The position numbers and the translations under genes are program-made. 64,000 bases of DNA from Octadecabacter sp. (GTDB lineage: Bacteria > Pseudomonadota > Alphaproteobacteria > Rhodobacterales > Rhodobacteraceae), in NCBI GenBank assembly GCA_028825445.1, contig JAPKAD010000005.1, forward strand, positions 1-64,000. The letters run 5' to 3'. Below are positions 1 through 64,000 of the stretch, piece after piece (within the stretch, counting starts at the first letter, position 1; the number at the start of each line of letters is the position of its first letter). The notes under the pieces are model-generated. The model had not been told where the DNA came from. It made no database searches and was given only the letters and a program-made list of their open reading frames with translations.

Positions 1-941
1 AAGGCGACAGCGTGCAGCAAAACCAGTGCGGTAAACGTTACTAGCAAAACCTTGAACAAAAAATAAGCGTTAAACCCGTTCGGACTGAAGCCAATTGTTT
101 CAACATTCCATCGCAAAGCACGGGCCTTGTTCAAGAGGCGTTCAAGACTGTCAGACGCTGACGGATTGGGTACAACCAGATGCCGCCACAAAAAGTACCA
201 ACCGTACATCCATGTTAAAATTGCGGCAGGTACCATAAATACTATAGATCCAATCATATCAATAATTCGCTTGGTGCGGTGGCCAACAGCGGAGTACACT
301 AGGTCAACCCGCACATGACCGCCCTGCACAAACGTGTAGGTAACGCACAAACAGACGATCATTGCATTGTAGAACTTAAGACTTTCGGCCCACCAACTGA
401 CGTCGAATGTCATCGCAATTCCAAGGCCGATCGACAACTCGGACACTGCAAAAACCCTTTGCATGAAAATGATCATAATTTGGACCAGCACCATCACCAG
501 ACCCGACCATGCAAAAGTGCGACCTATCTTGTTAGCAAAACCTTCAAGAACACGCACACAGCCCCACATAAACGCTCGATTAAAAAGCGCCACGCTAGTC
601 AAAACTAGGAAAAGTACAAAAAGGGCAAAAAACAACTCATGCGAGCCGCCATAATAAATAAATCGCATAAGCGATTGCTTATCCTCAGTCGTGTTTGCCC
701 AACTCAACCAATCTAGCCATATATTTGGATGCGTGACCACAAAGATAATATTGTATAGCGCTTCAACTATATTGGAAAAAATCCAAACAAATGTGTTCCA
801 AAGTGCACCCAGAAACGTCATGGATTCTACTATTGGGTCCGAACCTTCAGGGGCGTTACCCTGAAGCCGTTCCAGCCATTGCGTAAATCCGTTTTCGTAG
901 GATAACCAGAACCCACCTGCGCTTGCGGCGTCTTCTTCCAT
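1..941 (-). CDS. TRAP transporter small permease (DctQ/TakQ type), 3' end cut by window edge
   Basis: I translated this frame by hand from an ATG at 941. It stays open to the window edge, giving more than 310 residues without a stop. The product has several hydrophobic helices and a segment reading FVQGGHVRVDLVY, which resembles the conserved region of TRAP small permeases. The N-terminus is long (roughly 100 residues before the core), as in the large small-permease variants that pair with TakP-type receptors. It would be the membrane partner linking the binding protein to the large permease and would use the sodium gradient for uptake. It follows the binding-protein gene on the same strand after about 120 bases, so the two probably form an operon, with the large permease outside the window. 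The C-terminus is missing. Confidence 0.8.
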   Translation of the reverse strand, partial: MEEDAASAGGFWLSYENGFTQWLERLQGNAPEGSDPIVESMTFLGALWNTFVWIFSNIVEALYNIIFVVTHPNIWLDWLSWANTTEDKQSLMRFIYYGGSHELFFALFVLFLVLTSVALFNRAFMWGCVRVLEGFANKIGRTFAWSGLVMVLVQIMIIFMQRVFAVSELSIGLGIAMTFDVSWWAESLKFYNAMIVCLCVTYTFVQGGHVRVDLVYSAVGHRTKRIIDMIGSIVFMVPAAILTWMYGWYFLWRHLVVPNPSASDSLERLLNKARALRWNVETIGFSPNGFNAYFLFKVLLVTFTALVLLHAVA

Positions 942-1062
942 TTCCCTACTCCCAAAAATCTTTAAAATTATATCGCACTTAACGCGCGGTGTGGATAGGC
1001 CCCACTATTTCTAGCAGGGCCCCCAATTTTTAATTGATCCAAAAAAGGATTAGAATTTAGAC

Positions 1063-2148
1063 TTAGCTTCCCATCACGCGGGCGCGTTGTGCCGTGTAGA
1101 CATCGTCAGAGACTGACGTCCACTCATAAGTCGAACGTACGGCAGCTTCCTGACTTTCACGAATACGTGCAAACAACTCATCATCCATGAAGTCATCTAA
1201 CGCTGCCGTTGCCGCTGTTCCAAACGCATCCCAAACATCGTCCGAGAATTCCAGAACCTTTACGCCCTGTGACTTAAGGCGATCAAGTGCAGCACCGTTG
1301 TTGTAGTTTGACTGAGACAAAGACCACTGGTGGGTCGCAGCAGCTGCGGTCGAAATGATTTCCTGAAGTGCAGGTGTCATTTCATCCCAAACGTCGCGGT
1401 TCATGGCTGCAACAAGAGCCGAACCCGGCTCGTGCATGCCACCAGTGTAGTAAAAATTACAAACTTCTTGAAAACCAAGACGTTCGTCAGCAAATGGACC
1501 GATCCATTCAGCACCATCGATAGCGCCAGATGCAAGTGCTTGGTAGATTTCGCCTCCTGGTACGTTTTGAACAGATGCACCAGTGCGGCCCAACGCAAGT
1601 CCACCAAGGCCCGGCATACGAAATTTTAGGCCCTGTAAATCGGCTGCAGAGTTAATTTCCTTATTAAACCAGCCGCCTGGTTGGTGGCCAGTGTTACCCG
1701 CAAGGAACGATTTAAGGCCAAAAATGCTGCCCAATTCGTCGTGCAATTCAGCACCACCACCATGGTAGTACCAGCTGGCCATTTCACCACCCGTAGCGCC
1801 GAATGGAACGGCTGTCATGAAATAATAGCCGGGATGCTGGCCACCAAAATAATAGTCAGCTGAGTGGTACATGTCAGCCTGACCAGACGAAACGGCGTCA
1901 AAAACTTCAAACGCTCCGACAAGTTGGCCAGCAGCCTTCTTTTCGATCGTGATGGCACCATCGGCCATTGCATTTACGCGATCGATGAAATTCACAGCAG
2001 CGTCATCAAAAACAGCGAAGCCATCTGGCACAGAAGTGACCATCGTTAACGTGCGATTGCCTTGCGCGTATGCAGGTGCTGCTAGAGTAGTCGCAGCGGC
2101 TGCTGTACCACCAATAGCAGAATTTCTAAGAAAAGAACGACGATCCAT
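1063..2148 (-). CDS. TRAP transporter substrate-binding protein, TakP-like (2-oxoacid/monocarboxylate)
   Basis: Periplasmic receptor of a TRAP transporter, about 360 residues. The start at 2148 is preferred over an upstream in-frame codon at 2190. It has a GGGAGG ribosome binding site 9 bases upstream and begins MDRRSFLRNS, a twin-arginine-like signal ending near APAYAQ. The body contains ADYYFGGQHPG, FRMPGLGG (the Arg that binds the substrate carboxylate in this family), DGAEWIGPF and MHEPGS. These segments are typical of the 2-oxoacid-binding TakP branch, so pyruvate, another 2-oxoacid or lactate is the likely ligand. This is inferred from family resemblance only. The small permease gene follows on the same strand. 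Confidence 0.88.
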   Translation of the reverse strand: MDRRSFLRNSAIGGTAAAATTLAAPAYAQGNRTLTMVTSVPDGFAVFDDAAVNFIDRVNAMADGAITIEKKAAGQLVGAFEVFDAVSSGQADMYHSADYYFGGQHPGYYFMTAVPFGATGGEMASWYYHGGGAELHDELGSIFGLKSFLAGNTGHQPGGWFNKEINSAADLQGLKFRMPGLGGLALGRTGASVQNVPGGEIYQALASGAIDGAEWIGPFADERLGFQEVCNFYYTGGMHEPGSALVAAMNRDVWDEMTPALQEIISTAAAATHQWSLSQSNYNNGAALDRLKSQGVKVLEFSDDVWDAFGTAATAALDDFMDDELFARIRESQEAAVRSTYEWTSVSDDVYTAQRARVMGS

Positions 2149-3201
2149 ATAGTATTTCCTCCCGTGGAATTTACGCCCACAATCTTTCAAAAAGTGCAGG
2201 CAGATCAGTTTGAGTAGATTTACATTACAATTCCGTTTCCAGATGCGGAAGACCTAATGACTCCAATAACCCTATTATTGTAAAAAATCTTTACCAATAC
2301 CCACAATTTTAAGTATTTACACGTTGCTTTCGCTTTATTTTAAGTAAATTTAATAAATCTCAGCTGCAATGATTTTTGATATTGATTCTACCCAGAGGAG
2401 TATAAAACTAAGCTAGAATCAGAGGAATAGTATGATTTCTCACCACACTGCGCTGTAATCGACAGCACTATTTTTTATTAGACACCATCAAAAAAATTAG
2501 TCTGCCCATTCAATCGCAGCATAACAATTACGAAATCTCCAATCAGTTGCAAAAAACTTTATGCAAACTCAGATCAGTTCATAATGCGCTCGGCTCTGCT
2601 CACCACTGACAGGTTAGTGTTAAATTGTAGCAATGCGGAATAAGGTAATAGATCACAAACCCAGTATTCAGTAATATTGCAAATGCTGTGAAAGTTCACA
2701 GCTCGTTAGTAAAGGGTCATTGAAGCAAACTAGAATTAGCTATCAACTACTTTAAAACAGCAAGACTATTAAAAAGTATCTACCTAAAATTAATCTAAAG
2801 TTAACATTTCATCATAATTCATCTCACTAAATAAGATTTCAATTGAAAACTCTTACCACAACCAGACCAGCAGCCTCATTAAGCCTTTATTGCTTATTCT
2901 CCATCCAGTAATGTAAGAAAGTTGCGAAAAGCTGCCTTTAAACGACATTTTTGCCATTCTGACTGTTGACCCTGCCTATTCAGAAAGGCATAATATATTA
3001 TAATTAAATCAGGCGCAGCGTTTTTTACACTTTTATTGTTGTGAAATAAACATCCCGTGCCTGTAAATATTGACCAGACCAGTCCCCGACATGCCTTTAA
3101 ACCTCGAGGCAGTTTATGTACTACAACTGTCCGACCGGACACAACAATACGACACAATACTAAACCGATAACACGCGAAAAGCTGAGACAAGGAAAATAT
3201 A
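2149..3201. other. Gene-free divergent intergenic region
   Basis: About 1 kb of AT-rich sequence between the divergent dctP-like and ilvI genes. It must carry both promoters. Open frames here overlap real genes or lack a ribosome binding site and family features, so I do not call them. The only clear element is a short dyad at 3128-3141, listed separately. Confidence 0.6.
3128..3141. promoter_or_regulatory. Operator-like dyad upstream of ilvI
   Basis: Perfect 6-base arms TGTCCG and CGGACA separated by AC, 60 bases before the ilvI start. The symmetry and position fit a repressor or activator site, but I cannot name the protein. A chance occurrence is possible because the arms are short. Confidence 0.3.
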
Positions 3202-4956
3202 ATGTCTGCTCACATGACTGGTGCGAAAATGGTAGTTCAAGCTCTAATAGATCAGGGCGTGGACACGGTATTTGGCTACCCGGGTGGTGCTGTCCTCCCA
3301 ATTTATGACGAGATTTTTCAGCAAAGCTCAATCAAACACATTCTTGTGCGCCACGAACAGGGCGCGGTTCACGCCGCCGAAGGGTATGCGCGTTCTACCG
3401 GCAAACCCGGTGTTGCGTTGGTGACGTCTGGGCCTGGTGCGACCAACGCAGTCACAGGTCTGACAGATGCTTTAATGGACAGCATCCCGATCATCGTGCT
3501 CACGGGTCAGGTTCCAACGTTCATGATCGGGTCGGACGCGTTTCAAGAAGCCGACACAGTTGGTATCACGCGGCCCTGCACCAAACACAATTGGCTAGTC
3601 AAAGAGACTGACAAGCTGGCGGGCGTTATTCACGAAGCATTTCACGTCGCTATGTCCGGTCGCCCAGGCCCAGTTTTGGTCGACATACCGAAGGACGTTC
3701 AGTTTGCCACTGGAACTTACACCAAATCACAGCCTTCTAAATCGTACTACCAACCGCAGGTCAAAGGCGACATCGAAGGCATCACAGAGCTAGTTGCCGC
3801 TATTGAAAAGGCCAAGAAGCCACTGTTTTATACAGGTGGCGGCGTCATAAACTCTGGCCCAGTAGCCAGCCAGTTGTTACGCGAACTTGTTGGAGCGACA
3901 AACTTTCCTATTACATCCACACTTATGGGTCTGGGCTGTTATCCTGCTTCTGGCAATAATTGGCTCGGCATGCTTGGCATGCATGGTTTATATGAAGCAA
4001 ACATGGCCATGCATGATTGTGATTTGCTGATCAACATCGGCGCACGCTTCGACGATCGGATTACTGGCGTACTTGATAAATTCTCGCCCAATTCGATTAA
4101 AGCACATATCGACATAGACCCGAGTTCAATCAACAAAGTCATTCAGACAGATATCCCGATTGTTGGCGACGTTGCCCATGTACTTGAGGATCTTCTCAAT
4201 ATTTGGAAGTCTCGAGGCCGCCAAACTAATGTTGAAGAAATCGGTAGTTGGTGGAAGAAAATTAAAGAGTGGCGCAAGGTAGACTGTTTGGCATTCAAGC
4301 AAGAGGGTCAAATCATTAAGCCACAGTACGCGTTATCAAGGCTCGAGGCGCTGACAAAGCATCGCAACGATCGCTATATTACGACCGAAGTGGGCCAGCA
4401 TCAGATGTGGGCGGCGCAATACCTCGGCTTTGAACATCCTAACCAGTGGATGACATCCGGTGGATTAGGGACTATGGGATACGGCCATCCAGCATCGATC
4501 GGTGTGCAAATGGCACACCCTGGTGCACTGGTCATTAACGTGGCTGGTGAAGCGTCATGGTTGATGAACATGCAAGAATTGGGCACAGCGATACAGTACC
4601 GCCTGCCTGTCAAACAATTTATTCTAAACAACGAACGTCTCGGTATGGTGCGCCAATGGCAAGAATTGCTGCACGGTGAACGCTACTCATCGAGCTGGTC
4701 AGAATCTCTGCCAGATTTTGTCAAATTAGCCGAAGCGTTCGGAGCCAAAGGCATACGTTGCAACGACCCTGCTGATCTCGACGATGCAATCATGGAAATG
4801 CTGAACCACGACGGGCCAGTGGTTTTCGACTGCATGGTCGAAAAGCACGAAAACTGCTTCCCAATGATCCCATCAGGCAAAGCCCATAATGAAATGCTGC
4901 TAGGCGATGCAGACACCCAAGGAGTCATTGATGCCAAAGGAAGTGTTCTGGTCTAA
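3202..4956 (+). CDS. ilvI: Acetolactate synthase, large (catalytic) subunit
   Basis: First step of valine, leucine and isoleucine synthesis: ThDP-dependent condensation of pyruvate to acetolactate, or of pyruvate with 2-oxobutyrate. It has 584 residues, normal for the family. The N-terminal ThDP-binding domain shows [10 protein letters not shown] (residues 24-33) and [11 protein letters not shown] with the catalytic Glu near residue 52. The central domain and the C-terminal [14 protein letters not shown] segment are also present. AAGGAAAATATA precedes the ATG. The Mg/ThDP motif at residues 449-452 reads GEAS rather than the usual GD(G/A)S. I believe this variant occurs in related alphaproteobacteria, so it is not taken as a defect. 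ilvH follows 47 bases downstream, giving the usual two-subunit operon. Confidence 0.96.
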
Positions 4957-5003
4957 ATCTTATTAAAAGAAATTAGTATTATCTTTATAGGAAAAAATGT
5001 ATT

Positions 5004-5567
5004 ATGTCAGCTCTCCGTCTAAAAAAAGGTGCTTCATCGCACTCCGCCTACAATCTTCGCCCAACATTCTCTGATGTTGAAGAACGCCACACACTGGCAG
5101 TTATTGTCGAGAACGAACCTGGTGTTCTAGCCCGTGTTATCGGTCTCTTCGCTGGGCGAGGTTACAATATTGAAAGCCTAACTGTCGCAGAAATTGACCA
5201 CACTGGCCACCTTTCGCGCATCACCGTTGTCACAACAGGTACTCCACAAACAATTAACCAGATCACAGCTCAACTAGGCCGTATAGTATCTGTACGTGAA
5301 GTTCATGATTTGACCGTCGAAGGCAGGAGCGTGGAACGTGAACTAGCCCTTTTCAAGGTAGCTGGTAAAGGCGATGACCGGATGGAAATGCTTCGTCTAG
5401 CCGATGTTTTTCGTGCCAACGTAGTCGACAGCACACTGCAAAGTTTTACTTTTGAAATTACGGGAACTAGCGAAAAGATTGATGCGTTTGCTGACCTTAT
5501 GCGTCCCATCGGACTGGTAGAAATGGCCCGTACAGGAGTTGCAGCCTTATCTCGCGGAGAAAAATAA
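5004..5567 (+). CDS. ilvH: Acetolactate synthase, small (regulatory) subunit
   Basis: Regulatory subunit that activates IlvI and confers valine feedback inhibition. It has 187 residues, longer than the E. coli protein because of about 25 extra N-terminal residues. The ACT domain starts near residue 28 (HTLAVIVENEPGVLARV, then FAGRGYNIESLTV). The C-terminal ALS_ss domain contains the RELALFKV segment. The gene directly follows ilvI on the same strand. I see no convincing terminator in the AT-rich DNA after the stop. Confidence 0.96.
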   Translation: MSALRLKKGASSHSAYNLRPTFSDVEERHTLAVIVENEPGVLARVIGLFAGRGYNIESLTVAEIDHTGHLSRITVVTTGTPQTINQITAQLGRIVSVREVHDLTVEGRSVERELALFKVAGKGDDRMEMLRLADVFRANVVDSTLQSFTFEITGTSEKIDAFADLMRPIGLVEMARTGVAALSRGEK

Positions 5568-5697
5568 TTTAAAATAATTAATCTACTATTCCGTAATGAG
5601 ACAATTCATAAACTTATGATTTATGATCTAAAATTATAATTGCTCACTAAAAACACAAAAAAACTGCCCCCAATGGGACTACCCTTTTTTTAAATTT

Positions 5698-6235
5698 TTA
5701 TGCAACACTCAGTGCTGCCGCATCGATCATATCGTTATTAGCTGCGTCAAAACGGACATTTTGCTATAGATGTTTCAGCTTTTTCAACGGCGCCGTAACC
5801 ATTTTTGATATCATCAATATTGGCTGCACCAACATTTAACTTTAGCCAATTAACACTTTCACTACTGCCAATGACCACAGTACCCCCAGCCTTTTACCAT
5901 TCATTAAAGTTTGGTCAACTAGGCCAAGTTCTACCACGTCCCGAAAGCCACTGCCGTCCTTGGAGAAAGTTGCTCTCTTTGCGTAACTGATTTTGTCATT
6001 AATGGTTATACTATCTTCATTTGTGTTCAGTGAAACATTTAAATGTGCCTTATCAATATTGATCACGTGTCCGTTTCAAAAATTAATACAGCCCATTGTT
6101 GGCAATGTAACATCATTCACCGTGAAGGCTGGTTTGAGGATAGTCGCATTAACCAACAAAGCTCCAATCAGCTCAGCATCCCAACATAGTAATTGCCAGC
6201 TGTTAAGTAAAAACGCTGTGTACAACTAGTTAAAT
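5698..6235 (-). pseudogene. Decayed protein-coding sequence, family unknown
   Basis: The minus strand reads as a coherent protein only if frames are changed. A stretch near 6060-6190 (GALLVNATILKPAFTVNDVT) ends in a stop. It continues as VINIDKAHLNVSLNTNEDS to about 5885, shifts to VVIGSSESVNWLKLNVGAAN at about 5770-5880, and shifts again to FDAANNDMIDAAALSVA before a TAA at 5698-5700. The polar, Asn/Asp/Thr-rich composition suggests an extracellular or secreted protein. I do not recognise the family. At least two frameshifts and one stop make it non-functional. The upstream limit is approximate. Confidence 0.4.
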
Positions 6236-6239
6236 ATAT

Positions 6240-6886
6240 ATAGATATTACAAAATTTTGCCATCAGAAAGATCTTGATAAGGCAACTTCAACAGCATGAC
6301 GTTTATGATAAAAATATATTAATAAGCCACCATTCTCGTTAAAACTAAAACTGATGCAGAAAAATTACGCTTTCATGAGTGTATTGCAATATTTATTAGA
6401 AAGCAGAACATAAGCATGAGCCTTATTATCATTAAATGTTTTGTCTTTTTAAAAAAGCTCCTCTTGAGAAACTATTATAGAAAAAACTATGCCGCAATTC
6501 TAAGATCCGCTCTGTTAAATCAATTTTGAATTAAAAAGTATAGTTTTTCGTATAACCATAAGATCAATAATGAGGATTCAAAATAAAATCCTCTTTACCT
6601 CTTACAAATCACTTTTACTCATTCACCATCATTATTTTTTAAGTAGCAGATTATCAATTTAAAATCATAAAATTTTTTCACACAGATAGTACTATTACGG
6701 TGCCACCTAATTGGCGCAGTGTGCACATGTTATCAGCAATAGAAACTTTACTGTCATGTTGATTGGAGGGTTTGTCCCTACACGCTTTAGGGTGCAATTT
6801 AAATTTAATTATAACAAAACCATGGTTTTCCCTACTACGAAATCCACACATAACCAGTTCCAGTTGCTAATTATAATTTTAAATTA
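6240..6886. other. AT-rich gene-free stretch
   Basis: About 650 bases of very AT-rich sequence between a decayed coding sequence and the EF-hand gene. I see no supported gene, RNA or repeat. Confidence 0.5.
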
Positions 6887-7141
6887 TCAAGAAACTGGAA
6901 TTAAACCAGCAACTTGTGCTGCCATCACTTCGGCCATATCCAGCAAACTATCTCTTGTTGTATCCATTAAAGAAAAATCAGCTTTCGTAATGTAGGGATA
7001 CATCGATCCAACTTCAGGATAGCTGTAGAATCCGTCACCGTTTACATCAATAATAGGATTAGCGTCTTGCGCTAATGCGGGGCCGACAATGAGCGCGATC
7101 ATAACAAGAACCTCAGCGCTCAGTTTTTTTACCTTTAACAT
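6887..7141 (-). CDS. Small secreted EF-hand calcium-binding protein
   Basis: An 84-residue protein with a cleavable signal peptide (hydrophobic core VLVMIALIVGPALA, cleavage after ALAQ). It carries an EF-hand loop DVNGDGFYSYPEV near residues 33-45 and a weaker second loop (DTTRDSLLDMAEV). AGGAGA lies 9 bases before the ATG, a good ribosome binding site. Similar short periplasmic EF-hand proteins ending in AGLIP are common in Rhodobacterales. Their function is not established, and calcium binding is inferred from the loop. It is the only intact gene in a 3.3 kb zone of decayed sequence. Confidence 0.75.
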   Translation of the reverse strand: MLKVKKLSAEVLVMIALIVGPALAQDANPIIDVNGDGFYSYPEVGSMYPYITKADFSLMDTTRDSLLDMAEVMAAQVAGLIPVS

Positions 7142-8225
7142 TATAAACTCTCCTTTGGCCGCTTAGGGACACGTATGTTTGCATCAGTAACACTTGCTAA
7201 CCCGCACAAATTTCCAATATTTTTACAACGCGCATAACACTCGGTTTTGTGCAAGGGGGCAAACGTATTGCACCCCTTTTAGACAGAATGACGTTGGTTA
7301 TATGGGTGCACAATGTCCAGCTTATAACTGTGTGCATTTTAAGCAGTGCTCCACTTAAATTAACCAAAAATCTTTTTTTATGTCGCACTAAAAAAATTCA
7401 ATTTTTACTCACTTGCCAAGTAAATAAAATAGATTGTGTCAATATGTTTCCAGTTTAAATAAAAAACCCACCACGACTTAAGGTCAATTCTTAAAAAACC
7501 TTACATAAGCTAGCCGTCCCATCACAGCAAGCGGGCTCCCCAACACCCAACTCACCAATCCACTGATGTATCTCGGCATCCCGTTATTATTTCTGTAACG
7601 ATAAAACGGCTTCGTGCAGTTGTTCTAAAACATCTGTTGTCATCACTGTATGAACCTTGTGGATGCGCCACGCGAAATTGAAGGTGCAATTCGCTACCCC
7701 TATCATTCGTGATACTCTTTAATTGAGGGTGAATTTTTATATCCCCTCATGTCAGCAGTCCAGGTCATAGCACCCATGTTTAAATCATCAAAGAAACCTC
7801 AGCCTAATTGGGGTGCGCAATCACATCTGGCCTGACTTGCTGTTTCTTAATCTGGAAAGCAAAGCTGGTGTATTCAAAATTGTAAACGCCAAAATTATTG
7901 TAGGCTGGCATGAACACACAGCGCGGACTCATAATGTTAGCACACATAGTACATTTACTTTAGATGTGGTTGTAAATAGAAACTTACATCAGGAAACTGT
8001 GCTAAAACTTATCATTTTTCATGGATACATTTTTTAGCTTGAACAATTATTCATAGCATGAGGATTAGTATCATCTCGAACAACCAATCTCGTCTTCGAG
8101 AACCACTAATACTTTGAGCATATGAATATTAGTTGACCGCCAACTCATTGCCAATGTACGTGAAACACTTCCCAATTTGCCAGTCTGTCGAAAAAATTAA
8201 ATTACTGCGCGTAATACATATGCTT
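7142..8225. other. Gene-free stretch with probable coding debris
   Basis: No intact gene is supported. On the minus strand, 7470-7740 gives short sensible runs, for example GLVSWVLGSPLAVMGRLAYV in one frame and TTDVLEQLHEAVLSL in another, separated by stops. This suggests an old, unrecognisable gene. The plus-strand frame at 7813-8037 has no family features and no clear ribosome binding site, so it is not called. Confidence 0.4.
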
Positions 8226-8229
8226 TTAA

Positions 8230-8480
8230 ACTAACGTTTTGCTCGCCGCTCAGCGCGAACATTCCTACGCAATCCAGATTTAACCCATCGATACAAACCA
8301 TACTAAACAGCACCTCCACATCTGATGTGCGTCATCAGTCGCTGTTACTACCCTATGGGTCAAAAATACTGCGCCGTGAAAAAATTTAAATGAGACATCC
8401 GCATCGTTCAAGGCATGTAAAAAGGCCGCGCTACGATAGGGTTTGAGGGTGTTTTGCTTTACCCTGCAATAGCCAGCCTA
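8230..8480 (-). pseudogene. Decayed 3' end of an unidentified gene
   Basis: The minus strand translates to AAFLHALNDADVSFKFFHGA followed by VFLTHRVVTATDDAHQMW in one frame. It then needs a frame change to reach a basic C-terminus, LRRNVRAERRAKR, and a TAG near 8235. The codon sense on both sides of the break supports a former gene. I do not recognise the family. Limits are approximate. Confidence 0.35.
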
Positions 8481-8887
8481 ATACGGTATTTTATAAATAA
8501 AGCACTACAAAATAAGTACTATTGTGAACACACAAATGACATTGACATTAAAATGCTCATAATGACCAATTCACCTTTGTAAGTCTAAATACATAAAAAA
8601 ATGGTGGACCGGCAAACACAACGTGTTTCTACCTCACCAGAGCATATATATTTGCGTTTGACCCCAGACACATTGATGGCGCACTGTTTGAGGTAAGTCT
8701 TACCGAACATGTCCGTATCTAACTTTAAAACTAAACGGGAAACTGTCCCACTTCACCTTGGCCCAATGCTCCATTATTAGAACTTCAAGATATTTTTGAT
8801 TATTAGAAGCTAAGAAGATGAGAGACCCCACCTTTCCCTCATTAAGCGCGCAGATTAGTAAAGAACAATAATTTTAAGGGAATAAAA

Positions 8888-9826
8888 GTGGCACGCAACA
8901 TTATTATTGATACAGACCCAGGCCAAGACGACGCCGTGGCAATTCTGCTGGCTTTAGCCTCCCCTGAACTCAACGTTCTTGGCATCACAGCCGTTGCAGG
9001 CAACGTGCCGCTGGAATTAACCCAAAAAAATGCCCGCATCATCTGCGAATTAGCGGGGTTTCCTGGTATGCTTGTCTTTGCCGGTTGTGACAGACCGCTA
9101 AATCGCCCACTGGTCACTGCCGAACATGTACATGGCAAAACTGGGCTAGACGGCCCACAAATGGCTACACCCACTATGCCTCTGCAAGACCAACACGCCG
9201 TCGATTGGATTATCGACACGTTGCGCGCGGCACCAGAAAACTCGATCACGATCTGCGCACTTGGTCCTCTGAGCAATATTGCAACCGCCATGCAACGCGC
9301 ACCCGACATAAAACCCGCCATTTCGGAAATCGTACTCATGGGCGGTGGTTTTTTTGAGGGTGGCAACATCACACCTACGGCTGAATTTAACATTTACGTT
9401 GATCCTCATGCCGCCGACATTGTGTTCAAATCAGGCCTTCCACTCACAGTAATGCCATTAGATGTGACCCACAAAGCCCTTACAAACAAAGCCCGCGTCG
9501 ATGCCTTTCGCGCTTTGGAGACCATCGTGGGCCACATGACGGCCGAATGGACTGACTTTTTCGAACGTTTTGACAAAGAAAAATACGGTTCAAAAGGCGC
9601 ACCTCTGCACGATCCCACCGTCATTGCCTATCTAATTGAACCTAACCTCTTTTCAGGACGCCACATCAACGTGGAAATTGAGACTCAAAGCGAGTTGACC
9701 ATGGGTATGACAGTCGCCGATTGGTGGGGAGTTACGGATCGCGCACCCAACTGCACGTTTATGGGCGGCCTTGACACAGACAGGTTCTTTAAGTTGATTA
9801 CAGAGCGGTTGGCGCGTTTAAAGTGA
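8888..9826 (+). CDS. Nucleoside hydrolase (IunH/Rih family)
   Basis: Hydrolyses the N-glycosidic bond of ribonucleosides to base plus ribose, for salvage. It has 312 residues, full length. The N-terminal calcium and ribose-binding motif DTDPGQDD lies at residues 8-15, and the conserved HDP lies at 241-243 (HDPTVIAYLIEP). The LMGGGFFEGGN and EFNIYVDPHAA segments are also typical. The start is GTG at 8888, preceded by AAGGGA. Base preference (purine or pyrimidine) cannot be read from the sequence. The CBS-domain gene lies 86 bases downstream. Confidence 0.93.
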   Translation: MARNIIIDTDPGQDDAVAILLALASPELNVLGITAVAGNVPLELTQKNARIICELAGFPGMLVFAGCDRPLNRPLVTAEHVHGKTGLDGPQMATPTMPLQDQHAVDWIIDTLRAAPENSITICALGPLSNIATAMQRAPDIKPAISEIVLMGGGFFEGGNITPTAEFNIYVDPHAADIVFKSGLPLTVMPLDVTHKALTNKARVDAFRALETIVGHMTAEWTDFFERFDKEKYGSKGAPLHDPTVIAYLIEPNLFSGRHINVEIETQSELTMGMTVADWWGVTDRAPNCTFMGGLDTDRFFKLITERLARLK

Positions 9827-9912
9827 AACATTGATATTGATGCCTGCCAGACTGGTCGTGTAAATACTAAGTACTATGTTCTTCAACATCATAAAATAAA
9901 GGGACTACAATC

Positions 9913-10455
9913 ATGCCAGATAAAGTCAGTCGCCCCGGTAACCGCCTTATGGACCGGCCCGAATATAAATCAAAACAACAGCCACTGACATGTTCACTCG
10001 ACACCAGTATCTTTGAAGCCGTCACCTTGATGTCTGAAAAGAATTTTGGGGCAATCGTCGTTATTGATACATATAATAAGGTTCTCGGCGTCGTCACCGA
10101 ACGAGACGTGATGAACAAACTGGTTGCCAAGGAATTGGATGCCCATAAGTCCGTGGTATCCGACATCATGACAAAAGACCCGCGCGTGGCAAGTGAAACT
10201 GATGATATGCTCGATTGGCTCAGAATAATGTCAAATGAGCGGTTCAGGCGTCTTCCCGTTGTCGATAATAACGGTCAAATCAAAGCGGTTTTCACACAGG
10301 GGGATTTTGTGTCCTACACGTGGCCAGATTTGATGTACCAAATGAAATCAATAGCGACGGCAACAGTAACAAAAAACTGGCCCTTCTTCCTGATAGGTGG
10401 CGGTGTTGCATTATATTCTTTGCTAATGGTTGTGGTGATAAGCTCAATAAATTGA
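9913..10455 (+). CDS. CBS-domain protein with C-terminal membrane anchor
   Basis: A 180-residue protein with two CBS motifs, at about residues 25-75 (FGAIVVIDTYNKVLGVVTERD) and 83-140 (FRRLPVVDNNGQIKAVFTQGD). A hydrophobic helix at about 157-178 (FFLIGGGVALYSLLMVVVIS) follows. CBS pairs usually bind adenine nucleotides and act as sensors. The C-terminal anchor suggests a membrane-associated form, and no enzymatic domain is attached. It lies between the nucleoside hydrolase and a GNAT gene on the same strand, but a shared operon is not certain. Confidence 0.85.
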   Translation: MPDKVSRPGNRLMDRPEYKSKQQPLTCSLDTSIFEAVTLMSEKNFGAIVVIDTYNKVLGVVTERDVMNKLVAKELDAHKSVVSDIMTKDPRVASETDDMLDWLRIMSNERFRRLPVVDNNGQIKAVFTQGDFVSYTWPDLMYQMKSIATATVTKNWPFFLIGGGVALYSLLMVVVISSIN

Positions 10456-10608
10456 GCCTATTAAGCAATATCATATTAGCGGACAGTGCGCGCCTTTGCT
10501 TGAAAACAAGCAAACAGCAAACTGGGCTCAATACTGCCAGGTAATGCAGCTGTCCTTTTAACGCACAAGACGCTATGAAATTGCCTCATCTCGAAAAGGC
10601 TCCCTTTA

Positions 10609-11058
10609 ATGACTACTACTATACACCTCGCCAAACTGGACGACGCCCCGCGCCTATTAACGCTTATCGCAGCATTCCACGCCGAAGCCGGAATCAAGCG
10701 GAGCGACGAGCAACGCGACGACACTTTAATTCCTTTATTGAAAGGTTCACCGCATGGAGCTGCGTGGCTGTTCGGGCCAGCAAAGGCCGCAACAGGATAC
10801 ACGATCATCACCTTTGGGTGGTCGTTGGAAATGGGTGGGCTGAATGCTTTTATAGATGAATTGTATATCCGCCCCAGCGTGCGCAAACGGGGCATAGCAT
10901 CAGAAGTGCTGATGGCAATTTCTTCCAGCCTAGCGAGTGCTGGCGTAAAGGCCCTTCACAGTGAAATTGATAACAAAAACGACACAACACAACGTCTCTA
11001 TGCCCGAGCACATTTTAAATTATGCGATCGGTTTTCGCTGATGACGCGAATACTGTAA
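10609..11058 (+). CDS. GNAT-family N-acetyltransferase
   Basis: A 149-residue single-domain GNAT protein. The acetyl-CoA pyrophosphate-binding motif appears as IRPSVRKRGIASEVL near residues 87-101, preceded by FIDELY (beta 4). The C-terminal NDTTQRLYARAHFKLCDRF block is typical. The acceptor substrate is unknown. An AAGG sequence 9 bases upstream supports the ATG at 10609. It lies about 150 bases after the CBS gene and 80 bases before selO on the same strand. Confidence 0.88.
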   Translation: MTTTIHLAKLDDAPRLLTLIAAFHAEAGIKRSDEQRDDTLIPLLKGSPHGAAWLFGPAKAATGYTIITFGWSLEMGGLNAFIDELYIRPSVRKRGIASEVLMAISSSLASAGVKALHSEIDNKNDTTQRLYARAHFKLCDRFSLMTRIL

Positions 11059-11138
11059 TTTTAAATCATATAGATGCCCTGTATACAGATTGCGCGCGCT
11101 ATGTACGCTTTGTTTCATCCGACTAAAGGCTTTCTAAA

Positions 11139-12515
11139 ATGCCCCTGAATATCCCGTTCGACACCACTTATCTTTCCTTGCCCGCACGGTTCTATTCCAA
11201 ATTGGACGCGGATCCTGTCAGCGCCCCTCACCTCATTGTTTTTAACTACACACTAGCCGCTAAACTGGGGTTAGACACGTCAGAAATGAGTGATGAAGAC
11301 GCTGCTAACTTATTTTCAGGAAACGATATTCCCAGCAACGCAACACCGTTTGCGCAGGTTTACGCGGGTCACCAATTTGGTGGATTTTCGCCAGAACTTG
11401 GCGATGGTCGTGCCTTGCATCTGGGTGAATTAACCACGCCAACCGGGCGAGTTGACATTCAACTCAAAGGTTCTGGCCCAACGCCCTATTCACGCAACGG
11501 CGACGGGCGCGCATGGGTCGGCCCCGTGCTGCGCGAATACCTGATGTCATGCGCCATGCATGCACTTGATATTCCGACTACACAGGCGCTTGCTGTAGTA
11601 AAAACCGGCGATTTCATTGGGAGGGAACAGGGCCGACTACCCGGTGCCATCCTGACACGCATTGCTTCCTCTCACATCCGCGTCGGAACCTTCCAATATT
11701 TTGCCGCCCAGCGCGATGTGGACGCATTAAAACTACTGACTAACTACACAATTGATCGCCATTACCCAGACGCAAAAGATCCGTTGCAGCTATTCGAAAT
11801 GGTTATGCAAAAGCACGCAACGCTAATAGCAAAATGGATGTCCGTAGGCTTTATCCATGGTGTGATGAACACTGACAACGTCGCAGTTGCGGCCGAAACA
11901 ATCGACTACGGCCCTTGCGCTTTCATGGATAGCTATCACCCAGATACCGTATTCAGTTCCATCGACCGCCAGGGACGCTATGCTTATAGCAATCAAGGCC
12001 CAATCACTCATTGGAATCTTGCGCAGTTTGCCACGTCATTGGTGCAGGTCATGCCAGACACCAACAAAGCCATAGAAGATTTCACCACTCGACTTAATAA
12101 TTTCCCAAACATGTTCGACTATGAGTGGGCAAAGGCGTTTGCGCCTAAGCTTGGGCTGCCACAAAACGACGTCACAACCGAACTCGCTAAAGGCCTGCTG
12201 GCGCAGATGGCAAATGCTAGTGCAGACTTTACCAACACTTTCAGCGCTTTGGACAAAACATCAGCCACCTACCCTGACTGGCACGCAGAATGGCGCGCTG
12301 CCAAGCCTGACGATGCGCTATGGCGCAATACTAACCCTAGTGTTATCCCACGCACCCATAAAATCGAACAGGTAATTACTTCAGCAACAGACGGTAATTT
12401 CGCACCTTTCCATGCAATGCTCGCAGCTTTGCAACACCCGTTCACACCCAACGCCGGCTATTCCTTGCCCCCTAAAGAATCAGAAAAAATCCATCAAACC
12501 TTTTGTGGAACCTAG
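11139..12515 (+). CDS. selO: Protein adenylyltransferase SelO (YdiU/UPF0061)
   Basis: A pseudokinase-fold enzyme that transfers AMP to Ser, Thr or Tyr of target proteins, linked to redox stress in other bacteria. It has 458 residues, slightly shorter than E. coli YdiU. Seen in order: VYAGHQFGGFSPELGDGRA, LKGSGPTPYSRNGDGRA, REYLMSCAMHALDIPT, the HGVMNTDNV catalytic-loop block, DYGPCAFMD, and a C-terminal TFCGT with the conserved Cys that replaces selenocysteine of animal homologues. AAAGG lies 9 bases before the ATG. Its 3' end converges with the DUF3179 gene, with about 55 bases between the stops. Confidence 0.94.
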   Translation: MPLNIPFDTTYLSLPARFYSKLDADPVSAPHLIVFNYTLAAKLGLDTSEMSDEDAANLFSGNDIPSNATPFAQVYAGHQFGGFSPELGDGRALHLGELTTPTGRVDIQLKGSGPTPYSRNGDGRAWVGPVLREYLMSCAMHALDIPTTQALAVVKTGDFIGREQGRLPGAILTRIASSHIRVGTFQYFAAQRDVDALKLLTNYTIDRHYPDAKDPLQLFEMVMQKHATLIAKWMSVGFIHGVMNTDNVAVAAETIDYGPCAFMDSYHPDTVFSSIDRQGRYAYSNQGPITHWNLAQFATSLVQVMPDTNKAIEDFTTRLNNFPNMFDYEWAKAFAPKLGLPQNDVTTELAKGLLAQMANASADFTNTFSALDKTSATYPDWHAEWRAAKPDDALWRNTNPSVIPRTHKIEQVITSATDGNFAPFHAMLAALQHPFTPNAGYSLPPKESEKIHQTFCGT

Positions 12516-12569
12516 GGCTTCATCTTGGCAGAAAACGGTCCCCAAAGTTCCAATTGGCCGTAAAAAAAC

Positions 12570-13529
12570 TTACTCACCTAGCATCCAGGCCCCTTCGGGC
12601 CAAAACGCATCATAGGCAAAGGCGAACATCACGTCGTGGGCTAGATTATTACCCGCGGCGTCACGCACTCGCACGCTGCCCACATCACGACCAAGCCCGA
12701 TGTTTTGCGAATCAAGCGCTGATGCTTGTCCTGCTGACCAGCTTAACACGACGTTGTTTTCTGATATCTCGCCTGCAACAGCAATCCGTGTCATTGGCCA
12801 CGCCGCGTCCCCAACACGCACAACACGAGCAAGTGCTGGAATGCCATGTGGTGGCATTTTACCAGAAAACAGGAAAGGTCGGTTGGAACTGTCATATTGC
12901 ACATAAGGGTTAGCTCCATAGTTACGGGAAAAATCAGGCTCAGCCATGACCAAACCATCGGGATGGCGCGATTCGAACTCTGACCAGCTTTCCATCCACG
13001 ACGGCAGCGTTTGCAGCTTAGTTCCAGTCAAATCGCCTACGATGGCCTCACCAATGGCCTGCTGCCACCAGCTTTCAGTTTCGCGATCAAACATGATCAT
13101 ATCAGAATTTCGAAGCTTGCCCGATACACCAAATGTTAGCATGTCACCATCAACACGGCGATCAAACGTAATGCCTGAATTACACAGAGGACAAAAAGTC
13201 ACCGCTACGGGAATTCCACCTACTTCATCATTCACAATCTCATGCCAAATCAGAAAACGGATCGGATAAGCACGAGGAGTTTCCCCCTGTATTTCCAGTG
13301 TGATGACAGGTTCACGAGCACCTAATTTCGCTTCTGCAATGACGGGAATAAACGATGGATTATCCAGCGCAGGAATACCATCTTTCTGCGGCCCACCGGA
13401 CATAATTTCCACCCATTTTTCGACGCTGGTATTCTCGAAATCCGTGTTCGGCCATTCGTTGCGCCAAAGCTCAGGGCTTGCACAAATTTCTGTCGCTACA
13501 AGTGATAATACCAGTACTAAAATGCGCAT
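12570..13529 (-). CDS. DUF3179-family secreted protein
   Basis: A 319-residue protein starting with a signal peptide (MRILVLVLSLVATEICAS). GGGAGA is placed 6 bases before the ATG. The DUF3179 core is clear: AYPIRFLIWHEIVND, GIPVAVTFCPLCNSGITFDR with the CPLC pair, ESWWQQAIGEAIVGDL, and NYGANPYVQYD. The family has no established biochemical function. The CxxC and periplasmic location could suit metal or redox chemistry, which is only an inference. The PPIase pair lies upstream on the same strand. Confidence 0.88.
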   Translation of the reverse strand: MRILVLVLSLVATEICASPELWRNEWPNTDFENTSVEKWVEIMSGGPQKDGIPALDNPSFIPVIAEAKLGAREPVITLEIQGETPRAYPIRFLIWHEIVNDEVGGIPVAVTFCPLCNSGITFDRRVDGDMLTFGVSGKLRNSDMIMFDRETESWWQQAIGEAIVGDLTGTKLQTLPSWMESWSEFESRHPDGLVMAEPDFSRNYGANPYVQYDSSNRPFLFSGKMPPHGIPALARVVRVGDAAWPMTRIAVAGEISENNVVLSWSAGQASALDSQNIGLGRDVGSVRVRDAAGNNLAHDVMFAFAYDAFWPEGAWMLGE

Positions 13530-13617
13530 CGAATTTCTCCCGCTTGCTACCTCAATACGTAAGAGGGACCAGACATCGCTGCCTAGCCCCTCAACGTCAT
13601 TGTGATATTGTCGCGAT

Positions 13618-14229
13618 CTATTCGGAACCAGGTGCGTCTTGTATCAATTTAACGATATCCGCCAATTCACCTGTATTGACAACGCGGACAATGTCCATCG
13701 CATCAGCGCCACCTATAACAGCACCATTTGGCCCAACACCAAGCTTGATCGCATCTACCACGTCCATGCCAACGACTACTTCACCTACTATAGTGTACTG
13801 TCCGTCCAAAAACGCACCATCATCCAACATAATGAAAAACTGGCTGTTAGCCGAATTTGGGTTCTGTGAGCGCGCCATACCGACCATACCACGCGTGAAA
13901 GACAGCTCTGTCGTGGCCTCAAGCGCGATGTCGTCAAACTCAGAACTGCCTGTGCCAGCGCGGCCCATATCAAACTGCACGTCAGATGCATCACCATACT
14001 GAACATCACCAGTCTGTGCCATAAAGCCATCAATCACACGGTGAAAGACCACACCATCATAAGAACCCTCTGCTACCAAGGCAGTAATCTGCGCCACGTG
14101 AAGCGGCGCAATGTCTTCAAAAAGGTTAATATAAACGGTGCCAGTTGCGTCACCAGCCACGTCAATAGAAATTCCGTCAGCAGCTGCAGTCCCCACCAGA
14201 AGCGTTGCAAAACATGCGGCTTTAAGCAT
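13618..14229 (-). CDS. Cyclophilin-type peptidyl-prolyl isomerase, exported
   Basis: Cyclophilin PPIase with a signal peptide (MLKAACFATLLVGTAAA), so probably periplasmic. The catalytic-core motifs FHRVIDGFMAQTGD and QNPNSANSQFFIML are present. The start is placed at 14229. An in-frame codon nine bases earlier lies further inside the preceding gene. The start overlaps the stop of the cytoplasmic paralogue (ATGCTTAA arrangement), which implies translational coupling. The two genes probably arose by duplication, one copy gaining export. Confidence 0.92.
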   Translation of the reverse strand: MLKAACFATLLVGTAAADGISIDVAGDATGTVYINLFEDIAPLHVAQITALVAEGSYDGVVFHRVIDGFMAQTGDVQYGDASDVQFDMGRAGTGSSEFDDIALEATTELSFTRGMVGMARSQNPNSANSQFFIMLDDGAFLDGQYTIVGEVVVGMDVVDAIKLGVGPNGAVIGGADAMDIVRVVNTGELADIVKLIQDAPGSE

Positions 14230-14728
14230 CTGCAGCAACTTTCATCGAAATCATTCGGTCAGGAGCAGTTGGTGGTTCACCGCGAGTAAGCTTGTCAACA
14301 TATTCCATGCCCGACGAGACCATGCCATAGACAGTATATTGTCCATTTAAGAAATCGTTGTCGCCAAAGTTGATAAAAAATTGGCTATTGGCGGAATTTG
14401 GGCTGGCCGAACGTGCTGCGCCAATGGACCCACGTGCGTGTGGGATTTTAGAAAATTCAGCTGGCAAATCAGGCATGTCAGATCCGCCAGTGCCAGCGCG
14501 ACCAATGTTAAAGTCATTTTCCATGTTGCCGTTGGCGACATCGCCCGTTTGAGCCATAAAACCGTCAATAACGCGGTGGAAGGCCACATTATCATAGGCA
14601 CCCAATCGAACGAGTTCTTTCATTCGCTCAACATGCTTTGGTGCGACGTCAGGCAGTAATTCAATCGTAACTGTCCCGTTTGTCAATTCCATCAAAATTG
14701 TGTTTTCTGGGTCTTTAATATCGGCCAT
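14222..14728 (-). CDS. Cyclophilin-type peptidyl-prolyl isomerase, cytoplasmic
   Basis: A 168-residue cyclophilin without a signal peptide. It has NGTVTIELLPDVAPKHVERM at the N-terminus, FHRVIDGFMAQTGD, RSASPNSANSQFFINFGD and FLNGQYTVYG. It catalyses cis/trans isomerisation of prolyl bonds during folding. AAGGAG precedes the ATG by 9 bases. It is the first gene of the pair and overlaps the exported paralogue downstream. The divergent pgk gene starts 139 bases away. Confidence 0.93.
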   Translation of the reverse strand: MADIKDPENTILMELTNGTVTIELLPDVAPKHVERMKELVRLGAYDNVAFHRVIDGFMAQTGDVANGNMENDFNIGRAGTGGSDMPDLPAEFSKIPHARGSIGAARSASPNSANSQFFINFGDNDFLNGQYTVYGMVSSGMEYVDKLTRGEPPTAPDRMISMKVAADA

Positions 14729-14866
14729 CTATAAGGCTCCTTATCTTAATTAGATTGGCTTGATATCTAGTACGACTAAACACAGATTCCAAGATGCGAT
14801 TCTAAGATACGGTTGACCACTTGGTAATGATTGCGCATGAACGAGCTTATAAAATAGGAGAGTATC

Positions 14867-16045
14867 ATGGGCTGGAACACACTTAACGACATCAGTTTAG
14901 GAGGAAAAGTTGTGTTAACACGGGTTGATATCAACGTCCCTGTTGAAAACGGCATTGTCACAGACGACACACGAATTAAACGTATCAAACCAACGATCAT
15001 GGATATCCTCGCGGCTGGTGGAAAGCCTGTCTTACTGGCGCATTTCGGACGTCCAAACGGAAAATATATTCCTGAAATGTCATTACGCGTTACCGTCCCA
15101 ACATTAGAAAAAGTCCTTGGCCGTACCGTTACATTTATTGAACACCCAGACCGTGCAGTAATCGATGCGACACCAGCTGATGCAGTTATATTAATCGAAA
15201 ATACGCGCTTTTCAGCTATGGAAGAATGTAATGATCCAGAGATGGCCAGCTTTCTCGCGAGTTTAGGCGATGTATTTTGCAATGATGCATTCTCAGCCTC
15301 ACACCGCGCCCATGCGTCGACCACAGGAGTGGCCGCATTGCTTCCTAATTGCGCGGGCCGCTTGATGGCCGAAGAGCTCTCTGCACTCAAAAAAGCGCTC
15401 GGCAATCCGCAGCGACCTGTTGTGGCTGTGGTTGGTGGCGCAAAAGTGTCTACAAAACTCGATCTTCTTGGCAACTTGATAGATAAGGTTGATACAATTA
15501 TAATTGGTGGCGGCATGGCCAATACGTTCCTTGCAGCACAAGGCCATGGTGTTGGAAAGTCCCTGTGCGAACATGATTTAGCAAGCACAGCGCAGGACAT
15601 TATGGAAAGAGCAAGATTGGCAAACTGCAAATTAATGCTGCCCTGTGACGTGGTAGTAGCGGCTGAATTCAAAGCATGTGCAGAACATGAAATCGTAGCA
15701 GCCAATGCGTGCCCACCTGACATGATGATCCTCGATGCCGGCCCAAACTCCGTCGCCCAAATCAAAGCGCTGTTTGGCACAGCAAAAACGGTTATCTGGA
15801 ATGGTCCCCTCGGTGCGTTTGAAATCGAACCGTTTCAGACGGCGACCTTCGCTGCAGCAAAAGCTGCTGCGGATATTACCAAATTAGGTGATCTGATCAC
15901 AGTAGCTGGTGGCGGTGATACAGTGGCTGCGCTAAACACAGCGGGCGTGGCAGATGATTTCACCTACATCTCATCAGCAGGCGGTGCATTTCTGGAATGG
16001 ATGGAGGGTAAAACTCTTCCCGGTGTCGCGGCACTTGGTGGATAA
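14867..16045 (+). CDS. pgk: Phosphoglycerate kinase
   Basis: Glycolysis and gluconeogenesis: interconverts 1,3-bisphosphoglycerate plus ADP with 3-phosphoglycerate plus ATP. It has 392 residues, normal length. The N-terminal domain shows TRVDINVP and [10 protein letters not shown] (substrate binding). The hinge and C-terminal domain show [17 protein letters not shown], the nucleotide-binding WNGPLGAFE and [18 protein letters not shown] precedes the ATG. The class I aldolase gene follows 134 bases downstream on the same strand. Confidence 0.97.
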
Positions 16046-16140
16046 CCGATAAATTAAATAAGGACGGGGATGGAAAAGCAACACAGAAACCCTGTTAGCG
16101 CGACCAGTTAGCGCAATCAGAATTGTCGCGCCTTTGGCCA

Positions 16141-16171
16141 TCCTTTAATATAATATTTATATATTAAAGGA
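16141..16171 (+). promoter_or_regulatory. AU-rich hairpin overlapping the aldolase ribosome binding site
   Basis: Perfect 12-base arms TCCTTTAATATA (16141-16152) and TATATTAAAGGA (16160-16171) with a 7-base loop. The right arm contains AAAGGA, the evident ribosome binding site for the ATG at 16180. Folding would hide it. The stem is almost all A-U, so it should be weak and sensitive to temperature. Control of translation (thermometer-like or protein-bound) is an inference. Confidence 0.5.
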
Positions 16172-16179
16172 TAAAGTTC

Positions 16180-17091
16180 ATGGCTCAATTGACGAATGTA
16201 AGCTCGACCGAAGCAATGAAAAACCTCATCCGCAACGGCCAGGGGTTCATCGCCGCATTGGATCAATCAGGTGGATCAACCCCCAAGGCATTACTAGCCT
16301 ACGGTGTATCCGAACATACTTACGTCAACGACGATCAAATGTACGATAAAATACATGACATGCGCGCACGCATTGTAAAGGCACCCAGCTTTAATGGTGA
16401 CAAAGTTATAGGTGCAATCTTGTTTGAAATGACGATGGATCGCAAGATTGATGGCAAAGCATCCGCAGCCGCACTATGGCAAGACAACGGCGTCGTGCCT
16501 TTTTTGAAGATTGACAAAGGCCTTGAGAAGAAAGTTGATGGTGTGCAATTGCTCAAATCAATTCCCAATCTGGATCACATGCTACAACGCGCAGTGGCAC
16601 AAGGCGTATTTGGCACTAAAGAACGCTCAGTCATCCACGCAGCATCACAAACTGGTATAGAAGCCATAGTTGCACAGCAATTTGAACTAGGTGCACAGGT
16701 CACTACCCACGGGCTAATGCCAATTTTGGAGCCTGAGATTGATATCACCATCACAGACAAAGCACAGGCAGAGGACATTTTGCTCGATGCACTAGTACGC
16801 CACCTCGACATTTTAGAAAACGGTCAGCAGGTGATGCTGAAGCTGTCGTTACCGGAGGTTGCAGGCCAATACAAAATACTCACCGATCACCCCGCATGCC
16901 TCAAGGTCGTCGCACTATCAGGAGGATATTCACGCTCTGAAGCCAACGAACGCTTGTCCAAAAATCAGTCCGTTATCGCCAGTTTTAGCCGTGCTTTGAC
17001 AGAAGGTCTGTCCGTCCATCAATCTGACGCTGAGTTTAATGCAACAATTGACCAAACCATCGAAAGTATCTTTGCAGCCTCAATCGCCTAG
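16180..17091 (+). CDS. Fructose-bisphosphate aldolase, class I (FDA type)
   Basis: Cleaves fructose 1,6-bisphosphate to the two triose phosphates through a Schiff base. It has 303 residues, the size of the short bacterial class I aldolases. Motifs: FIAALDQSGGSTPKAL at the N-terminus, THGLMPILEPEIDI, and VMLKLSLPEVAG carrying the likely Schiff-base lysine. VVALSGGYSRSEANERL is the phosphate-binding region. The start follows AAAGGA and is supported by similarity at the N-terminus. It follows pgk on the same strand. Confidence 0.94.
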   Translation: MAQLTNVSSTEAMKNLIRNGQGFIAALDQSGGSTPKALLAYGVSEHTYVNDDQMYDKIHDMRARIVKAPSFNGDKVIGAILFEMTMDRKIDGKASAAALWQDNGVVPFLKIDKGLEKKVDGVQLLKSIPNLDHMLQRAVAQGVFGTKERSVIHAASQTGIEAIVAQQFELGAQVTTHGLMPILEPEIDITITDKAQAEDILLDALVRHLDILENGQQVMLKLSLPEVAGQYKILTDHPACLKVVALSGGYSRSEANERLSKNQSVIASFSRALTEGLSVHQSDAEFNATIDQTIESIFAASIA

Positions 17092-17204
17092 CTTGTAGGT
17101 AAGATGCACAGCCCCCCCACATAAAGGGGATTCCCAAGAAGAAGCATATGTGCGAATCTATAATATATCTAAAAGTGAGAAATAGCCAATTGAGGCAGTG
17201 AAAC

Positions 17205-17501
17205 ATGAACAGCAGACGCACGCCTATTGGTGTATTTCTTTATTTTTTAGTGGCCTTGATGATGGGCATTTATTTCACTTTTGCCGCTGTTCACGGTAAT
17301 TTTGGTGTATTCAAACGTGCAGAAATTGATGCAGAACGGCGTGCTTTGACAGAAGAATTGGCTGCTCTGCAAATACAAGTTGGACAATTAGAAAATCTGA
17401 CTCGCCGCCTTTCTGACGATTATCTTGATCTTGATCTGTTGGATGAACAGGCTCGCGACATGCTAGGCATGGTCCGAGCAGACGAAATTGTTATACGCTA
17501 A
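17205..17501 (+). CDS. FtsB/DivIC-like septum formation initiator
   Basis: A 98-residue bitopic membrane protein. It has a short cytoplasmic N-terminus and a transmembrane helix at about residues 8-28 (FLYFLVALMMGIYFTFAAVH). A coiled coil follows from about 35 to 72 (heptad-like, rich in Glu/Leu), then the DLDLLDEQARDMLGMVRADE block typical of this family. It would act in the periplasm within the divisome. In Rhodobacterales this gene is commonly placed just before the pyruvate dehydrogenase genes, as here with only a GNAT gene between. Confidence 0.85.
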   Translation: MNSRRTPIGVFLYFLVALMMGIYFTFAAVHGNFGVFKRAEIDAERRALTEELAALQIQVGQLENLTRRLSDDYLDLDLLDEQARDMLGMVRADEIVIR

Positions 17502-17507
17502 ACATTT

Positions 17508-18005
17508 CTAAACATCGAACATGGGATGAAACACAGCGTTGCCCACGGGTGTATTATCAAAGCCGTTGATTTGAAAATACTTTGAAGGCTTGCCACAAAA
17601 AGTTGGACCAACCGCCGCAACAAACCCAAGCCGACTGAAGAACGCCGGATCCCCCATCAAGACCACACCGCCACGTCCATAAATACCACCTACTGCAACT
17701 GCGTGATTGACCAGCGCTGAACCGATGCCGCGTTTCTGGCGATTAGGATGCACGGCGACAGGCCTCAAACACAAACACTTTACGTCTCCTACTTTGGCAG
17801 GAGACAGCGCCACATGGCCGATGATCTTCTTGCCCTCAACAGCGACCAGCGACAAAACCAACGCACCTGCTTGGCGCAAGTCACCAATAAGAGCGTATTC
17901 CGTTTTATCAACGTAGGATTTTACACAAAATGCAGCACGCGTAATTTCCGTAATAGCAACTTCATCACCGGGTTTTTCTTGTCTAATATTCCATGTCATG
18001 ATCAT
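17508..18005 (-). CDS. GNAT-family N-acetyltransferase (YhbS-like)
   Basis: A 165-residue GNAT protein. The start at ATG 18005 is chosen over an upstream TTG because AGGAG lies 9 bases before it. The acetyl-CoA motif is PNRQKRGIGSALVNHAV, preceded by LCLRPVAVHP. The C-terminal segment GDPAFFSRLGFVAA is typical of the YhbS subgroup, whose substrates are largely unknown. The 3' end converges with the FtsB-like gene with only six bases between stops. Its 5' side faces the pdh promoter region. Confidence 0.88.
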   Translation of the reverse strand: MIMTWNIRQEKPGDEVAITEITRAAFCVKSYVDKTEYALIGDLRQAGALVLSLVAVEGKKIIGHVALSPAKVGDVKCLCLRPVAVHPNRQKRGIGSALVNHAVAVGGIYGRGGVVLMGDPAFFSRLGFVAAVGPTFCGKPSKYFQINGFDNTPVGNAVFHPMFDV

Positions 18006-18103
18006 ATTTTGCAACTCCTATGCAGCCAGTGCAAGGCGGGAATTCACTTCCAACTTGCCTCAGGTTACATTGACTGTCGATTTTAATAGTTTACCCATGT
18101 AGG

Positions 18104-18127
18104 ATATAGTTTAATACTAAACTATAT
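18104..18127. promoter_or_regulatory. Perfect 24-base palindromic operator candidate upstream of pdhA
   Basis: Arms ATATAGTTTA (18104-18113) and TAAACTATAT (18118-18127) with a 4-base spacer, 35 bases before pdhA. The length and symmetry fit a dimeric regulator. A 15-base segment (TATAGTTTAATACTA) matches 13 of 15 positions upstream of acnA (46124-46138). The regulator is unknown. Confidence 0.45.
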
Positions 18128-18162
18128 TTCTCAGACATTTCGCAGATCCGACCGGAGGACGC

Positions 18163-19176
18163 ATGGCCGTTAAGAAAACACTAAAGAAACCTAATGTTTC
18201 AGCTGAAGAATTACTTAACTTTTACCGCGAAATGCTTCTTATTCGTCGGTTCGAAGAAAAGGCTGGTCAGCTTTATGGCATGGGTCTAATTGGAGGTTTC
18301 TGCCATCTTTACATAGGTCAAGAAGCCGTCGTTGTAGGGCTAGAATCTGCAACTAAAGACGGCGATAAACGAATCACCACATATCGCGACCATGGCCACA
18401 TGTTAGCCTGCGGGATGGATCCAAAGGGCGTGATGGCCGAGCTAACCGGACGCCAAGATGGATACTCCAAAGGCAAGGGTGGTTCGATGCATATGTTTTC
18501 TAAAGAAAAAGATTTCTACGGTGGTCACGGGATCGTTGGGGCCAATGTACCACTTGGCGCAGGTTTAGCATTTTCCGATAAATACCGTGGCAACGATAAT
18601 GTGACATTTACATATTTTGGCGATGGTGCTGCCAACCAAGGTCAAGTCTACGAAACATTTAACATGGCAGCTCTTTGGGATCTGCCTGTGATATTTGTGA
18701 TTGAAAATAATCAGTATGCGATGGGCACATCACAACAACGTTCTACCTCGACACCCGACCTTTATACTCGCGGCGAAGCCTTTGGCATTCCAGGTGAAAT
18801 CGTTGACGGAATGAACGTTCTCGCTGTCAAAGAAGCTTCTGAAAAAGCAGTGTCGCATTGTCGGTCTGGCGCAGGCCCTTATGTGTTGGAAGTGAAGACA
18901 TATCGTTATCGTGGTCACTCAATGTCTGACCCTGCTAAGTATCGTACTCGTGACGAAGTTCAAAAAATGCGCGAAGAACGCGACCCTATCGAACAAGTAC
19001 GTAGTCTGCTGCTGACGGGTAAACACGCCACCGATGACGACCTCAAGGCGATCGACAAAGAAATCAAAGCTACTGTGAATGAGGCTGCCGAGTTTGCCAA
19101 AGAAAGTCCCGTGCCGCACCTAGACGAGCTTTGGACAGACATTTACGCCGATGAACTTCCGCAGGAGACAGCATAA
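18163..19176 (+). CDS. pdhA: Pyruvate dehydrogenase E1, alpha subunit
   Basis: ThDP-dependent decarboxylation of pyruvate, first half of E1 in the complex that makes acetyl-CoA. It has 337 residues. The N-terminal part has [20 protein letters not shown] and [11 protein letters not shown]. The ThDP/Mg motif GDGAANQG begins at residue 153 and ends with the ENNQYAMG segment. The phosphorylation-loop region [11 protein letters not shown] is conserved. CGGAGG lies 7 bases before the ATG. The stop overlaps the pdhB start by one base, showing tight coupling. Confidence 0.97.
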
Positions 19177-20561
19177 TGGCTATCGAACTTCTCATGCCCG
19201 CTCTTTCCCCAACTATGGAAGAAGGTACACTTTCAAAATGGCTCATCAAAGAGGGCGACGTAGTTAAATCCGGCGACATTCTGGCCGAAATTGAAACTGA
19301 TAAAGCGACGATGGAATTTGAGGCTACCGATGAAGGCGTTATCGGAAAAATCTTAATCCCAGAAGGAACAGAAGGTGTGAAGGTAAATACAGCAATCGCC
19401 ATAATCAGTGAAGATGGCGATGATATGTCAAATCCGTCCTCGGCACCAACCGAACCCACAGCCGTCAAAAAAGACAACACATTAGTAGCTACGGCACTTG
19501 CAGCCCCAACAGTGGCATCATCAAACGCCATTGAATTCAAACCGTCCGATACATCGCCTGACTGGCCAGCTGGTATTGAAATGAAATCAATGACAGTGCG
19601 AGAGGCCTTAAATGAAGCTATGATCGAAGAAATGGAGCGCGACGAAAACGTGTTCCTGATCGGTGAAGAGGTCGCCGAATACGAAGGTGCCTACAAAATA
19701 ACACAAGGCATGCTCGATAAATTCGGTAAAAGGCGAGTGATCGACACGCCTATCACTGAACATGGTTTTGCCGGCATCGCCGTTGGTGCATCATTTGGTG
19801 GTTTGCGCCCAATAGTTGAATTCATGACATGGAATTTCGCAATGCAAGCGATAGACCAAATTATTAACTCAGCAGCCAAGACACTTTATATGTCTGGTGG
19901 TCAAATGGGTGCACCTATGGTGTTTCGCGGGCCAAACGGGGCTGCAGCCCGCGTTGGTGCACAACATTCTCAAGATTATTCAGCATGGTATGCAATGATT
20001 CCAGGCTTGAAGGTTGTAACACCTTATTCCGCTTCCGACGCAAAAGGCTTAATGAAAACCGCAATCCGCGACAATAATCCAATCATCTTTCTTGAGAATG
20101 AAATACTCTATGGACGTTCTTTCGATGTTCCCGTGATGGATGATTTCACTATCCCATTCGGCAAAGCCAAGATTGAAGTCGCAGGCACAGATGTCACCAT
20201 AGTATCGTTTGGCATTGGCATGACCTACGCGATGGAAGCTGCTGAAAAACTGGCAGCTGATGGTATTTCAGCTGAAGTGATCAATCTACGCACCTTGCGC
20301 CCAATTGATTACGCCACGATTCTCCATTCCGTAAAGAAAACAAATCGCTGCGTAACTGTTGAAGAAGGCTGGCCCGTTGGATCCATTGGCAACCACCTCG
20401 GTGCGACAATCATGCAAGAGGCTTTCGATTACCTTGACGCACCAGTCATTAATTGCACGGGTAAAGACGTGCCAATGCCCTATGCTGCAAATCTTGAAAA
20501 ACTCGCATTACTGACGACGGACGACGTTATTACCGCTGTGAAAAAAGTCACCTACCGTTAA
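19176..20561 (+). CDS. pdhB: Pyruvate dehydrogenase E1, beta subunit with N-terminal lipoyl domain
   Basis: Second half of the E1 heterotetramer. It has 461 residues, longer than beta subunits without the extra domain. Residues 1-76 form a lipoyl domain with the lipoylated Lys at 43 ([11 protein letters not shown]). A Pro/Thr/Ala-rich linker follows, then the transketolase-like domain from about 135 ([55 protein letters not shown]). A lipoyl domain on E1 beta is typical of alphaproteobacterial complexes. pdhC follows after 12 bases. Confidence 0.97.
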
Positions 20562-20573
20562 GGATAACAGACC

Positions 20574-21869
20574 ATGGCTATTGAAATTCTTATGCCCGCG
20601 CTGTCCCCCACAATGGAGGAAGGCACACTGGCCAAGTGGCTAGTAAAAGAAGGAGACGAGGTCAAATCAGGCGATCTGATCGCAGAGATTGAGACTGACA
20701 AAGCAACAATGGAATTCGAGGCTGTCGAAGAGGGTATCATTGGCAAAATTCTAGTTGCTGAAGGAACAGAAGGCGTGAAAGTTAAGACGCCAATATGCAC
20801 TATCAGTGAAGAAGGGGAAGACATGTCATCTGAGTCTGCAATTGTGGGAACAAAACCTGAAGCTGCGGCTCCGAATGATGCGGCGCCCTTCGAGACTACA
20901 AAAATGTCAATAAGTGCACCTGTTGCCAAAAAAGATTCCCGTCTTTTTGCTACACCGCTTGCACGGCGTATTGCCAAAGACAAATTCCTCGATCTTGCAA
21001 CCATCGACGGCTCCGGTCCACATGGGCGCATCATCAAAGCTGATGTTGAAAACCTAATCGTACAACCCGCAAGCGTCTCAGCTGTTGCACCATCTGCATC
21101 AACTTCGTCTGCTAATGCCACTATTATACCGCCTTCCGGTCCTAACACACAGCAAATTATCAAGATGTATGAAGGCCGAAAATTTCAAGAAATCAAACTT
21201 GACGGTATGCGAAAAATCATCGCTTCGCGCCTGACGGAAGCAAAACAAACAGTACCGCATTTTTATCTGCGTCGCGACATTGAACTCGATACATTGCTAA
21301 AATTCCGTACCCAGCTGAACAAGACGCTGGAGCTTCGCGATATAAAGCTTTCAGTTAACGATTTCATAATCAAAGCCTGTGCGTTGGCACTTCAACAGAT
21401 CCCCGAAGCCAACGCAGTTTGGGCCGGTGATCGCGTGCTACAAATGACAGCGTCAGACGTGGCGGTTGCAGTGGCAATTAAAGGTGGTTTGTTCACACCA
21501 GTACTACAAGATGCTGAAGTAAAATCACTTTCTACGCTTAGTGCGCAGATGAAAGACCTTGCAGCACGGGCACGAGATCGCAAATTGCTACCCCACGAAT
21601 ACCAAGGTGGCAGCTTCGCTATTTCCAACTTGGGTATGTTTGGCATCGATAACTTTGACGCCATCATTAACCCACCGCACTCTGGGATCTTAGCCGTTGG
21701 CGCTGGTACGAAAAAACCAGTAGTTAATGAAGACGGTAAAATCAAAGTAGCTACGGTCATGTCTACAACACTGTCCGTTGATCACCGCGTGATTGATGGT
21801 GCAATGGGCGCGAACTTGCTGAATGCTATCAAGAACAACCTTGAAAACCCAATGGCAATGCTTGCGTAA
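20574..21869 (+). CDS. pdhC: Pyruvate dehydrogenase E2, dihydrolipoamide acetyltransferase
   Basis: Core of the complex: transfers the acetyl group from lipoamide to CoA. It has 431 residues. The lipoyl domain at 1-76 has Lys43, and a flexible linker follows. The peripheral subunit-binding domain lies at about 124-161 ([30 protein letters not shown]). The catalytic domain from about 205 ends with the active-site [11 protein letters not shown] (His404, Asp408). The lipoyl domain is nearly identical to that of PdhB, suggesting domain duplication. No E3 (lpd) gene follows, so E3 must be encoded elsewhere. Confidence 0.97.
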
Positions 21870-21906
21870 GTTAAGGTCAAAAATAATCAACTAAAATACT
21901 TTTAAA

Positions 21907-21945
21907 GAAGGGGCCGGGTCTGATCACTCAACGCGGCCCTTTTTT
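21907..21945 (+). terminator. Rho-independent terminator of the pdh operon
   Basis: Stem GGGCCG (21911-21916) with CGGCCC (21934-21939), followed by a run of six T. It lies about 40 bases after the pdhC stop. Confidence 0.85.
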
Positions 21946-22044
21946 CCACCTAATATCATTTTTAGTTCAAAATTGCATCGTTGGCTTTGCCTTGTGATGG
22001 GTGTTTCGTGTGCTATCCACTGAGATTAAGGCGTAAATTCTAAA

Positions 22045-22854
22045 TCAACCGTGCGTGCGCAATAACTGATCCATTGTACGCGACGGCTGAGAACAACCCG
22101 CCTCGCCAACGACCTTTGATGGAACACCAGCCACCGTCTTCATCGGCGCAACATCTTCCAAAACTACTGAACCAGCAGCAATCCGGCTGCAATGTCCAAC
22201 TGTAATATTACCAAGAATTTTTGCTCCTGCACCAATCAATACGCCATCACCAATTTTGGGATGACGATCTTCTTCTTCTTTGCCCGTACCACCTAATGTA
22301 ACCGAATGGAGCATCGACACGTTGTCCCCAACCACAGCTGTCTCACCAATCACAATTGAATGAGCATGATCAATCATCAAACCCTTGCCAATGGTCGCGC
22401 CAGGGTGAATATCAACACCAAAGATTTCAGAAATCCGCATTTGAACATAATATGCCAAATCTTTACGACCCTGTTTCCACAATGAATTACCAATGCGATA
22501 AGCTTGAACAGCCTGAAATCCCTTAAAAAACAACAACGGCTGTAACAACCGATGGCTTGCGGGATCACGATCATAAATTGCAACAATATCCGCACGCGCA
22601 GCATCTGACAAAGACGGATCTGTTGCATAAGCAAGATCCGCAATCTCCCGCAGCATTTGATCCGACATTTCAGAGGAGGCAAGTTTCATAGAAATACGGT
22701 ACGCCAAAGCATTTTCAAGTGATTTGTGATGCAAAACAGAAGTATGTACAAAACCTCCAATCAGTGGCTCATCTCGGATTGCGTCTTCAGCTTCATTGCA
22801 AATACGTTGCCAAACTGGATCAATCTCAGCGAATTTTGGTTTCGTCTGGGCCAT
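22045..22854 (-). CDS. cysE: Serine O-acetyltransferase
   Basis: Makes O-acetylserine from serine and acetyl-CoA, committing serine to cysteine synthesis. It has 269 residues from the ATG at 22854, chosen because GAGG lies 6 bases upstream. An in-frame GTG four codons earlier overlaps that site. The N-terminal helical domain (DPVWQRICNEAEDA to about residue 140) is followed by the left-handed beta-helix with GVDIHPGATIGKGLMIDHAH and MLHSVTLGGTGK. The hexapeptide repeats and the AGVPSKVVG end are clear. It faces the pdh operon terminator and is not obviously in an operon. Confidence 0.95.
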   Translation of the reverse strand: MAQTKPKFAEIDPVWQRICNEAEDAIRDEPLIGGFVHTSVLHHKSLENALAYRISMKLASSEMSDQMLREIADLAYATDPSLSDAARADIVAIYDRDPASHRLLQPLLFFKGFQAVQAYRIGNSLWKQGRKDLAYYVQMRISEIFGVDIHPGATIGKGLMIDHAHSIVIGETAVVGDNVSMLHSVTLGGTGKEEEDRHPKIGDGVLIGAGAKILGNITVGHCSRIAAGSVVLEDVAPMKTVAGVPSKVVGEAGCSQPSRTMDQLLRTHG

Positions 22855-24094
22855 GGAGCACCTCACTTTGTTGATCGTTCATACCTCACATAAGGTGAAT
22901 GTTCCAAGAATAAACCCACAGACGTGCAATTCACATTTCATGATAATTACGCTTGTGCCATTTTCTAGTGCTCGTACTGAGGCTACCCACGCTGCAAAAT
23001 TTGTAGCGATAATATTTAACACTATTAATAAAATAATCTTAATTATACTAGTTGAAATCTAATCCCACAGGTAACGTGGATTTATCTTTAAGCACTGCCA
23101 ACAATTCATGTACTACACGATAAAATTCGCTCAATTTAAAAGATAGCATCAAGTGTCTAAAATGAGCACCGCAGCCAGTTAATCATTAAAAACCTCAATC
23201 GTTTCTAGCAAATTAATACGCCTTACAACTGCCCAGTCACAGACCTATATCACCTGTATGAGCAGGCATCGTAGTGTGGTCCACACAAGCGCTCTTGGTC
23301 AGACGTCGAATAAAATCGCGCCCAAGAACTATTGGTCAATATTAATAAATTTTGACTCACAATTTATTATGGCCATTGATCAGAAGGCGAATATCCAACT
23401 TACCCCAAACACTATCACTTCGCAGGATTTCTCAATCGTTTTAAAGAGCAGCCCAAAGTCCAAAATGACACTTAATACCAAAATCGCAAAACGATTTTAA
23501 TCCAACACTGATCATACCTATTAAGAAAAAACTATCTAAACAGCTAATTTTCAAGTTGGGCGGCTTGATGACTCTTACCCAAAATTCAAAATAGGGGCAA
23601 CTATTTTAACTGCATTCCTGACAACTCACGCACAAGAAGCTTTATGATATGTAATGACGACAGATGCGGCGAAAACGGCACCCAATCTCAAACCTAACCA
23701 TCATCAAAGCCGATATCCTACTTTCGTGTGACTTTTTATAATGACAGAATACAGTAACATCTTATATTTTAGCAGTAAAAGTGACGTTGTTATAATTATT
23801 TGTCTAAAAACCCCCAATGATCTTCTAAAAAGATTAATTGGTGTGACGGATAGCTACCGACCTTCCACAATAAATTGGTAACCTTTTTATAGTAAATTTT
23901 TTTGCTGCCACTTTGGTTGACTAAAAGATTACTTTATAAACTTGAACACTCATAAAATAGTTTTTAGGAAAGCATCAAAAAACTATATGTCTTTCTTCAA
24001 GCGGTAGTTGATGAACCACTGAACGGTTGATCTACTGATTTAACAAATTTTAACAAGCATATTAACTTTAGCATCGTCTACAATTCATTAATAT
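22855..24094. other. Gene-free AT-rich stretch
   Basis: About 1.2 kb between cysE and mltG. No frame shows a ribosome binding site and recognisable protein together. The minus strand around 23220-23500 is open for unusually long runs between isolated stops and may be an old gene, but I cannot identify it. No hairpin terminator for mltG is evident. Confidence 0.4.
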
Positions 24095-25270
24095 TTAGTT
24101 GTTGCCGAGTGCTGTGCGTTCCTTTTCAAGGGCCCGATAAATTGCAACGTTCGAATTGTGATCAGCCAGCGACACCGCAAAGTTATGACCATCACGCGGG
24201 TCCAATGTTTTTGCAACGAAAAAAATGAAATCCGTAGATGCCGGGTTGAGCGCCGCCTTAATCGTAGCGGCCCCAGGATTTGCAATTGGTGTAGCAGGCA
24301 AGCCAGGAATTACATACGTATTCCAGGGGGTTTCAAAACGAAGTTCGCTCTGTCGCAATCCACGGCCCAGCACACCACGACCTTCGGTTACACCATAGAT
24401 GACTGTTGGGTCCGTCTGCAATCGCATGCCTAGATTAAGTCGGTTTACAAAAACTGATGCCACTTCAAATCGTTCATCAGATGTTGATGCTTCTTTCTCT
24501 ATAATCGAAGCAAGAATTAGCGCTTCTTGCGGGTTTGAAAGTGGCAATCCATCGGCTCGTCCTGCCCAAGCCTCTGCTAAAATACGAACCTGTGCGGACT
24601 CCATCACAGCCAACAATTCAGCAACTGAATTCCCAGGTTGAACTTGGTAGGAATCGGGGGCCAAAGTGCCCTCAAGTGGTATGTCAGCAACATCGCCAGC
24701 CATAAATTCCAATGAGTTCAAAGCCTGAACTACCTGCCAACTGGTGACACCCTCAGCAATCACAACACGGTATTGAGTATCGTCAGCAGCGCGCGTTTCG
24801 GCATATTCCACAGGCAGAGCTTCGGTCTTATTGGGTTCAAAACTAGCCAACTCAACAAACCGACCTGTCACTGGATTCAATTCGCGTACCTGCGCTACAA
24901 CACGGGTCACACCAACACGGTAAACAATTTCTGTGCCACAGGTGCTTTGACCACCTTGCGTCACAATATTGACAATTTCAGCCATCGATGATCCTTCAGG
25001 GACCAGAAAACTACCAGCTTTTAGCAGCAACGCACTGTCGGAATAATCCGCGCCCATTCTAAAAATCGCTGGGGATGAGATTGCATTTTGCTCTGCCAGA
25101 TCAACACTAACAAGACGCATGTTGGATCCGGACCGTACCTGAACACAGATTGCTTGATCCAAGGGCCCTCCCGCAGTGTATTCATTAGTTCCCCACACAA
25201 TCAAACCACCAAATAAGAACAACGCCACTATTAAAAATGTAAGCGTATTAGCAGCAATATGTTTCCACAT
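24095..25270 (-). CDS. mltG: Endolytic murein transglycosylase MltG
   Basis: Cleaves nascent peptidoglycan strands and is thought to end their polymerisation. It has 391 residues. An N-terminal transmembrane helix lies at about 9-28 (TLFLIV-type core ending VWGTNEY). A LysM-like N-terminal domain and the YceG domain follow. The catalytic Glu lies in LILASIIEKEAS. TDPTVIYGVTEGRG, WNTYVIPGLPATPIANPG and AALNPASTDFIFFV are typical, although the family's YNTY here reads WNTY. The ATG directly abuts the fabF stop, with no bases between, so translation is probably coupled. Confidence 0.94.
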   Translation of the reverse strand: MWKHIAANTLTFLIVALFLFGGLIVWGTNEYTAGGPLDQAICVQVRSGSNMRLVSVDLAEQNAISSPAIFRMGADYSDSALLLKAGSFLVPEGSSMAEIVNIVTQGGQSTCGTEIVYRVGVTRVVAQVRELNPVTGRFVELASFEPNKTEALPVEYAETRAADDTQYRVVIAEGVTSWQVVQALNSLEFMAGDVADIPLEGTLAPDSYQVQPGNSVAELLAVMESAQVRILAEAWAGRADGLPLSNPQEALILASIIEKEASTSDERFEVASVFVNRLNLGMRLQTDPTVIYGVTEGRGVLGRGLRQSELRFETPWNTYVIPGLPATPIANPGAATIKAALNPASTDFIFFVAKTLDPRDGHNFAVSLADHNSNVAIYRALEKERTALGNN

Positions 25271-26530
25271 TCAGAAAACCTTTCCGAACAACACACTTGC
25301 ATTAGTTCCACCAAAACCAAACGAATTAGACAGCGTTATAGCTATTTCACGTTCAACCTTCTTATTTGCGGCAAGATCAATCGTCGTTTCAACTGCCGGA
25401 TTGTCCAAGTTGATCGTTGGTGGTGCAATTTGATCACGGATCGCCAACACCGAGAAAATTGCCTCGATCGCACCCGCAGCCCCCAAAAGGTGCCCCGTTG
25501 CCGATTTGGTAGAGGACATCGTGACCTTATTTGCAGCGCGCCCCATCAATCGTTCCACAGCACCAAGTTCAATCGTGTCTGCCATAGTCGATGTACCGTG
25601 CGCATTGATATAATCAATATCGCTGGCCTGCAGCCCCGCGTCGTCCAGCGCCATACGCATTGACCGCTCACCGCCCTCTCCAGTTTCAGAAGGGGCCGTG
25701 ATGTGGTGCGCATCTCCAGTCAGACCATAACCCAGAACCTCAGCATAAATATTCGCACCACGCGCAATTGCATGCTCATATTCTTCCAGCACGACCATGC
25801 CGGCACCCTCACCCATGACGAACCCATCACGATCCAAATCATAGGGACGGCTGGCTTTTGTCGGTTCATCGGGCCGTTTAGTAGACAGCGCTTTGCAAGC
25901 ATTGAAACCAGCGATACCAATTTCACAAATCGTCGCTTCAGCACCACCCGCAATCATCACATCAGCGCGACCAGATTTAATCAGTTGTGTCGCGTCACCA
26001 ATGGCATGCGCGCCTGTTGAACAAGCTGTCACCACTGCGTGATTAGGCCCCTTAAACCCGTATTTAATAGCTATTTGACCTGAAATTAAATTAATTAACG
26101 CACCTGGAACAAAAAATGGGGATACCCGACGTGGGCCCTTTTCTTTCATCATAATAGCCGTTTCAGCGATGGATTGCAGACCACCAATGCCCGACCCTGT
26201 CAGAACGCCAGTGCGTTCTAAATCTGCAGCGTTTTTCGGCATCCACCCTGAATCCTCAACTGCTTGGGTCGCAGCAGCCATCGCAAACAAAATAAATGTG
26301 TCTATCTTACGCTGATCTTTAGGGAGCATGTATTTGTCTGGGTCAAACGTGCCATCCGTGCCATCACCATAAGGAACTTCGCAAGCATAGGTGGTTGCAA
26401 ACCCAGTCGGATCAAAACGCGTGATTAGCCCCGCTCCTGATTGGCCATTCAAAAGACGCTCCCACGTTTTTTCGACTCCATCGGCCAGCGGGGTTATCAG
26501 TCCTAATCCGGTAATGACTACTCGACGCAT
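25271..26530 (-). CDS. fabF: 3-oxoacyl-ACP synthase II
   Basis: Elongating condensing enzyme of type II fatty acid synthesis (acyl-ACP plus malonyl-ACP). It has 419 residues. Catalytic Cys170 lies in VVTACSTGAHAIGDA. The two active-site His lie in INAHGTSTMADTIE and SATGHLLGAAG. The N-terminal RRVVITGLGLITPL and the FGFGGTNAS end are typical. It is downstream of acpP on the same strand after a 560-base gap with a terminator, and upstream of mltG with zero spacing. Confidence 0.97.
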   Translation of the reverse strand: MRRVVITGLGLITPLADGVEKTWERLLNGQSGAGLITRFDPTGFATTYACEVPYGDGTDGTFDPDKYMLPKDQRKIDTFILFAMAAATQAVEDSGWMPKNAADLERTGVLTGSGIGGLQSIAETAIMMKEKGPRRVSPFFVPGALINLISGQIAIKYGFKGPNHAVVTACSTGAHAIGDATQLIKSGRADVMIAGGAEATICEIGIAGFNACKALSTKRPDEPTKASRPYDLDRDGFVMGEGAGMVVLEEYEHAIARGANIYAEVLGYGLTGDAHHITAPSETGEGGERSMRMALDDAGLQASDIDYINAHGTSTMADTIELGAVERLMGRAANKVTMSSTKSATGHLLGAAGAIEAIFSVLAIRDQIAPPTINLDNPAVETTIDLAANKKVEREIAITLSNSFGFGGTNASVLFGKVF

Positions 26531-27040
26531 GGCTCAACCCTCACGTTTAAATTTCTTTTTTACCTGATACAGCGTGACGCGAGAGGTGCCAAGTATAACG
26601 ACAGCGCGTTTGGTTTTAATTGGTCGGTGACTGCGCAGGGTCACATTTAATTTTGTAAATCAAAAAAACTATTACCGCCACAACGCAGGTAGAGATTACT
26701 AACAAATTAGAGAACTGGATCTGCCTCACAATTGCATTATCGCGGCTGGCACCACCAAATGTCGAATTTCTCAACAATATGACTTTAGGAAAACCTAAGT
26801 TGAACACTACAAAATTCCAAAGTGCTTAATAAGCGCCAAACACAATACAAAAAAGAGCCCATCACAACCTCGTACAATACTAAATCAAGGGCAAAGAAGA
26901 TTGTGTTTTCAACGCCTGTATCACGTCAAAATTAACAAAATTTGACTAAACAGCCAATAAAATTTCGAAAATTGTATCTTAATAATACCCTAAATCTTAC
27001 TCAATAAGCCGTAAAAGAACAGTTCTGATAATCACAAATA
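26531..27040. other. Gap between acpP terminator and fabF, one doubtful small ORF
   Basis: About 500 bases. A minus-strand frame at 26616-26807 (63 residues, GTG start) has a plausible transmembrane helix (LLVISTCVVAVIVFLIY) but only a weak ribosome binding site and no family I know. It is left uncalled. The fabF promoter should lie here. Confidence 0.4.
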
Positions 27041-27069
27041 AAAAAGGCGGCACCAATAAGGTACCGCCA
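27041..27069 (-). terminator. Terminator after acpP
   Basis: On the minus strand GGCGGTACC pairs with GGTGCCGCC (one G-U pair), followed by six T. It lies about 25 bases past the acpP stop. Confidence 0.85.
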
Positions 27070-27094
27070 CTATAATCTTAGAACCAAAGGTCGG

Positions 27095-27328
27095 TTAGGA
27101 CGCTTCAGTTATGAATTTGACCGCGTCGCCGAAACTCTGGATCGTTTCTGCTGCGTCGTCTGGGATTTCGATGCCAAATTCTTCTTCGAAGGCCATTACC
27201 AATTCAACGGTGTCAAGGCTATCTGCACCAAGATCGTCGATAAATGACGCGCCTTCAACAACTTTATCTTCCTCAACACCAAGGTGTTCTACAACGATCT
27301 TACGAACGCGGACTGCTACGTCGCTCAT
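27095..27328 (-). CDS. acpP: Acyl carrier protein
   Basis: Acidic 77-residue carrier of growing acyl chains. The phosphopantetheine attachment serine is Ser37 in [21 protein letters not shown] precedes the ATG by 7 bases. It lies between fabG (upstream, 193-base gap) and a strong terminator, as expected for a highly expressed single unit. Confidence 0.98.
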
Positions 27329-27521
27329 GTCAAATTCCTCATATAGTTTAGGGCTTAAACCCTATTAGGTATGCTACTTCCAACATGCGTCGGGGTAGCT
27401 ATTCTGATCCGCCTTAGAACCGATAAAACTTGGGACGTTACGTCACAAATCGTAATTCTGCGATGCCTATAACAGAGAATCTTGTCTTGGCAAACGTTTT
27501 CAGTGTTCTCCGTCATAGGGA

Positions 27522-28259
27522 CTACAGCATCGCCATACCACCATTAATATGCAAAGTTGTGCCCGTGATGTAAGCTGCCTGCACGCTTGCCAGATATAAT
27601 GCAGCCGCAGCAATTTCTTCCGAAGTTCCCATACGACCGGCAGGAATTTGTTGTTTAATCTTATCTTTTTGCTCATCCGTTAGCTTATCGGTCATGGCCG
27701 TAGAGATAAATCCCGGCGCAATACAATTGACCGTAATTCCACGCGATGCGACCTCATAGGCAATGGATTTGGACATACCAACCATACCCGCCTTGGACGC
27801 TGCATAATTTGCCTGTCCGGGATTCCCAGTGGCACCTACAATAGAAGACACATTTACAATTCGCCCCCAACGCGCCTTCATCATGCCACGGATCACGCCT
27901 TTACACAGACGCATCGTCGACGTCAGATTGACGTTGATTACGTCTTCCCATTCATCAGCCGACATACGCATAAAAATCTGATCACGTGTAATTCCAGCAT
28001 TGTTCACCAAAATATCAACGGCACCCATCGCTTCAATAGCCTGCTTGGGTAGGTCATCAACCGCCGCCCCGTCGCTTAGGTTACACGGCAGTACATGCGT
28101 GCGCGTGCCCAGTTCGGCAGCCAGCGCCTCAAGCGGTTCAATTCGCGTGCCAGACAAACCCACTGTTGCGCCAGCACCATGCAGCACCCGCGCGATCTCT
28201 CCACCAATACCACCTGATGCGCCAGTGATTAGTGCATTTTTACCCGTCAAATCAAACAT
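27522..28259 (-). CDS. fabG: 3-oxoacyl-ACP reductase
   Basis: NADPH-dependent reduction of 3-oxoacyl-ACP. A 245-residue short-chain dehydrogenase with the Rossmann motif GASGGIGGEIAR (residues 14-25), NNAG, and the catalytic YAASKAG. It ends with ITGTTLHINGGMAML. AAAGGATAAACC precedes the ATG and overlaps the end of fabD. The gap to fabD is only three bases. Confidence 0.97.
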   Translation of the reverse strand: MFDLTGKNALITGASGGIGGEIARVLHGAGATVGLSGTRIEPLEALAAELGTRTHVLPCNLSDGAAVDDLPKQAIEAMGAVDILVNNAGITRDQIFMRMSADEWEDVINVNLTSTMRLCKGVIRGMMKARWGRIVNVSSIVGATGNPGQANYAASKAGMVGMSKSIAYEVASRGITVNCIAPGFISTAMTDKLTDEQKDKIKQQIPAGRMGTSEEIAAAALYLASVQAAYITGTTLHINGGMAML

Positions 28260-28262
28260 GGT

Positions 28263-29201
28263 TTATCCTTTATTTAAAGTAGCAGCGGCTGCTAAAACAT
28301 CCCCTGGAGTACTAATTGAACGGGTGGTGATGCTACGATTTATACGTTTGATCATCCCAGATAGCGCTTTGCCTGCGCCGATCTCCCAAACTTCAGTGAC
28401 GCCTTCATCTGACATCCAGTTCACGCTCTCACGCCAGCGCACAGACCCTGTAACCTGTTCAACCAGTAGTGCCTTAATGTCATCCAAACCAACGGCAGTA
28501 GCCCGTACATTTGCAATTAAAGGCACCTCAGGTGCAGTCATCGATACATCCGCCAATGCTTGCGCCATAACATCCGCTGCCGGACGCATAAGCGATGAAT
28601 GAAATGGCGCGCTCACTGGCAATAACATCGCACGTTTCGCACCATGTGCCTTAGCGATCTCAACAGCACGTTCTACGGCAGACCTGTGGCCTGAAACAAC
28701 AACTTGGCTCGGGTCATTGTCATTTGCGGCCTGACACACCTCACCTTGCGAAGCCTCAGCCGCAACAACCTGCGCACCTGCAAAGTCTAACCCCAACAAA
28801 ACCGCCATGGCGCCATTGCCAACAGGCACGGCGTCCTGCATCGCTTCACCGCGAATGCGTAACAAACGTGCAGTGTCGTAAATGCTCAATGCACCTGACG
28901 CGGCCAGCGCAGAGTATTCCCCTAAAGAATGACCAGCCACAAACGCTGCTGCTGCAATCGTAACGCCTTCAGCCTCAAGAGCGCGCATCACTGCCAATGA
29001 CGTCGCCATTAGAGCGGGCTGCGCATTTCGAGTCAGCGTCAGATTGGCAATATCACCAGACCAAATAATATCAGACAACTTTTCACCTAATGCGTCATCG
29101 ACTTCTTCAAAAATCATTTTTGCCGACGGATATGCCTGCGCCACGGCCTGTCCCATTCCGATGGTCTGCACGCCTTGACCTGGAAAAACAAAAGCTTTCA
29201 T
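28263..29201 (-). CDS. fabD: Malonyl CoA-ACP transacylase
   Basis: Loads malonyl groups onto ACP. The start at ATG 29201 is preferred over an in-frame TTG at 29213, because GGGGG lies 5 bases upstream of the ATG and the protein then begins MKAFVFPGQG as usual. It has 312 residues. Active-site Ser92 lies in GHSLGEYSALA, the conserved QPALMATSLA segment precedes it, and the late His lies in APFHSSLM. First gene of the fabD-fabG pair. Confidence 0.97.
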   Translation of the reverse strand: MKAFVFPGQGVQTIGMGQAVAQAYPSAKMIFEEVDDALGEKLSDIIWSGDIANLTLTRNAQPALMATSLAVMRALEAEGVTIAAAAFVAGHSLGEYSALAASGALSIYDTARLLRIRGEAMQDAVPVGNGAMAVLLGLDFAGAQVVAAEASQGEVCQAANDNDPSQVVVSGHRSAVERAVEIAKAHGAKRAMLLPVSAPFHSSLMRPAADVMAQALADVSMTAPEVPLIANVRATAVGLDDIKALLVEQVTGSVRWRESVNWMSDEGVTEVWEIGAGKALSGMIKRINRSITTRSISTPGDVLAAAATLNKG

Positions 29202-29898
29202 AAACACCCCCAATTATTAATTTATATTAGGGTTAGCGCGGTGACAGTCTGCGCACAAGACTTCCAGAACCCAAAGAGCCAGTACTAACAAACAGCAAAT
29301 CAACTCATGTTAGAAGCTTTCAACTCACCAAAAAAGACAGCTCATTGCATGTTACACAGTCAATAAAAGCCTGTTCCAGATGACCTTACAGACGAATACA
29401 TTATTTACGATAACATGAAACTGAACAAACGTTTTAACAATATGCCATTAAAACTACTAACAATTTAACTGGATTTTAACATATGAATTGCAGCAAGTTA
29501 TTCACACAAAAAATTTAACACAAATTGAAAAAATAATAGAGTATATTTTGCCATTACAAAATATGCTCTGCAAACCGCTGCTCGCAGCAACCAGACACCA
29601 GACACCGGAGGTTTCTAACAACGTGGAGAACTTTAAAAACCTGTATGCCACCCCCAACAAATAGTTCAATTAAAAATTGGTGATTGATTTGACGCGTACC
29701 GTGAGACTAGAGTTGCTCAGTCACGTTTTGAAATATGTAAATTGTGAGATTATAATTCTTTGATCTTCCAAGATAAAAACCTGGAAAATTAAAATGTAAT
29801 ATTACCTTCCAACACGTTAATATAATAAAATACTTTAAACCAGTATAAAATTTTACAGGGCCAACGGTACAACAATTCACACAACAACCTAGTTTCGC
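29202..29898. other. Gene-free AT-rich region upstream of the ribosomal protein operon
   Basis: About 700 bases between the divergent fabD and rpsF genes. It is strongly AT-rich. I see no gene or structured RNA before the rpsF promoter. Confidence 0.5.
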
Positions 29899-29926
29899 TT
29901 GCCCTCACGCGCGACCTTTGTATAAG
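29899..29926 (+). promoter_or_regulatory. Probable sigma-70 type promoter of rpsF-rpsR-rplI
   Basis: TTGCCC (29899-29904) and TATAAG (29921-29926) with a 16-base spacer. Transcription would start near 29933, exactly where the structured leader begins. Confidence 0.5.
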
Positions 29927-29933
29927 GCAAATA

Positions 29934-30000
29934 CCTTGCGCAGATTTTTATGAACTGCGCAGTCTCTCGTGGGTGGGAGCGCAAGGTGAAATCCCCACCC
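29934..30000 (+). promoter_or_regulatory. Structured 5' leader of rpsF with competing stems
   Basis: Three perfect pairings are visible. TGCGCAG (29937-29943) pairs with CTGCGCA (29955-29961). GGGTGGG (29971-29977) pairs with CCCACCC (29994-30000). CCTTGCGC (29934-29941) pairs with GCGCAAGG (29979-29986), which lies in the loop of the second stem. The third pairing excludes the first and could form a pseudoknot with the second. Autoregulation by the S6:S18 complex is known in other bacteria. Whether this is a version of that leader is an inference. Confidence 0.5.
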
Positions 30001-30034
30001 TATGAAATGCGCCGGAAACATGAACGGAGCACCC

Positions 30035-30388
30035 ATGCCTTTATATGAGCATGTGTTTATTGCACGTCAGGACTTGTCCAACACGCAAGCTGAAGCCCTC
30101 ATCGAACACTTCTCCACAGTACTGTCAGACAACGATGGAAAAGTCGTAATGTCCGAATACTGGGGCGTCAAAACAATGGCCTACAAGATCAATAAGAACC
30201 GCAAAGGCCACTATGCTTTTATGCGTTCTGATGCTCCGGCACCAGCCGTGCAGGAAATGGAACGTTTAATGCGTCTTCACGAAGACGTAATGCGTATTCT
30301 TACGATTAAAGTTGATGCACATGAAGAAGGCCCTTCCGTGCAAATGCAAAAGCGTGACGAGCGTCCAGAACGCCGCGAACGCCGCTAG
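30035..30388 (+). CDS. rpsF: 30S ribosomal protein S6
   Basis: Small-subunit protein that pairs with S18 on the platform. The start at 30035 is chosen because GGAG precedes it and the protein then begins [15 protein letters not shown] as in relatives. An upstream in-frame ATG at 30002 lies next to the leader stem. It has 117 residues. The S6 core ([21 protein letters not shown]) is clear, and a basic and acidic tail ends RPERRERR. First gene of the rpsF-rpsR-rplI operon. Confidence 0.96.
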
Positions 30389-30417
30389 TTAATCAGATCA
30401 AGAAAGGACCATAAGTT

Positions 30418-30645
30418 ATGGCTACCAAACCATTTTTTCGCCGCCGTAAGTCCGATCCGTTTGAGGGCGATAACGCTCCAAAGATCGACTACAAAGACAC
30501 ACGTACCCTGCAGCGTTATGTTTCAGAACGTGGTAAGATTGTTCCATCCCGCATCACCGCAGTTGGCGCCAAGAACCAGCGTGCGTTGGCCCGTGCTATC
30601 AAGCGCGCACGGTTCCTCGCTTTGCTGCCGTACGCCGTCAAGTAA
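30418..30645 (+). CDS. rpsR: 30S ribosomal protein S18
   Basis: A 75-residue basic protein with the S18 core [20 protein letters not shown] and a C-terminal [18 protein letters not shown]. It follows rpsF by 29 bases and has AAAGGA upstream. Partner of S6 in the ribosome. Confidence 0.98.
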
Positions 30646-30657
30646 AGGACAGACATC

Positions 30658-31275
30658 ATGGATATCATCCTTCTCGAACGCGTAGCGAAACTAGGTCAGA
30701 TGGGCGACGTCGTCTCTGTGAAACAGGGCTACGCTCGTAACTTCTTGCTACCGCAAGGTAAAGCACTTCGCGTTAATGCTGCAAATATGAAATCTTTTGA
30801 CGCCCAGAAGGCTCAGCTTGAAGTACAAAACCTGGAGACTAAGAAAGAAGCCGATGCAATGGCTGCCAAGCTTGACGGTGAAACCTTCATAGTGATTCGC
30901 TCGGCATCCGATGGCGGCAATTTGTATGGATCCGTCACAACACGCGACGCCGCTGAATCTGCTATTGAAGCTGGGTTTATAGTTGATCGCAAACAAGTTG
31001 TGTTAATCGATCCAATCAAAGTGCTTGGCATCCACAATGTTATCGTCAAGTTGCACCCAGAAGTCGAAGCTACAATTCAGTTGAACGTTGCACGTTCTGC
31101 CGAAGAAGCTCAACTTCAGGCTGCCGGAAAATCTGTTGCTGAATTGGCTGCCGAAGAAGAAGCTGCAGCTGAATTCGAAATTCAGGAGCTGTTTGACGAC
31201 TTAGGTGCTGCCGGTCTCGACGACTTTGAAGGTGACGAAACAGCATCCACTGCTGAAGCGTCAGCTGAAGATTAA
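30658..31275 (+). CDS. rplI: 50S ribosomal protein L9
   Basis: Binds 23S rRNA at the base of the L1 stalk. The N-terminal domain [19 protein letters not shown] with [13 protein letters not shown] is canonical. It has 205 residues, about 55 longer than E. coli L9 because of an Ala/Glu-rich acidic tail, which is usual for Rhodobacterales. It starts 12 bases after rpsR and is followed by a terminator. Confidence 0.97.
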
Positions 31276-31301
31276 ATTTTCCTAGTTACGATTATTTAAT
31301 T

Positions 31302-31332
31302 AAGGCCGCCCTCCTCAATGGGCGGCCTTTTA
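31302..31332 (+). terminator. Terminator after rplI
   Basis: GGCCGCCC and GGGCGGCC form an 8-pair stem with an 8-base loop, followed by TTTT. Confidence 0.88.
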
Positions 31333-31464
31333 ATAAATTCACAAAACGAATTAACATAAATTAAAAGAGTGTTTAGTACTCATCACACTACCAGTAATGG
31401 TTAACTCTTCTAAAGTTGTTTAAGTCAGCTCAAGCCTTTCGACCGAACAGTAATTACTTGATTC

Positions 31465-31893
31465 TTATGTTTTAGCCAATAAACCAATTTTGACATTTGA
31501 TGGATTTCTCAACGTAATCTGAGCTCTTCCACTGTCATTGTAATCGACATCATCATAATAATAAAATTCTTCACCAGTGTTGACTAAAATCATATTGTAT
31601 CACTGAGAGGTGGCAGTAATAAAAAAACTACACGGTCCCATGCCTACAAAAAAGAATGAGAAGTTTATTTAGCTAGCGAAAAAAAACGCTCAATCTTTCA
31701 GTAGGCTGACGATAAGGCAATAATTGAATTTTTTGCTACCAACTACGGTGACTTTATAGCTTTTGGTGAGTATATCATATCCTCGGTGGCACTATACTGA
31801 ACCGCTCCATCCGAAGAATAATTTAGGGCAGACCTGCGCAGCTGCGGTCGATCCTAAAATGGCAAAATGTGCTATTAATTTAAAATTTAACAT
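31465..31893 (-). pseudogene. Broken gene for a small secreted protein
   Basis: The ATG at 31893 has AGGGGA upstream and opens a signal peptide (MLNFKLIAHFAILGSTAAA) followed by QVCPKLFFGWSGSV and a stop. A shift to the next frame gives QYSATEDMIYSPKAIKS, and another gives YKVTVVGSKKFNYC. After a poorly resolved middle, the last frame reads ITATSQ-stop-YNMILVNTGEEFYYYDDVD and continues to a TAA at 31465. The first TGA there sits where Trp would fit. The pattern, with cysteines and a DD(D)x-type loop after LLVN, matches short secreted beta-rich proteins I have seen in Rhodobacterales, whose role is unknown. At least two frameshifts and two stops. Confidence 0.6.
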
Positions 31894-32011
31894 TATGTTC
31901 CCCTATTCCAGATGTGTTTTGGGAAAGCCAAAAGTCTGATCTTTTATAGCAATATTTTTAATTTTCAGGAAATAATTGCGTAACTTAACGCTATACTTTG
32001 CATTTTGTCAC

Positions 32012-32043
32012 GAAAAAGGCCGCTTTCAAAATGGAAAGCGGCC
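32012..32043 (-). terminator. Terminator after tig
   Basis: Minus strand: GGCCGCTTTC pairs with GAAAGCGGCC around a 6-base loop, followed by five T. It lies just past the tig stop. Confidence 0.9.
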
Positions 32044-32066
32044 TAGAATTCACAAAGTCATCAAGG

Positions 32067-33398
32067 TTAATCTTCTTCGAGTGCTTCAACTGCTTTCTGT
32101 AGGTCGTCTTTGCTGACTTCTTTTTCAGTCATAGAAGCAACTTCTAGAATGTGATCAACAACTTTGTCTTCAAACAGAGGTGCACGGATCTGCTGCTGCA
32201 TCTGAGGATTTTTCTGAACAAATTCAAAAAACTGACGTGCTTGATCGCCATACTGACGTGCTTGATTCATCACTGCTTGAGTAAATTCGGCATCAGTTAC
32301 TTGAATTTCAGCTTTCTGACCGATTTCAGCCAACAGCAAACCAAGCCTTACGCGGCGATCTGCTAACTTTGTATGCTCTTCAGTGGTCTCAATCTCCGGA
32401 TGATCGTGGCCTTCAACTTCAGGGTTGTCCTCATGCCATAATTGGTGCGCAATCTGGCCTGCTTCAGCTTCAACCAAAGATGGTGGAAGTTCGAATGAAA
32501 CCATCTTGTCTAGTTCATCAAGAAGAGCTCGTTTTGTAACTGCACGAGCCGCGCCAGAATACTCTTCTTCAAGTTTTGATGTGATTTGACCCTTTAAGCC
32601 TGCAAGATCCTCAGCACCAAACTGTTTTGCCATTTCATCGTCAATCTCTGATGTTTTTGGTTCTTTGACATTTAAAATTTTGCACTCGAACACAGCAACT
32701 TTGCCTGCAAGATGTTCAGCGTTGTAATCTGCAGGGAAAGTGACCTCAACTTTCTTGTCGTCGCCAGCTTTGACACCGATCAGACCTTCTTCGAAGCCTG
32801 GGATGAATTGACCAGACCCAAGTTCAAGTGCGTGCCCTTCAGCAGCACCGCCTTCGAATGGTTCCCCGTCTACTTTACCAAGAAAGTCAAAAATTACTTG
32901 ATCACCATCTTTGGCTTTTGAACCAGCCTTGCGATCTTCAAAGTTCTTTGCAGTATCTGCAAGGGACGTCAGTGCTTCTTGCACGGAGACATCGTCAGCT
33001 TTTACAACGAGTTTATCAAGTTTAATTTGAGAGAAATCAAGATCAGGAACTATTGGCAGTGCTTCGTAGGAAACGTTAACGACCACATCATCGCCTTCTT
33101 TCCATTCATCATTGGCCATCTTCATCTCAGGCTGCATCGCTGGGCGATCGCCAGACGTTTCCAGATGCGTGTTCATTGCACCGTCAACTGCTTCCTGCAT
33201 GGCTTCGCCAAGAACTTTAGGGCCAAACTGCTTTTTCATCATAGCCATGGGAACTTTACCCTTACGGAAGCCCTTCATTTCGACCTCAGGCTGCGCTTCT
33301 TTAAGCTTTTCAAGGACTTTAACGTCCAGCTCGGCAGCTGTGATTTTGATCTCGTAGCCGCGTTTGAGGCCGTCGTTCAGGGTTTCTTTGACCGTCAT
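32067..33398 (-). CDS. tig: Trigger factor (ribosome-bound chaperone, PPIase)
   Basis: A 443-residue chaperone acting at the peptide exit tunnel. The N-terminal ribosome-binding domain has the [16 protein letters not shown] signature (residues 44-59). A FKBP-like PPIase domain follows at about 150-245 ([37 protein letters not shown]). The helical C-terminal domain runs to an acidic end ([10 protein letters not shown]). AAAGGACG precedes the ATG. The gene lies immediately beyond the displaced tRNA-Leu 3' end, and in the ancestral order tRNA-Leu probably lay just upstream of tig. Confidence 0.97.
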
Positions 33399-33445
33399 GG
33401 TGTCGTCCTTTTCTTTGTCTCATAGGCCAAAAGGCCAAAATATAG

Positions 33446-33463
33446 TGGTGCGGGTGAAGGGAC
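33446..33463. repeat. Distal attachment-site copy of the tRNA-Leu 3' end
   Basis: An 18-base sequence starting TGGTGCGGGTGAAGG. It matches the 3' end of the tRNA-Leu gene (34834-34851) at 17 of 18 positions, in the same orientation, 1388 bases away. The single difference falls at tRNA position 72. Confidence 0.75.
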
Positions 33464-33648
33464 GCTTTTTTTATATAAAAGAGGTGCTTTGACGATCTCA
33501 TAGTAATAAGATCGTATTGGCACAAAATTTCTTCAAAAAGACCTTCATTATTCTCACCGCCCACTATGCCACTTGAGCTTGTTCTACAAGCTGCTGTTAC
33601 CCTCACCACTGTGCAAAAGTAGTACTGAAGGGGCCCAATCAAAAATAA

Positions 33649-33858
33649 GACCCCTTGATCACCCCATATGCCCAAGAACCCTTCTGCGATTCCGGTACAA
33701 CGTTCTATGTATCCTTGAATGAGGGCTTTAAGTTTGATGGTAGCGTTTAGTCAGACTCACATTTTGTGGTTGAGGCGCTGAGAGCAGTCTTTGATCCAAA
33801 AGGTGTATTTTTCCAGAGTGCCAAAAAAATCCCATCTTTCAGGTTTCAAAGAAATTAA
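33649..33858 (+). pseudogene. Coding relic inside the island, family unknown
   Basis: Plus-strand frame reading DPLITPYAQEPFCDSGTTFY, then VSLNEGFKFDGSV, a TAG at 33748, then SDSHFVVEALRAVFDPKGVF and on to a TAA at 33858. The residue pattern looks like real protein on both sides of the stop. I do not recognise the family. Confidence 0.4.
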
Positions 33859-34337
33859 AAGACAGTGTTTTTTTAGCTTTTTAAATCTCTTGCAACAAAA
33901 GCCTTCAAGGCAATAAACTTGACGGATTAACTTGATTTTCAAAATTACGAATGCACCGCTGAAAACGTGATTGTGATTATAGTGGACCTACTTTGGATCA
34001 GTCACACGTTAAATAAAAGCGTGTGACGACACCTGTAAGGTTATTGGTATGGTGATCAGAACCAGATATCGAAAATCACAAAAAAAATATCATCTTTGTT
34101 CGTGCAGCCACAGAAGCTTACGAGGGGCACCAACCCCAGTGCTTAACGTTACCACCCTGCACTTATGGACCTGTGTAACCGACAAAGGCCCACTTTCGAA
34201 ACTGGTGTGATTCAACCCACCATCGAAGTTTCACGCCTCATTAATTATGTCGATGAGGGCCAAATACAAAAAAACTAGATCACGACTAATTCTATAAAGT
34301 GGGAAATAGTCGTGTTTTCTACTTACCGGAAAAGTGA

Positions 34338-34717
34338 CCTAATGATCTGCTTCCATGACTTCGCGCAATCGTTGATCACGCCATTTAGGTATGTCCGTAG
34401 AAGTAACCGATCGTATTGGCATCTTAAATAGGTTGTCTCGCTGGAACTTAATAAATCGAATGGTTTCCCACCTAACGCCGCGCTTCGTCTGTGAAACTAT
34501 TCCAACGTACAAATCAAAAGCATCATCAACTGTGTGAGCTTCCGCAGTCTCTTCTTGGTGGTGACTTTAGTATGTTGCTCGATTCGCCCAGTCTTGGGCT
34601 TCACACTTGGCAGTCCAGACCTTTGGTTTACAAAAGCCATCAATATACATCATAGCCAGCCAACCCTTTTTTGTATGGAACTATGCTTACCATGAACGCT
34701 TCCGTGCGAAATGCCAT
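34338..34717 (-). pseudogene. N-terminal remnant of a tyrosine-recombinase integrase
   Basis: A start near 34717 gives a short arm-binding-like region (KKGWLAMMYIDGFCKPKVW, then AKCEAQDWANRATY), ending in TAA. A different frame resumes as AHTVDDAFDLYVGIVSQTKR, then GVRWETIRFIKFQRDNLFKM and TDIPKWRDQRLREV, and stops at 34338. The second part is typical of the SAM-like core-binding domain of phage-type integrases. The catalytic domain with the RHRY residues is absent. Frameshifts and truncation make it dead. It lies next to the 3' end of tRNA-Leu, the usual place for an island integrase. Confidence 0.65.
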
Positions 34718-34833
34718 GTGCTGTTTGTGCGTAACATCTGCCCATCTGTATAAATCTAGCACAATCATGATTTTGCTGAAGGATATTATTTATATGACGC
34801 AGAGCTCATTTTGAACACTGCGTCATAATAATC

Positions 34834-34851
34834 TGGTACGGGTGAAGGGAC
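34834..34851. repeat. Attachment-site copy within the tRNA-Leu 3' end
   Basis: An 18-base sequence starting TGGTACGGGTGAAGG that covers the CCA, discriminator, acceptor strand and part of the T arm. Its partner is at 33446-33463. Confidence 0.7.
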
Positions 34852-34918
34852 TCGAACCCCCACGCCTTGCGGCGCTTGGACCTAAACCAAGTGCGTCTAC
34901 CAATTCCGCCACACCCGC
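34834..34918 (-). tRNA. tRNA-Leu (UAG anticodon)
   Basis: 85 bases including an encoded CCA. The acceptor strand GCGGGTG pairs with CACCCGT, so pair 1-72 is G-U. The D arm contains GGAATTGGTAGACGC. The anticodon stem CTTGG/CCAAG encloses loop TTTAGGT, giving anticodon TAG for CUN leucine codons. The long variable arm (GCGCCGCAAGGCG) is typical of tRNA-Leu, and the T arm has GGTTCGAGTCC. The 3' end forms one side of the eroded integration site. The distal copy would restore a G-C first pair. Confidence 0.95.
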
Positions 34919-36332
<1,414 letters not shown>

Positions 36333-36405
36333 TTATCGGTCGCTATGTCCAACAGCACGATAAATTCAGTACTATATTTAACCTATCAAACGAAAGACAG
36401 CTGAT

Positions 36406-37812
36406 ATGACCAACAAAGATATTGTCAAGATGATTAAAGATGAAAACATCGATTACGTTGACGTTCGCTTTACTGACCCTCGCGGCAAATTGCAGCACGT
36501 TACCTTGATGTCAGATCAAGTTGACGAAGATTTTCTTGAAGAAGGATTTATGTTCGATGGATCCTCTATTGCGGGTTGGAAGTCTATTGATAAATCTGAC
36601 ATGAAACTAATGCTGGACGTGGATAGTGCCTACGTTGACCCGTTCTATGCTGAGAAAACACTTTGTATTCACTGCTCTGTTGTTGAACCTGATACTGGTG
36701 AGGGCTACGATCGGGATCCGCGTGGAACAGCCGAAAGGGCGGAGGCATATTTAAAGTCCACAGGCATTGGCGATACATCTTTTTGGGGACCCGAAGCTGA
36801 ATTCTTTTTATTTGACGACGTCCGCTATCAAGTTGGCATTAATAAAGTATCATACCAAATTGATGCAATCGACGCATCGTGGAATACGGACACTCAATAC
36901 GAAATGGGCAACTCAGGGCACCGTCCAGGTGTTAAAGGCGGCTACTTCCCTGTAAACCCTATTGATGACGCACAAGACATCCGCTCTGAAATGCTATCAA
37001 CGATGAAGCGCATGGGCATGAAGGTCGACAAGCACCACCATGAAGTGGCATCCTGTCAGCACGAACTCGGTCTGATATTTGGCACTCTGACGACACAAGC
37101 CGATGAATTACAAAAATATAAATACGTGGTGCACAACGTCGCACAAGCCTATGGAAAAACCGCTACGTTCATGCCAAAACCCATTGCCGGTGACAACGGC
37201 ACAGGCATGCACGTAAACATGTCAATCTGGAAAGATGGCAAACCATTGTTTGCAGGTGATAAATACGCTGACCTGTCACAGGAAGCTCTATGGTTTATTG
37301 GGGGTATCCTGACACACGCCAAGGCGCTAAATGCAATAACAAATCCGTCTACAAATTCTTACAAGCGACTCATCCCGGGTTTTGAAGCTCCTGTTCTTCG
37401 CGCCTACTCTGCCTCCAACCGTTCGGGTTGTGTACGTATCCCATGGACAGAATCCCCAAAAGCAAAGCGAGTTGAAGCCCGTTTCCCTGACCCCGCGGCC
37501 AACCCATACTTATGCTTTGCTGCATTGTTGATGGCGGGACTTGACGGAATCAAGAACAAGATTGACCCTGGTCCTGCTTCCGACAAAGATCTCTATGATC
37601 TACCACCAGAAGAATTGGCTGAAATCCCAACGGTCTGTGGTTCTTTACGTGAAGCACTAGAAGAATTAGAAAAAGACATGGACTTCTTGCTGCAAGGTGA
37701 TGTGTTCACCAAAGACCAATTGCAAGGCTACATGGACCTCAAGTGGGAGGAAGTTTACGAATATGAGCATACCCCACACCCTGTTGAATTTAAACTATAT
37801 TACAGTTGCTAA
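36406..37812 (+). CDS. glnA: Glutamine synthetase type I
   Basis: Assimilates ammonia: glutamate plus ammonia plus ATP gives glutamine. It has 468 residues, full length. Seen: [19 protein letters not shown], the metal and ATP region [33 protein letters not shown], and the adenylylation site Tyr397 in [11 protein letters not shown]. It is subject to adenylylation as in other proteobacteria. It lies 73 bases after glnB in one operon and is closed by a strong terminator. Confidence 0.98.
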
Positions 37813-37840
37813 TTTCTTATAATTATTTTGTATCACTATC

Positions 37841-37870
37841 AAAAGGCACCCCAGACTGGGGTGCCTTTTT
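37841..37870 (+). terminator. Terminator after glnA
   Basis: GGCACCCCAG and TGGGGTGCC form a 9-10 pair stem with a 2-base loop flanked by A4 and T6, so it could work in both directions. Confidence 0.92.
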
Positions 37871-38231
37871 TGGTTTCAGTTAAGCTCAATCAGTCCACTA
37901 CGTTATTACCAGAGCAACCACATAAAATTAAAAGACAGGTTGCATCTAATTAACGAATTACTGGTTAAAAATTTTGACATCACCAGTTGAGATTCTAATG
38001 TATTACTAAAGTAATCAAATACATAAACTCAACACCATGATTGGTTGGGCAAACGTTCAAGCAGGAGCCAGCACAAAACAGACAAACTCGTGGACCCGTA
38101 ATGCCGTATATCATAGACTGCATACGCAAGAAGAATTGATGCATCCTCATTGTACCAGATTATCAACAAAAAAACTTCGTAAAATAGCTCTTACAGGCGT
38201 CGCCATACTGGCCGATTTTTATACTTCTGTT
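37871..38231. other. Gene-free stretch
   Basis: About 360 bases between the glnA terminator and the 3' end of the DUF3445 gene. The plus-strand frame at 38037 has no ribosome binding site or family features and is not called. Confidence 0.5.
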
Positions 38232-38993
38232 TTACTTATCCGCGCGCAGATCATCTGCTGCTACTACAGTTGTATGGATGATAAATGCAACAGCATCTGG
38301 CTGCGGCAATCTTAGAACTGTTTGCCGTTCGCTGCGCAGATACGGCGCATCAGGCTGCCCGGCACAGCGAAGATCATTTTCCTGTTTCGGCTGATGGAGT
38401 TCACCCTTATTATAATGCAATAGATTGGCGCGCCACATCGGACGCCCCTCCTGCACTCCATCAAAAAGTCGTTGAACGCGCATCGCAATAGCACTGTCAT
38501 ATTCTGCTACAGGGCTGTGAATTGCGATCAATGGCTTTCCAATTTTTTGCGCAAGTGTCCAACTTGCTGGGAAACATAAGACAGCTCCACTTAAAACGTG
38601 CTCGTCACCGGACCGTTCCATGATACAGACGTCTTGCTGCAACACAGCGCCAATTGATCGAAGTGGCGCAAGCCAGTCTATAACCACCTTGTACCCATCA
38701 GGGCACCACACGTGATCGCCCATCCGAACGAACCCATCGGGCAAAGCGTCTAATGCAGCAGCAACGAATCCACACGCAGCCAACAGACCACCCGGCGTCT
38801 GGGCATAAACATCCGCCTCACAATTCTGTAATAAACGTCGCCTCAACCCCATTTGTGCATTGTATGCATCATCACACGTTAGCCAAGGGCCAACGACAGG
38901 GCGCATTGAGGGAAGTCGCGCAGATGCAACCTCGGTCTGACCTTCGGGTAATTTTTGCTGTAATATTAGATTCGAAATTTCATGCATTTTCAT
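38232..38993 (-). CDS. DUF3445 protein, heme-dependent oxidative N-demethylase-like
   Basis: A 253-residue protein with the DUF3445 core: WLTCDDAYNAQMGLRRRLL, DVCIMERSGDEHVLSGAVLC, FPASWTLAQKIGKPLIAIHS, VQRLFDGVQEGRPMWRAN and PYLRSERQTVLRLP. One member of the family has been characterised as a heme enzyme that oxidatively demethylates dimethylamine-type substrates. The function here is inferred from that. The exact start is uncertain: TTG 38996, ATG 38993 and ATG 38987 are in frame, none with a good ribosome binding site. Methylated amine use would fit the adjacent glnB-glnA, but the genes are convergent. Confidence 0.85.
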   Translation of the reverse strand: MKMHEISNLILQQKLPEGQTEVASARLPSMRPVVGPWLTCDDAYNAQMGLRRRLLQNCEADVYAQTPGGLLAACGFVAAALDALPDGFVRMGDHVWCPDGYKVVIDWLAPLRSIGAVLQQDVCIMERSGDEHVLSGAVLCFPASWTLAQKIGKPLIAIHSPVAEYDSAIAMRVQRLFDGVQEGRPMWRANLLHYNKGELHQPKQENDLRCAGQPDAPYLRSERQTVLRLPQPDAVAFIIHTTVVAADDLRADK

Positions 38994-39750
38994 CAACTGT
39001 TTGTGACATTATTTAACTGACAGATACAATTTGCTCCGTCACCTTGATGATAGACAATGAGTCTAAGCTATGAACAGCAATTATTATGATACAAGCAACA
39101 GACCTCATTATAGTTTCTTTGTCATCTGGAATTGCCAAAATACTATTTAAGAGCGCGCTTAATTCACTTTTGTGCGAGCGCCACGACAGTACTTCGATAT
39201 TTTACTTTGCAAACTACAACACATATTTGGAATTAAAATCAAGCTTCGCAATAGCGAAATACCTCGGTAAACAAATTTTATGAGCTTGAAAGTTCCTATT
39301 TTTTGGAAGGTAAAAAATCCACACTGGCCTGAAACAGATCAACCACTAGCAGTAATTTGACCGCTTGACCGAAATAGCAACATCTTTTGATCTACTTTCA
39401 GGTCTACGTCAGGATTCGGATCACTGTGTGGCAGTAATTTGCCCCCCCCTTCAAATGCGCGCGCAAACAAGCAATGAGTGCCAAGATTTGTGCGCATGCC
39501 GCTTTCAAAACAGGGGGATAAAACAAAACAGCTAAGCAAGATCGTTGGTCCAAACATTGCTAGACTAGCGCCCCACCTAAGTACCTCGCCTGCAAATCAC
39601 TTACCAAATGGCAAAATGTCTGACGAGAAATACCTGCGCACTCCAAAACTACACCTACTCACCTTCTTGTGACGTAAGCTTCACATACCTTGCGGGCGTA
39701 CCCAGCGTGCATCAGTTCTATCTAATTTTTTAATAAAGAGGCGATGCCAG
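38994..39750. other. Gene-free stretch, possibly decayed
   Basis: About 750 bases. The frames at 39086 (+), 39339 (-) and 39478 (+) lack ribosome binding sites and known motifs. The 39339-39557 minus frame includes a G-run (about 39445) and may be a scrap of an older gene. Nothing here is called. Confidence 0.4.
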
Positions 39751-40934
39751 ATGCCCACCACCCGTTTCACTTTCTCCAGTCATAATGGCCAAAACTAGCT
39801 GCCCGTCTTGATCAACCAGAAGGTTCAAACTCTACAACAGCCCTTTTTGCACACTGTTTTACTTGCTCCAAAGACATTCCAGCAGCGCGGCTTTCGTCAA
39901 TGGGCATTGCCGTACTGCGCTTTGACTTCACTGGTTTGGGTCATTCCGAGGGTGAGTTTGAAAACACAAACTTCACCACTAATGTTCAGGACCTCGTGGC
40001 TGCAAGCGCTGAATTAGCACGACGCAGCATGTGTCCATCCTTACTAATTGGTCACAGCTTAGGTGGTACTGCCGTGCTCAAAGCCGCGCAAGAAATAAAA
40101 ACTATCAAAAATGTTGTAACTTTAGGTGCGCCGTTCAGCCCTGAGCATATCATCAGAAATTTCACCAATGCTCTGCCTAAAATCATGCGTGACGGCGTGG
40201 CTAATGTGTCCCTTGGTGGGCGTCCCTTCCGCATTTCAAATAATTTTCTACTAGACATCGCCAAAAGCTATCTCACCCCAGCGATCACAAACCTTAACGC
40301 TGCTCTTTTAGTGCTCCACGCCCCGCGCGACGCAACAGTTTCGATCAACAACGCATCCGAAATTTTACTCACTGCTAATCACCCGAAGAGTTTTGTCACC
40401 TTGGATGGTGCCGACCACCTACTTAGCCGCGCAGAATACGCCGCAGACGTCATTGCAACATGGGCTAAACGTTATATTGATCTAACCCATCCAGCGCCGC
40501 TTAATGGCGCACCCGAGGGTGTACTGCGCGTTTGCGAAGCAAATCCAAATGGCTATCTGCAAGATGTGCAATCAGGACCGCACCACCTGCTCGCAGACAT
40601 ACCTGCAGCCTACGGCGGCACAAACAAAGGTCTGACACCCTATGGCTTTCTTTCAGCAGGCCTTGGTGCATGCACGTCTATGACAATTCGCATGTATGCC
40701 CGACGCAAAGGCTAGCCGCTAATGTCAGTTAGCGTTGATGTGACTCACAATAAAATCCACGGGCAGGATGCAGGAGCGGAAACCAAATCAAAGATCGACA
40801 GTTTTCTTCGTACAATCACTTTGCAAGGTGACCTTGATGACAGTCAATGCGCTCGCTTACTCGAGATAGCCGACCTCTGCCCCGTTCAGCTATCGCTAGA
40901 ACGCTTCAACCATATTAAAACAAAACTCGCTTAA
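39751..40934 (+). pseudogene. Alpha/beta hydrolase-OsmC fusion protein, disrupted
   Basis: The ATG at 39751 (AGAGG upstream) opens MPTTRFTFSSHNGQ and hits TAG at 39796. Adding one base to the A-run at 39791-39794 restores KLAARLDQPEGSNSTTALFA and joins the long open frame that follows. That frame has FDFTGLGHSEGEF, the nucleophile elbow LIGHSLGGTA, GADHLLSR with the catalytic His, and an OsmC domain with GLGACTSMTIRMYA. A second break, TAG at 40713, stands where Trp is expected. The same frame then continues through the end of the OsmC domain, with its second Cys in ADLCPV, to a TAA at 40934. The family is a fused hydrolase and peroxide-reducing OsmC. Only two point lesions are seen, so the loss is recent or includes a sequencing error. 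Confidence 0.85.
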
Positions 40935-41082
40935 ACACTTTTTTGCCTTTTTTGTTCCCCCGCCGATGGAGCAACGATATTTATAATACCACCTGTTAAA
41001 CTAGGAAGGCCTCACACCAAAAAAAAATGAGGCGTGAAGCAAAACTCCACACCTCCAAATTTTACGACCTTGATTGAGCGAC

Positions 41083-41682
41083 TTAGTTACGGGCTTTACC
41101 AACAAATCTCCAGATTGCTGGGACAAGTAATGCCGCCAAAGCCAACTTCAAAAAGTCACCAACAATGAACGGCGTAAAACCCCACTCAAGGATCGGCTTG
41201 TCCCAACCATAAAGCGTACCAAGCCACAATAAACCTGGAATGTAGATAAGCGCATTGCCGCCCAACATTGCCAGTGCCATGGTCCCAATGGAACGATCCC
41301 AGCCCTTACGTGCCACAAATCCAAGCGCCATCGTCGCACACACGTAGCCCACCAGATAGCCTCCGGTGCTACCCATCATATATTCTATACCTGACGACTC
41401 AGCGGAAGACCCCGCAAAAACATCGAAGCCCGCGACACCAACAATCATATAACCAAGAATTGTTGCCATGCCCAAGCGTGGACCATAAGCAGTACCAACT
41501 GTTAGCACAGCAAACGTTCCCATGGTAATCGGAACAGGGATCATCGGTATAGAAATCTTTGATGCAACTGCAAGCAAAACGATGCCGAGCATCACCATTA
41601 TAACCTGTTTAATCCGAAGCGCAGCGCCCTCGGTTGGGCCAAACACTTCTGCCAGTGCTGGGTTATTCATCGTCATCGCCAT
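41083..41682 (-). CDS. bioY: Biotin transporter BioY
   Basis: A 199-residue integral membrane S-component for biotin uptake. About six hydrophobic segments are visible. The BioY core is IPMIPVPITMGTFAVLTVG, TAYGPRLGMATILGYMIVG, MMGSTGGYLVGYVCA and LGGNALIYIPGLLWLG. No bioM or bioN gene is adjacent, so it is a solitary BioY that works alone or with a shared energising module. AGGA lies about 10 bases upstream of the ATG. Confidence 0.94.
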   Translation of the reverse strand: MAMTMNNPALAEVFGPTEGAALRIKQVIMVMLGIVLLAVASKISIPMIPVPITMGTFAVLTVGTAYGPRLGMATILGYMIVGVAGFDVFAGSSAESSGIEYMMGSTGGYLVGYVCATMALGFVARKGWDRSIGTMALAMLGGNALIYIPGLLWLGTLYGWDKPILEWGFTPFIVGDFLKLALAALLVPAIWRFVGKARN

Positions 41683-41764
41683 TTTATTTAGATCCTGTAA
41701 TTGACTAATTTGTGCAATTAATGCCCCAGTGCCGGTCTTTCTGCAAGCGAGAAGCCAGATAAGG

Positions 41765-42178
41765 TTAATTAGCTAGTACATAAGTTGTGACCGACAAATA
41801 GTTCTTGCGCGGCCCGCTCACCTCCCATGTTACACTCCAACGCGGCCAGCCTGATAGATCATAGCATCCACAATAAATATCTGCCCCGCACAAATGCGCT
41901 GTTACAGGTCCACCCACGACGGGATCAAAAATATGAAAGTCACGGCCATCAGCAAAGCGAACACAAATACGCGCTCCTTCTTCGTGCCATAAATAATTAC
42001 GCTCTGACTCAAACCGTTTACCGCCCATGTTCAATACACCAGTTTCAGAATAGATTGCACCACTGGGCGACATAGATAACACTGCCCGCCCTTCAAATCG
42101 CAACTGCACACCCGCCTTACGATCATCAATATCTCGCTCTACGATATACAACCCAATAAATTCAGATAACCGCCCCAT
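41765..42178 (-). CDS. DUF6314-family protein
   Basis: A 137-residue soluble protein matching the pattern I know for DUF6314: LRFEGRAVLSMSPSGAIYSE, YLWHEEGARICVRFADGRDF, HLCGADIYCGCYDLSGWP and VSGPRKNYLSVTTY. It is probably a small beta-barrel. No function is established. It is divergent from purB, with 86 bases between starts. Confidence in the family is good, in any role none. Confidence 0.75.
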   Translation of the reverse strand: MGRLSEFIGLYIVERDIDDRKAGVQLRFEGRAVLSMSPSGAIYSETGVLNMGGKRFESERNYLWHEEGARICVRFADGRDFHIFDPVVGGPVTAHLCGADIYCGCYDLSGWPRWSVTWEVSGPRKNYLSVTTYVLAN

Positions 42179-42264
42179 TCTGCCTCCCCTTCTCTTGTGA
42201 CAAGTCCTGCACCCCCTTATGACCCCTTCATCTGCTTTTGCACCTCACAAAAAGGCCAAAACCC

Positions 42265-43575
42265 ATGATTCCTCGCTATTCACGCCCCGCAATGACTGAT
42301 ATTTGGGAACCTTCCACCAAGTTCCGTATCTGGTATGAAATCGAAGCCCATGCCTGTGAAGCCATGGCCAACATTGGCGTAATCCCACGCGAAAACGCTG
42401 ATGCAGTGTGGAAAGCAAAAAATATTGAATTCGACGTAGCGCGGATTGACGAGATAGAATCCGTGACCAAACACGACGTCATCGCGTTCCTGACCCATTT
42501 GGCTGAACATATAGGCAGCGACGAAGCCCGCTTTGTACACCAAGGCATGACATCTTCTGACGTGCTGGACACTTGTTTTAACGTGCAATTAGTTCGTGCT
42601 GCCGACATCCTGATCGCCGACATTGAGGCCTTACTGGGCGCCCTGAAACGTCGCGCAATAGAACACAAAATGACCATCCGAGTTGGTCGAAGCCACGGTA
42701 TTCATGCAGAACCCACAACAATGGGCCTGACGTTTGCGCGCTTTTACGCCGAAATGGATCGTAACCTTACACGGATGAAAACCGCCCGTACTGAGGTTTC
42801 AACGGGTGCAGTTTCCGGTGCAGTCGGCACATTTGCTAATATTGACCCTCGAGTCGAAGAACATGTCTGTGCACAATTAGGCCTGACACCTGAACCTATC
42901 AGCACGCAAGTCATCCCACGCGACCGCCACGCAATGTTTTTTGCCACACTTGGTGTGATAGCCAGCTCAATGGAAAACGTTTCCACAGAAATCCGCCACA
43001 TGCAGCGCACCGAAGTTTTAGAAGGCGCAGAATTCTTTTCAGTTGGACAAAAGGGCTCTTCGGCAATGCCGCACAAAAAAAATCCTGTTTTAACAGAAAA
43101 CTTGACGGGTTTGGCACGTCTTGTGCGAATGACCGTGATACCCGCGATGGAAAACGTCGCACTGTGGCACGAACGTGATATTTCACATTCGTCCGTCGAA
43201 CGAGGTATTGGGCCAGATGCGACTGTAACGCTGGACTTTGCACTCCATCGTTTGACAGGTGTTATCGATAAGATGTTAATTTTTCCTGAAAATATGCTTG
43301 ATAATATGAATAAATTTCCAGGCCTTGTTATGTCACAGCGCGTGCTTTTAGCCCTGACACAAGCAGGCACATCCCGCGAAGATGCCTACGCAATGGTACA
43401 ACGCAACGCATTAAAAGTGTGGGAAGATCGCACAGATTTTCGAGAAGAACTACTGGCTGATGAACAGGTTGTCACGGCACTCGGCGTAGACGCAATCGAG
43501 GAGAATTTTAACCTCGACTATCATACTAAACATGTAGACACGATTTTCGCCCGCATTTTTGGCCCCAACGCGTAA
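42265..43575 (+). CDS. purB: Adenylosuccinate lyase
   Basis: Purine synthesis: splits SAICAR and adenylosuccinate, releasing fumarate. The start at 42265 (MIPRYSRPAMTDIWE, AAGG 9 bases upstream) is preferred over 42238. It has 436 residues. The fumarase/aspartase-family signature SSAMPHKKNPV lies at about residues 265-275, with HQGMTSSDVLDT and VGRSHGIHAEPTTMG earlier. Standard length and complete. Confidence 0.97.
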   Translation: MIPRYSRPAMTDIWEPSTKFRIWYEIEAHACEAMANIGVIPRENADAVWKAKNIEFDVARIDEIESVTKHDVIAFLTHLAEHIGSDEARFVHQGMTSSDVLDTCFNVQLVRAADILIADIEALLGALKRRAIEHKMTIRVGRSHGIHAEPTTMGLTFARFYAEMDRNLTRMKTARTEVSTGAVSGAVGTFANIDPRVEEHVCAQLGLTPEPISTQVIPRDRHAMFFATLGVIASSMENVSTEIRHMQRTEVLEGAEFFSVGQKGSSAMPHKKNPVLTENLTGLARLVRMTVIPAMENVALWHERDISHSSVERGIGPDATVTLDFALHRLTGVIDKMLIFPENMLDNMNKFPGLVMSQRVLLALTQAGTSREDAYAMVQRNALKVWEDRTDFREELLADEQVVTALGVDAIEENFNLDYHTKHVDTIFARIFGPNA

Positions 43576-43964
43576 ATCCTTGATAACTAAACCCGCGAAT
43601 ATTCCGCCATGGGCCCATCATTGGCCCATGGCTTGCCCTACCAGAAGTACACAAAGTTCTGCGCTACATCGGTCCCACTGACCTTGTGCGAGTTTTGGCT
43701 TTGGCCGTCAGAACGGGCGGCCCATTGGCTTTTCCCTTGTCACATCCCCTAGACAATATGCCGACGCGCATTGCCAACAACTTGTCACAAGTAGTGTCGA
43801 CAGCAGGAAATACCAAAAATCTGATTCAGAATCCGCACAAACCGCCATCGCCAGAGCTGTCCACATGGGAGAAAGCAAAAGCAATCATGCTTAATTTAAG
43901 TCTTGAAGACTGACACAACTTTTGCAGGGTTCCCTACGCGGGAAACTCAGCTTAACGTCAGTTT
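43576..43964. other. Gap after purB with hairpin and doubtful small ORF
   Basis: About 390 bases. A perfect inverted repeat, CCATGGGCC (43607-43615) and GGCCCATGG (43623-43631), lies just after purB but has no T-run. A GTG-started frame at 43686-43913 (75 residues, ending STWEKAKAIMLNLSLED) could be a small gene or a relic. I do not recognise it and the ribosome binding site is poor. Confidence 0.4.
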
Positions 43965-44357
43965 ATGAATAATGCAAAAAATTCGCCTAACGACCACTCA
44001 CCGACCTTTAAGCTTGGGCGCCGTTGGCACGACATGGGCGGCGACACCGCTGGCCCAATCACAATGGAACAACTTGCAGACACCAATCATGATTTTTCAC
44101 TTTGGGAAAAGCGTGTTGATGCCTTGATGATAATAGGCTCAGCAAAAGGTTTTTTTACTGTTGATGGGCTACGCCGTGTTCTCGAAGATCTTGGTGAGGA
44201 CGCGTTCGAGACCATGACTTATTACGAACGCTGGATCATGGCCGTGAATCAAAACCTCATTGAAGGTGGGGCATATACCACGGCTGACCTTGCGGCAAAA
44301 ATGTCGCAAGTCGCTGCGCGCGGTGATACTTACGGCGATGCGGCGGCACCCGTTTAA
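43965..44357 (+). CDS. Nitrile hydratase beta N-terminal domain / thiocyanate hydrolase beta-like subunit
   Basis: 130 residues. WHDMGGDTAGP near the N-terminus corresponds to the HDxGG start of nitrile hydratase beta subunits. The helical part FSLWEKRVDALMIIGSAKGF and TYYERWIMAVNQNLIE matches their N-terminal domain. It lacks the SH3-like C-terminal half, which is the next gene. A beta subunit split in this way is the arrangement of the three-subunit thiocyanate hydrolase. The stop overlaps the next start by one base. Confidence 0.8.
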   Translation: MNNAKNSPNDHSPTFKLGRRWHDMGGDTAGPITMEQLADTNHDFSLWEKRVDALMIIGSAKGFFTVDGLRRVLEDLGEDAFETMTYYERWIMAVNQNLIEGGAYTTADLAAKMSQVAARGDTYGDAAAPV

Positions 44358-44626
44358 TGCAGAAGGTCCGTGTAAAACCCCTCATGCCACCGGGCCACGT
44401 GCGCACTCCTGCGTATCTGCGCGGCAAAATCGGCATTATCGAACGCTCACTTGGAACATTTCCAAACCCTGAAGCTCTCGCCTATGGCGTGGCAGCCAGC
44501 GATCTTCCACTACACCGGGTTAGGTTTACGATGTCCGATGTCTGGGAGGGAAATGCAGAAAACCCCAACGACACGCTGGATGCCGAAATTTACGAACATT
44601 GGTTGGAGCCAGTAGATGCCACATGA
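44357..44626 (+). CDS. Nitrile hydratase beta C-terminal (SH3-like) domain / thiocyanate hydrolase alpha-like subunit
   Basis: 89 residues with the SH3-like fold pattern of the beta C-terminal domain: HVRTPAYLRGKIGIIERSLG, then FPNPEALAYGVAAS and LHRVRFTMSDVWEG. The conserved Arg in RTPAYLRG is one that contacts the metal centre in this superfamily. It overlaps the previous gene by one base and the alpha-type gene by 11 bases, so the three are translated together. Confidence 0.82.
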   Translation: MQKVRVKPLMPPGHVRTPAYLRGKIGIIERSLGTFPNPEALAYGVAASDLPLHRVRFTMSDVWEGNAENPNDTLDAEIYEHWLEPVDAT

Positions 44627-45299
44627 CCATCATGAGCCTGAAGACATTCACAACAACCTAAGTCCATCAGGACACCCATACCGCACCGATGACGATACCC
44701 CGCTCAGCTATTGGCAAGTGATGGAAATATCCGTTCGAGAACTTCTGGCGGAAAAGGGCATCACCACCGCCAGAGAAATTACGGCCCAAATTGATAAGAT
44801 GGATGCCCGCAGTCCCATTAATGGCGCTCAGGTCGTTGCTCGTGCTTGGTGTGATCCTCAATTTTACGCAGCATTAATGAACGATGCATCAACTGCTACG
44901 CGCGATATGGGGTTTGACATCGGGGCGCTCAAATTAATTGCCGTTGAGAATACTGATGATGTCCACAACATGATCGTTTGCACCCTATGTTCATGCTACC
45001 CACGCAATCTCTTAGGTCTACCACCTGATTGGTACAAATCACGCGCCTATCGCAGCCGCACAGTGCGTGAACCGCGTTCAGTTCTGGCTGAATTCGGTGT
45101 CACTTTTCCAAGTTCAACACAAATACGCGTCCACGACAGCACTGCTGACATGCGTTATATCGTAATTCCGAAGCGGCCCATTGGTACTGAAAACATGCTG
45201 CAAAATGATCTTGTAGGGCTTGTGACCCGCGACAGCATGATAGGTACTGGCCTTGCAATCACACCCTCGACGATCATTGAAGAACGGCAGACGCCCTAA
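44616..45299 (+). CDS. Nitrile hydratase alpha / thiocyanate hydrolase gamma-like metal-binding subunit
   Basis: 227 residues. The low-spin metal site reads CTLCSC at residues 122-127. Thr in CTLC marks the cobalt type. It is followed by YPRNLLGLPPDWYKSRAYRS. Arg130 sits where many cobalt nitrile hydratases have Trp, and to my knowledge thiocyanate hydrolase has Arg there. With the split beta genes, this favours a thiocyanate hydrolase-like enzyme (SCN- to carbonyl sulfide and ammonia), but nitrile hydration is not excluded. No separate activator gene is seen nearby. The 3' end overlaps the convergent DUF1223 gene by 26 bases. Confidence 0.85.
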   Translation: MPHDHHEPEDIHNNLSPSGHPYRTDDDTPLSYWQVMEISVRELLAEKGITTAREITAQIDKMDARSPINGAQVVARAWCDPQFYAALMNDASTATRDMGFDIGALKLIAVENTDDVHNMIVCTLCSCYPRNLLGLPPDWYKSRAYRSRTVREPRSVLAEFGVTFPSSTQIRVHDSTADMRYIVIPKRPIGTENMLQNDLVGLVTRDSMIGTGLAITPSTIIEERQTP

Positions 45300-45978
45300 T
45301 TGCACCCGGGCCAGGTTCTTGGACAATAACCACCAACGGTTCTTTACCAGAAGTATTAACTGTCATGTTTAAATCCCCATCACCGTTCCATTCACCAATA
45401 CTGCTCCATTCGGTAACTATATTAGCATAAGTAAGAGATTTTCCCGCGTTTTCACCATGATGAATATCTACAGTTTCTTGCGGGCTATAACGTATCACCT
45501 GCACCACAGTTCCGCTGCGTAATGCACGGGACGTTACGCCCGTAATCTGTAACTGATCACCAGTTCGTTGCAATCTAATCTGCGTACCTGTTGAATTGGC
45601 AGTGTGAGCTTGAATTAAATTCGCAACATCCATAGGTTTAGCACCAATCACATGATCCACACCACCAACAATCATCTGCGGCGTGTAAATCGTACTCGCT
45701 CCTACAACATAAGCATACCGTTGCTGGCGCACCGTGTGATCAGGATCAGCGAAACTATCCGCCCAACCAATATAGTCCCAATAATCGACATGCAATGCTA
45801 ATGCGATAACATCTGATCGCATCGCCAATGTTTGCAACATTTTATCCGCTGCCGGGCAACTAGAACAGCCCTGCGAGGTAAAAAGTTCGACAACCACAGG
45901 GCCATCAGCCATCACGGGTGTGGCAACAAAAAAGAATGTGGCCCATATGGAAAAGGCTGTGGCGAGGGTATGGTGCAT
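45274..45978 (-). CDS. DUF1223 thioredoxin-like secreted protein
   Basis: The start is placed at ATG 45978 because AGGA lies 6 bases before it and it opens a signal peptide (MHHTLATAFSIWATFFFVAT, cleavage after VMA). Upstream in-frame codons lack a ribosome binding site. It has 234 residues. The thioredoxin-like motif FTSQGCSSCPAAD has Cys38 and Cys41. HVDYWDYIGWADSFADP and YTPQMIVGG are typical of DUF1223. Periplasmic, with redox function inferred from the CxxC. The 3' end overlaps the convergent hydratase gene. Confidence 0.9.
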   Translation of the reverse strand: MHHTLATAFSIWATFFFVATPVMADGPVVVELFTSQGCSSCPAADKMLQTLAMRSDVIALALHVDYWDYIGWADSFADPDHTVRQQRYAYVVGASTIYTPQMIVGGVDHVIGAKPMDVANLIQAHTANSTGTQIRLQRTGDQLQITGVTSRALRSGTVVQVIRYSPQETVDIHHGENAGKSLTYANIVTEWSSIGEWNGDGDLNMTVNTSGKEPLVVIVQEPGPGAIRASAVLQ

Positions 45979-46123
45979 GAAAAATCCTATCATTACATAA
46001 TGACTGTAACGCAACCACGCACGACAAACCAATCAACCGTTTGCGATTAGAATGTTACAATATTATTGTGGGGTGGTCGCACGCCTACCAATCCAACACC
46101 AGATGAGTTAAAATGTATTTATG

Positions 46124-46157
46124 TATAGTTTGGTACTATCTGTATACAATGGTATAC
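46124..46157. promoter_or_regulatory. Candidate operator region upstream of acnA
   Basis: Contains TATAGTTTGGTACTA (46124-46138), 13 of 15 bases identical to the palindrome upstream of pdhA. It holds its own small dyad ATAGT/ACTAT. Two copies of the palindrome GTATAC follow (46142-46147 and 46152-46157). acnA starts at 46201. The regulator is unknown. Confidence 0.35.
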
Positions 46158-46200
46158 TAAAATTAGAATCATCATCTATACAGCTGTAGGAGAGATCGAT

Positions 46201-48888
46201 ATGCCCATCAAAGTAGGCCACGATAGCACCAAAACACGCAAAACTCTCAAAATTGGCGATCAATCACTTGCATATTATTCTATTGCCGCAGCAACAGCCG
46301 CAGGTTTAGGGGACTTTTCCAAGCTGCCTGCTGCGCTGAAGGTAGTATTGGAAAACATGCTACGTTTTGAAGATAACAAGACGGTAACTGTGGACGATAT
46401 TAAAGCCTTCGCCGAATGGGCTATCAAAGGCGGTAAAAACCCACGCGAGATTGCCTACCGCCCTGCCCGAGTGCTAATGCAGGATTTCACTGGCGTCCCC
46501 GCTGTTGTTGATTTAGCAGCGATGCGCGACGGAATTGTCGCCTTGGGTGGCGATGCTCAGCAAATTAACCCATTGAACCCTGTTGATCTGGTCATCGACC
46601 ACTCGGTAATGATTGACGAATTTGGCAACCCACGTGCATTCCAAGCGAACGTAGACCGCGAATATGAACGCAACATTGAACGCTATACGTTTTTAAAATG
46701 GGGACAGTCCGCTTTTTCTAACTTCCGCGTTGTTCCACCAGGCACAGGCATTTGCCATCAGGTGAATCTCGAATACCTCAGCCAGACCGTCTGGACTGAT
46801 GTTGATCAAAACGGTGACGAAGTAGCCTATCCTGACACGCTTGTTGGAACCGACAGCCACACAACTATGGTCAACGGCGCAGCCGTTCTAGGTTGGGGCG
46901 TTGGAGGAATTGAAGCCGAAGCCTCCATGCTTGGCCAGCCAATTTCAATGTTGATCCCAGAAGTTGTCGGCTTCAAGCTAACTGGCCGTATGATGGAAGG
47001 CACGACTGGCACCGACCTTGTGCTCAAAGTCGTCGAAATGCTGCGCGCCCACGGCGTTGTCAGCAAGTTTGTTGAATTTTATGGTGAAGGGTTAAATCAT
47101 CTACCGTTGGCCGACCGTGCAACAATCGCCAACATGGCACCAGAATACGGTGCGACTTGCGGCTTCTTCCCAATTGATGACGAAACCCTGCGCTACCTGC
47201 GTAACACGGGCCGTGATGAAGACAGGGTTGCATTGGTTGAAGCCTACGCAAAAACAAACGGTTTCTGGCGCAGTGTAGACTATGATCCCGTCTACACTTC
47301 CACGCTTGAACTCGACATGAGCACCATAGTTCCCGCGATCTCCGGACCCAAACGCCCACAGGACTATGTGGCACTGACTGGTGCAAAATCTGCGTTCACA
47401 TGGGAAATGGAAAACACGTTTAAACGCCCAATGTACAAAAAAGTCGCCGTCGTAGGCGAAGATTACACGTTGGAATCTGGCAAGGTTGTAATCGCGTCGA
47501 TCACGTCCTGTACCAATACATCCAATCCATACGTCATGATTGGCGCAGGTCTGGTCGCCCGAAAAGCCGCCGCATTAGGTTTGAACCGCAAGCCTTGGGT
47601 CAAAACATCTCTCGCGCCTGGATCACAAGTTGTATCTGCATATCTTGAGGCTGCGGACTTGCAAACCGACCTAGACAAAATTGGCTTCAACTTGGTTGGT
47701 TATGGATGCACAACCTGCATCGGTAATTCCGGACCATTACAAAAAGAAATTAGCGTGGCAATTGCCGAAGGAGACCTAGTAGCCACGTCTGTTTTATCGG
47801 GAAACCGCAACTTTGAAGGGCGCATTTCACCTGACGTGCGCGCCAACTATCTAGCTTCACCACCGTTGGTCGTAGCCTACGCACTGGCCGGAACCATGGA
47901 CATCAATCTGGCAACAGACCCAATTGCACAAACACCAGAAGGCAAAGATGTCTACTTGAAAGACATCTGGCCCACGTCTAAAGAAGTTACTGATTTGGTT
48001 GAAAAAACTGTCACGCGCAAAGCGTTTCAGTCTAAATATGCAGATGTTTTCAAGGGTGATGATAAATGGCAAGCCGTGGAAACCACGGGCGCAGAGACCT
48101 ACGACTGGCCACCACAATCCACCTACATCCAAAACCCACCCTATTTTCAGGGCATGTCAAAAGACCCCGGCGTTATTACTAACATTGAATGCGCCAAAGT
48201 GTTGGCTATTTTGGGAGATTTCATTACCACCGATCACATCTCACCTGCCGGTTCGTTTAAGGAGAACACGCCAGCGGGGGAGTATCTTCGTGCACGCCAA
48301 GTTCCCGTCCGTGAATTCAACTCTTACGGATCGCGCCGCGGCAACCACGAGGTGATGATGCGCGGCACTTTCGCTAACATCCGCATCAAGAACGAAATGC
48401 TGGACAACATCGAAGGTGGCTACACTAAAGGGCCAAACGGCAAACAGATGTCCATCTTTGACGCTGCGATGGCTTATATGAACGCGGGAACACCAACAGT
48501 TATCTTTGGCGGAGCACAATACGGTGCAGGATCATCGCGAGACTGGGCAGCCAAAGGTACTAATTTACTCGGCGTAAAAGCCGTGATTGCAGAAAGCTTT
48601 GAGCGTATTCACAGATCTAACTTGGTCGGGATGGGCGTCATTCCTTTTGAGTTCACAAATGGTGACAGCCATAAATCACTTGGCTTAACTGGTAATGAAA
48701 CTGTGTCGATCTTTGGTCTAGACACGGTTACTCCACTGCAAGAGGTACCGTGCAAGGTTACTATGGACGACAGCACTGTTAAGGATATCATCCTGACGTG
48801 TCGGATCGATACCGCGATTGAGGTTGAATACATCGAACATGGTGGGGTTTTGCACTACGTGCTGCGCAACCTCGCCAAAGCTGCTTAA
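46201..48888 (+). CDS. acnA: Aconitate hydratase A
   Basis: TCA cycle enzyme interconverting citrate and isocitrate through a 4Fe-4S cluster. It has 895 residues, full length for the AcnA/IRP type. Cluster cysteines lie in SITSCTNTSNP and GYGCTTCIGNSGP. PDTLVGTDSHTTMVNG and the C-terminal swivel domain (GDFITTDHISPAG, GAGSSRDWAAKG) are clear. GTAGGAGAG precedes the ATG. Single gene, with a possible shared operator with pdhA. Confidence 0.98.
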   Translation: MPIKVGHDSTKTRKTLKIGDQSLAYYSIAAATAAGLGDFSKLPAALKVVLENMLRFEDNKTVTVDDIKAFAEWAIKGGKNPREIAYRPARVLMQDFTGVPAVVDLAAMRDGIVALGGDAQQINPLNPVDLVIDHSVMIDEFGNPRAFQANVDREYERNIERYTFLKWGQSAFSNFRVVPPGTGICHQVNLEYLSQTVWTDVDQNGDEVAYPDTLVGTDSHTTMVNGAAVLGWGVGGIEAEASMLGQPISMLIPEVVGFKLTGRMMEGTTGTDLVLKVVEMLRAHGVVSKFVEFYGEGLNHLPLADRATIANMAPEYGATCGFFPIDDETLRYLRNTGRDEDRVALVEAYAKTNGFWRSVDYDPVYTSTLELDMSTIVPAISGPKRPQDYVALTGAKSAFTWEMENTFKRPMYKKVAVVGEDYTLESGKVVIASITSCTNTSNPYVMIGAGLVARKAAALGLNRKPWVKTSLAPGSQVVSAYLEAADLQTDLDKIGFNLVGYGCTTCIGNSGPLQKEISVAIAEGDLVATSVLSGNRNFEGRISPDVRANYLASPPLVVAYALAGTMDINLATDPIAQTPEGKDVYLKDIWPTSKEVTDLVEKTVTRKAFQSKYADVFKGDDKWQAVETTGAETYDWPPQSTYIQNPPYFQGMSKDPGVITNIECAKVLAILGDFITTDHISPAGSFKENTPAGEYLRARQVPVREFNSYGSRRGNHEVMMRGTFANIRIKNEMLDNIEGGYTKGPNGKQMSIFDAAMAYMNAGTPTVIFGGAQYGAGSSRDWAAKGTNLLGVKAVIAESFERIHRSNLVGMGVIPFEFTNGDSHKSLGLTGNETVSIFGLDTVTPLQEVPCKVTMDDSTVKDIILTCRIDTAIEVEYIEHGGVLHYVLRNLAKAA

Positions 48889-49019
48889 GAACAAAACGGC
48901 AGACATGTTCCAAAGTTCGCACGCCCAATAAAATACGGCTTTTTTATTTTTACCAATGACTTTCGTATTTTCGAACAAAAGAGGCTGGACGTTTTAAGTA
49001 AGGCAGATAAGTTATTAAA

Positions 49020-49808
49020 ATGAAAAACAAATCATTCGAATTCTCACACGCGCTCTGCCGGCTCCCAGCAGTATCTGTAATTGACGGATTGCGCGCTGAC
49101 GACCACGGCGACCCGGACCCAGTTGCTTTTGCCGCAGAACATGCCGCCTACATCACCGCCCTTCGTGAGGCTGGGTGCGTTGTGGACGTCCTACCCGCAG
49201 AAGAGGCCTTTCCCGATTCAGTCTTCATTGAAGACCCCGCTTTAGTCTTAAACGGCACCGCAATAGTCCTGCGCCCCGGTGCAACGTCTCGTCTTGGCGA
49301 AATTGCATCAATTCGGCCTGTATTAGTGGAAAAAATGAACAATGTAATTGATTTGGTCACCGACGGTTTTGTTGACGGTGGCGATATACTGTGCACAGAT
49401 GATCGCGTGTTGTTGGGCCTATCTGCCCGCACCAACTACCAAGGCGCTCAAGATCTGCGCCCTATTGTTGAAAATTTAGGATACACTTTGGAAGTCCTGC
49501 AAACACCACCTGAAATACTACATTTTAAAACTGAAAGCTCACTACTAGATGCACAAACAGTGCTGGCAACACCCACATTAGCCGCTTCAGGTGCGTTTAA
49601 AGGATTGAAGATAATTAAAACGGCTATTGGCGAAGAGGCCGCTGCCAATGCGATACGCGTCAACACCCACGTATTCTTGTCAGCTGGACACCCAAAAACT
49701 GCAGACATTCTAAACGATGCTGGTTACTCAGTTCGGATTCTCAATACTAGCCAAGCCGCACTTATCGATGGTGGGTTAAGCTGCATGTCACTGCGCTACA
49801 ATCGCTAG
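49020..49808 (+). CDS. ddaH: Dimethylarginine dimethylaminohydrolase
   Basis: Hydrolyses methylated arginine to citrulline and methylamine or dimethylamine. It has 262 residues of the pentein fold. FPDSVFIEDPALVLNGTAIV carries the conserved acidic residue. The active-site His lies in EILHFKTESSLLD, and the nucleophilic Cys lies near the C-terminus in DGGLSCMSLRY. The ribosome binding site is weak. The dimethylamine released could in principle feed the DUF3445-type demethylase at 38232-38993, which is speculative. Confidence 0.9.
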   Translation: MKNKSFEFSHALCRLPAVSVIDGLRADDHGDPDPVAFAAEHAAYITALREAGCVVDVLPAEEAFPDSVFIEDPALVLNGTAIVLRPGATSRLGEIASIRPVLVEKMNNVIDLVTDGFVDGGDILCTDDRVLLGLSARTNYQGAQDLRPIVENLGYTLEVLQTPPEILHFKTESSLLDAQTVLATPTLAASGAFKGLKIIKTAIGEEAAANAIRVNTHVFLSAGHPKTADILNDAGYSVRILNTSQAALIDGGLSCMSLRYNR

Positions 49809-49813
49809 ATCAA

Positions 49814-50350
49814 TCAGTTGGCCCTACGCGCCGCTTCAAGCGCAGGGCGCAATCTATTAGCCAATTCGCGCTGCGTCACTGGCGCAGCCATGCGCAGCAA
49901 AATCGTTCCATCCCCATCGATGAGAAATGTTTCTGGAACGCCATAAACGCCCCAATCAATGGCGTGAAAACCGCGCGGGTCTGATCCAACAGCCAAGTAC
50001 GGATCACCAAGACTATCAAGGAATGACAATGCGCTTTGATCTAGGTCTTTGTAATTTATTCCGTAGATTGGTACGCCTTCACCTGCCAGTGCAGTTAAGT
50101 TCGGGTGTTCCACACGGCAAGGTGCGCACCAACTGGCCCAGAAGTTAACAATCTTGACCTCCCCATCACGCAACATGGCATCGTTTAGCGGAACGAGGCT
50201 ATTAATGCCAGAAACATTGATTTCTGGTGCAGGCCTACCAATAAAAGCAGACGGTAATTCTGGCCCCTGCCCACCCAAAAGGCCTTGGCCCAATATAATC
50301 CCAACAATGCCAGCAAAAACCACAAACGGAACCATCATAAGCTTAGACAT
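49814..50350 (-). CDS. ccmG: Cytochrome c biogenesis thioredoxin CcmG/DsbE
   Basis: Membrane-anchored periplasmic thioredoxin that keeps apocytochrome c cysteines reduced. The start at 50350 begins MSKLMMVPFVVFAG, a signal anchor, and overlaps the end of ccmD by eight bases. It has 178 residues. The active site WASWCAPC has Cys75 and Cys78. YGVPETFLIDGDG with the cis-Pro is typical. Last gene of the ccmABCDG cluster. Confidence 0.95.
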   Translation of the reverse strand: MSKLMMVPFVVFAGIVGIILGQGLLGGQGPELPSAFIGRPAPEINVSGINSLVPLNDAMLRDGEVKIVNFWASWCAPCRVEHPNLTALAGEGVPIYGINYKDLDQSALSFLDSLGDPYLAVGSDPRGFHAIDWGVYGVPETFLIDGDGTILLRMAAPVTQRELANRLRPALEAARRAN

Positions 50351-50504
50351 TGTTAAGCAACCTGCTGGCTTCAACTTTCAACAATTGTGCGCGAATTTTT
50401 CGAGCTCGAAGCAGTGATAATACCAAAATGGTAATTAATAAAGAGATTGACAAAACATAAGCAGACGTAACTTCGACTGCATAAATACCAAGATCAGGTA
50501 TCAT
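50343..50504 (-). CDS. ccmD: Heme exporter protein CcmD
   Basis: A 53-residue single-pass membrane protein (helix VEVTSAYVLSISLLITILVL, then a basic RARKIRAQL segment), as in other CcmD. It starts at ATG 50504, overlapping the ccmC stop by four bases (ATGA). It holds CcmE in complex with CcmC in the heme-handling step. A longer in-frame version would run into ccmC and is rejected. Confidence 0.9.
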   Translation of the reverse strand: MIPDLGIYAVEVTSAYVLSISLLITILVLSLLRARKIRAQLLKVEASRLLNNV

Positions 50505-51229
50505 GATCGCATCCTTAACTGAATTGCACGCATGCGACGTACCCGTATTTCGGTCTGTGTTCGAATCAAGACCAATACAAAAAACAGCAGCCCAAATCCC
50601 ATCATGCAAATCACCAGTGGCACAAAGAATACGTCAGAAATAGTGCGTCCCCCCGTGACGACGGGGACACTGGTACCTTGATGCAAGCCTTGGTTCCAAA
50701 AGTTAACGGCGTAGCGAGAAAGCACCGCAAACACCGATCCGACAATACATAAAACGCTGGTTAGATCAGCAGCTGTGTCAGGGTCTTCAATAGCTTCCCA
50801 CAAGGCGATGTAGCCAAGATAAAATAAAAATAGTATGAGAAATGATGTCAACCTTGGATCCCACGCCCACCATGTGCCCCACATAGGCTGCCCCCATATT
50901 GCGCCTGTTATCAAGGTGATGAGGGTCATCACTATTCCCACAGGAGCTGCTGCGCGCGCAACCAATGCGCTAACATGGTGGCGTCTAACCAACCAGATTA
51001 GTGATGCCAAAAGCATCATAAACCACGCGTTGATCGCCATGAGTGCGGCTGGCACATGCAGATATATAATCTTAACCGTTGATCCCTGTCGGAAATCGTC
51101 TGGCGTCAAGAAAAAACCCCAAACCAAGCCCACAACAAGGCAGGCAATTGCCAAGCCCAAAATCCACGGCACCAAAGGCGTCGTGATCGTGATGAATTTC
51201 TTCGGATTGGCATATTCCCAAATCGACAT
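50501..51229 (-). CDS. ccmC: Heme exporter/lyase subunit CcmC
   Basis: A 242-residue membrane protein that loads heme onto CcmE. Six hydrophobic segments. The heme-binding WWD motif WGTWWAWD lies at 117-124. Likely heme-ligand histidines lie in YLHVP (residue 58) and FWNQGLHQG. It lies between ccmB and ccmD on the same strand. Confidence 0.96.
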   Translation of the reverse strand: MSIWEYANPKKFITITTPLVPWILGLAIACLVVGLVWGFFLTPDDFRQGSTVKIIYLHVPAALMAINAWFMMLLASLIWLVRRHHVSALVARAAAPVGIVMTLITLITGAIWGQPMWGTWWAWDPRLTSFLILFLFYLGYIALWEAIEDPDTAADLTSVLCIVGSVFAVLSRYAVNFWNQGLHQGTSVPVVTGGRTISDVFFVPLVICMMGFGLLFFVLVLIRTQTEIRVRRMRAIQLRMRS

Positions 51230-51270
51230 AATGATTAGCTATCCTGCTGTTCGTTATACGACAATAGTTC

Positions 51271-51927
51271 TCACCTAAGGTTGACCCGCAGCGCGGACGA
51301 TGCGGCAAATGGCAACAGGGCGAAGCTGAACAACGTGATCCCCGCGAGCATTAATAGCGGTGTTGTGGCATCCAATCCGAGCGCACCACGCCGAACAGCT
51401 TCAGCACCAAAAATCAGAGTCGGTACATAGAGCGGTAATACCAAGAGTGACATCAACAAACCACCGCGCCGCAAACCAACAGTCAACGCTGCGCCAAACG
51501 TACCTATCATTGATAGTGCAGGCGTTCCAAGAGCCAGGGAGGCGAGCAACCAGACATAGGCAGATGTTTCAAGATTCAATAAAAACCCCAACGCGGGTGC
51601 AGCCAATGTCAGGGGCAGCCCCGTTATAATCCAATGGGCTATACCCTTGATCAGTGCCACCCCCTCCAATGGCAGTGGTGAAGTCGCAAGCAGCGGCAAA
51701 GTTCCATCTTCAAAATCAAGTGCGAAGATTCGGTCTAGGGACAACAACGCTGCCAACAATGCCGCGACCCATAAGATACCTGGTGCGATTCGGCTTAGCA
51801 CCGTCGCCTCAGGTCCAACACCGAACGGCACCAGAATTACAACGATCAAAAAAAATGCCAAACCGAGGCCAAATCCGCCCCCAGCCCGCAGCGCTAGCGT
51901 GAGGTCACGGCGCAACAGAGAGATCAA
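51271..51927 (-). CDS. ccmB: Heme exporter membrane subunit CcmB
   Basis: 218 residues with about six transmembrane helices, the permease partner of CcmA. The start codon is TTG at 51927, preceded by GGGGGG at 7 bases. A nearby ATG in the ccmA tail is in a frame that stops at once. FALDFEDGTLPLLATSPLPL and LVLPLYVPTLIFGAEAV are typical of CcmB. Confidence 0.93.
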   Translation of the reverse strand: MISLLRRDLTLALRAGGGFGLGLAFFLIVVILVPFGVGPEATVLSRIAPGILWVAALLAALLSLDRIFALDFEDGTLPLLATSPLPLEGVALIKGIAHWIITGLPLTLAAPALGFLLNLETSAYVWLLASLALGTPALSMIGTFGAALTVGLRRGGLLMSLLVLPLYVPTLIFGAEAVRRGALGLDATTPLLMLAGITLFSFALLPFAASSALRVNLR

Positions 51928-51943
51928 GAATGCGCCCCCCGCT

Positions 51944-52561
51944 TCATAAAAAAAACTCGTCCGACCCGCCGCCAGCGTTCGCAGCCGACCTCAACGGAAA
52001 CAATTCCAGCTCTGGAGCATCAATACCCAGATCGACGTGCGTTGCGATTACAGCGATGCCGCCTTGCTTCAAATGATCGTTCCAAAGCCAGTTCGTAAAC
52101 ATCTTGACAGAAAATCTATCAAGGCTGGTTGTAGGTTCGTCCAAAAACAAAACCTTACGACCTATTACCCCCAAACGCGCCAAACCGACACGGCGTTTTT
52201 GACCCGCTGACAGCGTGCCTACTAGTCGTGAGCGCAAACCATCTAGATCAAAAGCATCGAACACAGTATGTGGTAATTTAGTACCATATATGTTCGCCCA
52301 GAAAGCAAGACTTTCAGTTACAGTCAGTTGCTCTTTGATACCATCAGTGTGGCTTGCGTATGCTCCTGCCTCTTCAGGAAAGCTCACAATGCCAGACAGC
52401 GCAGGTTGCAAGCCCGCAAGTGTGCGTAACAAAGTCGTCTTACCGATGCCGTTTGGCCCACGCAACAACAGCGCGCAGCCTGCTTGCACTGTAAACGACA
52501 CGCCTGACAAAACGGGCACACCACCACGTGCAACAGATAAATCTGTGACAATTAATTTCAT
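51944..52561 (-). CDS. ccmA: Heme exporter ATP-binding protein CcmA
   Basis: 205-residue ABC ATPase. Walker A is GPNGIGKTT (35-43), the signature is TLSAGQKRRVGLAR, and Walker B is VLFLDEP, followed by THVD for the switch His. It powers release of holo-CcmE from CcmC. First gene of the ccmABCDG cluster, 33 bases after the Mth938-like gene stop. Confidence 0.96.
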   Translation of the reverse strand: MKLIVTDLSVARGGVPVLSGVSFTVQAGCALLLRGPNGIGKTTLLRTLAGLQPALSGIVSFPEEAGAYASHTDGIKEQLTVTESLAFWANIYGTKLPHTVFDAFDLDGLRSRLVGTLSAGQKRRVGLARLGVIGRKVLFLDEPTTSLDRFSVKMFTNWLWNDHLKQGGIAVIATHVDLGIDAPELELFPLRSAANAGGGSDEFFL

Positions 52562-52594
52562 GACTTCATGCTAATATATTTTTTCATACTGTGA

Positions 52595-52948
52595 CTAGAC
52601 AGGTAGTAGCGCCAAACCGACACGCCGCCCTTCGGATAATACCACATTGTAAGTGCGACAGGCCGTCGGCGACGACATGACCTCAACTCCAAGGCCTGCC
52701 TCTTCCAACAACTTCCGAAACTCCATTGATATGTATGCTATTTCCACACCAGTTCCAATGAACACAACATCAATGGCATCAGCCGCGTCTATCAGTGTTT
52801 GCGCATCCTGGAAACCGCCCCATGGCGCGATTCCTGATGGCAATACGACCAATGCCCCTTCATAGACCTCACCACCGATGCGGAAGAAACCAGAGCCGTA
52901 TCCATCAACTGGTTTGGCATCAGTGTAGACTACCTCGTTCAATCGCAT
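52595..52948 (-). CDS. Mth938-like domain protein (DUF498)
   Basis: 117 residues of the Mth938/NDUFAF3-like fold: VYEGALVVLPSGIAPWG, then VVFIGTGVEIAYISMEFRKL and SSPTACRTYNVVLSEGRRV. Homologues include a complex I assembly factor in mitochondria, and the bacterial role is not established. In this group the gene usually follows secF, as here (12 bases after secDF). Confidence 0.88.
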   Translation of the reverse strand: MRLNEVVYTDAKPVDGYGSGFFRIGGEVYEGALVVLPSGIAPWGGFQDAQTLIDAADAIDVVFIGTGVEIAYISMEFRKLLEEAGLGVEVMSSPTACRTYNVVLSEGRRVGLALLPV

Positions 52949-52960
52949 GGCTTAGCCTCC

Positions 52961-55594
52961 TTAGGCATCGATGTTTGAAAATTGACCGCTAACGTTCTTG
53001 TTGTTACCTGACCAGTCGCGCTTTACACCCAATATCAGCAACGTTGTAGATGCTACAAAAATTGAAGAATAAGTTCCAACTATAACACCCCAAATCATAG
53101 CAAACACGAAACCACGGATTACATCACCACCCAGAACGTATAGCGAGATCAGCGCAAGCAATGTCGTAAACGATGTCATAAATGTCCGGCTCAGGGTTTC
53201 GTTAATTGACAAGTTCAGCACTTCTTTGAGGTCCTTAGCTTTATATTTACGCAAGTTTTCTCGAACACGGTCAAAAACTACAACAGTGTCATTCAGCGAA
53301 TATCCCACTATGGTTAATAAGGCGGCAATAATCGCAAGATCAAAGCGAATATTCAGCTCTGAAAATATCCCAATCGTCAGCACAACATCATGGACCAACG
53401 CCACAACTGCGCCCAATGCAAACTGCCATTCGAAGCGCAACCAAATATAGATTAGCACTGCACCAATGGCCAAAATTACTGCAAGAACTGCTGATTGAAT
53501 CAACTCACCCGAAACCGTGGGGCCGACAGATTCAACTGCTGGAAATGATATATTAGGATCAAGCGTGCTTAGTGCATCCTGCACAGCTGAAATTGTGTTG
53601 TTGGAAACAGATTCTTCGCCAACTTGCGCTTGAATCACGACTGTAGCAACATTTTGATCAGCAGAGAATGTGGGGTCAAAGACCTCAGTAATGGTGACTT
53701 CTCCCAACTTTAGAGGAGCAATAACAGCACGGTATTCAGAAATATTTATCATCTGTGTACTGTCTGTACGTAGTGTTGTTCCACCTTTAAAATCAATGCC
53801 GTAATTAAGGCCTTGTGCAAGGAATGACACAAAAGCCACCACCACCATGGCGCCTGATAACCCCAGCCATACTTTACCGCGTTTGAAAAAATCAAAAGTA
53901 GTTTCGGATTTGACCAGACGTAAATACTTGCCCGCAAATATTTTTTTAGGGCGTTTGCGTTCAAACCAGATCACAACTAACAAACGAGTTACGAAGATCG
54001 CCGTGAAAACCGAGGTTATAATACCAAGTCCCAGGGTAATCGCAAACCCACGCACAGGGCCCGCCCCCATGGCGAACAAAATCCCCGCTGTAATGAGAGT
54101 GGTAATGTTGGCATCAATAATAGCTGACAGCGCTTTTTCATATCCCAATTCGATGGCTCGCGCGGGGCCTTTTGCTGTGCGCGATTCTTCGCGTATACGC
54201 TCAAATATCAACACATTGGCGTCAACAGCCATTCCGATAGTCAATACGATACCTGCGATACCTGGCAATGTTAGCGTTCCACCAATCATCGACAACATCG
54301 CAAAGATCAATGCTACATTAACTAGCAAGGCAACATTGGCAAACATACCTAGCAAACCGTAGCTAAGTACCATGTAAATAAGCACCAAAGCAAAGGCTAC
54401 AATGCAAGCAATGGTGCCTGCATTGATGCTGTCCTGCCCAAGGTCAGGACCAACAGTTTGTTCCTGCAAGAAATTCAACTCAGCGGGCAATGCACCAGCA
54501 CGAAGTAAAACTGCGAGGTTAGTCGATTCTTCAAGTGTAAACCGTCCCGTGATAATCCCCGATCCACCGGCAATATGGCTTTGTATTGTCGGAGCGCTGA
54601 CAACTTCATTGTCGAGCACAATGGCAAAAGGCGACCCAATGTTATCGCGGGTATAATCCCCGAACTTGCGTGCGCCTGAAGGGTTAAAACGAAACGTCAC
54701 AGCAGGTTGATTATTTTCATTAAACGTCGGCTGACTGTCTACAAGCTCTTCGCCCGTAACAACCGGAGAGCGTTCGACAATGTAATACTGACCCTCAACG
54801 TCCAAGCTCGGGATCACCATATTTCCGGCACCAGCCCGTGCGTCTGGATCACTTGTGGAACCAACAACAGGGTGAAACCCCAACTGCGCTGTTGTTCCAA
54901 TAATATCCTTTACTTCTTGCGCAGATCCGACACCAGGAACTTGGATTAGAATTCGGTTCGCGCCTTGACGTTGGATAGATGGTTCACGTGTGCCAGTTTC
55001 GTCAATACGGCGACGAACAATTTCAAGCGCTTGACGTACGGTGCGATCATCTGTTGCGATTTTTTCAGCATCAGACAATGTAATTACGAGATCAGTTGCT
55101 GACACCGCAGCAACTTCGATGTCTGTCTCCCCAACACTAGTAACACCAACAACTTGACGCGCCAACCCGCGCGTCAATTCTAATGCGCGATCCATGCCAG
55201 TGGGTTCAGAAATCCGTATCTGTAGTTCTCCTGCTGTGTTACCAATATTCGTCACAAAACCAACAACATCGCGCTGTGAAGCCAGTACGTCGCGAACTTC
55301 GGGCCATAAGCTCCGCATACGTTGTTCATAGACTTGTTCAACTTTCACTTCAGCAAGTAATTGCGCGCCACCACGCAAATCAAGGCCAAGGTTTACCAGA
55401 TTATCCGGCAGGAACGACGGCCAATCAGCGGCAACCACCTCAAGCTCGAGCGTAGTGCCACTTTCAGTGATGACCGCTTCGGCGTCGTTGGACATTTCAA
55501 CCTTGCTGTAAAATCCGTTTGGCATGGCAACAATAATGCCAAGCGCCACGACCAGCCAAATCGCAGTACGCTTCCAAAGGTCAATTTTAAGCAT
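52961..55594 (-). CDS. secDF: Protein translocase SecD-SecF fusion
   Basis: Uses the proton gradient to help pull preproteins through SecYEG. The 877-residue reading frame has SecD first: helix at 10-25, NLGLDLRGGAQLL at 68-80, the P1 domain, and a transmembrane bundle to about 545. SecF follows: ETTFDFF at 564-570, GIDFKGGTTLR at 599-609, and a bundle with GYSLNDTVVVFDRVREN. The linker at 546-563 (RKRPKKIFAGKYLRLVK) has no stop or internal Met, so this is a true single frame. Most proteobacteria have two separate genes. It lies downstream of yajC and a small ORF on the same strand. Confidence 0.95.
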   Translation of the reverse strand: MLKIDLWKRTAIWLVVALGIIVAMPNGFYSKVEMSNDAEAVITESGTTLELEVVAADWPSFLPDNLVNLGLDLRGGAQLLAEVKVEQVYEQRMRSLWPEVRDVLASQRDVVGFVTNIGNTAGELQIRISEPTGMDRALELTRGLARQVVGVTSVGETDIEVAAVSATDLVITLSDAEKIATDDRTVRQALEIVRRRIDETGTREPSIQRQGANRILIQVPGVGSAQEVKDIIGTTAQLGFHPVVGSTSDPDARAGAGNMVIPSLDVEGQYYIVERSPVVTGEELVDSQPTFNENNQPAVTFRFNPSGARKFGDYTRDNIGSPFAIVLDNEVVSAPTIQSHIAGGSGIITGRFTLEESTNLAVLLRAGALPAELNFLQEQTVGPDLGQDSINAGTIACIVAFALVLIYMVLSYGLLGMFANVALLVNVALIFAMLSMIGGTLTLPGIAGIVLTIGMAVDANVLIFERIREESRTAKGPARAIELGYEKALSAIIDANITTLITAGILFAMGAGPVRGFAITLGLGIITSVFTAIFVTRLLVVIWFERKRPKKIFAGKYLRLVKSETTFDFFKRGKVWLGLSGAMVVVAFVSFLAQGLNYGIDFKGGTTLRTDSTQMINISEYRAVIAPLKLGEVTITEVFDPTFSADQNVATVVIQAQVGEESVSNNTISAVQDALSTLDPNISFPAVESVGPTVSGELIQSAVLAVILAIGAVLIYIWLRFEWQFALGAVVALVHDVVLTIGIFSELNIRFDLAIIAALLTIVGYSLNDTVVVFDRVRENLRKYKAKDLKEVLNLSINETLSRTFMTSFTTLLALISLYVLGGDVIRGFVFAMIWGVIVGTYSSIFVASTTLLILGVKRDWSGNNKNVSGQFSNIDA

Positions 55595-55706
55595 GGAGAA
55601 GTCCTGTCTAATCTATCAAAGGCCGATGAGCCCGTTATTATTAATTATGTTAAGATGGGCGCGCATAGCCAAGAAAAGTAAGCGCTTTTAAAGTTTTAAA
55701 CGCAGG

Positions 55707-56090
55707 TTAGGGGTAAAAACCGTAACTGGGGTCAGATCCGTCGATGACGGGGCTAACTAAAATAAAATTAGCTAATTTTAGCGGGGCGTTTAATAAATTA
55801 ACAACAAAAAAACTAGCTAAAAATGGCAATAACTTACCTGCCACGCTATCAGCCCAAGCTAAATTACTATCGACTAAATTAGATGATAGCACAGATATTT
55901 CTACATCATTTTCATCGTCAAACAGCTTCAAATAAGCATCGTTAAACACCAAAGGTGTTACAACAATGCTTTGCGAACTGCGCATAACTGCCGCTCCAGA
56001 ACTTAAAAACAACAAACATCCGGTCAAAGAAGAGAAAAATAGCACCCTGAAAACGCCCACGCCAAATGTCATGAGCGTATTTTTAATCAT
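55707..56090 (-). CDS. Hypothetical membrane protein between yajC and secDF
   Basis: A 127-residue frame starting at an ATG that overlaps the yajC stop (ATGA), which supports translation by coupling. It has an N-terminal hydrophobic segment (VLFFSSLTGCLLFLSSGAAV; LTGC could be a lipobox), a central polar region, and a second hydrophobic stretch (LLPFLASFFVVNLLNAPLKL). It ends VIDGSDPSYGFYP. No family is recognised. Position suggests a role near the Sec accessory complex, which is inference only. Confidence 0.5.
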   Translation of the reverse strand: MIKNTLMTFGVGVFRVLFFSSLTGCLLFLSSGAAVMRSSQSIVVTPLVFNDAYLKLFDDENDVEISVLSSNLVDSNLAWADSVAGKLLPFLASFFVVNLLNAPLKLANFILVSPVIDGSDPSYGFYP

Positions 56091-56368
56091 TTTTCAGTAG
56101 GCTCAGTCTTATTCAAAACTTGGGTGATTGTTGAACGTACGACACGAACCTTAACGCCCTCAGTCAATTCAACTTCAACCTCTGTTTCATCTTTTATCTT
56201 GGACACTTTGCCCATAAGTCCACCAGCGGTTACAACCTGATCTCCCCGACGCAGAGAAGCTACCATCGACTGGTGTAGCTTAAGTTTTTTTTGCTGTGGT
56301 CGGATCAACAAGAAATACATGATTGCAAAAATTAGAATGAGTGGAATAAATTGGCCGATGGAGTCCAT
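56087..56368 (-). CDS. yajC: Preprotein translocase accessory subunit YajC
   Basis: A 93-residue single-pass membrane protein with helix FIPLILIFAIMYFLLIRPQ followed by QQKKLKLHQSM and LRRGDQVVTAGGLMGKV, all canonical. Part of the SecDF-YajC complex and the first gene of the yajC-ORF-secDF group. Confidence 0.96.
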   Translation of the reverse strand: MDSIGQFIPLILIFAIMYFLLIRPQQKKLKLHQSMVASLRRGDQVVTAGGLMGKVSKIKDETEVEVELTEGVKVRVVRSTITQVLNKTEPTEK

Positions 56369-56570
56369 ATGGTCTTTTCCTTGTTCTCACGCAAAGGCAT
56401 TTCCTTCGCATTTTTGCGACACTACAAATGTGACGCGGGATTCGCAACGAGCAGCTCATCAAATATGTACGTTGCAGCTATATACAATCCATCTAAATTC
56501 CATTTGCTTTCCATACCTATAAATTTGGGGCATAGGGATGTGCAGATAAACCGATCAAAGGATCAAATAC

Positions 56571-57863
56571 ATGCACGACATTCGCGCCATCCGAAAGAAC
56601 CCAGCAGACTTTGATGCAGCCCTGTCCCGTCGCGGTGATGCACCCTTGTCAGCTGAATTGATCGCAATGGACGAAGCGCGGCGCACCAAAATTCTTGCGG
56701 CAGAAACTGCGCAAGCCGACGCCAACAAGGCTGCAAAAGAAGTCGGGGCCGCAAAAGCTCGTGGGGATGAAGACGAATTTGAACGCTTGCGCGCGCTTGT
56801 ATCAAAAAAGAAATCACAAATCGCTCAATTAAGCGACGAAGCAAAAGCCCAAGGCTCGGTACTAATCGAGCGTTTAGCAATGATTCCCAACCTTTCGGCT
56901 GACGATGTTCCCATGGGTGCCGATGAAAACGACAACGTCCAAATCAGCCAATGGGGTACGCGCCGCACTTTCGATTTCACCCCTGTGGAACATTTTGAAA
57001 TTACTGCTGTTAAGTCCGGTATGGATTTTGAAACTGCTGCAAAAATATCCGGAAGTCGATTTGTGTTAATGTCAGGTGCTGTCGCCCGCCTGCACCGCGC
57101 TTTGGCGCAATTTATGTTAGATATTCACACGGTTGAAAACGGACTGACCGAAATAAATACCCCAGTTCTAGTGCGCGACGATGCAATGTACGGCACGGAT
57201 AAACTGCCTAAATTTGCAGATGACAGCTACCAAACAACTGAAGGTATGTGGCTGATTTCCACCTCGGAAATACCACTTACCTACATCGCTGCGGGTAACA
57301 TTATCGACGCCAAAACCCTACCCCACCGCTACACTGCGCACACGCTATGTTTCCGCTCAGAGGCCGGTAGCGCAGGTCGCGACACGTCCGGCATGCTACG
57401 CCAACACCAGTTTGAGAAGGTGGAAATGGTCTCTGTCACCCATCCAGACGAATCCGACTCAGAACAGAAACGGATGCTACGTTGCGCTGAGGATTTGTTA
57501 GAACGTTTAGAAATTCCTTACAGAACCGTTTTGCTTTGCACAGGCGATATGGGCTTTGGAGCGCGCCGTACGTTCGATATAGAAGCATGGTTACCAGGTC
57601 AGAATTCCTACCGCGAAATTAGTTCAATTTCAACGACAGGCGATTTTCAGGCGCGCCGCATGAACGCACGTTTCAAACCCACAGATGGCGGAAAACCGCA
57701 ATTTGTCCACACGCTGAACGGCTCAGGCCTCGCAGTTGGGCGTTGTTTAATTGCGGTACTAGAGAACGGCCAACAGGCCGACGGTTCCGTTATAATTCCT
57801 ACAGCCCTGCACGGACAAATGGGTGGTAAAACTACGATCAATGCCGACGGGACGCTGGGCTAG
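56571..57863 (+). CDS. serS: Seryl-tRNA synthetase
   Basis: Class II synthetase charging tRNA-Ser. It has 430 residues. The N-terminal tRNA-binding coiled coil is at about 25-100. The catalytic core has [17 protein letters not shown], motif 2 ([20 protein letters not shown]), [12 protein letters not shown], and motif 3 ([17 protein letters not shown]). AAAGGA lies 9 bases before the ATG. Single gene, divergent from yajC. Confidence 0.97.
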
Positions 57864-59154
57864 CTAGCGCTTTTACAGACTTTTGAGTGTGTTTTTAGTT
57901 TGCTAAAGATACTTGTCGTTACAATTAAATCAATTGTGTGGTACGATCTTTTTTGGGTTGGTCTGAATCAACATCCTTAGGCATGTGGCACACATAGGAT
58001 AAGGCATTCTTGGCAAAATTAACTGGTACTTCTAACCTATGATTAATGGTAAACGCTAATATTTTAAAAAAAGCTCCACCTAACTTGATACACTCACAAA
58101 TTTCCTAAATTTTTAGTCCCAATACTCACCTTGAAAAATTCATTATTTAATCTTGTGATAGCATTCTTGGTGCTCACGTGTTGGTTTAAATCGCCAAAAT
58201 CAATTTCTAGCCCAGCGCTATGCGCACCAAGCACGATCTAATTCAGTGAATTTAGCTAAAATCTGTTTGAGAGAACCCTAACTAACGAACCCGTGATTGC
58301 TCAAAAACCAGCGTTACAATTGTTTTAATTTAAAAGTAGCACAATATTTCTTGTTTATTTTTAAATAATTACTTCACGGTTGCTGGTTTATAATTTGTGG
58401 TGGTCGTCAATAGCGATGGTATAATAAGTATCCAGAACCATAGGTTTTAGCCGAGTGAATTATTGCATTTACAACCGCACTTAAACTAGCAACATTTAGA
58501 ATGTATCCATAGCACTGATCGTGTCCTAGACTTCCAAATGAGAGATATTAAGCTGAGTTGCCTAAAAATAAAGAAATCTGCAATTTTTCACAAAATTAGT
58601 TATCAACTATTAGTCATAATTTTAAGTAAACAATCCAGCCAGAACTGATGGCTTTCATCTATATATGGTCAACTTTACCAACTCATACTGCCACAAAATA
58701 CAATTGAAGCTTGTACAATCTTTAGACTGTAACATTTGCTAGGAAAGCCCTTCACCAAAAATGGAACCCCATGATTTTATCACTTGATTCAAAAAATCAC
58801 ATTCATTTGCATTAGGCGTTCTCGATGATCGACGTTAACCCTCAACCAAATGCGCCATCAGAACTAAAAACTGGATTTCCTTACATCCTAGGTATAGCTT
58901 TAAAATACCTTAAAACTTGTGGAGTAAAAAATGTCATTTCCCCCTCTGGTCCAATGTTTTCTTGGCAAAAGATTTCAAAGGAAGCCACGGGTAAAAGATT
59001 TGCACAGGTCAGACCATATTGTTAAAGATCATTTCTACAAAAAAATTTAAGTATATGTTAAAGTGAGTTCAACTATGCGTTGAATTAGCAAAACTAAAAT
59101 TCCTGCCTAGTGGCGCGTCCTTGATATCTTCAATGCAGTACTGTTTAATACCTT
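57864..59154. other. Gene-free AT-rich stretch, possible relic near 57930-58090
   Basis: About 1.3 kb. On the minus strand 57930-58090 reads GAFFKILAFTINHRLEVPVN, then FAKNALSYVCHMPKDVD to a TAA. It looks protein-like but has no start or family, so it may be the tail of a lost gene. The plus frame at 58825 is not supported. Confidence 0.4.
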
Positions 59155-59865
59155 ATGAGATATTCAATTCTTACCCTAATCCTCACTGTGACTTTTGTCA
59201 TATCACCGTATTTCACATCCCCGTTCAGCGGGTTTGATGTCAATCAGCTGCCAATTCCGCAAATAGACCCGCCGATACAACCCGCGGGCTACGCCTTTGC
59301 GATTTGGGGTCTAATTTATGGCTGGCTTATTATTTCAGCTTTTTTTGGGATCTTCAAACGTAGCATTGATCCGGCTTGGGACAAAATGCGCGCACCTTTA
59401 ATTATTAGCCTAGCACTTGGTACACCGTGGCTTTGGGTAGCAAACCAATCTGCCGTAGGCGCAACTGTTTTAATTTTTGCAATGGCGTTTCCCGCCATCG
59501 TAGCAATGTTGCACGCGCCGCGTGAAGATCCATGGCTCGCCCTTTGGCCAATATCGATTTATGCAGGCTGGCTAACCGCTGCGTCTTTCGTATCATTGGG
59601 CAGTACGGCGGCAGGGTATGGAATCTTGTTTGGCGCAAATGGTTGGGCTATAGTAGGTATAACATTGTCTCTATTTGTGTCGTTAACACTACAAATAAAG
59701 AAACCAACAGCCCCAGCATATGGAATGACGATTATCTGGGCGCTGGTGGGCATTATCGCAGCTAATGGTATAACCGCAGTGGCTGCATTATCAGCAATTG
59801 GAATTATCGCAATGCTAACGTTATTAGCAATGCAAATACGACAGCATATTAACGAAACTACCTAA
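59155..59865 (+). CDS. TspO/MBR-related membrane protein
   Basis: 236 residues, seven or more hydrophobic helices. [20 protein letters not shown] and [17 protein letters not shown] follow the TspO-like pattern of Trp-rich helices, but the protein is about 75 residues longer than classic TspO. It is probably a member of the extended family annotated as tryptophan-rich sensory proteins, with unknown ligand. The 3' end overlaps the convergent der gene by four bases. Confidence 0.75.
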
Positions 59866-61352
59866 CCCCTGAACCGCTTCTTCACATCCGCAGGCGCTTT
59901 GCCTAAATGCTTGCGAAGGCGTGATGGAGTTGATTTTGTATTATTTTTATAAGGATTTTTATCTGCTTGGCTGCGAAAATGCAGGCGGATTGGTGTGCCT
60001 GGCATATCAAAATCAAGACGCAATCCGTTGACCAAATAGCGTGAATAGCTTTCAGGTAGCATATCAGGATGGCTACACATCACAACAAACCCAGGCGGGC
60101 GGGTTTTAACCTGAGTTGCATATCGCATTTTGATACGACGTCCACCTGGCGCGGGAGGCGGGTGCGCTTCGGTCATGCCCATCAGCCAACGGTTCAATTG
60201 CGCTGTAGTGATGCGGCGATTCCATACTTCATGGGCCTTCAAAATAGCCTCTTGCAGACGGTCGATGCCCCGGCCAGTTTTAGCAGATACTGTGATCAAT
60301 GGCGCGCCCTTTAACTGTGGTAGTAAACGGGTAAACTGTTCTTGAAGCTCTTTCAATTTAGCTTGTTTTTCGCTCTCAACGTCCCACTTGTTTACGGCTA
60401 GTACTACAGCCCGGCCTTCGCGTTCAGCTAGGTCAGCAAGACGTAAGTCTTGTTGCTCGAATGGAATTTCAACATCAATTAAAATAACTACTACTTCAGC
60501 AAACTTCACAGCGCGCAGACCATCAGCAACTGATAATTTTTCTAACTTTTCCTGGACTTTGGCGCGCTTACGGATACCTGCAGTGTCAAAGATGCGTACT
60601 GGAATTGTTGAACCTTCTGGTCCCCAATCCATCTGCACAGATATAGCATCACGAGTGATCCCTGCTTCGGGTCCTGTCAAAAGGCGGTCCTCACCTAGAA
60701 TCTGATTAATCAGAGTCGATTTACCCGCATTCGGACGACCAACAACAGCGATTTGCAACGGTTTTGACTTTGTGGGAATACGTGGGCCGTCTTCTTCATT
60801 ATTTTCGTCAACATCAACATCTACTTCGGGAGCATCCGCGGCGGCGCGTTCTTCAAACGCATCCGATATCGGCATCAACACGTCATACATCTCGCTAATG
60901 CCTTCACCATGTTCAGCTGAAAGACGGATTGGTTCACCCAGTCCTAAATTAAAACCTTCAATTACGCCTGCATCTGCGGCTCGGCCCTCCGATTTATTAG
61001 CCGCAAGAATAACTTTGGCACTTTTCTTGCGCAAGATGTCGGCAAACACTTCGTCGGCAGGCATGATTCCAACCCGTGCATCATACATAAAAAGGCAAAC
61101 ATCGGCCATTTCAACAGCACGTTCGGTCAAAGCACGCATACGGCCTTGCAACGACTCATCTGTTGCTTCTTCAAGACCCGCAGTATCTATCACGGTGAAC
61201 CGTAAATCGCCCAGACGCGCGGCGCCTTCGCGCAAATCGCGCGTTACTCCTGGTTGGTCGTCAACAAGCGCAAGCTTTTTGCCGACAAGACGATTAAATA
61301 GCGTGGATTTGCCGACGTTCGGGCGGCCCACAATTGCAAGTGTGAAGGACAT
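59862..61352 (-). CDS. der: Ribosome-assembly GTPase Der (EngA)
   Basis: Tandem-GTPase needed for 50S subunit maturation. It has 496 residues. The first G1 motif GRPNVGKST starts at residue 8 and the second GRPNAGKST at about 205. Both have DTAG-type G3 and NK(S/W)D-like G4 motifs (AANKSEG, AVNKWD). The C-terminal KH-like domain ends [16 protein letters not shown]. An acidic insert between the domains ([12 protein letters not shown]) is normal for the group. It follows the beta-propeller lipoprotein gene on the same strand. Confidence 0.97.
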
Positions 61353-61399
61353 TGGATACGACTCTATTAGGTTTTGAAGTCGCTTACACCCTTTGCAGC

Positions 61400-62728
61400 T
61401 TAACGGAAAGCTAACAATTGCCCACGCTTGGTGACTACGTAAAGCGTGTTATTGGCAACAACAGGGTTAGATGCCGCCCCACCAGGGATTTTGAAGCTTC
61501 TAATCAGATCACCCGACGTTGGATCAAACTGGCGCATCAAGCCATCACTTGATGCCACAATCAATCGACCACCAGCAAGGATTGGGCCGTAATGGGCAAT
61601 ACGAGTCTTCTGGCGAATTTCACGAATCTCTTCAAAATTAGGCAGTGATACGCGCCAGATCACAGTGCCATCATCTGCGTCAAGCCGCAGCAACTCACCA
61701 ATATCGTTAACTAAGAAAACTGAATCACCCGCAGGCCATACAGGACCAACTGCCCCCTCAGTCGCGGTCCAAATGCGATCACCACTTGCAATTTCAAGCA
61801 CCACAACGCGGCCAGAGAAATTTCCAACATATACTCGTTCACCATCAATTACTGGATCACTTGCAATATCAGAAATATTGGAAGCTGCTTGGCCGGGACG
61901 TTGTCCGGTCACAACAGTAGACCAACGCCGCAATCCTCCCTGAGGGAAAGCTGCAAGAACTTCACCAGTCGGAAATGGAAAAATTGCGAAGCCACCAAAC
62001 ACTGCAGCGCCCGCCCCGCCTGAGAAGTTTGAAACAGGTGGTGTGCCACTTTGAGTCCAGCGGATTCGCCCCGATGCCAATTCAATAGCCCACGCACGAC
62101 CATCACGGGCCACTACATAGGCCAGATCACCAACAATAGTTGGAGCAGATGTGCCGGGTGCATCGAGATCCTGACGCCAGATTTCTGCGCCTGTAGCGGA
62201 GTCCAATGCAACAGCTTCGCCGAAGCCGGTAGTGGCCAGCAAAACAGGTCCAGCTACAGCGAGACCGCCGCCCGATGCGTCGCGCAGGTTGTCGGTTGAA
62301 GGAATGACGCTGCGAACCCACAGGGTTTTCCCTACGATTGATGTCGCAACGACTTGGCTTTGTGCATCAAGCGTATAAATTGCGCTTGGGGTTATAATCG
62401 GATCAGCAGTTATACGAAGGCGACGACTGTTACCTGCACCAATACTATTAGAAAAAAACGGGACAAGGTTCACACCAAGAGCTGGATGGCTAATTATATG
62501 AGCCGGACCGCCGTTGCGATGAGTCCAATCGACGTTGATCACCGCGGTAGGCAATGAAATTTGGCGTGTTTGGTTAACAAAGTTAACACTATTAGTCGAT
62601 TCACCACGAATATTGAGCCGCTCACCTGTAAGGATAATATCCTGTTCCCCGCAGGCCACCAGCGCCGTTGTAAGCGCTATGACCAAGATTTTCGGCCCTT
62701 TAAAGACTGTCAAAATTCTGCCTGTCAC
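61400..62728 (-). CDS. PQQ-like beta-propeller lipoprotein (BamB-like)
   Basis: 442 residues from the GTG at 62728, chosen because GGGG lies 6 bases upstream and a lipoprotein signal then follows ([14 protein letters not shown], lipobox LVAC). The rest is a repeat-rich beta-propeller (for example [54 protein letters not shown]). The synteny with a TPR membrane protein upstream and der downstream matches the BamB neighbourhood in many proteobacteria, so a role in outer-membrane protein assembly is likely. Confidence 0.88.
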
Positions 62729-62762
62729 GTCATTCCCCTTTTCGGGCCGCTTTACGGAGGTC

Positions 62763-63452
62763 TCAGTTATCAAGCGAATTTGTGGACACAATATCACCCA
62801 AAAATGCTTCAATATCACCGCCCAAGGCTACAATCATGCTGAACGCTCTTTCGCGCTGGCCTTGCGTAGCTTCTGCATCTTGGGAAAGAGCTGCAAACTG
62901 TGTAAGAGCAGCTTCAACGTCACCATCTTCAACACTTAACAGTGCAAGTTGTTCTTTGGCTACTACACGGAAAGGAGCACCGGCTTCAGCCAAGCCCACC
63001 AGTAATGCACGACGATCTTCAGTTAACAGTATGTTAGATTGAACGATTACGGATTTTAATGCAGCAAGATCACGGTAGATCTGCGGCGCGTTCACATCAT
63101 TAACTACAGAATCAAGCGTACTAGCTGCTCCCATAATATCTTCAGTTTCGGTCAAATCAGCAGCCGCCAACAGCTTAGTTATAGCAGCGGAAGAACCACT
63201 TACTTCTATCGACTGCAATGCAGCAGCGCGTGCTTCATCATCATTAATTTCAAGTGCTGCTAGGATTGCATCACCAGCAGCCTGCGCCACACTTGTCGTT
63301 TGGCCCTTACGAAACTCCGAATATGCAGTGCCGCCAACTATCAGCAAAACAGCTAGAAATGCAATCCAACCATACTTCCGCATGTAACCATATAGCTTGT
63401 CCTTTCGGACTTCTTCAGTGACTTCATCGATGAAGGTTTCAGAGTTGCTCAT
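62763..63452 (-). CDS. TPR membrane protein (YfgM-like)
   Basis: 229 residues. A cytoplasmic N-terminus (SETFIDEVTEEVRKDKLYG) is followed by one transmembrane helix at about 28-45 (YGWIAFLAVLLIVGGTAYSE). A periplasmic TPR-like helical domain rich in Ala, Glu and Leu completes it. E. coli YfgM is an ancillary SecYEG translocon subunit, and the same neighbourhood (beta-propeller lipoprotein, der) supports the call. Confidence 0.85.
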   Translation of the reverse strand: MSNSETFIDEVTEEVRKDKLYGYMRKYGWIAFLAVLLIVGGTAYSEFRKGQTTSVAQAAGDAILAALEINDDEARAAALQSIEVSGSSAAITKLLAAADLTETEDIMGAASTLDSVVNDVNAPQIYRDLAALKSVIVQSNILLTEDRRALLVGLAEAGAPFRVVAKEQLALLSVEDGDVEAALTQFAALSQDAEATQGQRERAFSMIVALGGDIEAFLGDIVSTNSLDN

Positions 63453-63698
63453 TGCGCCCTCGCCTAGTTTCGCAACACTCTTATCGCGAAGCTGCCAGCG
63501 GGGACAAGAGCCACCCAGTTATGCGTTGAGATAAATTGCGCCTAAGACACGCCTCATTTTGGTGAATGCACCAAGGTAATGACCTTTAACATTTCAGTCT
63601 TGCTGAGGGTTTAAACTTTCTTTAATCTAAACCGATCAGTTTAGCGTAATAAAAAAACAAGATTAAGAAACCAATATTTTAATTGCGAGACCTAACTT

Positions 63699-64000
63699 AT
63701 GCGAATTATGCCCTTGTTAACTGCCATCATCGTGTCGATTGCACTATATGCTCTCGTGTTTGAAAGGGAATCATTGCTGTCTTTTGCGCAAGTGGAATCA
63801 GATATTGAACAACCTATAGACGACACAGCCTTAATTAACTTAATCAGTGTTGTGATTATGTCTTCGCAAGCTACTACGGTGGACAGTGCTGTTATACTGC
63901 GCGGCCGCACTGAAGCTGCACGGCAAGTAACTGTCGCTTCAGAAACCTCAGGCCTTGTGATATCAGAACCAATTCGAAAAGGCGCATTCGTCCAAACAGG
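63699..64000 (+). CDS. RND efflux periplasmic adaptor subunit, 3' end cut by window edge
   Basis: Translated by hand from the ATG at 63699: MRIMPLLTAIIVSIALYALV, then a polar stretch. VDSAVILRGRTEAARQVTVA and SETSGLVISEPIRKGAFVQTG follow, the first beta strand and biotinyl-lipoyl-like part of membrane fusion proteins. The frame is open to the window end (about 100 codons). The RND pump gene should lie downstream. It is divergent from the TPR gene, 246 bases away. Confidence 0.8.
   Translation, partial: MRIMPLLTAIIVSIALYALVFERESLLSFAQVESDIEQPIDDTALINLISVVIMSSQATTVDSAVILRGRTEAARQVTVASETSGLVISEPIRKGAFVQT

Follow-up and report, generated by a model that had tools for sequence, protein, structure and literature searches.

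The question raised by this locus is why a tRNA-Leu(UAG) gene and the trigger factor gene tig, which lie next to each other in most genus relatives, are here kept apart by a segment that carries a second copy of the tRNA 3' end on its far side. The window, i.e. the whole stretch of 64,000 nucleotides that was analysed, belongs to a draft Octadecabacter sp. genome (3.2 Mb, 135 contigs, 88% complete), and its tig is closest, within the named collection, to those of Octadecabacter or Pseudooctadecabacter. The parts of the locus that frame the problem are the following.

32067-33398, minus strand: tig (trigger factor), the host flank on the far side; an open frame named by similarity
33446-33463, minus strand: putative attachment-site core on the tig side, read as the displaced original 3' end of tRNA-Leu; 17/18 identical, with the ancestral C72
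33464-34833, no strand: inserted segment between the repeats, 1,370 bp, absent from 18 genus relatives (DNA, E<=0.01)
34834-34851, minus strand: putative second attachment-site core, the terminal 18 nt of tRNA-Leu(UAG)
34834-34918, minus strand: tRNA-Leu(UAG), anticodon TAG, found by ARAGORN
35952-36332, plus strand: glnB, the host flank on the tRNA side; an open frame named by similarity

The original prediction held that a tRNA-targeted integration had taken place here and had since collapsed. We consider this the best explanation, with a probability of about 93% that the locus is an integrative element reduced to 1.37 kb. The reading is supported by the repeat, an empty site in relatives, an integrase N-terminus at the spacing of its family, and occupied sites elsewhere.

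The repeat was found exactly as predicted. The 3'-terminal 18 nt of tRNA-Leu recur at 33446-33463, 47 bp from tig, in the same orientation and with one mismatch. The tRNA gene itself is intact (ARAGORN; Rfam tRNA, 52.6 bits), so that an intact tRNA gene is accompanied by a displaced 3'-end fragment in direct orientation, as in a tRNA-targeted genomic island. Allowing up to 3 mismatches, the 18-mer has no third occurrence on either strand of the 64 kb, and 100 shuffles preserving dinucleotides gave zero matches at one mismatch or less. A repeat search extended the pair to 28 nt at 82% identity, and a pattern search with the tRNA-Leu(UAG) 3' region returned a single match in the own draft genome. 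The mismatch concerns tRNA position 72, which is C in the displaced copy and in each of the 17 genus loci covering the site, and U in the working tRNA of the window; U72 is also present in one locus of another genus (L103). The acceptor end of the working tRNA thus has a G1-U72 pair, compared to G1-C72 in 17/17 genus loci. The U72 fits an end brought in by the element, or a later mutation; under either origin the displaced copy would have retained the ancestral base.

Stretches upstream of tig were taken from 18 genus relatives, giving 19 loci; a tig relative is present in all 18 (74-95% identity), and glnB adjoins tRNA-Leu in the relatives' stretches. In two relatives, G003 and G009, whose tig protein is 95% identical to that of the window, the tig-side alignment stops at window position 33463 and the tRNA-side alignment starts at 34834, and both alignments meet on one shared set of 18 bases. 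The distance between tig and tRNA-Leu in these genomes is 48 bp, and judged by these alignments their junction is the empty site. One copy of the 18-mer, within 3 mismatches, was found in 17 of the 19 loci, which represent 17 of the 18 genomes, and two copies in none; the stretches L049 (the other half of G010) and L052 (G015) stop short of the site and were not counted. In 13 of these 17 loci the 18-mer is a tRNA end 22-123 bp from tig. The tRNA lies at 205 bp (L047), 422 bp (L048) and 1,444 bp (L040) in three others, and in L037, from G002, the tRNA beside tig is reduced to a fragment. At E<=0.01 the 18 relatives contain no DNA match to the inserted segment, so the segment between the repeats is missing from them; short local similarity exists to the G002 integrase relic described below (one stretch of 95 bp with 68% identity, another of 42 bp with 81%). 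The comparison of the tRNA-Leu to tig interval in close relatives, which had been proposed as a check, came out in favour of the prediction.

The 1.44-kb interval of G005 (L040) was considered as a parallel case and rejected, having a glycosyltransferase gene inside (L082 4584-5876) and a single copy of the tRNA end. On the other side of the tRNA, the window is very A+T-rich (24-34% G+C) at 35000-35900, between tRNA-Leu and glnB.

The N-terminal part of a tyrosine-recombinase integrase, also predicted next to the tRNA, was confirmed.

34342-34680, minus strand: N-terminal third of a tyrosine recombinase, reading away from the tRNA, with an in-frame stop at 34567-34569

The relic consists of two pieces in the same frame, 34342-34566 and 34570-34680, with one stop between them. 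A 321-position profile was constructed from 9 of the 10 family relatives of the relic, two of these nine being partial and L073 being excluded as truncated. When the six frames of the interval were searched with it, 34354-34674 on the minus strand matched profile positions 7-113 with E 1e-29, which corresponds to 107 codons with one stop and no frameshift. The longer piece, of 75 aa, also matches integrases by tblastn, and the similarity that a translated search was to reveal is therefore real. Relatives of this piece occur in 10 of 294 other family genomes, 3 plasmid records and 12 phage records; 14 of these 15 plasmid and phage records are annotated as integrase and one carries no annotation. 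A full-length relative matches PF00589. The relic pieces alone were not recognized by Pfam, PHROGs or NCBIfam (best PHROG E-values 0.15 and 0.25), and a scan of viral contigs with the relic gave zero confirmed cases. What is present is thus an N-terminal DNA-binding part related to known integrases. Of the catalytic domain (PF00589) there is no trace in the six frames of the interval, and the remaining two thirds of the integrase were not found. Because this domain is missing from all six frames, the relic could not be an active enzyme. With profile positions 7-113 of 321 and one stop the integrase is not intact, and for this reason the element is classified as a remnant and not as an island.

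The integrase family to which the relic belongs is found mainly beside tRNA-Leu genes. In ten family loci, tRNA-Leu is the neighbor in seven (GAG in three, UAA in two, UAG and CAG in one each), tRNA-Thr occurs at two (at one of them 2.3 kb away), and one stretch is without a tRNA. The distance from the start of the RWE motif to the tRNA 3' end is 361 nt in the window. The comparison covered ten other loci, eight of the family (all but L071 and L074) and two of G002; nine of them gave 346-377 nt, and L068, which has a different residue at this place, gave no value. A second tRNA end of at least 11 nt was sought beyond the tRNA at eight related loci, a search in which shuffled sequences reached 12 nt. 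An exact 20-nt repeat closes the element of G276 after 31.1 kb, and an 18-nt repeat that of G267 after 17.1 kb. No closing repeat was present within 34-40 kb in G235, G156, G056 and the GAG site of G002, nor in the 9 kb scanned of G303, and at the UAG site of G002 the scan met the tRNA itself only. In G031 a tRNA-Leu(UAG) beside glnB precedes a 340-codon open integrase frame; a 14-nt part of the tRNA end is repeated 11.6 kb further on, and tig starts 46 kb away. The elements of G276, at tRNA-Leu(UAA), and G267, at tRNA-Leu(CAG), share with the window the integrase family, the distance between tRNA and integrase, and repeats of 18-20 nt of the tRNA 3' end. However, their integrase frames are open, they are far longer, and they use other tRNA-Leu isoacceptors.

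Adjacency of tRNA-Leu and tig is widespread in the family. Of 80 named tig loci searched with ARAGORN, 28 have a co-oriented tRNA-Leu(UAG) 19-253 bp upstream, and in another 14 it lies at 0.8-5.6 kb; 27 have no tRNA-Leu(UAG) in 6 kb, and 11 have less than 6 kb of upstream sequence. In the 14 longer intervals a second tRNA end of at least 11 nt is absent from the 400 bp before tig, and one of them (L130) has an integrase-like stretch (E 3e-5). For this reason interval length by itself proves nothing, and the interval can grow by routes other than integration at the tRNA end. L113 and L130 were considered as further sites and set aside, having merely 10-11 nt of tRNA end near tig, which is too little to count.

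The full island at the same site that would support the prediction is present in Thalassobium sp. R2A62 (L135), between tRNA-end repeats. In this genome an exact 19-nt tRNA end lies 27 bp from tig with no tRNA-Leu within 6 kb, and an intact tRNA-Leu(UAG) is found 8,057 bp before the displaced end. The island (8.06 kb) that follows the tRNA encodes a 287-aa tyrosine recombinase (PF00589, E 1.6e-12) and contains Sel1-repeat, YbjQ and transposase genes. It resembles the locus in the window in insertion site, in exact repeats of the tRNA end and in the recombinase next to the tRNA. It differs in that cargo is present and that the recombinase was not found with the integrase family of the window, which gave a distant match elsewhere in that genome only. 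Because the search missed this recombinase, the island shows use of the site, not use by the window's own type of element.

In the rest of the insert, some 880 bp (33464-34340) have no convincing relative, and searches against plasmid and phage DNA were empty; this part is assigned to the element by position only. Two features can be pointed out.

33751-33855, plus strand: open stretch of 35 residues, NrdJ-like, a possible scrap of cargo
34788-34832, minus strand: inverted repeat directly 3' of the tRNA, fold z -6.95, with 0/200 shuffles as good

Residues 2-30 of the open stretch are similar (45-61% identity) to the C-terminal part of NrdJ, the class II ribonucleotide reductase, and the stretch may be a scrap of cargo. 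Matches at E<=0.01 occur in 131 of 149 genomes because the enzyme is common. The phage match is weak (Sulfitobacter phage phiCB2047-B, E 0.06), and searches with family models gave no match. The own genome has a separate full-length class II ribonucleotide reductase frame of 753 aa on contig C113. As to cargo, this one NrdJ-like stretch of 28 residues was found and nothing else in the insert was convincing. The inverted repeat has a 42-bp counterpart at 81% identity beside the G002 relic and may be a terminator of the tRNA or a binding site of the integrase. Searches with nine pieces of the debris returned TSP_1 from Pfam (E 0.044, below its cut-off) and phrog_17918 from PHROG (E 1.6e-4 over 15 residues), neither of which is believed. 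For the piece at 34147-34275, neither 148 other genomes of the family nor plasmids yielded a relative at E<=0.01. A match to phage DNA and a believable PHROG match are both absent from the pieces, and too little is left to separate phage from island.

A further variant of the site is found in the sister genome G002. Beside tig (L037, oriented 2377-2470; about 2829226 on G002:C2) it retains the terminal 19 nt of the tRNA 3' end. These are followed by an unrelated 71-nt sequence in place of the tRNA body, by a few bases from the tRNA 5' end and by some 97 bp that normally flank the tRNA; the 71-nt sequence gave no meaningful match to the stretches with which it was compared. An exact match to 23 nt of the tRNA end occurs once in G002, at C2:3423526, and belongs to an intact tRNA-Leu(UAG) 594 kb away (C2:3423524; L075 9525-9609), the only one found in this genome, which adjoins a related integrase that is split by a frameshift and cut short. 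A second copy of this integrase (91% alike across 1,005 bp, tRNA included) is located at tRNA-Leu(GAG) (L177 3708-4695; about 1704211 on C2), so that one integrase lineage appears to use two Leu tRNAs in this genome. The glnA gene of G002 is at yet another place. It seems that an essential tRNA gene in G002 changed place together with the end of an element. That elements with this integrase family use tRNA-Leu genes and also lead to their replacement is a tentative idea, which we regard as rather unlikely to hold. Many transposable elements and pseudogenes have been described in both polar strains (PMC3646047), in a paper whose main text does not contain the word tRNA.

In view of the above, three other explanations should be weighed. 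The 18-nt repeat could be the last trace of a second, tandem tRNA-Leu gene, with the integrase scrap stemming from an unrelated event. By itself, a displaced tRNA 3' end would be indistinguishable from such a trace, and the tRNA-Leu beside tig in G002 truly retains no more than 19 nt at its 3' end and a few bases of the 5' end. However, in the stretches taken, two copies occur in none of the 17 genus relatives covering the site, the distance between tRNA and integrase is the usual one for this integrase family, and complete elements are closed by repeats of the same extent, which leaves this origin very improbable. We give the same low weight to insertion of a small non-autonomous element of about 1.4 kb that had its integrase truncated from the start and lost nothing later. 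The well-kept repeats (17/18) and an integrase piece that is free of frameshifts and has a single stop over 107 codons would be in line with such an element, but a second copy is absent from the own genome, the 18 genus relatives contain no DNA match, and related elements with findable ends measure 17 and 31 kb. A chance repeat or an assembly error might be suspected in a draft genome of 135 contigs that is 88% complete. Yet shuffling gave 0/100 matches, the repeat ends exactly where the alignments of the relatives meet, and the contig runs through with both host flanks; this possibility is negligible.

The preferred reading, a collapsed integration at the tRNA, would involve the following steps. 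An integrative element, either a genomic island or a prophage, encoding a tyrosine recombinase would have recombined with the 3' end of tRNA-Leu(UAG), which is normally situated directly upstream of tig. Integration would have pushed the 3' end that the tRNA originally had, today at 33446-33463, towards tig; the end completing the present tRNA would have come from the element. One or more later deletions would then have taken practically all cargo together with the catalytic portion of the integrase, two thirds of its length, so that 1.37 kb is left. We infer the order of events, the original size of the element and its inability to move by itself. The original prediction further stated that the cargo is gone and that attachment sites and integrase scraps remain. 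The latter part stands, both cores and the integrase N-terminus being seen, and the cargo loss we infer because two thirds of the integrase are missing and related elements are large.

The locus provides a clean record of late island decay, in which both attachment-site cores are readable and one core change is informative (C72 in the displaced copy, U72 in the working tRNA). Within one family, empty, occupied and collapsed versions of the same site can be compared, and the tRNA-Leu(UAG)/tig junction has been entered more than once, by different recombinases. The insertion separates a tRNA and tig that are co-oriented at 19-253 bp in 28/80 family loci. No literature title or abstract on this insertion site was found. 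The remnant in the window is well supported and ordinary in kind; the process is textbook, and general understanding is not changed by it. It is established that tyrosine integrases insert elements at tRNA genes, regenerating the gene and displacing a fragment of it (PMC4383910). As in the tRNA-targeted islands that Islander maps (PMC4383910), a regenerated tRNA and a displaced fragment mark the ends and a tyrosine integrase gene lies beside the tRNA; unlike in those islands, the integrase in the window is truncated and 1.37 kb is left.
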